IMG/VR virus record: IMGVR_UViG_3300042905_000540
Span: 1 to 32,221 of that record
Length of the DNA: 32,221 bases
Origin: a virus
Reading direction: 5' to 3' (one strand)
Position numbers and translations under genes: made by a program. Every line of letters starts with the position of its first letter. Positions within the stretch are counted from its first letter, which is position 1. A model generated the notes under the pieces. The model saw only the letters and a list, made by a program, of their open reading frames with translations. It was not told where the DNA came from and did no database searches. This document shows positions 1 through 32,221 of the stretch, one piece after another.

Positions 1-2
1 GA

Positions 3-155
3 TGTTTGTGGTACGACCAAAGTTTGATTCCTGCCGAGACAAAATTCCCAGACTTTCAAGCAGCCAAAACCGTTTGGACTGTGGACGGCACCCGGAAATG
101 GGCGTCGGGGGATGATTGGTTTTATGACATCAAGGAGAGGGATCATGCTGGTTAG
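3..155 (+). CDS. C-terminal end of an unidentified phage protein (5' end outside window)
   Basis: An open frame enters from the left edge and stops at TAG 153-155, giving 50 residues. It reads like real protein: aromatic-rich, with KTVWTVDGTRKW and a tail SGDDWFYDIKERDHAG. The other two + frames meet stops early or have no natural composition. It overlaps the start of the next gene by 11 bases, which fits the tight packing of the following genes. I do not recognise the family and the N-terminus is missing, so no function is proposed. Confidence 0.6.
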   Translation, partial: CLWYDQSLIPAETKFPDFQAAKTVWTVDGTRKWASGDDWFYDIKERDHAG

Positions 156-354
156 CAAAGAGTGTTGGGAACGAGGATGTTCATGTTTTGACGACAGAGT
201 AGATAAAGACCCGGTAGAGGTTGTGAAGTGGGTCGGGCTGACGGATGAGGAGATCAAAGAGATCATCGGCCCGTGGGGTGATACACCAATTAAGGGCTAC
301 ACAAGAAAACTGTTTGATCAAATAGAGGCAAAACTAAAGGAGAAGAACACATGA
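145..354 (+). CDS. Small conserved-type phage protein, function unknown
   Basis: This encodes 69 residues. The start at 145 is chosen over an upstream in-frame ATG at 112 because AAGGAGAGG at 132-140 lies at the right distance in front of it. The N-terminal part has three cysteines (C6, C12, C14) within nine residues. The middle has WVGLTDEEIKEI and the end GYTRKLFDQIEAKLKEKN, a charged amphipathic helix. Short proteins with an LT-D/E-EEI motif are common in the early regions of tailed phages, but I know of no assigned function. The stop overlaps the next ATG in ATGA, which suggests translational coupling with the nuclease gene. Confidence 0.7.
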   Translation: MLVSKECWERGCSCFDDRVDKDPVEVVKWVGLTDEEIKEIIGPWGDTPIKGYTRKLFDQIEAKLKEKNT

Positions 355-635
355 CCCCGGAAGCCAAGGTCAAGCGACGAGTTGTCGCGCAACTCAAGAC
401 ACTCGGTGCCTATTACTTCTACCCCGTCACGGGTGGATACGGCAGTAGCGGGGTGCCTGACATCGTAGGGTGCTACGACGGAAAGTTTTTTGCCATCGAA
501 TGCAAAGCGGGGAGGAACACACCGACTCCGCTGCAACAGAAGAACCTATCTGACATCACCGCCCAAGGTGGTGCAGTGCTGGTCGTTAATGAAGACAACC
601 TAGAAGGAGTTACACCGTGGATCAACTCACTATGA
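351..635 (+). CDS. VRR-NUC domain nuclease (PD-(D/E)XK fold)
   Basis: A 94-residue stand-alone VRR-NUC domain. The family belongs to the PD-(D/E)XK nucleases and is related to Holliday junction resolvases; phage copies are thought to cut branched or damaged replication intermediates. The sequence shows the expected order: GVPD with metal-binding D37, FAIECK with E50 and K52 as the ExK pair, and a Q62 helix (LQQKNL). A glycine-rich stretch precedes the catalytic Asp, as is usual. The length is normal for single-domain phage VRR-NUC proteins. It is coupled through 4-base overlaps to the genes on both sides and lies 1.2 kb before the DNA polymerase, which supports a role in replication or recombination. 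The fold is confident; the exact substrate is not shown. Confidence 0.88.
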   Translation: MTPEAKVKRRVVAQLKTLGAYYFYPVTGGYGSSGVPDIVGCYDGKFFAIECKAGRNTPTPLQQKNLSDITAQGGAVLVVNEDNLEGVTPWINSL

Positions 636-793
636 AGAAGCCCAAGGGTCGGGTAAACCCGCCTTACGACACAGGCAAGGTAAAGATTGGCTGGGCGTAC
701 ACGCCTCGCCCACCGCTTTACAACGACCGCGATGCGGATCGTTTGCAGACTGCACTTCTCAACACCACACCCCGTAAAGCTGGAGGCCGCTGA
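632..793 (+). CDS. Very small phage protein (53 aa), function unknown
   Basis: The ORF starts at ATG 632 inside the nuclease stop (ATGA) and ends in TGATG at 791-795, coupling it to the next gene. The product is basic, with YDTGKVKIG, a Pro-rich YTPRPPL stretch, and DADRLQTALL near the end. Proteins of this shape (YDTG-V-IG followed by xxDAxxLQxALL) recur in early regions of tailed phages. I recall no function. The in-phase overlaps at both ends are the main support for it being a real gene. Confidence 0.6.
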   Translation: MKKPKGRVNPPYDTGKVKIGWAYTPRPPLYNDRDADRLQTALLNTTPRKAGGR

Positions 794-972
794 TGGAAAA
801 CCAAGAAGACAACAAACTGGACCCCGAGTACGAGCGTGGGTTCATCGATGGCATGAAGACGCAAGCCCAACGCCAAGCCAATTCAAACGACGCATACGTT
901 GCCGGGTGGAATGCAGCGATAGAAGTAGCAACGACGCAGGTTGCGATGTTCTTGCGGAGCATGCGCAAATGA
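793..972 (+). CDS. Very small phage protein (59 aa), function unknown
   Basis: It begins at ATG 793, which overlaps the previous TGA, and ends at TGA 970-972, overlapping the next ATG at 969. The N-terminal half is acidic and the C-terminal half is a likely amphipathic helix (AYVAGWNAAIEVATTQ). There are no membrane segments or metal-binding motifs, and I do not recognise a family. The overlaps at both ends and the normal composition argue that it is translated. A longer frame at 687-1217 in another phase crosses this stretch but is explained better as the gene at 969-1217 with an accidental upstream extension. Confidence 0.55.
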   Translation: MENQEDNKLDPEYERGFIDGMKTQAQRQANSNDAYVAGWNAAIEVATTQVAMFLRSMRK

Positions 973-1217
973 CAATGAAGGATGAAATCGAACTTGATTT
1001 GATGGTGGCCGAGTTGGAGCACGAAAACAAACAACTGAAGGATGAGAATGAGCAACTTAGACAAGCCCTTGCCGGAGCCAGCGCAGCAAATAGCCGACTC
1101 CAAGATGCGCTGGAACGCATCCTTGCCGTATCCCGCATGGCCCTTTGGGGAAGTGGACCCGAAGGAGTTAGCCAAATGGGGGCGCAAGCACGAGAAAAAA
1201 CACGCAACGCCGGATGA
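969..1217 (+). CDS. Small coiled-coil protein
   Basis: The product has 82 residues. Residues 4-45 are a charged heptad-like helix (ELEHENKQLKDENEQLRQAL followed by LQDALERIL), typical of a dimeric coiled coil. The start at 969 overlaps the previous stop by four bases, so the open frame upstream to 687 is not used. The last third (after ILAVSR) is Gly/Gln/Arg-rich and looks less like a folded protein. Over that stretch another frame (1048-1239) looks more protein-like. Either this gene overlaps another one extensively, or an indel near 1110-1140 has split one longer gene. Function unknown; coiled-coil early proteins are often regulators or adaptors, but that is inference. Confidence 0.55.
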   Translation: MTMKDEIELDLMVAELEHENKQLKDENEQLRQALAGASAANSRLQDALERILAVSRMALWGSGPEGVSQMGAQAREKTRNAG

Positions 1218-1239
1218 TGTGGAGGAGGCGCTATGGTAG
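1048..1239 (+). CDS. Possible small overlapping gene, function unknown
   Basis: This frame is open for 63 residues and lies mostly inside the coiled-coil gene in another phase. The start at 1048 is supported by GAAGG at 1037-1041, six bases upstream. The product reads plausibly, especially the second half (PYPAWPFGEVDPKELAKW, then HATPDDVEEALW). Its stop at 1237-1239 overlaps the next gene start at 1233 by seven bases, the usual junction type in this cluster. The alternative is that a single-base indel broke a longer 969-1239 gene and this is its displaced C-terminus. Confidence 0.4.
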   Translation: MSNLDKPLPEPAQQIADSKMRWNASLPYPAWPFGEVDPKELAKWGRKHEKKHATPDDVEEALW

Positions 1240-1487
1240 AGAAGACGCTGGCTGAGATCATAGCCAAAGCAGATGACACGCAGGTGGGTGGCTCACATTA
1301 CAAAGACATGGCGGTGCAGCCGTGGACGGTGATGGAGGCTGTGCTCACGCACGAAGAGTTCATCGGATTCCTCAAGGGCAACATCATCAAGTATTCGATG
1401 CGCCAAGGCCGTAAAGGGGACGACGATGGAAACAAAGCACTGCACTACATACAGAAACTGAACGAGATGGAGAACCGCTATGCTTGA
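1233..1487 (+). CDS. DUF3310 domain protein
   Basis: The 84-residue product matches the DUF3310 pattern found in many phages: VGGSHYKDMAVQPW, then a helix with FIGFLKGNIIKYSMRQGRKG, then ALHYIQKL. The GSHY, QPW and NIIKY-R-G-K blocks are the family hallmarks and are all present. The family is sometimes labelled SaV-like or nucleotide-kinase-like, but no enzymatic activity is firmly established and no P-loop is visible here. GGAGGAGG at 1221-1228 is a strong ribosome site for ATG 1233. The gene ends in an overlap with the next. Its place just before the polymerase fits the usual location of this family in phage replication regions. Confidence 0.85.
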   Translation: MVEKTLAEIIAKADDTQVGGSHYKDMAVQPWTVMEAVLTHEEFIGFLKGNIIKYSMRQGRKGDDDGNKALHYIQKLNEMENRYA

Positions 1488-1863
1488 TGATCGTATCGAG
1501 CGGGAATTCCTGCGCTTTGACGCAGACAACCCGTGGGTGTACACGCACTTGCGTGGTATGGCCCTACGACTGAAACGCACCGGGCGTGATTCGTATGGGA
1601 TCGCTGCGCTGTTTGAGGTGCTGCGCTATGAGCACGCAGTGCAGACTATCAGTGACGACGGACTCAAGTTAAACAACAACTACCGTGCGCTGTATGCACG
1701 CAAGCTGGCGCAAAACGAACCGGAGCTGCGTGAGTTCTTCAAGTTCCGCGTGCGCCGCCCCCGATACGACCCCGACCAGATCAGCATGGCCGGAGACACC
1801 CCTGCCCCTGCGGTTGATGCGTGGGACAAACCCATCCGGAAAGAAGCACCATCATGGACCTGA
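1480..1863 (+). CDS. Conserved phage hypothetical protein
   Basis: This 127-residue protein follows a pattern I have seen in many tailed phages: F-x-x-F-x-x-x-NP at the start (FLRFDADNPWVY), a helix ending KRTGRDSYGIAAL-FE, then LKLNNNYRALYARKL and ELREFFKFR. The NNN-YRALYAR block is the best conserved part. The tail from about residue 95 is Pro/Asp-rich and probably disordered. No catalytic motif is visible and I know of no function. It overlaps the DUF3310 gene by eight bases and the polymerase start by ten, so it is probably translated with the replication genes. Confidence 0.75.
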   Translation: MLDDRIEREFLRFDADNPWVYTHLRGMALRLKRTGRDSYGIAALFEVLRYEHAVQTISDDGLKLNNNYRALYARKLAQNEPELREFFKFRVRRPRYDPDQISMAGDTPAPAVDAWDKPIRKEAPSWT

Positions 1864-3680
1864 TCACGATTGATTTCGAAACGTACTACGACAGGGACTA
1901 TTCACTGTCAAAGATCACAACCGAGGAGTACGTACGCAGCCCGCAGTTTGAAGTGATCGGCGTAGGTGTGAAAGTAAACGACACACCTGCGCAGTGGGCG
2001 AGCGGAGAACCCGAAGACGTTAAGCGGTGGTTGCAGACATCGTTCAACTGGGTCGACTCGTTTGTCCTTGCGCACAACACAATGTTTGACGGTGCCATCC
2101 TCGCATGGCATTTCGGCATTCATCCTCGCGGTTGGCTGGACACCCTGTGCATGGCACGTGCCCTGCATGGGGTAGAGGTGGGGGGTAGCCTTAAGGCGCT
2201 GGTCGAGCGGTACGGGTTAGGCGAGAAGGGGACTGAGGTCATCAACGCCATCGGTAAGCGTCGCATGAACTTCAGCGAGGCCGATTTGAGTCGGTACGGG
2301 GACTACTGCTTGAACGACGTGAACCTGACGTACAAGTTGTTCCAGAGGATGTCTAAGAAGTTTCCGAAGCAAGAGCTGCGGATCATCGACCTGACCCTGC
2401 GCATGTTCATTGAGCCTGTTCTTGAATTAAATAAGACGTTGCTGGAGGAACATCTTAACGAGACGGTTGCTCGCAAAGAACGACTACTGTTCGACTGTGC
2501 AGCGGACCGTGCGGACCTGATGAGTAATAACAAGTTTGCCGAGCTGCTGCGAGGGTATGGGGTGGAGCCGCCGATGAAAGTCAGTCCGGCCACAGGCGAG
2601 CAGACTTACGCGTTTGCCAAGAACGACGAGTCATTCAAGGCGTTGGCCGAGCACCCAGACGAGCGGGTGCAGGCGCTCATTGCGGCTAGGCTGGGTAACA
2701 AGTCAACGCTGGAGGAGACCCGCACGCAACGGTTCATCGAGATCGCATCGCGTGGCAACTTGCCTGTGCCCATCCGCTACTACGCTGCGCATACAGGTCG
2801 GTTCGGTGGGGACGACAAGATCAACATGCAGAATCTGCCGAGCCGTGGGGAGAATGCGAACAAGTTGAAGAAAGCCATCGTCGCACCGCCCGGGCACACA
2901 TTGATCGACGCAGACTCATCGCAGATTGAAGCGCGGGTGCTGGCGTGGCTGGCCGAGCAGGACGATTTGGTGGAAGCGTTCGCCAACAAGGAGGACGTGT
3001 ACAGAAAGATGGCAGCGGCGATCTACGGTGTGGCTGAAGATCAGATTACTAAAGATCAACGGTTCATCGGTAAGACCACAATTCTCGGTGCAGGGTACGG
3101 CATGGGGGCGGTGAAGTTCCAAGCGCAGCTAAAGACGTTTGGCGTGGACATGGAGCTGGACGAAGCCCGACGCATCATCGACATCTATCGGCGCACCAAC
3201 GACAACATCACGCGACTGTGGCGACAAGCCCAGAATGTGCTGGTCAACTTGTCACGGGGTGACCCCGCACCGTTGGGTCGGGCCGGAGTGTTGGAGGTGG
3301 TGCCTGCCGAGACAGCGATACGACTACCCAGTGGGCTGCTGATGCGGTACGATGACTTGAAAATTTCTGAGGGTGAGAAGGGTATCGAGTTTCACTATCA
3401 GACCCGCAAGGGACGCACGCGCATTTACGGGGGCAAAGTAATTGAGAACGTGTGCCAAGCCATCGCACGCTGCATCATTGCTGAGCAGATGTTACGTATC
3501 CACAAGCGGTACAAGGTGGTGCTGACTGTACACGACGCCATCGCCGTGTGCGTGCGAGATGTGGACGTGGAAGACGCCCGGGCCTACGTCGAGGAGTCGA
3601 TGCGTTGGGTGCCTGACTGGGCCAAGGGATTGCCGGTTAACTGTGAATCAGGAGTTGGGAAATCGTATGGAGACTGCTGA
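1854..3680 (+). CDS. Family A DNA polymerase with 3'-5' exonuclease domain
   Basis: A 608-residue T7-type replicative polymerase without a 5'-3' exonuclease domain. Start 1854 is preferred because the protein then opens directly with the exonuclease motif; an in-frame ATG at 1821 would add 11 unrelated residues. Proofreading motifs: Exo I IDFET with D7 and E9, Exo II around LAHNTMFD, Exo III YCLNDVNLTYKLF. Polymerase motifs: motif A DSSQIEARVLAW with D354, motif B RFIGKTTILGAGYGMG, motif C TVHDAIA with H560 and D561. The glutamate that usually follows that aspartate (HDE) is alanine here (A562). The two catalytic aspartates are kept, so the enzyme should be active. It is coupled to the genes on both sides and would copy the phage genome with the primase-helicase at 8463. 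Confidence 0.95.
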   Translation: MDLITIDFETYYDRDYSLSKITTEEYVRSPQFEVIGVGVKVNDTPAQWASGEPEDVKRWLQTSFNWVDSFVLAHNTMFDGAILAWHFGIHPRGWLDTLCMARALHGVEVGGSLKALVERYGLGEKGTEVINAIGKRRMNFSEADLSRYGDYCLNDVNLTYKLFQRMSKKFPKQELRIIDLTLRMFIEPVLELNKTLLEEHLNETVARKERLLFDCAADRADLMSNNKFAELLRGYGVEPPMKVSPATGEQTYAFAKNDESFKALAEHPDERVQALIAARLGNKSTLEETRTQRFIEIASRGNLPVPIRYYAAHTGRFGGDDKINMQNLPSRGENANKLKKAIVAPPGHTLIDADSSQIEARVLAWLAEQDDLVEAFANKEDVYRKMAAAIYGVAEDQITKDQRFIGKTTILGAGYGMGAVKFQAQLKTFGVDMELDEARRIIDIYRRTNDNITRLWRQAQNVLVNLSRGDPAPLGRAGVLEVVPAETAIRLPSGLLMRYDDLKISEGEKGIEFHYQTRKGRTRIYGGKVIENVCQAIARCIIAEQMLRIHKRYKVVLTVHDAIAVCVRDVDVEDARAYVEESMRWVPDWAKGLPVNCESGVGKSYGDC

Positions 3681-3858
3681 CGTTTTCATGGACTACGCGC
3701 ACCCGGTGTTGCAGGCCGAGCGGGCATTGAAGGCATTACACAATGCAATGCTCTCGCACGATCATCGCGGTGCAATCGAGGCGGGCTATCAAGCTATCGT
3801 CGAAGTTCGGATGGCTATCGCAGCCATACGTGAGGATCAGGTGAAAACTTCATGGTAA
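3667..3858 (+). CDS. Small helical protein, function unknown
   Basis: The gene starts 14 bases before the polymerase stop; GGAG at 3651-3654 is a somewhat distant ribosome site. The 63-residue product is a likely helical hairpin (VLQAERALKALHNAML, then GAIEAGYQAIVEVRMAIAAI) with a conserved-looking HDHRGA turn. No catalytic or metal-binding motif is visible. The frame is open further upstream inside the polymerase gene, but that part has no protein-like character. It overlaps the nuclease gene at its end (ATGGTAA). Function unknown. Confidence 0.7.
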   Translation: METADVFMDYAHPVLQAERALKALHNAMLSHDHRGAIEAGYQAIVEVRMAIAAIREDQVKTSW

Positions 3859-4526
3859 CTATACCCGCATGGTCCTTCTCGTCGATTAAGACATTTGAAC
3901 AATGTCCGAAGAAGTTTTATCACTTGAAAGTCGCCAAAGATTTTGAGGAAGACCACAACGCTGAGCACTTGCTCTATGGCACACGTTTCCATGAAGCCGC
4001 CGAGTTGTACATACGTGAAGGTGAACCGCTACCGCCGGAGTTTGCTTACGCACAGAATGTCTTGGACAAGTTGAACAAGCTGCCCGGTGTGAAGTTATGC
4101 GAGTACGAGATGGGGCTGACCGCTGATCTTGCACCGTGCGGGTTCAAAGATCCCAATGTGTGGTGGCGCGGTATCGCTGACCTGATCATCATTGACGATG
4201 AGGGCATGGCGCGGGTGCTTGACTACAAGACAGGTAAGAGCGCCAAGTACGCCGACAAAGGCCAGTTGGAGTTGATGTCGCTGGCCGTATTCAAGCACTT
4301 CCCCGAGGTGTTGTACGTCAAGGCAGGGTTGTTGTTTGTGGTGGCCGGTGCGTTCATCCGCGCCGAATACACCCGCAACAGTGAGGGCGAGATGTGGGAG
4401 AAGTGGTTGACCGATTACGGTCGCATGAAGGCCGCATACGAGACAAACGTATGGAACCCTCGCACGTCAGGATTGTGCAAGAAGCATTGCGTCGTTTTAT
4501 CATGCCCGCATAATGGGAGAGCGTGA
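3852..4526 (+). CDS. Cas4/RecB-like PD-(D/E)XK exonuclease, probably with an iron-sulfur cluster
   Basis: The 224-residue protein has the RecB-type nuclease motifs in order: FEQCPKKFY near the start, GTRFHEAAE with H47, WRGIADLIIID with the metal-binding Asp, VLDYKTGK as the D-(D/E)xK core, and a GQLELMSL helix. One N-terminal cysteine (C18) and a C-terminal trio (C209, C213, C218) match the arrangement that holds a 4Fe-4S cluster in Cas4 and AddB-type nucleases. Such phage enzymes probably resect DNA ends for recombination; the substrate here is inferred. There is no CRISPR array or Cas1/Cas2 in the window, so a replication role is more likely than adaptation. It overlaps the genes on both sides. 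Confidence 0.9.
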   Translation: MVTIPAWSFSSIKTFEQCPKKFYHLKVAKDFEEDHNAEHLLYGTRFHEAAELYIREGEPLPPEFAYAQNVLDKLNKLPGVKLCEYEMGLTADLAPCGFKDPNVWWRGIADLIIIDDEGMARVLDYKTGKSAKYADKGQLELMSLAVFKHFPEVLYVKAGLLFVVAGAFIRAEYTRNSEGEMWEKWLTDYGRMKAAYETNVWNPRTSGLCKKHCVVLSCPHNGRA

Positions 4527-4813
4527 TGGAAGAAGTTACTCAAGACACCGCAACTCTCGCGTTGATGATGGAGCGTGAGGTAGACAAGCGCGTAGTGATG
4601 TCCCTGATGCGGCTGATCGATCCGACCGAAGACGAGCGAATCCACCAGTTGAACCTGCGTATGGCCGAACAGACCATGGACAGTCGTGACCGTGGAAAAA
4701 TTCAACAAATGGTTGCTGGTCTAATCGTAAACATCTTGCTGCGTGATGGTTCCCTGATGCACGAGGTCAGGAGTAAACTCACTCAGATGAAACAAAAACA
4801 TATCGTGGAGTAA
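4526..4813 (+). CDS. Small helical phage protein, function unknown
   Basis: ATG 4526 overlaps the nuclease stop (TGATG) and follows GGAGAG at 4516-4521, so it is preferred to a GTG three bases upstream. The 95-residue product is acidic at the start and mainly helical, with a hydrophobic helix QQMVAGLIVNILL around residue 60-70 that is too interrupted for a clear membrane segment. No known motif was recognised. Its place between the nuclease and the HNH-like gene suggests co-expression with replication genes. Confidence 0.65.
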   Translation: MEEVTQDTATLALMMEREVDKRVVMSLMRLIDPTEDERIHQLNLRMAEQTMDSRDRGKIQQMVAGLIVNILLRDGSLMHEVRSKLTQMKQKHIVE

Positions 4814-4816
4814 GTT

Positions 4817-5113
4817 ATGCCTTACACCAAATCACCACGCCCGTACAAGGCTGAGTATCAAAAGCAGCTTGCCCGTGGCGAACACGCCGACCGTATGGAA
4901 CGCCAGCGAGCGCGTCGCGCAATGGATGCCAGTTCTCTTGATAAAGACAACGACGGGACGGCAGACAAGCGTGAAGGCAAAGACATCGACCACGTGAAGA
5001 TGTTATCTAAAGGCGGGTCAAACAAGACCGGCCTGCGCCTTCAGACCCCTGCGAAAAACCGGGCACGCAATGGTCACAGCGTGCGCGAACCGGGCGGCAA
5101 AAAACCCTCTTGA
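4817..5113 (+). CDS. Small HNH-like protein with an EF-hand-like loop
   Basis: The 98-residue basic protein ends in an HNH-type block: KDIDHVKMLSKGGSN with D58-H59, then LRLQTPAKNRAR. The family in phages typically has DH-x-x-x-L-S-x-GG-x-N followed by a second N or H helix, so a beta-beta-alpha-metal nuclease fold is plausible. The catalytic His (H59) is present; the final metal ligand would be N81. Directly upstream, D42 to E53 fit the 12-residue calcium loop D-x-D-x-D-G-x-x-D-x-x-E. GTGGAG at 4805-4810 lies six bases before the ATG. The N-terminal half is Arg-rich and may bind DNA. Nuclease activity is inferred. Confidence 0.65.
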   Translation: MPYTKSPRPYKAEYQKQLARGEHADRMERQRARRAMDASSLDKDNDGTADKREGKDIDHVKMLSKGGSNKTGLRLQTPAKNRARNGHSVREPGGKKPS

Positions 5114-5138
5114 CCTGTGCCGGGTAACCGGCTACATT
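5110..5138 (+). promoter_or_regulatory. Candidate sigma-70-type promoter
   Basis: TTGACC (5110-5115, five of six matches to TTGACA) is separated by exactly 17 bases from TACATT (5133-5138, four of six matches to TATAAT). The spacer holds an inverted repeat GCCGG-GTAA-CCGGC (5119-5132) which could be an operator. It starts at the stop codon of the previous gene and faces the SNF2 gene. It is one of the few early-region junctions with a real gap. Confidence 0.5.
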
Positions 5139-5144
5139 GAAGAT

Positions 5145-5206
5145 TCGATGCAGCGCGAGCGAGTGGGGAAGCCACTCCGCTCCGCATACGCATCTGCGGA
5201 GAACTG
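5145..5206 (+). promoter_or_regulatory. Structured leader of the SNF2 gene, two overlapping hairpins and a 19-codon ORF
   Basis: Between the promoter and ATG 5207 there is a 10-bp stem with one bulged C (5157-5166 with 5172-5182, loop GGAAG). A second stem TCCGCA/TGCGGA (5181-5186 with 5195-5200) shares two bases with the first. The second stem covers most of the GGAG at 5198-5201 that serves the SNF2 start. A 19-residue ORF runs from ATG 5148 to TGA 5205-5207 and overlaps the SNF2 ATG in TGATG. The arrangement resembles translational control of the downstream gene, but this rests on base pairing seen by eye. Confidence 0.4.
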
Positions 5207-6745
5207 ATGAAGATTATAGATAACAAGGCGCTGCTGCTGCGGGTACGCAACCCCCAGCAGATAACGACCGTCATTCCTAAAAGTAAAGAGCTGCCCGGTA
5301 ACGAGGTTGTCGTTCACTGGGGCCTCGACGAAGCACAAGTGCTCCGCAATCTGCGTATCAAGAACGTCCCCTCCCCCATCCTCGGGCGCTACGACTGGCC
5401 CGGCCAATACAGACCCTTCAATCACCAGCGCACCACGGCTGCGTTCCTCACGATGAACCGGCGTGCGTTCTGCTTGAATGAGCAAGGCACCGGCAAGACA
5501 GGCTCTGTCATCTGGGCCGCTGACTACTTGATCCGAGCAGGCCGAATCAAACGCGTGCTGGTGATCTGCCCGCTGTCAATCATGGACTCAGCATGGCGTG
5601 CTGACTTGTTCAAGTTTGCCATGCACCGCTCAGTGGACATCGCCTATGGTGCCAAGGACAAGCGCCGTGCCGTGATCAACGGCCCCGCCGAGTTCGTCAT
5701 CATCAACTATGACGGTGTTGAGATCGTCGCCGACGACATCGCACGGGGTGGGTTTGATCTGATTGTGGTTGATGAAGCCAACGCCTACAAGAACGCTCAG
5801 ACCAAACGCTGGAAGGTGCTCAACTCCCTCCTCAAAGCGGACACGTGGCTCTGGATGTTGACGGGCACGCCCGCTGCACAGTCGCCGCTCGATGCGTATG
5901 GGCTGGCAAAGCTGGTCAATCCGCAAGGCGTGCCGAAATACTTCACGTCTTTCCGCGACATGGTGATGACCAAGTTGACGAACTTCCGATGGATACCCAA
6001 AGAGAACGCAACACAGACGGTATACAACGCGCTGCAACCTGCCATCCGGTATACCAAGGACGAGTGCCTTGACCTGCCTGAGATGACCTACACCCGGCGC
6101 AACGTCGAGCTGACCAAGCAGCAGCAGAAGTATTACGACCTGCTGAAGAAACGCATGGTGATCCAAGCCGGAGGCGAAGAGATCACGTCGGTCAACGCTG
6201 CCGTCAACATGTCCAAACTCCTTCAGATCAGTTGTGGTGCCGTGTACTCCGATACGGGCGAGACACTGGAGTTTGACATCAGCAAGCGGTACGACGTACT
6301 GACCGAGGTCATCGACGAGTCAAGTCAGAAGGTGTTGATCTTTGTCCCGTTCAAGCACGTCATCAGCATCCTGTCCCAGAAGCTGACCGCAGACGGGTAC
6401 GAAAATGAAATCATTAGTGGTGACGTTTCCGCAGGTAAGCGCGCTGACATCTTTACACGCTTTCAAAACGAAGCTAACCCCCGGGTGCTGATCATCCAGC
6501 CCCAAGCTGCCGCCCATGGCGTCACGCTGACTGCGGCCAACACGGTGGTGTGGTGGGGGCCAACTGCGTCACTGGAAATCTATTCGCAAGCCAACGCCCG
6601 GGTGCATCGAAGCGGGCAACATCACCCTTCCACGGTGGTTCAACTTGCTGGTTCAGGTATAGAAAGACACGTTTACAACTTATTGGATAAGAAAATCGAC
6701 GTACACGCGAAAATTGTTGATCTTTACAAGGAGCTGCTTGCATAA
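5207..6745 (+). CDS. SNF2-type DEAD/H helicase or DNA translocase
   Basis: The 512-residue protein has the superfamily 2 motifs of the SNF2 branch: Walker A NEQGTGKT (K97), motif Ia around VLVICPLSIM, Walker B VVDEAN (D189, E190), motif III MLTGTP, motif V near QPQAAAHGVTLT, and motif VI QANARVHRSGQ, whose R-x-H-R-x-GQ form is diagnostic for SNF2-like ATPases. The fourth residue of the DEAx box is Asn instead of His. The length fits the compact single-protein phage version with no extra domains. Such phage proteins are thought to remodel replication or recombination intermediates; the exact role is not known. Translation starts at ATG 5207 behind GGAG at 5198-5201. Confidence 0.92.
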   Translation: MKIIDNKALLLRVRNPQQITTVIPKSKELPGNEVVVHWGLDEAQVLRNLRIKNVPSPILGRYDWPGQYRPFNHQRTTAAFLTMNRRAFCLNEQGTGKTGSVIWAADYLIRAGRIKRVLVICPLSIMDSAWRADLFKFAMHRSVDIAYGAKDKRRAVINGPAEFVIINYDGVEIVADDIARGGFDLIVVDEANAYKNAQTKRWKVLNSLLKADTWLWMLTGTPAAQSPLDAYGLAKLVNPQGVPKYFTSFRDMVMTKLTNFRWIPKENATQTVYNALQPAIRYTKDECLDLPEMTYTRRNVELTKQQQKYYDLLKKRMVIQAGGEEITSVNAAVNMSKLLQISCGAVYSDTGETLEFDISKRYDVLTEVIDESSQKVLIFVPFKHVISILSQKLTADGYENEIISGDVSAGKRADIFTRFQNEANPRVLIIQPQAAAHGVTLTAANTVVWWGPTASLEIYSQANARVHRSGQHHPSTVVQLAGSGIERHVYNLLDKKIDVHAKIVDLYKELLA

Positions 6746-6766
6746 ACCACAAAATGCCACTATAAT
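6738..6766 (+). promoter_or_regulatory. Candidate sigma-70-type promoter with perfect -10
   Basis: A perfect TATAAT at 6761-6766 is preceded at 17 bases by TTGCAT (6738-6743, three of six matches to TTGACA). It overlaps the end of the SNF2 gene and points to the three genes from 6795 to 8399, which end in an intrinsic terminator at 8411. This block therefore looks like one transcription unit. Confidence 0.5.
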
Positions 6767-6794
6767 GACTATTCCATTCCCCAAGGAGAACAAC

Positions 6795-7199
6795 GTGACT
6801 GAAGAAGCACCCCCCATCCCAGTTGAAAAGCTGGTCAAGGTTTACCTCAAGATGAACGGCAAGTTGGGCGAACTCCGAGCAGCGTACGAAGCCGAGGAGA
6901 AGGCGCTCAAGGAGCAGATGACGACAATCAAGTCGGCGCTGCTGGCGTACTGCAAAGAGCAGAACGTGGAGTCGGTGCGAACCGGCGAAGGTTTGTTTTA
7001 TCGCGGCGTGTCTACGCGCTACTGGACAAATGATTGGGAGGCGATGGGCAAGTTCGTGGTCGAACACAACGTGCCCGAATTGCTGGAGAAGCGTCTGCAT
7101 CAAGGCAACATGAAGCAGTTTCTGGAAACAAACCCGGACGCGCTGCCCCCGGGCCTGAACGTGGACAGCGAGTACACCATCACAGTAAGGAGAAAGTAA
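6795..7199 (+). CDS. Conserved phage protein, function unknown
   Basis: The start is a GTG at 6795 with AAGGAG at 6783-6788, six bases upstream; upstream in-frame ATGs fall in or before the promoter and lack a ribosome site. The 134-residue product has a helical N-terminal half (coiled-coil-like, around KLGELRAAYEAEEKALKEQ), then VESVRTGEGLFYRG, a WTNDWEAMGKFV block, ELLEKRLHQGNMKQFLE, and ends PPGLNVDSEYTITVRRK. This layout recurs in many phages next to replication genes; I know no proven function. It is the first gene after the promoter and is coupled to the next gene by TAATG. Confidence 0.75.
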   Translation: MTEEAPPIPVEKLVKVYLKMNGKLGELRAAYEAEEKALKEQMTTIKSALLAYCKEQNVESVRTGEGLFYRGVSTRYWTNDWEAMGKFVVEHNVPELLEKRLHQGNMKQFLETNPDALPPGLNVDSEYTITVRRK

Positions 7200-7453
7200 T
7201 GAGCACGCTTGAGCGGCTCGTGCCGATTGAAGATGTAGCCAAGCACTTCACGGTGTCTATTTCAACGGTACGTGCGTGGGTCCGACAGGGGCTCATTCCT
7301 AAAGAAACGTACATACGGATAGGTAACACCTATCGGTTCAGCATCCCCAAAATTATGGAAGCCGTAACGAAGAACCCCACCGAGGAGCCGACGCCAAGCC
7401 AGCTCCCGGTACAACTTGAACTTGATCTTGGCAACCCTGACAAAGACCTTTAA
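7199..7453 (+). CDS. Excisionase/MerR-like helix-turn-helix DNA-binding protein
   Basis: The 84-residue protein has a winged helix-turn-helix of the excisionase/MerR type: VPIEDVAKHFTVSISTVRAWVRQGLIP (residues 7-33) is the helix-turn-helix with the usual S-x-x-TVR-x-W-x-x-x-G-x-I-P pattern, followed by the short wing YIRIGNTYRFS. The C-terminal tail from about residue 58 is Pro/Glu-rich and flexible. ATG 7199 overlaps the previous TAA and is preceded by AAGGAG at 7188-7193. No integrase lies in the window, so it is more likely a transcription regulator or replication accessory factor than a true excisionase. Confidence 0.8.
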   Translation: MSTLERLVPIEDVAKHFTVSISTVRAWVRQGLIPKETYIRIGNTYRFSIPKIMEAVTKNPTEEPTPSQLPVQLELDLGNPDKDL

Positions 7454-7463
7454 GGAGAACTTC

Positions 7464-8399
7464 ATGTCGAACGCTATGACTCTGTTTGCTAATCAATCGT
7501 CGTCCGCCTTGGCCCTGCTGCAAGGCATCGAGGACAACCTGACCGATAAGATCGCGGGATCTGGCGGTAGCCGCCGCATCAGTATTGAGGGCAATGTTTT
7601 CCGCGAAATCATCGGCGGTAAAGAAGTCCGCATCTCTGAAGACCGTGCACTACAAGTTGTGATCGTAAACGCAGCCCCCGTGTCCCGCACCTTCTACGCA
7701 GGCACCTACGTCAAAGGCCAGAAGTCAAAACCCACATGTTGGTCAAGCGACACACAGTCGCCGGATGCAGCAGTGCCCGAGGATCAACGGCAGTCGAAGT
7801 TTTGCAAAGACTGCCCCCAGAATATCCGAGGCTCTGCTGCACAGGGTGATGGACGTGCATGCCGCTTTGCACAACGGATTGCCGTGGCACTGGCAAGTGA
7901 TAGCGGTGTAGATGACAAGGTATATCAAGTCAACCTGCCTGCTACCAGCGTGTTTGGCGATTCGGATGGTCAGAAGATGCCGCTGCAAGCCTACGGTCGG
8001 CACCTCAAAGCGCATAACACGCATGTGATCAGCGTGGTAACGGAGATGCGTTTTGATCCTGCTGGTCAGATGAAGCTCGTGTTCAAGCCGGTGCGTCCGC
8101 TGAACGATGAAGAACTGAAGACCGTGATCGGCTTGCGTGAGCACCCCGATGCCATCAAAGCAATCACCATGACAGTGAGCCAGATGGACACGGACGAAGC
8201 AGCGCCGGAATCAGCACCGGCACCCGTTGCGAAAGCCGCGCCCAAGGCGGAGGCTAAACCTGAACCCAAAGCCGCGCCAGTGGTGGAGGCCAAGCCAGAA
8301 GTAGTAGAAGAACCCAAGAAGGTGGTGAAGAAGTCTGCTGCGCCGGAACCGACGGAGAAATCGGATTTGGCAGACATCGTAGGTGAGTGGGACGACTGA
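7464..8399 (+). CDS. Cys-rich, acid-tailed replication protein, candidate single-strand DNA-binding protein
   Basis: The start at 7464 follows AAGGAG (7452-7457). The 311-residue product has a conserved core: RRISIEGNVFREI, VVIVNAAPVSRTFYAG, then PTCWSSD, SKFCKDCPQN and GRACRFAQRIAV, giving four cysteines that may bind zinc, and MPLQAYGRHLKAHN. Residues from about 235 are a long Ala/Pro/Lys/Glu linker of AAPKAEAKPEPK type. It ends in an acidic, aromatic tail DLADIVGEWDD. A folded core, flexible linker and acidic tip are the layout of SSB proteins and T7 gp2.5, where the tip recruits polymerase and helicase. The core is a known phage family of uncertain function, so the SSB role is inferred from layout and neighbours. 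Confidence 0.7.
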   Translation: MSNAMTLFANQSSSALALLQGIEDNLTDKIAGSGGSRRISIEGNVFREIIGGKEVRISEDRALQVVIVNAAPVSRTFYAGTYVKGQKSKPTCWSSDTQSPDAAVPEDQRQSKFCKDCPQNIRGSAAQGDGRACRFAQRIAVALASDSGVDDKVYQVNLPATSVFGDSDGQKMPLQAYGRHLKAHNTHVISVVTEMRFDPAGQMKLVFKPVRPLNDEELKTVIGLREHPDAIKAITMTVSQMDTDEAAPESAPAPVAKAAPKAEAKPEPKAAPVVEAKPEVVEEPKKVVKKSAAPEPTEKSDLADIVGEWDD

Positions 8400-8410
8400 G
8401 TTCCAGTTTA

Positions 8411-8441
8411 GGGTGGGGTCGCTCCCCACCCTTTCTTTTTT
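8411..8441 (+). terminator. Rho-independent terminator
   Basis: GGGTGGGG (8411-8418) pairs with CCCCACCC (8424-8431) around a 5-base loop TCGCT, followed by TTTCTTTTTT (8432-8441). It lies 12 bases after the SSB-like gene stop. It should end the 6795-8399 unit and may limit transcription into the primase-helicase gene. Confidence 0.88.
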
Positions 8442-8462
8442 CAGTTACCACGACACCTACGA

Positions 8463-11342
8463 ATGGCAGCTATGGACACAAAAACATTTTTGGGGTCGAT
8501 GCTGGGAGACGAAGGGACGTTCTGCTTGTTCGCTGTGCGGGATCGCACAAGGAAGCAGGAGTTTTACACGGACCTAGACGCCCTGATCCAAGCTGCTCAC
8601 AGGCTGGACAATGAAGCATACGATGCGTATTTTGCGCTGGGGACATTTGATTCGGCAGGCTCTCGCGGTGCCGATAACGTCGTTCAACTCAAAGCGTTCT
8701 TCCTTGACCTAGACTGTGGGCCATCTAAAGACTACTCAACACAAAGCGAGGCACTGCACGGCCTTCAACTTTTCTGTAAACAATCGAAGCTGCCACGCCC
8801 TACGGTTATCAACTCAGGGCGCGGGATACATGCGTACTGGCAGTTGGTATCCCCGGTGCCACGCAGCGAATGGCAACCGGTAGCGAATCAATTCAAGAGC
8901 CTATGCAAGTCCTTGGGGTTGCGAGCCGACCCCGCAGTCACCGCAGACGCAGCGCGGGTGTTGCGTATACCCGGGACACACAACTACAAGGACAAGCCCC
9001 CGACAGAAGTTTGTATGGTTGGAGCTGCCGGTGCGCCGATTGAGTTTGATTTGTTCTCTAAACTGGTCTTCACGGATAACCTGAATGATGTGATAACCAG
9101 CGCGCCAAAAATTGTCGCCGCCGAACGGGATGCGATGATGGATGCGCTGGCAGGCAGCTACGTCAGTCGGTTCCGAACGATCATGATGAAGACCGTCAAC
9201 GGCAAGGGGTGTGCACAACTAGCCAAAGTTATAACAAACCAAGCGGAAATATCCGAGCCACTTTGGCGTGCAGGACTGTCGATTGCGAAGTTTTGCGTTG
9301 ACAACGACAAAGCTATACATCGTATCTCGGAGAAGCACCCGAACTACGACCCGCAGGTTACAAACGCGAAGGCGGCGCTGATCAAAGGACCGTATCTGTG
9401 TGAGCGGTTCAATGAGTTTCAACCCGACGTATGCCCCACGTGTTCTCATTGGGGGAAAATCAAGTCACCCATTGTCCTCGGGCGTGAAGTTGAAGAAGCC
9501 AGCGAAGAAGACAACATCGTTGTACAGAAGCCGATTGGTATTGCTAACGCGGAACCCATTCAGTATGTGATCCCCAAGTACCCGCACCCGTTTTTCCGTG
9601 GTAAATCGGGAGGAGTATTCAAGCGCGGGAAGAAAGTTGTAAACGAAGATGGGGAAGTTGATGAAGAGGCCGCAAAGGACAAGCTGGTCTACTTCAACGA
9701 CCTGTACGTTGTACGAAGATTAAAAGACTTAGAACTGGGTGAGCTGCTGGTTATGCGGCTACACCTGCCAAAAGACGGTGTGCGTGAGTTCACTGTTCCC
9801 CTGACCATAGTTGGTTCAAAAGACGAATTCCGCAAAAGCCTTGCGATGCAGGGTGTAGCGGTTCTCAACGTCGCAGAATTGATGGAGTACACCATGAAGT
9901 GGGTTACTGAGTTGCAGTTTAAGGCGGAGGCTGAAGAAGCCTGCCGACAGTTTGGGTGGGTGGATGACACAGGCGAAGCGTTCGCTGTAGGGAACATGGT
10001 CATCTACAAAGATCGTGTCGAAGCCAATGCACCGTCCAGTGCAACGGTAGGGCTTTTCCCTCGGTTCCAGCCTAAAGGCACGCTGGATGGTTGGAAGGAG
10101 ACAATGAAGTTCTACAACCGCCCCGGCATGGAAGCGCATCAGTTTATGGTGGGCTTATCGTTTGGGGCCGTGCTGATGGAGTTTCAGCCCATCAACGCAG
10201 CGGCGTTTCACATGTACAGCAAGGATAGTGGCTACGGCAAAACCACGGGCATGTTGGCGGGCACGTCGGTGTGGGGCGACCCTGACCTGTTGATGATGCA
10301 GGAACGGGATACGATCAACGCAAAGATGAACCGCGCTGAAGTGTACAAGAACTTGCCCTGCTACATGGACGAGCTGACCAACACCAAGCCGCAAGACTTG
10401 TCAGACTGGGCGTATCAATTACCAAGTGGTTTGCAGCGCAACCGCATGGGGCCGAAAGGCAACGTCGAGAGGGTGCGGGGTAAGCCGTGGAAAACGTTGT
10501 TTGGCACGACCGGCAACACGTCAATGATTGAGCGTATCTCGCTGTACAAGGCACTCCCTAAAGCTGAAGCGCAGCGGATCTTGGAATACCGGGTTGAGAA
10601 AGTATCGTTCTCTTCCAAGTCAGAGACAGACGAGTTTGCAACCGCTGTCAAGGAAAACTACGGCCACGCCGGTGTGCCTTACGTTCAGTACGTGATGAAC
10701 AATCTTGCGGCGGTGAAAGAGTTAGCAGACGCCACACAACGCAAGATTGACGCGCTTGCGGAACTGTCGGCGGAGAATCGGTTCTGGTCTGCGCTGGTGT
10801 CTCGCACCATAACCGGGTTGTTGGTAGCCAAGAAAGCCGATTTGATTGATTGGAAGATTGCACCCATCGTGGAGTGGTCGGTGCGGGCGATGCGGCTTGC
10901 ACAGACTACCGTGCGCGAGATGAACGCAGATGCCGAAGAAGTGCTCACCAACTACTTGGCCGAACACTACGGGAGTATCTTGCGTATCAAGTCTACCGAT
11001 GATGCACGCAAAGCAGCCAGCGGGCTTGATCATCTGATCGTGCCGGAAGCTACGCCTCGGGGCAACACATTTGTTGCTCGGTACGAGTACGACGTGAAGA
11101 AGCTGTATTTACTCCCCAAACCTCTCAAGGAGTGGTGTGGGGCACAGCAAATCAACTACGCTGGATTTGTTGATGGGTTGAAGACCGGACGCACCAGAGC
11201 CACCAAAGCCAAGATGCGGCTATCACGAGGCACCGCCATGAACCTGCCGCCTACCGATGTACTTGTCCTTGACTGCGCGGAATTCATGAACGATGAAACT
11301 GAACAGGCTATGGCTACAACAGCCGCGCTTTTCCAAAAATAG
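8463..11342 (+). CDS. Primase-helicase: AEP-like primase, zinc motif and DUF927-type helicase
   Basis: A 959-residue fusion that probably primes and unwinds DNA for the polymerase. Residues 1 to about 200 look like an archaeo-eukaryotic-type primase: FFLDLDCG with D82 and D84 as the metal-binding pair, SGRGIHAYW with H123, and RVLRIPGTHNYK. A Cys/His knuckle follows (C313, C324, C327, H329) ending GKIKSPIVLG. From about 360 to 760 is a DUF927-type helicase: Walker A DSGYGKTTG (K593, T594), Walker B YMDELTN (D636, E637), and a TTGNTS sensor-like block. The C-terminal 200 residues are helical and unassigned. ATG 8463 has no clear ribosome site; ATG 8472 is an alternative. The gene stands alone behind a terminator. 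Confidence 0.88.
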   Translation: MAAMDTKTFLGSMLGDEGTFCLFAVRDRTRKQEFYTDLDALIQAAHRLDNEAYDAYFALGTFDSAGSRGADNVVQLKAFFLDLDCGPSKDYSTQSEALHGLQLFCKQSKLPRPTVINSGRGIHAYWQLVSPVPRSEWQPVANQFKSLCKSLGLRADPAVTADAARVLRIPGTHNYKDKPPTEVCMVGAAGAPIEFDLFSKLVFTDNLNDVITSAPKIVAAERDAMMDALAGSYVSRFRTIMMKTVNGKGCAQLAKVITNQAEISEPLWRAGLSIAKFCVDNDKAIHRISEKHPNYDPQVTNAKAALIKGPYLCERFNEFQPDVCPTCSHWGKIKSPIVLGREVEEASEEDNIVVQKPIGIANAEPIQYVIPKYPHPFFRGKSGGVFKRGKKVVNEDGEVDEEAAKDKLVYFNDLYVVRRLKDLELGELLVMRLHLPKDGVREFTVPLTIVGSKDEFRKSLAMQGVAVLNVAELMEYTMKWVTELQFKAEAEEACRQFGWVDDTGEAFAVGNMVIYKDRVEANAPSSATVGLFPRFQPKGTLDGWKETMKFYNRPGMEAHQFMVGLSFGAVLMEFQPINAAAFHMYSKDSGYGKTTGMLAGTSVWGDPDLLMMQERDTINAKMNRAEVYKNLPCYMDELTNTKPQDLSDWAYQLPSGLQRNRMGPKGNVERVRGKPWKTLFGTTGNTSMIERISLYKALPKAEAQRILEYRVEKVSFSSKSETDEFATAVKENYGHAGVPYVQYVMNNLAAVKELADATQRKIDALAELSAENRFWSALVSRTITGLLVAKKADLIDWKIAPIVEWSVRAMRLAQTTVREMNADAEEVLTNYLAEHYGSILRIKSTDDARKAASGLDHLIVPEATPRGNTFVARYEYDVKKLYLLPKPLKEWCGAQQINYAGFVDGLKTGRTRATKAKMRLSRGTAMNLPPTDVLVLDCAEFMNDETEQAMATTAALFQK

Positions 11343-11556
11343 AGTACGGTTCCATGACCTTGCACCAGACGGGGTTTGTATCCGGGTCGATTGGGATAAG
11401 TTTGTGCCCGGGGCGTCGCTGTTCGTCCCGTGCATTAACAGTGTGGAGTGCGTGCGGCAGGTGCATGAGATCGCTTCCCGCCACGATTGGGTGTGGGAAT
11501 GCCGCATTCACATAGAAGGGGGTAGGTGGGGGGTACGCTTTTGGCGCATCCTGTGA
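11293..11556 (+). CDS. Small phage protein overlapping the primase-helicase 3' end, function unknown
   Basis: The 87-residue frame reads naturally after residue 17: VRFHDLAPDGVCIRVDW, PGASLFVPCIN, and an ending GGRWGVRFWRIL. Proteins with this VRF-L-P-G, GASxFVPCIN and GVRFWR pattern occur in phages, but I know no function. The only available start is ATG 11293, which overlaps the primase gene by 50 bases and has a weak ribosome site, so the true start is uncertain. It is the last gene of the early strand, just before the convergent terminator. Confidence 0.65.
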   Translation: MKLNRLWLQQPRFSKNRVRFHDLAPDGVCIRVDWDKFVPGASLFVPCINSVECVRQVHEIASRHDWVWECRIHIEGGRWGVRFWRIL

Positions 11557-11557
11557 T

Positions 11558-11579
11558 ACCATGAAATCTGCTTCATGGT
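11558..11579. repeat. Inverted repeat (8-bp arms) after the last early gene
   Basis: ACCATGAA (11558-11565) and TTCATGGT (11572-11579) are perfect inverted arms around ATCTGC. The repeat starts two bases after the TGA at 11554-11556. No T-tract follows on either strand, so it is not a terminator by itself. It could protect the transcript 3' end or bind a protein. Confidence 0.5.
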
Positions 11580-11599
11580 TCTCCTTCAGGGAATGGTTG

Positions 11600-11627
11600 C
11601 CCCCGGCTTGCCCGGGGGTTCTTTTTT
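11600..11627 (+). terminator. Rho-independent terminator at the early/late convergence
   Basis: CCCCCGG (11600-11606) pairs with CCGGGGG (11612-11618) around CTTGC, followed by TTCTTTTTT. It ends early + strand transcription. The T-tract overlaps the stop codon of the converging late gene (11626-11628). On the - strand the stem has no T-tract after it, so it would be weaker for late transcripts. Confidence 0.88.
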
Positions 11628-14600
11628 AATCCTCGCTGAAGATCGAGACATCCCGGTCAAACTCCGCCGCGTTGCGCAACAACTCATCGCGCAACAGCTT
11701 GTTCAACGTGATGCCGTGGTACATCGTTGCCGACGTGCGCATGTGCTGAGCCATTGAATTCAAAATAGTTTCGGCAGTGACAAGCCCCGGGCGCTTCACA
11801 TTCATCTTCAACAAGTCTTGCATGTACTCTGACGCACCCTCAGAGTCTCCCATGCGGGTCGCCACGTAGAACTGTTTGAGCAGCTTTGTACGCTTCTCAA
11901 GTACGCTGCGCTCAATGTTCTTCTCAACGGCGTTGACTTCCAACTGACGAATGTACTCCGCAGGAGCGAACCCGAAGGCTTGCGCCAAGGAGTGCCCTAC
12001 GCCAATGTCGCCAACAATCGGATCGCCACGTAGGGTGTTGGCGCCCTCGCTTGCAAAGCGGTAGCCCTTCATTACATTACCCGCTGCCGCAGGCACCACC
12101 TGCTCCAGCCCACGCTGAACTTCCCCCTCCGAGATAAGTTTTGCGCCGCGTATCATGCGATCCGCCACGCCGTACACCGGACCCCCGACCAACTGCAAGA
12201 AGCTAAGGATCTCGTTGTCTTGGCTGCGATAGCCGGTGCTGTGAAAAAGCAGGTCGGTCAGACCGATCCGGCTGGCAATCGCAGTGCCGGTCAGGTAGTT
12301 GAGTGCACCGTTGAACAGGCCCTCACTCGTGTACTTCCGAACGGACGTTTCGAAATCGTCTTCGTCGTCTTCTTTCAAAAACAAGTTATAGAGCGCCGCT
12401 AGGATGCCAAACATTGGCACGCCTTGAACTCCGGCCAGCAAAGCGGACATCCCATAGACCCCGGCAATCTGACGTTTGGCCGCTGCTCGTACGTCTTTGT
12501 CTTCTGATGCGATGGCATCCCGCGTTGTCTTGAACAGCATGTAGTACATCGATACGCCGTATCGCTTGTACATGAAAACCATTTTGCCTAGTGAGTTCTT
12601 AGCAAGCAACGGCGCACTGTTGGCAGAGGCTCCACCGTTCAAAAGTTCAGTCAACTCCACTGCCTTACGTGCAGCCGCTTCACGATCTTCAGCGGTCAGC
12701 TTGGGGTTTTCTTTACGCATCCGGTCAAGCTCAAGCCGGTACGCCGCGATCAGTGAAATCTGCCGGTTCATCCGTTCGCCGTGGTGAAACACAAACCCCG
12801 ACCATGCGTTGACTTTGGCTAACGGAGAATCAGCGGTGCCCGATTCAAGCACGTCGCTGGTCATGGAACGACTCAACAGCCCATACGAACTTGCCAGATC
12901 AGAAAGCTCACGCATCTCAAGGATGTCTGGCGACATTCCCAACTTCTCCGCCATCTTGAGCCGCTCAGCTTCAGTCGGTTGCCGCCCAAAGCGTTTGACA
13001 TGCGCTTCGACTGCCTTGTCAAAGTCAAGATATGGATAGTTGTCGATTGAGTATCCCGCTTTGAGTTCTGCCGGGTCACCTCCGCCTACGGTCTTTGCCT
13101 TGCGCTTCAGACCGCTGCCAAAAAACAATCGTGTTGCTGCACCGATTGCCTTGTTTGCTTGGCCGTAGCCGTATTGCCCGCCCAGATACGGCATGATGAC
13201 CAGCGGTAACTGTGTGGTGTTGACCAGCGCCGACGATATATTGAAGCCCAGCGTAAACCCAAACGCGGTAGAAGTTGCCGCTTTAGCAAACGGAGAGATG
13301 TTAGGCGACACCATTGATTTGATGTGCCCATCCAACACGTCAAACACCATCCGCGTCTGTTCGTTTTCCGTTTGCTTTTTAACGTGTTCCTCCATTCGAT
13401 CCCGCAGCTTGTACATCTTGGCGCTGTACTCAAGATTGGCGAGCTGATGCGCCATGCTCATGGACTTTTTGTAGAACACTTCCGACGCATCGGTCATGAA
13501 GCCCAGCGTACCCAAGCGTTTGCGGAACGACTGCGCGAACGATGATTCAGGCAGCGTGTCAAGAAACACCCGCATGATCTCATCTGTCACATTTGGAGCA
13601 ACGCCGTTTGCATCAAGCACCTTCAGCACACTGTTCACAAACGACGTGGAGGGTGCCGACTTGTAATCTTGTTTCGCGGTAGGCGCAGACTTCTGAATGG
13701 TCTTAGCATCAACCCCGGGGGTCACTGCCAACTCTTTCATTGCACGGTCGCGTTCAACCGACGTGCGAAACGCCATCTTGTAGTATTCCAAGTTACCGTC
13801 CGGCCCCTTGGCGTGGAATGTAACCCAGTGATCACCTTGCCGCATCAGCGGGAAGTACGGTTCGATCTTTCCTTTTATCGCCAACCGTTGATAGACCTCG
13901 TTGCGGAGCTTGGTCACCTCAGCCGGATCTTTGACTGACGCACTGATGCGGCTAAAAAGTAGATCGATCAGCTTCTCGTGTGACTCCGCATAGCTGTCAC
14001 GCAACTGCTTGTAGATGGCTTGCCCATCCGGGCCAAGCGCCTTCCAATCCGTTTGTAGTTTGTCCCACACTACTTGCTTGTCTTCATTGCCTTTGGTCTG
14101 CTTGTCTTTGTAGTTGCTGCGGGGCTTGCTTGGGTCAACTTCATCCAGCGTGGACTCAGAGATCATTTTGTTGAGTAACGCTTCCTTAGCCGGGTTGCCC
14201 TTGATCCATTTCTGTAGAACGCTATACGTGGCATCGACTGCACGGCGGCGCTCGTCAATTGCTCCGTTCCACTGCTTCTCTAGAGTGTCGAGTTCCTTTG
14301 CCATCGGAATGCCGTTGTCTTGCGCAACGTCCGTCAGCGCATTGACCGGCAAACTCTTCAGCACGATATTTTTTGCGGCGTTCGGCACCGTGCTGCGTAG
14401 GAAGTTATAGAAGTTGGCAACGAACTGATTGCCCATACCGGGCATCGTCAAGATGCGATCATCCATTGCACGGAATACATTCTTCGCTGTGCCAAGCACC
14501 GACGCTTCGTACATCGAGCCGTTGATCGCCATCCCCGGCGAAATGACCTGCATGATGAGAACATCTGCAACGTCAAGCGCGGACCCCACGCTCTTGGATG

Positions 14601-17600
14601 GCATACCAATCATGCGCCGCAGGAAGTTACCCACCGCGTTGAAGAACTGCCGCATCGCACTGAGCGGACCACCCATCGGATTGATCTGTGACAACTTCTG
14701 CTGGAATTCAGGATTGCTGAACACCTCGGACACAAACTCATCCAACGACTTTGCGCCGTACGCCGTATCAAGCGATCCCTTGACGCTGTTAAACAAATTT
14801 GTCAGTTGTTTAGTGAGGGGGTGACTCTTATTGCTAAGAACTTTATGCACGGCAGCGTGCACGGCTTCATGCAACAGCGCATGAGCGTTCATCCCACGCT
14901 CAGCATCCAAGCGGATTGTGTTGGTCGTGGGGTTATAGTCTCCGGCAAGACTGGCACCGGACGGTGCACGCAGGTCTTTGACGATCTCAACCTTGACGCC
15001 ACCCAACGCCCCCGCAAGTGCCCGCGCAATCTGCGCGTTCCGGCCTAGCAAGTTGCTGGCAAACTTCATGAGTGCATCAACAAGATTGTTGGCCTTCAAC
15101 GCCTGCTCGACTCGTGGATGTAGTGGCCGGAATACACGCACCGCTTCAGCCGCCAACTCGTCGTTCTCAAACGACTGCTTGTATCGAACTTCGTATTGCG
15201 CCGTGTTCAGTGCGTCTACAAACCCTGCCGATCCAATCTCTTCCTCCAGAAATTTTTTATAGTATTTGAGAAACTTCTCAGTTTGTTCTTTGGACAACGA
15301 CTTGTAGTATTGCTCAGCAAACTTGCCGTTTGTACCCGGGCCGTTAGCGTTTGTTTTACCAAACTTGAAGTCTGGCATTTTGCCTTCGGCAAGTAGATTG
15401 AGGTGCCGCCCTGCTTCAAGATGCCCACGCGCATCGGGCATCGATGCGTAGTAAATGTCGGCAGCAAGCATACGCAGCGCGGTATCAACACCTGTGCCGG
15501 TATCGTTGAAGTCTTCGGCTAGTGCAACATAGGTGTTTGCAGCGCGGTCAGCGGGCGCTTCGCCTTTCGGCTTGACTTGCTTAGCCCCTGCGGGTTTACC
15601 TTCGCGGAACACGCGCCCTTGCGGCGTTTCCTTCAGTGCACCCGGCTTACGCCCTTCTCCCACTCCAGCGACACCAGCAGGTTTGCCACGATCTCCCATT
15701 CCAGATGGTTTAGGTGCTTCAGTTCGGGCGGCACCAGCAGCAGTTCCAGCCGCCCTTGATTCTCGCTTGCCTTCTTTGCCACCTTCAGCGCCAGCTCCAG
15801 CTCGTGCACCGACATCTCCCGTGTCCGCACCACGTCCTCGTTCTTGTCCACTTGGCTCTCCACGTTCAGCCTCCTTTTTTGTAGCCTTCTCACCTTTGGG
15901 GGGTGTCGGCGTAACGCCACCGCGTGGCCCAAACATTTCACGTTGCTTTGCCAACCCACCAAACGCTTGCATAGCCATCCGCTCGATGGCGTCTTTGGTG
16001 TTCTGCGTTACGTTGGGGTTGGCGCGGACCTTGGCAAAGATGTTTGCAATCGCAGGTTGCTGATTGGGATCAGCCATGTCCATGCCCAGCAATTGCTTGT
16101 AGAACCCAGATTGCTTCGGCAACCCCGTACTGTCAAGCACATCCGCAGTCAACTTGGTGGCAAACGGTTTCTCTTCTTGCGCAGCCAACTCCTCCTCGGA
16201 GAAGGCTTGGGGCGCTGCACCCTTGGGCTTGCCCATACCCGGGAACCCGATCTGCTCCGGCTCGCGTGTTTCTTTCTTTTCGGGGATGGCAGCTTCCATC
16301 TCTGCCGATTCGGCAGGCGCAGTGGGCTCCGCTTCAGGGGCGGGCTTTTCCATCAACCGCAAGTCATAAGCACGGTTGATAAGGTTGCGTTCTCGCTCAG
16401 TCAAGTTCGGTCTAACGAACCCTTCAAGTTTGAGCTTTTGTACAAACGCTTTTGGTATGTTCTGTACGTCTGACTCGATGATCGGCAGCAGCACTTCAAG
16501 CCGCCTATCTTGTGATGTTTTCTCACGTGCAGCCTGCAATCGTGCGTCGGTTTCGGCCAAGTCAGATTCAAACTTTAGCCGCTCACGTTCAGCTTTTGCC
16601 TTCGCCGCGTCGGCTTTTGCCCGCTCGGCACGAGCTTCAGCATCTCGCGCATCCTGCGCATACATATCGTTGATGAGGTCATCAACGGTCATGCCGCCTT
16701 GGAGATCAAGGCCCAACTGTTGCGCGGTGTCCACAGGTTCTTCTGCGCGAGTGGGTTCGGCTGCACGCGCTTCTTCACGCGGACCGCCGCGTTCAAACGG
16801 CATTTCGATTTGCCCCGGCTCAGCGGGATACAGCAGTCCAGCTTCACCTTCGCGTGCACCTGCAAACGTTTCGGTCAATCCGGCTTCTTTACCCCGCCGC
16901 ATAAGATCTAACGTAACGGGATCAACCCCTGCAAACCGGTCAGACGTACGCAAATCGGCTTCGCGTTGGCGTTGTACCCGCGCTGCCTCAAGTTCTGATT
17001 GTGCGGCTTCTTTACCCTTCTGCTTGCTGTACTCGTCAAACTCTGCCTGCGTAGTTATGACAGAGCCGTCCGTTGCCACGAACGGAGTGAACGGTTGCTT
17101 CTCGTAGCCAAGAAGAAGTGGGGACTTTGATTCTTCTTCGGTAGGTGTAGTGGGTGCGGTAGGCGTAGTTGGTTGAGCCCCGGCACCACGTCGTCCGGGG
17201 ATTGCCATATCAAGAAGCAAGCTGGCGATGACACCAACCCCTGCGCCCGTGGCCCCCGCTTCGCCTGCACCAGTAAGAAGTTCCTGCTCAGGCTTATACA
17301 CCCCCTTGGCGATTGCGTTTTGTGCAACTTCCTGCGCTGCCTCAGTAGCGCCTTCGATGCCGCCCGAGATCAATGCACGTCGAATGAACCCAATTGCCCT
17401 ACCCGCACCGCCCGGAAACGCCGCAAGCGCCATGTCAATGGCCGCGTCAAATCCACCGGGGATGACACCCAACCCTGTTGCAGCGCGTCTCTGTTCTTCT
17501 GTTGCACCACCACGCTCTGCGCGTTCGCGGGCTTCGCCTGCACCGGCGGCAAGACCTACACCGACACCTGCCGCGATACCCGCTGGGCCGAGGAACGCCA

Positions 17601-18048
17601 GCGGTGCCATAGGAAGTAAGGAGCCCACACCTTCACCGAGGCGACGGCCCACAGATTCTTCATACCCCGCACCTGCCTCAAACGGTTTCTTCGCAGCACC
17701 TGCAACGCTCTTTATCTTCTCCCGCGCTGCCCGCTCGGTTTCCTCCGGCAGCATGGCTGCGATACCAGTTCCTGCGGTTTCTGCAAGGCCAATGGCACCG
17801 GGGACGACGCCTTTGAAGAATTCCTTGACGTTGCCACCGACCGTGGTTTCAGGTTTGACCTGCGGCTCTTCGGGAGGGGGTTGTAGCGCAGCGCGCTGGC
17901 GTTCACGTAACTGCCGCAAACGATCCGCAGCGGGGGTAGGCTCGACCTCCTGCAATGACTCTGCAATTTGTGCTAAACGACGCGCTGCGGATACGTCACC
18001 TGCTGCGTCTGCGTTACGCAGCGCAGCCAACACATCTCGAAGATTCAT
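11626..18048 (-). CDS. Giant virion-type protein with HEAVH metallopeptidase motif and PLxRFG-like segment
   Basis: The 2140-residue product opens with a helix (RNADAAGDVSAARRLAQIAE) common to large phage internal or polyvalent proteins. Residues 80-173 and 190-283 are glycine-rich hydrophobic stretches (FLGPAGIAAGVGVGLAAGAG) that may insert in membranes. Residues about 440-540 form a long charged coiled coil. A zincin motif HEAVH lies at 1060-1064 with a downstream LDEFVSEVF that could give the third ligand. YFPLMRQGDHW near 1400 resembles the PLxRFG domain. The C-terminus is helical, ending EFDRDVSIFSED. I infer a protein packaged in the capsid and ejected with DNA, like T7 gp16-type proteins; direct homology is not shown. 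AAGG precedes the ATG. It is the last late gene. Confidence 0.8.
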   Translation of the reverse strand: MNLRDVLAALRNADAAGDVSAARRLAQIAESLQEVEPTPAADRLRQLRERQRAALQPPPEEPQVKPETTVGGNVKEFFKGVVPGAIGLAETAGTGIAAMLPEETERAAREKIKSVAGAAKKPFEAGAGYEESVGRRLGEGVGSLLPMAPLAFLGPAGIAAGVGVGLAAGAGEARERAERGGATEEQRRAATGLGVIPGGFDAAIDMALAAFPGGAGRAIGFIRRALISGGIEGATEAAQEVAQNAIAKGVYKPEQELLTGAGEAGATGAGVGVIASLLLDMAIPGRRGAGAQPTTPTAPTTPTEEESKSPLLLGYEKQPFTPFVATDGSVITTQAEFDEYSKQKGKEAAQSELEAARVQRQREADLRTSDRFAGVDPVTLDLMRRGKEAGLTETFAGAREGEAGLLYPAEPGQIEMPFERGGPREEARAAEPTRAEEPVDTAQQLGLDLQGGMTVDDLINDMYAQDARDAEARAERAKADAAKAKAERERLKFESDLAETDARLQAAREKTSQDRRLEVLLPIIESDVQNIPKAFVQKLKLEGFVRPNLTERERNLINRAYDLRLMEKPAPEAEPTAPAESAEMEAAIPEKKETREPEQIGFPGMGKPKGAAPQAFSEEELAAQEEKPFATKLTADVLDSTGLPKQSGFYKQLLGMDMADPNQQPAIANIFAKVRANPNVTQNTKDAIERMAMQAFGGLAKQREMFGPRGGVTPTPPKGEKATKKEAERGEPSGQERGRGADTGDVGARAGAGAEGGKEGKRESRAAGTAAGAARTEAPKPSGMGDRGKPAGVAGVGEGRKPGALKETPQGRVFREGKPAGAKQVKPKGEAPADRAANTYVALAEDFNDTGTGVDTALRMLAADIYYASMPDARGHLEAGRHLNLLAEGKMPDFKFGKTNANGPGTNGKFAEQYYKSLSKEQTEKFLKYYKKFLEEEIGSAGFVDALNTAQYEVRYKQSFENDELAAEAVRVFRPLHPRVEQALKANNLVDALMKFASNLLGRNAQIARALAGALGGVKVEIVKDLRAPSGASLAGDYNPTTNTIRLDAERGMNAHALLHEAVHAAVHKVLSNKSHPLTKQLTNLFNSVKGSLDTAYGAKSLDEFVSEVFSNPEFQQKLSQINPMGGPLSAMRQFFNAVGNFLRRMIGMPSKSVGSALDVADVLIMQVISPGMAINGSMYEASVLGTAKNVFRAMDDRILTMPGMGNQFVANFYNFLRSTVPNAAKNIVLKSLPVNALTDVAQDNGIPMAKELDTLEKQWNGAIDERRRAVDATYSVLQKWIKGNPAKEALLNKMISESTLDEVDPSKPRSNYKDKQTKGNEDKQVVWDKLQTDWKALGPDGQAIYKQLRDSYAESHEKLIDLLFSRISASVKDPAEVTKLRNEVYQRLAIKGKIEPYFPLMRQGDHWVTFHAKGPDGNLEYYKMAFRTSVERDRAMKELAVTPGVDAKTIQKSAPTAKQDYKSAPSTSFVNSVLKVLDANGVAPNVTDEIMRVFLDTLPESSFAQSFRKRLGTLGFMTDASEVFYKKSMSMAHQLANLEYSAKMYKLRDRMEEHVKKQTENEQTRMVFDVLDGHIKSMVSPNISPFAKAATSTAFGFTLGFNISSALVNTTQLPLVIMPYLGGQYGYGQANKAIGAATRLFFGSGLKRKAKTVGGGDPAELKAGYSIDNYPYLDFDKAVEAHVKRFGRQPTEAERLKMAEKLGMSPDILEMRELSDLASSYGLLSRSMTSDVLESGTADSPLAKVNAWSGFVFHHGERMNRQISLIAAYRLELDRMRKENPKLTAEDREAAARKAVELTELLNGGASANSAPLLAKNSLGKMVFMYKRYGVSMYYMLFKTTRDAIASEDKDVRAAAKRQIAGVYGMSALLAGVQGVPMFGILAALYNLFLKEDDEDDFETSVRKYTSEGLFNGALNYLTGTAIASRIGLTDLLFHSTGYRSQDNEILSFLQLVGGPVYGVADRMIRGAKLISEGEVQRGLEQVVPAAAGNVMKGYRFASEGANTLRGDPIVGDIGVGHSLAQAFGFAPAEYIRQLEVNAVEKNIERSVLEKRTKLLKQFYVATRMGDSEGASEYMQDLLKMNVKRPGLVTAETILNSMAQHMRTSATMYHGITLNKLLRDELLRNAAEFDRDVSIFSED

Positions 18049-18053
18049 AGCAC

Positions 18054-19991
18054 TTACCTTTTGTATTTGTCAATGAGCGCCCTGTCCGCTGCGCTGAGTG
18101 ACACACCCCCAGCTTCACCACCGCCCCCACGCATCATCATATTAAGGCGTTCACGACTTGCGTCAAAGATTGTGCGTATGGCGTCGCGCTGCTCCTCCAA
18201 CTCTCGTTTTAGGTTTGCAAGCTGAGTCTTCTGAGCAGGCGTAAACGCGCTTTCGTTCATTGCGCGAAGCTGTTCAAGATTAGCAATAGCTTTTGCAGTC
18301 GGACCATTGTTAAGCCCGCGAATTTCTACTTGTTCAGCACGATCATAGTCACGGATCAAGCTCTCGCGGCGCTGTAGCAAGTTACCTTCACGCATTGCTT
18401 TGTTAGTTTCGCTTTGTAGGCGTGCGCTTTCAGCCGCAATACGTTCACGAGACTGCCGATCAAGAGTTGCAGTCGCAGCTTGTTGCTCACGGTTAAGACC
18501 TTGCTGCAACGCACCGCTTTCCGTCGAGTATTGTGTTGCCCCGGACGCCATCGCTTGACGCCGCCGCTCTTGTTCTTTTTCATACGCGGATTGACCCCCG
18601 GCGATCCCCTTTTCGACTGCACCTTTCTGAAGACTAAAGATGCCTTGACGCATCTCTTCTAAGCCTTTAGCACGCTCCAGTTGTTGTCTACGCTGTGCCT
18701 CGTCATACCCCATGGCAGCACCAGCGCCAGCGCCGAACTCACCGTAGCGTCGTCCACCTGCACCGATCAAGAACCGCTTCAAACCTTCCTGTCGTTGACG
18801 CTCTGGATCGAACTCCTGTTCATACATACGTTGCATTAAATCAACTTGTTGTTGCCGACGCCGCTGTTCTTCGGGGAACGCTAACAAGTCACGTTGCCGT
18901 TTTTCTTCCGCTAATCGTACAGCTTGTGGATCAGTGGTCATTCCCGCTGTGGCTTCTCTACGAAGAAGTTGCGCAAGCGGATCAGTGGGTGTCCCAGCAA
19001 TGGCGGATTCTCCCGCTGGTAAATTGAGCGAAGCAAGCCCAGTAGCGAGAGCCCCTCCCGTAGCAGGGGGCGGCATCTCGGCCCGAGCGGCAGGAGAAGC
19101 AGGAGCAGCGGGAGCAGCGGGAGCACCGGGACCAGCGGCAGCGGGCGGAGGGGGCGGAGCGGGCGGAGCAGACGGACCAGCGGGAGCGGCCCCTTGGGCA
19201 ACTGAAACCCCACGCAACGCTTGTTCTTCACGCGGATCGGCGACCCCCGGTGCAATCGGTTCCCTAGGTTCCGGTAACGGTGCACGCTCCAAAAATGGAC
19301 TAGGTGGAATAACTTCACCACGTTCCGCAAGACGCCGTTGACGTTCCGCTTCGCTAGTTTGACGCCGCTGCTGGTCACGTTCGCGCCGCAGTTGGGTATC
19401 AAGTTCCATCATGCGTCTACGATAGTCCATAAAAGACTCGCCTTCGCGTCGTGCACGGCGGGGGTCCTCTACTGGATCTCCTTCCTTAAACGCAACGATC
19501 CCACCCGCAGCCATCATTCGTGGTTGCGCCGCAGCCGCAGCCCCGGGAGCTTGGGCAATCCCGCTCAACAACTTCTTCATGTTGTCTTGCTGTTGCTGCT
19601 GTTGTTGACCCGCCGTTTCGCCACGCTGCTGCGCAAGCTCGGTCTTGGTCAAATCCATAACTTCTTTTTCGCGCTGCTGAGCAACAGTCATAGGCGCTTG
19701 ACCTTCTGCGACTTGCTGTTGAGCCATCTGCATCTGCATCTGGCGTGCAGCCGATTCACGCTCTGATTTGATCTGCTGAAGCGCAAGCAAATCAAGCAGG
19801 TCTTGCGACATGGCGTAGCGATCCTCAAGCGGCTTCGAATTACCGCGATAGGCAGCTACACGATCTTCAACCGAGCCAAGCCCCGCCATGGGGCTGGCTT
19901 TCATAGGAGACGGCATTGGGGGTTGTCCGGGCTGGGGGGCTCGCCCTTGAGCCATAAGTCCCATAAGACCTTGTGCGTTAGGTGCCATCAT
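18054..19991 (-). CDS. Gln/Ala/Pro-rich virion-type protein
   Basis: The 645-residue product is mostly low-complexity and helical. Residues 1-38 are Met/Pro/Gly-rich, 85-95 are Met/Gln repeats, 129-135 are seven glutamines, and 268-310 are a Pro/Ala stretch. A short motif AAGGIVAFKEGD at 161-172 recurs in virion proteins of aquatic phages and has relatives in two neighbouring genes here. The C-terminal half is a long Arg/Glu/Gln-rich coiled coil with GAGGRRYGEFG around 420. AGGAGG lies seven bases before the first ATG. The gene is five bases upstream of the 2140-residue gene. A structural or ejected internal role is likely from position and composition; no catalytic domain is visible. Confidence 0.7.
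   Translation of the reverse strand: MMAPNAQGLMGLMAQGRAPQPGQPPMPSPMKASPMAGLGSVEDRVAAYRGNSKPLEDRYAMSQDLLDLLALQQIKSERESAARQMQMQMAQQQVAEGQAPMTVAQQREKEVMDLTKTELAQQRGETAGQQQQQQQDNMKKLLSGIAQAPGAAAAAQPRMMAAGGIVAFKEGDPVEDPRRARREGESFMDYRRRMMELDTQLRRERDQQRRQTSEAERQRRLAERGEVIPPSPFLERAPLPEPREPIAPGVADPREEQALRGVSVAQGAAPAGPSAPPAPPPPPAAAGPGAPAAPAAPASPAARAEMPPPATGGALATGLASLNLPAGESAIAGTPTDPLAQLLRREATAGMTTDPQAVRLAEEKRQRDLLAFPEEQRRRQQQVDLMQRMYEQEFDPERQRQEGLKRFLIGAGGRRYGEFGAGAGAAMGYDEAQRRQQLERAKGLEEMRQGIFSLQKGAVEKGIAGGQSAYEKEQERRRQAMASGATQYSTESGALQQGLNREQQAATATLDRQSRERIAAESARLQSETNKAMREGNLLQRRESLIRDYDRAEQVEIRGLNNGPTAKAIANLEQLRAMNESAFTPAQKTQLANLKRELEEQRDAIRTIFDASRERLNMMMRGGGGEAGGVSLSAADRALIDKYKR
19081..19195. repeat. 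Low-complexity GC-rich repeat coding the Pro/Ala stretch
   Basis: The stretch is built of imperfect copies of GCAGGAGCA / GCGGGAGCA and then GGGGGCGGAGC-type units. On the - strand it encodes the Pro/Ala-rich linker of the 645-residue protein. Slippage here would change linker length without a frameshift when units of three bases are gained or lost. Confidence 0.75.
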
Positions 19992-19994
19992 GGT

Positions 19995-20876
19995 TTAACC
20001 TCCTGATGCGGGCGGCGTAGCGGGCGGCGTAGCGGGTCGTGTACCAAACAGTCGATCATACAAATCCATGATGCCTCCCGCCTGCGTAAGCATGCTGGAA
20101 AGCGCGCTAGGTTGTGAATAGGAATAGGTTTGCGCTGCCACCGGCAATCCCTGCAATAGTGACTGCATGTACTGCACTTGCTTGTACGGATAGTCGCGTT
20201 CTTCTTTGAACTGACCAATATCCGCTTCAATTCCCTGCTGCTCGATGGCGCGTTGTTGTGCACCGAAATCGGCCTGTCTTTGAAGCGCAGCCAACCCAAA
20301 ATCTTGTGCTGCACGAGTGGCTTGTAATCCTTGTTCTTGCTCACGGTTGAACTGCGCCATAGCTTGATCGTAGGCTTGGCGGTATCCCTGCCCTGTGATG
20401 TTGGCAAGGTTTGAGGATAAGTTCCGTTGCCCTTCTAACTCCATCAACGTACCGCGACCGCCACCAAATGCACCGGCCCGAGTCACCGCCGTGCGGTTTG
20501 CAAGATTTTGAATTGCGGCTTGGCGTTGGGCTTCGGCAATCTGCGGCTCTAAAGATGCTTGGAGGTACGGATTCATCAACCGTTGTGCATCTGCCGCAGA
20601 GAACTGGGTCGGCGTAAATGCCTTCATTTGATCGGTTGGAATCGTCAACCCAGCAATGCCTTGAAAGGCTTGAGATTGAACAGCCGAGGGACCTGCGGTC
20701 AGCGGTCCGGTGTAGGCTTGATACGGTTGACTTGCGAGCGCCTGCCCCCGACCCAACATTTCCGTGACGTAAGGCCCCGCCCAGTTGGAAAGGGAGGATT
20801 CGGTGCCGGTCTGTTGCCCAACTCCGGTTTGAGTTGAACCTGCACTTCCGCCAGTGGTTGTGGTTCCGTTGCTCAT
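19995..20876 (-). CDS. Virion-type protein with AFGGGRG motif
   Basis: The 293-residue product has a Gly/Thr-rich start, YQAYTGPLTAGPS near residue 53, then LMNPYLQASLEPQIAEAQRQ, GAFGGGRGTLMELEGQRN, a helical Gln/Ala-rich region, and KEERDYPYKQVQYMQSLLQGLP. This order (NPYxQ, then AxRAGAFGGxR, then RDYPxxQ) recurs in a phage protein family next to tail and internal protein genes. I know no experimentally defined role; an internal or tail-associated protein is likely. GAGG precedes the ATG. The Pro/Gly-rich tail ends in the ribosome site of the next gene, so the two are coupled. Confidence 0.7.
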   Translation of the reverse strand: MSNGTTTTGGSAGSTQTGVGQQTGTESSLSNWAGPYVTEMLGRGQALASQPYQAYTGPLTAGPSAVQSQAFQGIAGLTIPTDQMKAFTPTQFSAADAQRLMNPYLQASLEPQIAEAQRQAAIQNLANRTAVTRAGAFGGGRGTLMELEGQRNLSSNLANITGQGYRQAYDQAMAQFNREQEQGLQATRAAQDFGLAALQRQADFGAQQRAIEQQGIEADIGQFKEERDYPYKQVQYMQSLLQGLPVAAQTYSYSQPSALSSMLTQAGGIMDLYDRLFGTRPATPPATPPASGG

Positions 20877-20884
20877 GCTTTACC

Positions 20885-21793
20885 TCACGCGGGCAAAAAT
20901 TTGTTGGGGGTAATCTGTTTGCCCTGTTTAGCGGTACCGGTGCGGGCTTTCCGAATACGGTCCATCATAGTGTAAAGGCGTTGCGCCCCAGCTTCTGAGT
21001 TGCCGTTACCAAGGTGGCTTACTACGTCGGCGGGGATGACAAACTCCCCATGAGACAGTCGTGCTTCTTGCGCACCATCTATGTTAGCCGGAATCTTGTC
21101 CGCCATACCATCGGTTGCACCGTTGAGGTACCGACCCTTGGCAAGATTGGCGATCCCACCATACGCATACTTCGGCACTGGCACTGTTTTGATAACGTCG
21201 GAGGCATCCGTCCCCTCACGTACTTCTTGGGACTCCGCACCTTTGGCAGCGGCTTCTTCTGTTGCCGCGCGGCCTTCTCGCGCTGGGTTACTGCGATTCA
21301 AGGCTTCCAACCCGGCAGCTTCTGATTTTGCCGCTTCCCGAGCTGCGGTCATGGCTTCAGCGTCAGTAGGCACGGCGTATCGAACATCTGAAAAATACCG
21401 CTGTCCGCCACTACCGGGGCGACGTGTAGGATCGTACTGACTGCCGGATACCGCTTCTCGCACCGCCGTGTACGACGGAATTTTTCCTTGATACCCAACT
21501 TTTTCTTGCGGGCGACCGGATTGATAAAGCCCATATAGACCCCCCGCAGCGGCAGCAACCTTACGCCAGTCAACGTTTTCGTCTTTATCTAAAAACAGTG
21601 CAGCAACGCCGCGCCTAACCAAGTCACCCCACGTATTAGATATGCCATGAATTTGGGTGGGTGTGTACCCAAGGTTTGCCATTCCGGCAATATCAGTTGC
21701 GGTGACTTCTGGGTGGATATTTGCGAGATCTTCCCAATAGGTGTAATCCCCAGCAGGGTCCCAGCTTCCAAAACCAGTGTCAAAATCGTCCAT
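20885..21793 (-). CDS. Virion-type protein with conserved SHGEFVIPADVVSHLG domain
   Basis: The 302-residue product has an N-terminal helical part with one NLGYTPTQIHG motif (41-50) like the repeats of the neighbouring giant, a short hydrophobic stretch AAAAGGLYGLY (80-90), and an Ala/Glu-rich middle. A strongly conserved C-terminal domain runs from about 208: KYAYGGIANLAKG, ATDGMADKIPANIDG, ARLSHGEFVIPADVV, then GAQRLYTMMDRIRKAR and a PNKFLPA end. That domain is common in virion genes of marine and freshwater phages, with unknown function. The start has GAGG upstream (GAGGGGTTGATATG on the - strand). It is one base from the preceding giant gene, so it belongs to the same late operon. Confidence 0.75.
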   Translation of the reverse strand: MDDFDTGFGSWDPAGDYTYWEDLANIHPEVTATDIAGMANLGYTPTQIHGISNTWGDLVRRGVAALFLDKDENVDWRKVAAAAGGLYGLYQSGRPQEKVGYQGKIPSYTAVREAVSGSQYDPTRRPGSGGQRYFSDVRYAVPTDAEAMTAAREAAKSEAAGLEALNRSNPAREGRAATEEAAAKGAESQEVREGTDASDVIKTVPVPKYAYGGIANLAKGRYLNGATDGMADKIPANIDGAQEARLSHGEFVIPADVVSHLGNGNSEAGAQRLYTMMDRIRKARTGTAKQGKQITPNKFLPA

Positions 21794-21794
21794 A

Positions 21795-24700
21795 TCAACC
21801 CCTCAAAATTTTCAGCAATTCACTGTTAGTTGCCAATGGGTCTTTAACAGGCCCACCCTCTGCATATGGCGTTGCAAACATTTTTTCCTGCTGGGGGTTG
21901 GCGAAGATGCTACCCCAATCATAGACGTATCCGAGCTTCAGTGGATCAGGCGCTTTAACGGTAACTTGTTGCCCTGCAACATCAGGTGACTGCCCCAACA
22001 TCTGCATCATGGTGTTCAGGTTGCCCATCCGCTGATTGCGTAGTGCCGCCGCTTGATTGGCAGCGCGAGTGGCCTCTGCTTCGTCTGCAATCTGTTTCTG
22101 TAACGCCGCCTGCCCGGATGCGAGTTCCCCAAACAACCCCGTAGGTGCCCACCGAGACGTTGCAGCAGGAAGAAATGGAGCGATCTCTCCGACCGTACCT
22201 TCTGGTGCACCCGGAGGAGGAGCCCCCGGAACCCGCATGATGTAGTTGTAGATTGCCAGTCGATCAGCTTCGTCAACCTTTTTGTCGCCGGTTACGTCAT
22301 AGGTAACGTCTGGCGTCTGCCCCGCTGCAAGGGTCTGAGTGATGTAGTCAAGATCTGCCTGCGTAGGCTCAGCACGGGGGCGGCCAATAACTTGTTCTAT
22401 CCCGGTCAACCTACCAGTTAAGGCTTGTTCAGTTGTCCCTAACTGGGTGGCAACGTTGCCAATCGCCAACTGAAGGGCTTGATCTCTGGACAGCCCCGCT
22501 TTCTCGTACTCTCCCATCAACCTGATGACAGCATCTTGTGATGCCTGCACATCCGCCCGGGTCGTCTCGATTGCGGAGTAAACGCCAGTAGCTGGCTTGG
22601 CTTCGTTCTGCGGCGTATTGGGGTCGTCTTGTACAGACGGCGTTCCAATCGTATCGCCAAACGCCCGCTGAAGCGCATCGTCTCGGGCTATGCCAGCGTC
22701 CTCGTATTCACCCAGCCGACCGAGAATATCCAGTTCCAGTCCGGCCACATCATCGCGGGTTAGACCAAGTTCCCGATACAGCCCGGTAGCCGGTTTGGCT
22801 TCGTTCTCTGGAGTAGCCGGGTCATCCTGTACGGCAGGCGTACCCAAGACATTCGCGAGCAGATCTCGCGTGTCGGCAATGTTTTGGTCTGTGCGCTCTA
22901 ATGCTTCATAGATCCCTGTGGCCGGTTTGGCTTCATTAGCCGGGGTAGAAGGATCGTCGGCGACAGAAGGCGTACCAATAAGATCGGTGATTCTCTGTTC
23001 GCTAAGGCCAAGCTCATCTGCCAAATCCGAGATCGCCAAACCGATAGCATCGTCTCTCGCAATACCGGCAAGCTCATACTCTCCGAGCTTTGCCAGTACG
23101 GCATCCTTAACGTTGCCCAGACCAGTGGTGACATCTTCCTTGGTTGCATACGTGGTCAGCGCGGTGCTGATAGCATCCTTAACACCTTGAGTAGTCGCCA
23201 ACCCCGAAACCGCGTCACCAATTTTTCCCGCAACCTGTTCTAACGTCAGCCCCGGATTCTTCGTCATGTAATCCGTTATGGCCTTAGTAACGTCTTCCTT
23301 GCTAAGCCCGGGTGGGAACTTGATGTTTGCAATAGCAGTATTGATATCTGCTGTAGTGGCGTAACCTTTCAAAGCATCGCCAATTGCAGTCTTCACCGCT
23401 TCGGTAGTCGCCAGACCTGCCGTAGCATCGGTAATCTTCGTAGCTACCTGTTCTAACGTCAGCCCCGGATTCTTCGTCATGTAATCCGTAATCGCTGTCG
23501 TTACGTCTTCTTTGCTAATCCCCGGCGGAAACTTGATGTTGGATATTGCCGTGTCAATATCAGCCTTAGTAGCGAACGTCTTGGTGGTTTCTGTAAACGC
23601 TGCCGTAATATCGGCAATCGTAGGTGCAGCCGGTAAGAGCTTAATTGCAGCGTCAACCACTCCTTGAACGTCGGCCTTACTAAGCCCCGGATTGGCGTCG
23701 AATGCGTTTTGTACGATTGTTGATACGTCTTCTTTGCTGATTCCAGCCGGAAACTTGATGTTGGAAATTGCTGTATCGATGTCCGCCTTGGTTGCTTTGC
23801 CAGCAATCTGCTCTTGAGACAAGTTATAAAGTGCAACAGGAAGCGCAGTCTCTGCCCGCCCGCCAAGTTCTGTTTCTGCGTACTGCCCCACAAGCCGATC
23901 AACATCCGCTTGTTTGGGTGTCTCTAGCCCCAAGGCTTTATACGCAGCACGCACCTCGGCCTCATCAACCATGCGCGGGTCAACGTATTGATCAAGCAGC
24001 GACTTAATCTGCTCCTGTGATACGTCTGCGCCCTGTTTTACGAAGCCTTTGAAGTCGTCCTCAGTAGGCGTATAGCCTAGATCGCGGAACATCTGTGCGG
24101 CTTCAGTACGAGTGACCTGTCGCGGATCGACGTATTGCCGCACCGCCGTGTTGATGCCCGACTCATCAGCAACTTTGACGAATTGTGAAACTTCCGCATC
24201 AGTCGGAACGTAGCCAAGATCAGCGAAGAATTGGCGTGCTTCGGCGTTGGTTACGGCTTTGGGATCGGCGAATGCAACAATATCCGAAAGCGTGCTGCCT
24301 TCGTTGCGCATACCAATATACTTTGCCAAATCCGCAGCAGACGGCGTGTAGCCCTGTGCAGCAAAGGCGTCTCGGGCCTCCTGTTCGGTCACCGCAAGAG
24401 GATCGTAGGCAGAACGCAGATTGGTGATTGCAGTTGCTTCATCTCGTTGCCCAGCCAACGCACGCGCTTGTTCATCGGTAAGCGTATACCCTTCGGCAGC
24501 AGCAGCGTCTTTGACTTCTTGAATGTCCAAAACCTTGGGGTCAACAAATGTGCTGATCTGCTTTAACAGATCTTGCTGCGACACGTCTGCGCCCTGCCGA
24601 ACAAACTGAGCTAATTCATCGGTACCGCTGAATGGCACTCCTGCCGCCGGAGGATCTGTTGCGCTACCTTGCGAAGCCTTTTGCAGATTTAGAACGTCTG

Positions 24701-27700
24701 ATGACGTAATACGACCATCTCCGTTCCAGTCATACTGCGGGGCATATTGCTTGCGTGTTGCCAATGCTTGGGCAGTGCCTACATCCCACGAAGTTGGGCG
24801 CGCCGGAGGCGTATACCCGAGGCGGGTCATTTCTGCTTGTACTTCCTGCGTCGTGACTTGACGGGGGTCAACGTACTGCTCAATCTTAGTTTTGGCGTCC
24901 GCATCACTGACGCGGCCCGTAAACTGCGTAAGTTCTTCCGGCTTGGCGGTGTACCCAAGTTGTTTAAATAACGCATCCGCTTCAGACGTAGTGGTTGCCT
25001 GCGGCCCTACTTCGCTTTGAATGTCTCGGATGGTCTGAAGCTGATCACGCTGGCCGGTGTATCGATCAATCTCTGCCTGCGTGGGGTTTGTAATGCCAAT
25101 GTCGGCATATGCGTTTCTGGCTTCCTGCTCGGTCACAACCCGGGGATCGATGTACTTGGTTACATCATCGGCCAACGTAGCTTCAGGCCGCTTACCCGTG
25201 AACTGAGCAACATCTGCATCACTGGGGGCGAACCCGGTATTTGTACGCAGCGCGTCATAGGATTCTTGAGAACTGACGTATTGATCATCGAACCTTGGGT
25301 TCAGTAATTCTGCGCTTGTGTTGACACTGATCCCTAATTGCCCCAATTGCGTCTCTGCTGCCGCCGCATCTGGGGCGTTATCAACAATCTGCCTGACCTG
25401 TGGGTTTTGACTCAACACATTTGACAGAATGTCGCGGCCAGCAGATGCACCGTACGCACCGCCGGAAATCCCGCCTCCGGCAATCGCCCCAAGGATGGCA
25501 GAGCTGGCAATGTTGGCCCCGACATCGCGGGTGGGATCGAGCTTGTAAAGCTGGCTTTCCGTAAACGCTGTAGTAATGCCCTCTTCAATGCCTTCGGTTA
25601 CGCCTTCACGCAGGGTAATCGTGCCACCCTGTTTGACTCGTGCGGCTATTTCATCGATGGCGTTGGCGAACGTGCCCCTCCCCGTTCCTCCAATCAATGC
25701 CTTTTCAAGTGCCTGACCGCCAAGCCCGAGCGTCGTTGCCGTGACAAGTGCAGATATAGTGCCTGAACGACTGGCAACATCCAGAGCGACATTGGTAGCC
25801 TCGGCCTCCGACATACCAAGTTTCTTGGTAGCAATGTTGTACGCTTCTTCAAACGCGCCAGCCGCCGACCCCCCGGCGCTTTCTGCTATATCGGATACCC
25901 CGGCAGCAGCCAATCCCGTACGCGCACCAATCCTTTGAGCAGCGGTGGTCCCCATCCCCCGTGCTAACGCCAGACCACGCGCAAAAGTTGTGGCCCCTCC
26001 GCCGATCAACAGCGGAACAATTTCTTGTAGTCCTTCGGAAATCACAACTTCCGACAGAAACTCCACCGGCGTGTTCTTAAAGTTTTCCCAAATTGCTTTC
26101 GCCGCACCGCCGACACCTTGCGCTTTGGCAAGGTTTTCGCTCATGCTCTTGACAGCAGTCTGGTATTCCTCAGATGTCTTTGCCTTACCTACTTCAATCA
26201 AACTATCCGCAAGTTTTCCCAGCGGCGTTGTTTTAGGATTGATACCGGCCAACGTCACCAAGCCATTAAATGATTGCAGGATGTTGCCAAACGCTTTGAT
26301 CCCAACGCCCTGTGCTGTCTGCGTGCTGTCATACGCGTCTTTAATAAACTGCGGAATGACTTTTGGCAGATTGGATTCGCGCGCTCCGATGTCTTTTAGA
26401 ATATCGGCTACCGTTCTTGGCAGCGGTTTGACTTCACCGGGTGCAGGCGGACGCTCTTCTGGTGACATCATCTGCATCAACGGACTTACAAACTTTGCTA
26501 AGTCTTCATCTTTTTCTAGCGACCGAGCCAAAGCAACTGGGTCAACATCTTGTTTTGGCAACTGCCCCGCACTCCGCTCGTCCACAACCACCGCACGAAC
26601 GCCATTTGGAAGCACGATTTCTGTCGCTGTTCCGTTTGCAAGCTCTGCTTCTGTCCCCAGTCGCAGCCCAGACGGCGCTGACATTTTAATTCGGGACAAT
26701 TCGGCTTCTAAACCTTGCCGCAATTCGCCCGCATTCTGTCCTTCTAGCCCAGCTATTGTGCCGACCCCGCTGACATCAATCACCGTTGGTTTATTGAGGT
26801 CTTGGCTTTCCTTCGTGTTAAGTTTTAACCCGCCAATGTCGTCCCACGACTTGAGGCTAGCGTCTTTCCATTTGTTTAGATCTGATCCGTATTGCTCATC
26901 TAACGACCGACTCATAGCAGCGGTCACTTCCTGCGGCAACTGTGCACCGCTCGCAAGCCCCGCTACATCTGCGGCTTGGTTGATTAGCCGGGTACGCTCC
27001 GCACTGATTGCCATATCCAGCTCGGGCTTAGACGAAATCATGCCCTGCTGACGACCATAGTCCAGATACGCCTTGTACGGATCTGTAGTCTTGAGATCGT
27101 TCGCCTTAACGAAGATCTCCGGATTGAATTCCGGATTGATGCGCTTAACTTCTACTTCGTTGATCAGGCGCGTCAATGCCTCCGGCTCTGGAGGGCTCAG
27201 ATCCGTGCGCGTAACCTTGGGTATGTAGTCCGCAAGGGCATCATCGGGCAGTTCTGTGCCCCGCGCCTGTCTAAAAAGATCCTTAGCGCGCGATACGTTG
27301 TCGAGCATGTTTGACAAAAACGCCGTGTTTTGCAGTTCTTGGGTTTGAAACTTACCAACTTGCGTTTCAAACTTTGTAAGGGCTGTGTCATATGCGGCTT
27401 CCAGAGGTTTTACCGAAGGGTACTCTTCCTTTACAATCGCCATAGCAGCATTAAACGGCGTGACGTAATTGTTTATATATTCGTTCACGTACCCGGACTT
27501 TGTGTTTGTTAACCTATTGTATTCGGCGTCCCACTCAGCTTTTCTGCGGTCAAAGTCCCGGTAGCGCGTATTTGCGTACCATGAATTATTTCCACCTACG
27601 GCACCGGCCAAAAGGTGGGCATCTATATCTTTGCTTAATTGTGCAACTATAGGTTGGACACGTTCTAGATATATATCTGCACCATCTGCGAGTGTATTTG

Positions 27701-28508
27701 CTGTACTCAGTGCGTCCCCATATCGCGTGCCCGGACCGGATTTTTCATCGAGCTTCTGTCGCGCTTCGGACATCTCTTTGCCCGCTTGGATCGTAGGGGC
27801 GTCTTCATCAATATTAAATAAATCGTTGACAAATGGTTTGCCTAAAGATAGCACCGATCCAATCAAATTAGCCGAAAAGGCTTTAGACCCACTTTCCCCA
27901 GAAATCGCAGCGCCAAGTGCAGATCTAGCAGCACGCGTAAACGGATCTTTGGAATCCAACACACTTAAACCGGGCGTGTCTTTCATTGCCAGACTGATTG
28001 AGTCAAGCACTGAAGAAGCAAGCCCTGCGGACAATCCGCCTGTTAACAAAGCCTTAAGCGGATCTTCATTCCGCGCAAGCCCAGTAAATCCTGATTTAAT
28101 TGCTCCTTCGGTGGCACGGACGATTGAGCGCCCCAATATTTCGCTAGTATCAACTAGCTTTGATACTTCTTTAGCCGCCAGTCCGCCCAGCTCTGTTCCT
28201 ACCGCTTGCAACAGCCCAGCGCGTATATCTCCTTTGTTTAACGCAGTATTGATAAGCGTATTGCCAATCAACGCCGAGGCAATTGCATTACTTGATGCGC
28301 CAACCAGACCCAACACAGAAGATCCAACCGCAGCGCCCAAACCCGGGAAAGCAAGATTGACTGCGATTGAAGCTAACGCTCGCGGATTTTCAACTAACTG
28401 CGTAATGTTTTGTACAACAGGCTGTAAAATATTACTGTCTACCCAGCGCCCCGTACTACGAAGATCATCTTCCAGCCCGCCGCCAAACAAATAATCAAAA
28501 ATGTCCAT
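21795..28508 (-). CDS. Giant repeat-rich virion-type protein with two dockerin/EF-hand-like loops
   Basis: The 2237-residue product has, in order: a hydrophobic N-terminal region (about 45-90, AVNLAFPGLGAAVGSSVLGL), a helical part to about 820, further glycine-rich hydrophobic stretches (825-850 and 995-1030, AILGAIAGGGISGG), about nine LGYTPT-type repeats (1073-1543), three 71-74 residue repeats (1572-1787), three 24-residue DDPxTPxNEAKPATG repeats (1844 to about 1977), and a C-terminal YAEGGPVKD. Calcium-loop motifs lie at 1260-1271 (DWNGDGRITSSD) and 2071-2082 (DVTGDKKVDEAD). Size, hydrophobic segments and position suggest an internal or ejected virion protein, or a very long tail-associated filament; neither is proven. 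The ribosome site is weak. Confidence 0.75.
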   Translation of the reverse strand: MDIFDYLFGGGLEDDLRSTGRWVDSNILQPVVQNITQLVENPRALASIAVNLAFPGLGAAVGSSVLGLVGASSNAIASALIGNTLINTALNKGDIRAGLLQAVGTELGGLAAKEVSKLVDTSEILGRSIVRATEGAIKSGFTGLARNEDPLKALLTGGLSAGLASSVLDSISLAMKDTPGLSVLDSKDPFTRAARSALGAAISGESGSKAFSANLIGSVLSLGKPFVNDLFNIDEDAPTIQAGKEMSEARQKLDEKSGPGTRYGDALSTANTLADGADIYLERVQPIVAQLSKDIDAHLLAGAVGGNNSWYANTRYRDFDRRKAEWDAEYNRLTNTKSGYVNEYINNYVTPFNAAMAIVKEEYPSVKPLEAAYDTALTKFETQVGKFQTQELQNTAFLSNMLDNVSRAKDLFRQARGTELPDDALADYIPKVTRTDLSPPEPEALTRLINEVEVKRINPEFNPEIFVKANDLKTTDPYKAYLDYGRQQGMISSKPELDMAISAERTRLINQAADVAGLASGAQLPQEVTAAMSRSLDEQYGSDLNKWKDASLKSWDDIGGLKLNTKESQDLNKPTVIDVSGVGTIAGLEGQNAGELRQGLEAELSRIKMSAPSGLRLGTEAELANGTATEIVLPNGVRAVVVDERSAGQLPKQDVDPVALARSLEKDEDLAKFVSPLMQMMSPEERPPAPGEVKPLPRTVADILKDIGARESNLPKVIPQFIKDAYDSTQTAQGVGIKAFGNILQSFNGLVTLAGINPKTTPLGKLADSLIEVGKAKTSEEYQTAVKSMSENLAKAQGVGGAAKAIWENFKNTPVEFLSEVVISEGLQEIVPLLIGGGATTFARGLALARGMGTTAAQRIGARTGLAAAGVSDIAESAGGSAAGAFEEAYNIATKKLGMSEAEATNVALDVASRSGTISALVTATTLGLGGQALEKALIGGTGRGTFANAIDEIAARVKQGGTITLREGVTEGIEEGITTAFTESQLYKLDPTRDVGANIASSAILGAIAGGGISGGAYGASAGRDILSNVLSQNPQVRQIVDNAPDAAAAETQLGQLGISVNTSAELLNPRFDDQYVSSQESYDALRTNTGFAPSDADVAQFTGKRPEATLADDVTKYIDPRVVTEQEARNAYADIGITNPTQAEIDRYTGQRDQLQTIRDIQSEVGPQATTTSEADALFKQLGYTAKPEELTQFTGRVSDADAKTKIEQYVDPRQVTTQEVQAEMTRLGYTPPARPTSWDVGTAQALATRKQYAPQYDWNGDGRITSSDVLNLQKASQGSATDPPAAGVPFSGTDELAQFVRQGADVSQQDLLKQISTFVDPKVLDIQEVKDAAAAEGYTLTDEQARALAGQRDEATAITNLRSAYDPLAVTEQEARDAFAAQGYTPSAADLAKYIGMRNEGSTLSDIVAFADPKAVTNAEARQFFADLGYVPTDAEVSQFVKVADESGINTAVRQYVDPRQVTRTEAAQMFRDLGYTPTEDDFKGFVKQGADVSQEQIKSLLDQYVDPRMVDEAEVRAAYKALGLETPKQADVDRLVGQYAETELGGRAETALPVALYNLSQEQIAGKATKADIDTAISNIKFPAGISKEDVSTIVQNAFDANPGLSKADVQGVVDAAIKLLPAAPTIADITAAFTETTKTFATKADIDTAISNIKFPPGISKEDVTTAITDYMTKNPGLTLEQVATKITDATAGLATTEAVKTAIGDALKGYATTADINTAIANIKFPPGLSKEDVTKAITDYMTKNPGLTLEQVAGKIGDAVSGLATTQGVKDAISTALTTYATKEDVTTGLGNVKDAVLAKLGEYELAGIARDDAIGLAISDLADELGLSEQRITDLIGTPSVADDPSTPANEAKPATGIYEALERTDQNIADTRDLLANVLGTPAVQDDPATPENEAKPATGLYRELGLTRDDVAGLELDILGRLGEYEDAGIARDDALQRAFGDTIGTPSVQDDPNTPQNEAKPATGVYSAIETTRADVQASQDAVIRLMGEYEKAGLSRDQALQLAIGNVATQLGTTEQALTGRLTGIEQVIGRPRAEPTQADLDYITQTLAAGQTPDVTYDVTGDKKVDEADRLAIYNYIMRVPGAPPPGAPEGTVGEIAPFLPAATSRWAPTGLFGELASGQAALQKQIADEAEATRAANQAAALRNQRMGNLNTMMQMLGQSPDVAGQQVTVKAPDPLKLGYVYDWGSIFANPQQEKMFATPYAEGGPVKDPLATNSELLKILRG
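22263..22298 (-). other. Second dockerin/EF-hand-like loop (residues 2071-2082)
   Basis: The loop has D at positions 1, 5, 9 and 12 and a following helix (RLAIYNYIM) as in dockerin calcium-binding halves. Position 3 is Thr and the usual glycine at position 6 is Lys, so calcium binding is less certain than for the other copy. Confidence 0.45.
22578..22979 (-). repeat. Three copies of a 24-residue repeat in the giant protein
   Basis: Copies at 22908-22979, 22776-22847 and 22578-22649 encode (I/L)GTPxVxDDPxTPxNEAKPATGxY. Copy spacing is 132 and then 198 bases, a whole number of codons. Between copies lie LGEYEDAGIARDDAL-like helices. The acidic, Pro-rich repeat looks like an exposed linker. Confidence 0.85.
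23148..23795 (-). repeat. Three tandem 71-74 residue repeats in the giant protein
   Basis: Residues 1572-1645 (74 aa), 1646-1716 and 1717-1787 (71 aa each) start A-T-K/T-A-D-I-x-T-A-I and contain NIKFPPGISKEDV, then NPGLTLEQV. The last two are very similar in DNA: a 44-base perfect direct repeat at 23233-23276 and 23446-23489, exactly 213 bases apart. This points to recent duplication or recombination within the gene. Confidence 0.9.
23882..25290 (-). repeat. Array of about nine LGYTPT-type repeats in the giant protein
   Basis: The unit is about 50 residues with consensus YVDPRxVTxxEAxxxFxxLGYTPTxxDxxxFV, alternating conserved DPR, LGYTPT and FTG/FVK blocks. Examples are QYVDPRQVTRTEAAQMF and FADPKAVTNAEARQFF. 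One copy is interrupted by the calcium-loop segment at 24696-24731. The protein repeats are clear; DNA similarity between copies is lower than in the 71-residue repeats, so this array is older. Ends are approximate. Confidence 0.85.
24696..24731 (-). other. First dockerin/EF-hand-like calcium loop (residues 1260-1271)
   Basis: DWNGDGRITSSD matches D-x-N-x-D-G-x-I-x-x-x-D exactly, the form used by dockerin calcium loops, and is followed by a helix VLNLQKA. It lies inside the LGYTPT repeat array, in a Pro-rich insertion. Confidence 0.7.
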
Positions 28509-28510
28509 GT

Positions 28511-28897
28511 TTATTCTGCCTTCAATACTGCGGTCAGAATGATTGCTTTTTCATGCTGCATTTGGCGATGCTCAAGACCAAGGTCGTCGTAGACGCTTTC
28601 TAAAAACGACAGGTACTTAGGTCTAGGCGGGTAGATAACAAATAGCTCTCTAGCGCCGGTTCCTTGCATGAGCTTGACAAACTTTTTTAGACTTTCACGA
28701 AGCCCGTCTAGGTCATCAGCGGTATAGGCATGAAACCGTACCAGTCCTTTGCCGTTGCTTAAGAAGGTAAACAATGTCTTATCATCTTGCACCATTTGAC
28801 CGCCCATCTGAAACATCGTATTGATGCGGCCTATGGATTGCTTGGCGGCAATGTTTCTGCGCGTAGCATCAATCTTGATGATTTCTTCAGGCGTCAT
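28511..28897 (-). CDS. Small late protein, function unknown
   Basis: The 128-residue product is alpha/beta: a helical start (PEEIIKIDATRRNIAAKQ), a GLVRFHAYTADD strand-turn, LRESLKKFVKLMQGTGARELFVIYPP, then FLESVYDDLGLEHR and a final strand AIILTAVL. The strand-helix-strand order is reminiscent of a small GNAT-like fold, such as that proposed for T7 gp13, but no acetyl-CoA loop is convincing, so this is only a suggestion. The ribosome site is weak and the gene lies one or two bases from both neighbours, suggesting coupling. Confidence 0.6.
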   Translation of the reverse strand: MTPEEIIKIDATRRNIAAKQSIGRINTMFQMGGQMVQDDKTLFTFLSNGKGLVRFHAYTADDLDGLRESLKKFVKLMQGTGARELFVIYPPRPKYLSFLESVYDDLGLEHRQMQHEKAIILTAVLKAE

Positions 28898-28898
28898 G

Positions 28899-29555
28899 TT
28901 ATACCGCGCTCACAAAAGACAGGGTTGCGACGACCGACGGAATAGACGGCATAGCAAAAGGCGAAGTCTGAACGGGGTACGCTTCCATAGCAAGCGCAGT
29001 ATTGTTAACTGCAGCAAACATCTTAACGAAGTCGCCAGCAGTAAGCTGCACGTAGAAGTTAGCCGCTGCGATTGCGTGTCCATCAACTCCGCCGTGACTT
29101 GAAACAATTGAAAACTGACTACCAGTTCCAACAATGTTAGTGCTGTTTTTTCTTAACCAAATCCATGCGTCGTGGATCTGAGCGGAAGTGTTCCGCCATT
29201 GCACGCTGAACTGGTAGTTGTAGATGCCGCTTACCTCAACCCCAATCCCGTTCGTCCCGTCGTTTGTGCAGGCAGATAAAAAGTCATTTGTATCGAACGT
29301 AATCTCGGTAGCGGTATTTGCTGTAAATGTTTTGTCTGTCGTCCTCTGTATGGCTGCGTAGGGGAAGTACAAGTTCGACCCCCCGGGAGGCAGATCCGGT
29401 AGCGGGGGACTGATAAGCGCGTTGTAGGACTGCGTAAGTCGGTTGTAGAACAACCGCTGAACGTTGTTGAGCTGATCCTGATACGGGCGGTCGTACGCCT
29501 CTCGCGCAAGAGGTAGCGCGGGTGGGGGCACTTTTTGAAGTACGGCGGAAGTCAC
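28899..29555 (-). CDS. Jelly-roll (C1q-like) virion protein
   Basis: The 218-residue product starts at GTG 29555, overlapping the previous stop (GTGA). Residues 1 to about 60 are an extended or helical stalk (YQDQLNNVQRLFYNRLTQ). From about 70 a beta-rich domain has the C1q/TNF-like pattern: TEITFDTND, GIGVEVSGIYNYQFSVQW, DAWIWLRKNS, FYVQLTAGDFVKMF, and a final ATLSFV strand. Such domains trimerise and are common in phage fibres, neck and head decoration proteins. Position after the nozzle gene suggests a fibre or tail-attached spike, by inference. No enzymatic motif is visible. Confidence 0.7.
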   Translation of the reverse strand: MTSAVLQKVPPPALPLAREAYDRPYQDQLNNVQRLFYNRLTQSYNALISPPLPDLPPGGSNLYFPYAAIQRTTDKTFTANTATEITFDTNDFLSACTNDGTNGIGVEVSGIYNYQFSVQWRNTSAQIHDAWIWLRKNSTNIVGTGSQFSIVSSHGGVDGHAIAAANFYVQLTAGDFVKMFAAVNNTALAMEAYPVQTSPFAMPSIPSVVATLSFVSAV

Positions 29556-31657
29556 CTACGTCCATCCGGTCGCATATCGAGACGGGGTGAACCGAGCTGC
29601 CACGTCACCCCAAGATCTGTTGACTCAACCTTAACAGACATCTGCCGTCCCCGCACCCTCGTGTAGATCTGCCCCGTAAATTCCTCCACAGGCAGCACCA
29701 CCGTACGAGTGATGGTTCTGTAGCTTTGGTTTGCCACCGAGTGATTGGCGTCTGTTGCTGCATTCACGGAGTAACCGGACCCGGAGTTTTGCAGCGGAAG
29801 CAGGTACATCGTGGCGCTAGGCGCGACGGCGGTAGAGTTGGCAAATGTCATGTCGGGCAACACCCGCCAGACAAACATGAAGTTGTGCCCGTCGTCAAGG
29901 TCAAACTGCGAAGACACAATGTACGCCGTTATGGCCGCAGGGGTGCCGTTGATGTTGTCGTCCAATCCTTCTTCGTGGTTCACGAGGTTGTTTTCATACG
30001 TCGCAGCCAGCGGGTAGTTACGTAGCCCGGAATCCAACCACGCAGTGCGCTCCATTGTGCCGTAGTACCAAACATCTTCCATGTAGTTGTAGACCACATA
30101 GCGATCAATTGTCATGGAGGCTGCCGAGCAGTAAAACCACCAGATTTCATTGAAACCTTCGTTTGTACCCGCAAAGACTTGTGGATACTGCGCAGTGTTG
30201 ATGTCTTCAAAGATGTACCGACGCAAGTCACAACGCAACGGCTGCGTGCGACCATCGTATTTGTAGAATTTGTCTTTCCCCATCCAATACGACACCCCGT
30301 TTGCGAAAGCAACCGTGTTCTGCCCCGCGATAGAGATGTTATCGCCTTGGAGCTGCGCACCCCACACGATAGGAGCGCCAACATACTGGAATGAATACAA
30401 CGCAGCGTCGGTCCAGATCAGCACCTCTTGGCGAGACTGAACAGCGGTTATGATCTCCGAACCGCGAGACAGACGCAGGAAGCCCGCTTGGTTTGTTGAA
30501 GCCGGGGTCCAGTTGTAGGGGTCTTCTTGGTCACACCACCGCACAAGCATGGGGTCCACCGTTGCCGAGGCGTAATCGTTGCACCCGAAGGCAAACACAA
30601 ACCGGTTGATGTCCGACACAAGAATAAAGTTCTGTTTTGTCGGTACATCCGAAGCCCCGCCAAACGTATCCAAGGCGTAAGCATTGGGCAGCACACGACA
30701 CGTGCCGACCGCCGCACCCGAAACGTTGATCAGCGCCCCAGACGGCGTAGCAGAAATATTGAACGCACTACCAGACGCGTTCCGCACGTAGTAAACCTGC
30801 GCAGGGTTGATGCCTGTGGGCATCGTGGCTCCACTGTCCGGTACAAAGCGAAGCGGCGTGCCGTTAGGGTATTCGGCAGCGGACGTGATGACGGTGGGGC
30901 TTACAACCGTAGCCGAAAACGTGTTTGCCCCGAACCCTGATGACGCATCCCAGTAATAGATACCCCCACCTCGGGGTCCAAAGATCAGGTCTTCACCGAA
31001 GTTGCTCTGACTCCATAAACGGATGGCATCAGTTGAGGCTTGCCCGAACCCCCACGTACCCGCACCCCACGGGCCTGCACCCCATCCAACGAGCGGCACA
31101 ACTTGCGCGGGGCCAATGTTGATCTGATACACCGTGTAAACAGTGCCGCCCACGCCAGCGCCACTGGCCGAGGCGTTGGTACCTACGTCAATGGTGTATG
31201 TCGTTGCACCTGAGATGGTCAGTTGATACGGACCGTAGATGGTTACGCCATTGACTGTAATCGCGGGGTAAAACGAAACGAAGTCGCCGTCAATGTAGCC
31301 ACCGTTGGCGTCAGTCACTTCAACGATTGGCGAGCCACTAAACGTCTCAAACGGATTAGTCAGCACCACATCATCGCGGAACGGCGTGATGTCGTTGTAC
31401 GCGCCGCCAGACTCAAGATAAAACTTGAGGTTGGTACCCACCCCGATCAGGTTCACTCCACCGAGTGTTACCCAGTTCCACAAGGACCGGCACAGACCCA
31501 AGAAAGTTGTACTAGAGATGCGTTGCCATCCACCGATCTTCTCAGGTGTACCTTGGCGAAAGCGAATCTTGTCGCTCTCGTACCAACCACCCTCGTTGGT
31601 GTACCGCGTGTTCTCGCGGTTGACCCCTGCCTTCAGCGTAAGTTTCTTTAGCGGCAT
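29552..31657 (-). CDS. Tail nozzle / stabilisation protein (P22 gp10 / T7 gp12-like)
   Basis: The 701-residue beta-rich protein fits the podovirus tail-hub or nozzle family: an N-terminal NTRYTNEGGWYESDKIRFRQG, an IGVGTNLKFY strand, a WGAGPWGAGTWG block at 192-203, FVFAFGCNDY, DKFYKYDGRTQPLRCDLRRYIF, EIWWFYCSA, and the C-terminal RGRQMSVKVES-T, then LGSPRLDMRPDGRR. These blocks are typical of the propeller protein that plugs or extends the short tail. I infer assembly onto the portal and adaptor rings to hold DNA in. SD-like AAGAG precedes the ATG. It shares a 4-base overlap with the jelly-roll gene. Confidence 0.85.
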   Translation of the reverse strand: MPLKKLTLKAGVNRENTRYTNEGGWYESDKIRFRQGTPEKIGGWQRISSTTFLGLCRSLWNWVTLGGVNLIGVGTNLKFYLESGGAYNDITPFRDDVVLTNPFETFSGSPIVEVTDANGGYIDGDFVSFYPAITVNGVTIYGPYQLTISGATTYTIDVGTNASASGAGVGGTVYTVYQINIGPAQVVPLVGWGAGPWGAGTWGFGQASTDAIRLWSQSNFGEDLIFGPRGGGIYYWDASSGFGANTFSATVVSPTVITSAAEYPNGTPLRFVPDSGATMPTGINPAQVYYVRNASGSAFNISATPSGALINVSGAAVGTCRVLPNAYALDTFGGASDVPTKQNFILVSDINRFVFAFGCNDYASATVDPMLVRWCDQEDPYNWTPASTNQAGFLRLSRGSEIITAVQSRQEVLIWTDAALYSFQYVGAPIVWGAQLQGDNISIAGQNTVAFANGVSYWMGKDKFYKYDGRTQPLRCDLRRYIFEDINTAQYPQVFAGTNEGFNEIWWFYCSAASMTIDRYVVYNYMEDVWYYGTMERTAWLDSGLRNYPLAATYENNLVNHEEGLDDNINGTPAAITAYIVSSQFDLDDGHNFMFVWRVLPDMTFANSTAVAPSATMYLLPLQNSGSGYSVNAATDANHSVANQSYRTITRTVVLPVEEFTGQIYTRVRGRQMSVKVESTDLGVTWQLGSPRLDMRPDGRR

Positions 31658-31666
31658 GGCACGCTC

Positions 31667-31879
31667 TTAAAGCACCCCACCAAAGATTGGCGGCAGTGTC
31701 GTGACTTGTATGGCGACAGACTGTTTTAAGTTTAGCGTGTTTCCACAATCAGAGCACGTATCTGCATTCAATTCGGCGGCATCCAGATCATAGCCGCAAT
31801 GAGCGCAAACCGCCTCAACTTCATGCGCGGGCTCGATGCTGCCATCGGGCAGCGTTTTTGGGGGGTGTGACAGCTTCAT
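31667..31879 (-). CDS. Small zinc-ribbon protein
   Basis: The 70-residue product holds two CxxC pairs, C24-A-H-C27 and C42-S-D-C45, a rubredoxin-like zinc ribbon. The rest is short and unstructured, ending PPIFGGVL. There is no catalytic domain. AAGG lies before the ATG. It sits two bases after the lysozyme gene and nine bases before the nozzle gene. Small zinc ribbons with this layout occur in phage late regions; the function is not known to me. Confidence 0.75.
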   Translation of the reverse strand: MKLSHPPKTLPDGSIEPAHEVEAVCAHCGYDLDAAELNADTCSDCGNTLNLKQSVAIQVTTLPPIFGGVL

Positions 31880-31881
31880 GG

Positions 31882-32221
31882 TTATGCCTTTAAGTACAAC
31901 GCTCTCTCATCATGCCTGCGAGTCACCAGCCCCGGCAACTCTCGTCCACCAGCCAGCGTCCACTTCTTAAACTCTTCAGCCGCTCCCTCATAGTCTTCCC
32001 GGTTGTGCTTCATACGGAGGGTGGAGTTCTGAAGGTTGCCTAGCCCAACATTGAAAGCGAACGAAGCGAGTGCCAGATGGCGATTGCTAAGAGGAACCAC
32101 AGAACATAGTCGGAGTACCCCCGGAAGAAACCGCTGAAGATCCTCTTGAAGTAGCGCATCGACTTCTGCCTCTGTCAGTGTTCTGTCCCAGCCCTCGGGG
32201 ATTGGAAGCTCTAGGCGGCGT
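31882..32221 (-). CDS. Phage lysozyme, GH24 family (N-terminus beyond window)
   Basis: The frame is open to the right edge and gives 112 residues. It matches the C-terminal two thirds of GH24 phage lysozymes: PIPEGWDRTLTEAEVDALL, then VVPLSNRHLALASFAFNVG-G-LQNSTLRMK, GAAEEFKKW, and AGGRELPGLVTRRHDERALYL. The catalytic Glu and its Asp/Thr partners lie in the missing N-terminal part. A GTG at 32098-32100 is open to use but the family similarity continues upstream of it, so it is not the start. The enzyme would cut peptidoglycan for lysis, or be carried in the virion if it is part of the tail operon. Confidence 0.85.
   Translation of the reverse strand, partial: RRLELPIPEGWDRTLTEAEVDALLQEDLQRFLPGVLRLCSVVPLSNRHLALASFAFNVGLGNLQNSTLRMKHNREDYEGAAEEFKKWTLAGGRELPGLVTRRHDERALYLKA

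Follow-up and report, generated by a model that had tools for sequence, protein, structure and literature searches.

A giant repeat protein with calcium-type loops as a probable ejection-module component of short-tailed, podophage-like viruses

P0001, a 2237-residue protein encoded in virus record IMGVR_UViG_3300042905_000540, is in our judgement reasonably likely to be a giant ejection-module (internal virion) protein of a short-tailed phage, tape-measure-like, mainly helical by prediction and with a putatively calcium-clamped C-terminus. It probably helps to carry phage DNA through the bacterial envelope. The family to which it belongs is new and of unusual build, but its kind of function is a known one, that of ejection or tape-measure-like virion proteins. 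The window, that is, the whole stretch of DNA analysed here, is this single record of 32,221 bases, in which plus-strand early genes extend to about 11.5 kb and a minus-strand late module follows.

Results

Repeats, loops and conserved blocks of P0001

The open reading frame of P0001 (21795..28508) runs on the minus strand from 28508 to 21795, with an ATG start and residue 1 at 28508, and its translation follows a plan that recurs in family members. All segments of the protein given below lie on the same strand. The earlier note had described, without naming the strand, three repeat families and two dockerin/EF-type loops, one of them fully consensus, and every one of these elements was found. 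Nine 46-residue LGYTPT repeats occupy residues 1075-1552 (23853..25286). Eight of the nine are whole in an HMM scan, while in the fourth (1210-1318) an insert carrying the loop DWNGDGRITSSD interrupts the repeat. A leave-one-out profile, from which the tested repeat was excluded, recovered every whole repeat at 23-53 bits, compared with a maximum of 8.7 bits against the full profile in 500 shuffles of the repeat region. Three repeats of 74, 71 and 71 residues follow at residues 1569-1784 (23157..23804), and three copies of DDPxTPxNEAKPATG begin at residues 1851, 1895 and 1961 (region 1851-1975, 22584..22958).

The embedded loop DWNGDGRITSSD (residues 1260-1271, 24696..24731) fits the full PROSITE-type EF pattern, and a C-terminal EF/dockerin-type loop, DVTGDKKVDEAD, lies at residues 2071-2082 (22263..22298). 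The EF-type loop pattern was thus seen twice, against 0.017 expected per shuffled protein. Each loop shares the DxNxDGxxxxxD-type calcium loop of type I dockerins (PF00404), and Pfam Dockerin_1 scored 28-30 bits against the whole of P0001 (cutoff 22.9) as two half-matches. However, a dockerin pairs two loops within 60-70 residues, whereas those of P0001 are single, at 1260 and 2071, and the 800-residue gap between the half-matches rules out a full dockerin module.

Outside the repeats, four further segments stand out. The N-terminal domain (residues 1-250, 27759..28508) is Gly/Ala-rich, predicted to be helical and mildly hydrophobic. The hydrophobic segments that had been reported for the first half were only mildly borne out: on the Kyte-Doolittle scale, one 19-residue segment near residue 44 reaches 1.62, and others reach about 1.45 (830-848 and 996-1014). 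In several relatives the hydrophobic stretches near the N-terminus are clearer, at 1.7-2.1. Residues 450-570 (26799..27161) form a predicted well-folded helical domain, mostly at pLDDT 82-95, with several near-invariant columns and no Pfam match. Residues 720-1060 (25329..26351), also predicted to be helical, show the top conservation among close relatives, and a C-terminal block (residues 2115-2237, 21798..22166), which ends in PYAEGGPV...ELLKILRG, contains near-invariant columns. We also observed a family motif, FNxxxYxxxNxLxxxDxYxHYLxxG, at residues 455-490. It recalls a motif that we take to be common in bacterial surface and RTX-type proteins, and none of the Pfam models matched this region.

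Predicted structure

We modelled P0001 as two halves using AlphaFold2 (AF2) with family alignments. The earlier note had proposed structure prediction for the repeat blocks, and the LGYTPT repeats came out as ordered and helical, at a pLDDT of roughly 85-95 over residues 1075-1550, the interrupted stretch and some linkers excepted. Helices were predicted across most of the remaining protein, with low pLDDT in parts of the second half. The pTM was low, 0.32 and 0.35, so the models do not give the overall shape.

Foldseek searches of the PDB with both halves returned nothing under 0.001, and the sole match under 0.001 among viral predicted structures, an algal-virus protein, is not meaningful (TM 0.07). 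The best VIA-align scores (Z 7.8 and 7.9) are at noise level for helical models. We set aside, for the same reason, a likeness to the LPS-binding N-terminal domain of RsaA (Z 5.7, 49 residues). Pfam matches to TY-Chap3, FolB, Sigma70_r3, Apolipoprotein and similar models were attributed to compositional or helical chance.

When the LGYTPT repeat profile was compared with the PDB, the listed matches were all calmodulins (best 0.0055) over a helix-linker-helix, in which the helix-LGQNPT-helix of calmodulin resembles the helix-LGYxPT-helix of the repeat. This likeness spans about 30 residues and the calmodulin copies are not independent; troponin C and calmodulin were among the Foldseek matches at E 0.8-1.8 only. 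AF2 placed short strands at both inter-helix loops of the repeat, and the consensus between helices reads VDPRxVTxxE and GQxxE. The comparison suggests that the repeats may be of EF-hand-like origin. Unlike EF-hands, they are without the acidic 12-residue loop; therefore, they offer no calcium site, and canonical EF-hands were rejected for them.

A large family in uncultured aquatic viruses

Successive scans of viral contigs found 7, 19 and 67 loci with relatives of P0001, and after removal of duplicates and 3'-open frames, 49 distinct 3'-complete members were retained. This is a large aquatic-virus family, confined to uncultured viral contigs apart from an N-terminal match in a named phage-collection record. 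No relative turned up in contigs from 84,980 genomes of bacteria and archaea, which were scanned with both the full alignment and that of the repeats. Among named phages, tblastn with P0001 gave no match, and a relative used as query gave only a 67-residue N-terminal one. The claim that no described phage protein has this plan is borne out by these searches, which found no full match to P0001 in named phages.

In the 47 of 49 members that are not truncated at the locus start, lengths range from 999 to 2577 residues, the shortest possibly being those of broken genes, and each protein has between 2 and 17 repeats. The majority of close relatives carry five LGYTPT repeats, so the nine in the window represent an expansion. 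Repeats 1, 5, 6, 7 and 9 of P0001 align with the five of the relatives, and repeats 2, 3, 4 and 8 are extra. P0001 evolves fast, with 30-41% identity against 77-83% for the nozzle in the same records.

Conservation divided the repeats and loops that had been described. The LGYTPT repeats are conserved as well as predicted to be ordered, and strong copies of the 71-74-residue repeat occur in eight relatives (L005, L007, L008, L009, L013, L046, L056 and L085), this repeat reaching distant family members too. The DDP repeat, by contrast, was found only in P0001 and the near-identical L002. As for the loops, 46 of 49 members retain the C-terminal DVTGDKKVDEAD-type loop, always 141-200 residues before the C-terminus, and the Asp columns of this loop are invariant or nearly so in a 14-member alignment. 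It is missing in L018, L007 and L078, the last two of which have C-termini of the type fused to P0006, the product of the adjoining gene. The embedded, fully consensus loop is poorly conserved: close relatives are without it, and among the other members only L007, L009/L056 and L085 have a comparable second loop. Counted among the 46 is L019, whose C-terminal loop lies in a second, out-of-frame ORF. In this locus (4485-8787) two overlapping frames make up the giant gene, the second with the calcium-type loop, and this arrangement may reflect a frameshift, a sequencing error or a real gene split.

A conserved module downstream of a podophage nozzle

Family loci with enough flank share one gene order: P0003, P0009, P0001, P0006, P0007, P0005 and, where the sequence reaches, P0002, all on the minus strand of the window. 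This order places P0001 in an ejection module that follows the nozzle/needle genes of the tail. P0003 (29552..31657) is the podophage tail nozzle (stabilization protein); it matches phrog_3287, and its profile matched the PDB nozzle chains 8zkm (4e-17) and 8zkk (6e-17) and 9nwi (5.5e-31). P0009 (28899..29555), the short protein after the nozzle gene, has a weak PDB sequence match (9eul/9euf, E=0.003; chains named GP-PDE domain-containing protein or ORF58) and, also given its position, is possibly a tail needle or short fibre. Given that P0003 has homologues among the solved podophage nozzles, and that a 65.7-kb relative has upstream genes matching PHROGs for terminase, portal and major head protein, we read the family records, on sequence grounds, as those of short-tailed, podophage-like phages.

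On the other side of the giant gene, P0006 (20885..21793) carries a C-terminal GEFVIPADVVSHLGNG domain. P0007 (19995..20876) is a conserved module member by synteny, with a weak DNA-ejection match (phrog_4287, E=0.0024) and homologues in MinM2, GB2A, DSL-LC04, HTVC023P and CRP-902. P0005 (18054..19991) is likewise a member by synteny. The last gene of the module encodes P0002 (11626..18048), a DarB-like giant protein of 2140 residues (phrog_10089, E=4e-77; synteny), which contains HALLHEAVHAAVH, by eye a zinc-metallopeptidase-like motif.

Two side observations concern this neighbourhood. P0008 (128 aa, 28511-28897), just before the giant gene, presumably resembles a GNAT acetyltransferase, and it has no Pfam match. 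In Roseobacter phage CRP-902 a gene annotated as GNAT occupies a comparable place, and a sequence link between the two was not found. In addition, a motif of the form aromatic/Met-Ala-x-Gly-Gly-x-hydrophobic is present in three module proteins, at residue 2215 of P0001, 209 of P0006 and 160 of P0005. Counted over loci that include duplicates, it occurs in 51 of 58 P0005, 62 of 76 P0006 and 61 of 85 giant-protein frames, compared with none of 65 nozzle, none of 67 P0009, 1 of 72 P0007 and 34 of 1274 other frames. It could be a docking or packaging signal common to the three proteins.

A tape-measure-type domain, fused or adjacent

In L005, L007 and L008, the giant protein is a fusion: its C-terminus carries the domain that P0006 has at its own C-terminal end (GEFVIPADVVSHLGNG and flanks). 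P0006-family members match several PHROGs annotated as tail length tape measure protein, the best at 5e-10; the P0006 of the window alone has no tape measure PHROG match reaching 0.01, P0001 itself has none, and phrog_6090, the one tape measure PHROG scanned against five long records, hit none of them. The tape measure proteins of long-tailed phages concerned here (PHROGs 6090, 3547, 25241, 5448, 17300 and 23013) share with this family a long helical build and an SDxIPAxLxxGEFV-type C-terminal domain, which is present in the fused or adjacent P0006. They differ in that the domain is a separate gene in the window and that this phage has a podophage nozzle. A literature search on EF-hands and tape measure proteins found nothing beyond a Geobacillus siphophage genome paper.

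Named phages carry related annotations. By the depositors' names, the same slot holds a tail tape measure protein in DSL-LC04 and in the Caulobacter phage GB2A, and a calcium-binding protein in the Synechococcus phage MinM2; the module of DSL-LC04 ends with a gene named DNA transfer protein. The 639-residue UOF78444 of record MW202545 (Caudoviricetes sp.) matches the family profile of the N-terminal domain (E=1.2e-29) and also holds a P0006-type C-terminal domain (3e-38). It thus joins both ends of the family plan in one protein, without the helical repeats and the long middle. We infer that the two ends are ancestral, that the repeat-rich middle expanded, and that the P0006 end is separate in the lineage of the window.

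As side observations, the matching ejection-module proteins of MW202545 (L097 10836-13994) are unusually rich in cysteine and contain runs such as CCSCCCSCCCSCCC. OQ594354.1, OL906435.1 and PP438419.1, listed as Synechococcus, Planktothrix and Planktothricoides phages, have an equal length of 65,014 and identical match scores, and may be one phage under different hosts.

Discussion

How P0001 may act

An ejection-module role for P0001 is supported by the conserved gene order, the podophage-like records, the P0006 fusion and the slot annotations in named phages, as well as by UOF78444, which joins both ends, the helical prediction, and the loop kept in 46 of 49 members at a near-fixed position. 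P0001 would be stored in the head or neck together with P0006, P0007, P0005 and P0002, and on infection would be expelled to build or line a trans-envelope conduit for the DNA. The Gly/Ala-rich helical N-terminal half may contact the membrane or the other ejection proteins. The 46-residue repeats, together with a second half that resembles a coiled coil, would make up a long helical region able to extend. One Ca2+ would be bound at the conserved C-terminal loop and would lock the junction ahead of the C-terminal block, which together with P0006 would be the counterpart of a tape measure protein's C-terminal end. The earlier note had offered a filament, a channel through the cell envelope, or a host-surface or matrix binder; the channel is the option that gene order favours, and we found no specific evidence for the other two. 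Likewise, what had been put forward as an undescribed system is better seen as a giant virion protein of the ejection/tape-measure kind.

The ejection proteins of T7 (gp14, gp15 and gp16) and P22 (gp7, gp20 and gp16), like P0001, are clustered with large virion proteins, mostly helical and fast-evolving. We take the P22 ejection genes to occupy the same genomic slot as P0001, after the nozzle/needle genes. Most members of the P0001 family are longer (1500-2577 residues) than the gp16 homologues (609-1337), and we know of no T7/P22-type ejection protein with helical repeats or a calcium-type loop, unlike this family with its 2-17 repeats. P0001 gave no sequence match (PHROG, Pfam) or fold match (Foldseek) to T7 or P22 ejection proteins, and a profile comparison of its N-terminal half with the DarB-like P0002 for a shared hydrophobic ejection domain found nothing. 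The absence of a T7/P22 match, the weak hydrophobic segments of P0001, the weak P0007 match and the low pTM weaken the ejection reading. Podophage ejection genes form a small operon with the largest gene last, gp15/gp16-type proteins differ widely in both size and sequence, and even the known ejection protein families are difficult to connect by sequence comparison (PMC8954989). The ejectosome literature on DEV and PhiM1 describes modules of this kind as forming an envelope channel (PMC10925440, PMC11440229).

Other readings of the protein

P0001 might instead act outside the particle, as a tail fibre or adhesin whose long, calcium-stabilised rod attaches to the host surface or to matrix, with reach supplied by the repeats. 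Variable repeats and calcium-type loops are common in surface-binding proteins, the repeat number varies from 2 to 17 in this family, P0001 lies two genes downstream of the possible needle or fibre P0009, and one helical repeat aligns marginally, at noise level, to the RsaA LPS-binding domain (Z 5.7). We consider this reading unlikely, given that the 65.7-kb relative has a long candidate tail fibre gene (1214 aa) upstream of the nozzle, that the predicted C-terminus is without a beta-structured receptor-binding tip, and that the Gly/Ala-rich N-terminus, the ejection-module synteny and the tape-measure-type domain fusion argue against it. A true tape measure protein, ruling the length of a tail longer than we assumed, would account for the adjoining P0006-family domain homologous to tape measure PHROGs, for the annotations of DSL-LC04 and GB2A, and for a long helical protein of variable length. 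Yet P0003 is homologous to podophage nozzles, a non-exhaustive check saw no tail tube or sheath gene in the structural stretch annotated for the 65.7-kb relative, and members differing by several hundred residues keep one module order, which is unexpected of a strict short-tail ruler; such a role is decidedly unlikely.

The repeats and loops could also be mostly neutral, fast-drifting filler, with no calcium function, in an unrelated virion protein. The private DDP repeat, the rare embedded loop, the fast evolution and the low pLDDT in parts of the second half all fit such drift. Against this stand the LGYTPT repeats, conserved and predicted to be ordered, and the C-terminal loop with its nearly invariant Asp positions in 46 of 49 relatives, and we regard filler as very improbable. 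An ejection-module protein is the reading that we prefer.

Implications

Ejection proteins are among the least understood parts of phages, and the family of P0001, with 49 distinct 3'-complete members, is large and essentially missing from the named phages searched. Its shared C-terminal domain, fused or as a separate gene, ties the ejection modules of short-tailed phages to tape measure proteins, and the family offers a specific putative calcium site that 46 of 49 members share. As a speculative and rather doubtful extension of the ejection reading, the repeat number may set the reach of an expelled, calcium-clamped conduit, in which calcium from the outside or the periplasm would lock the expelled form. 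P0001 would then be a length-adjustable ejectosome ruler, the podophage counterpart of a tape measure protein, with its C-terminal end split off as P0006. The natural length series of 2-17 repeats bears on whether a repeat protein sets the reach of the conduit.
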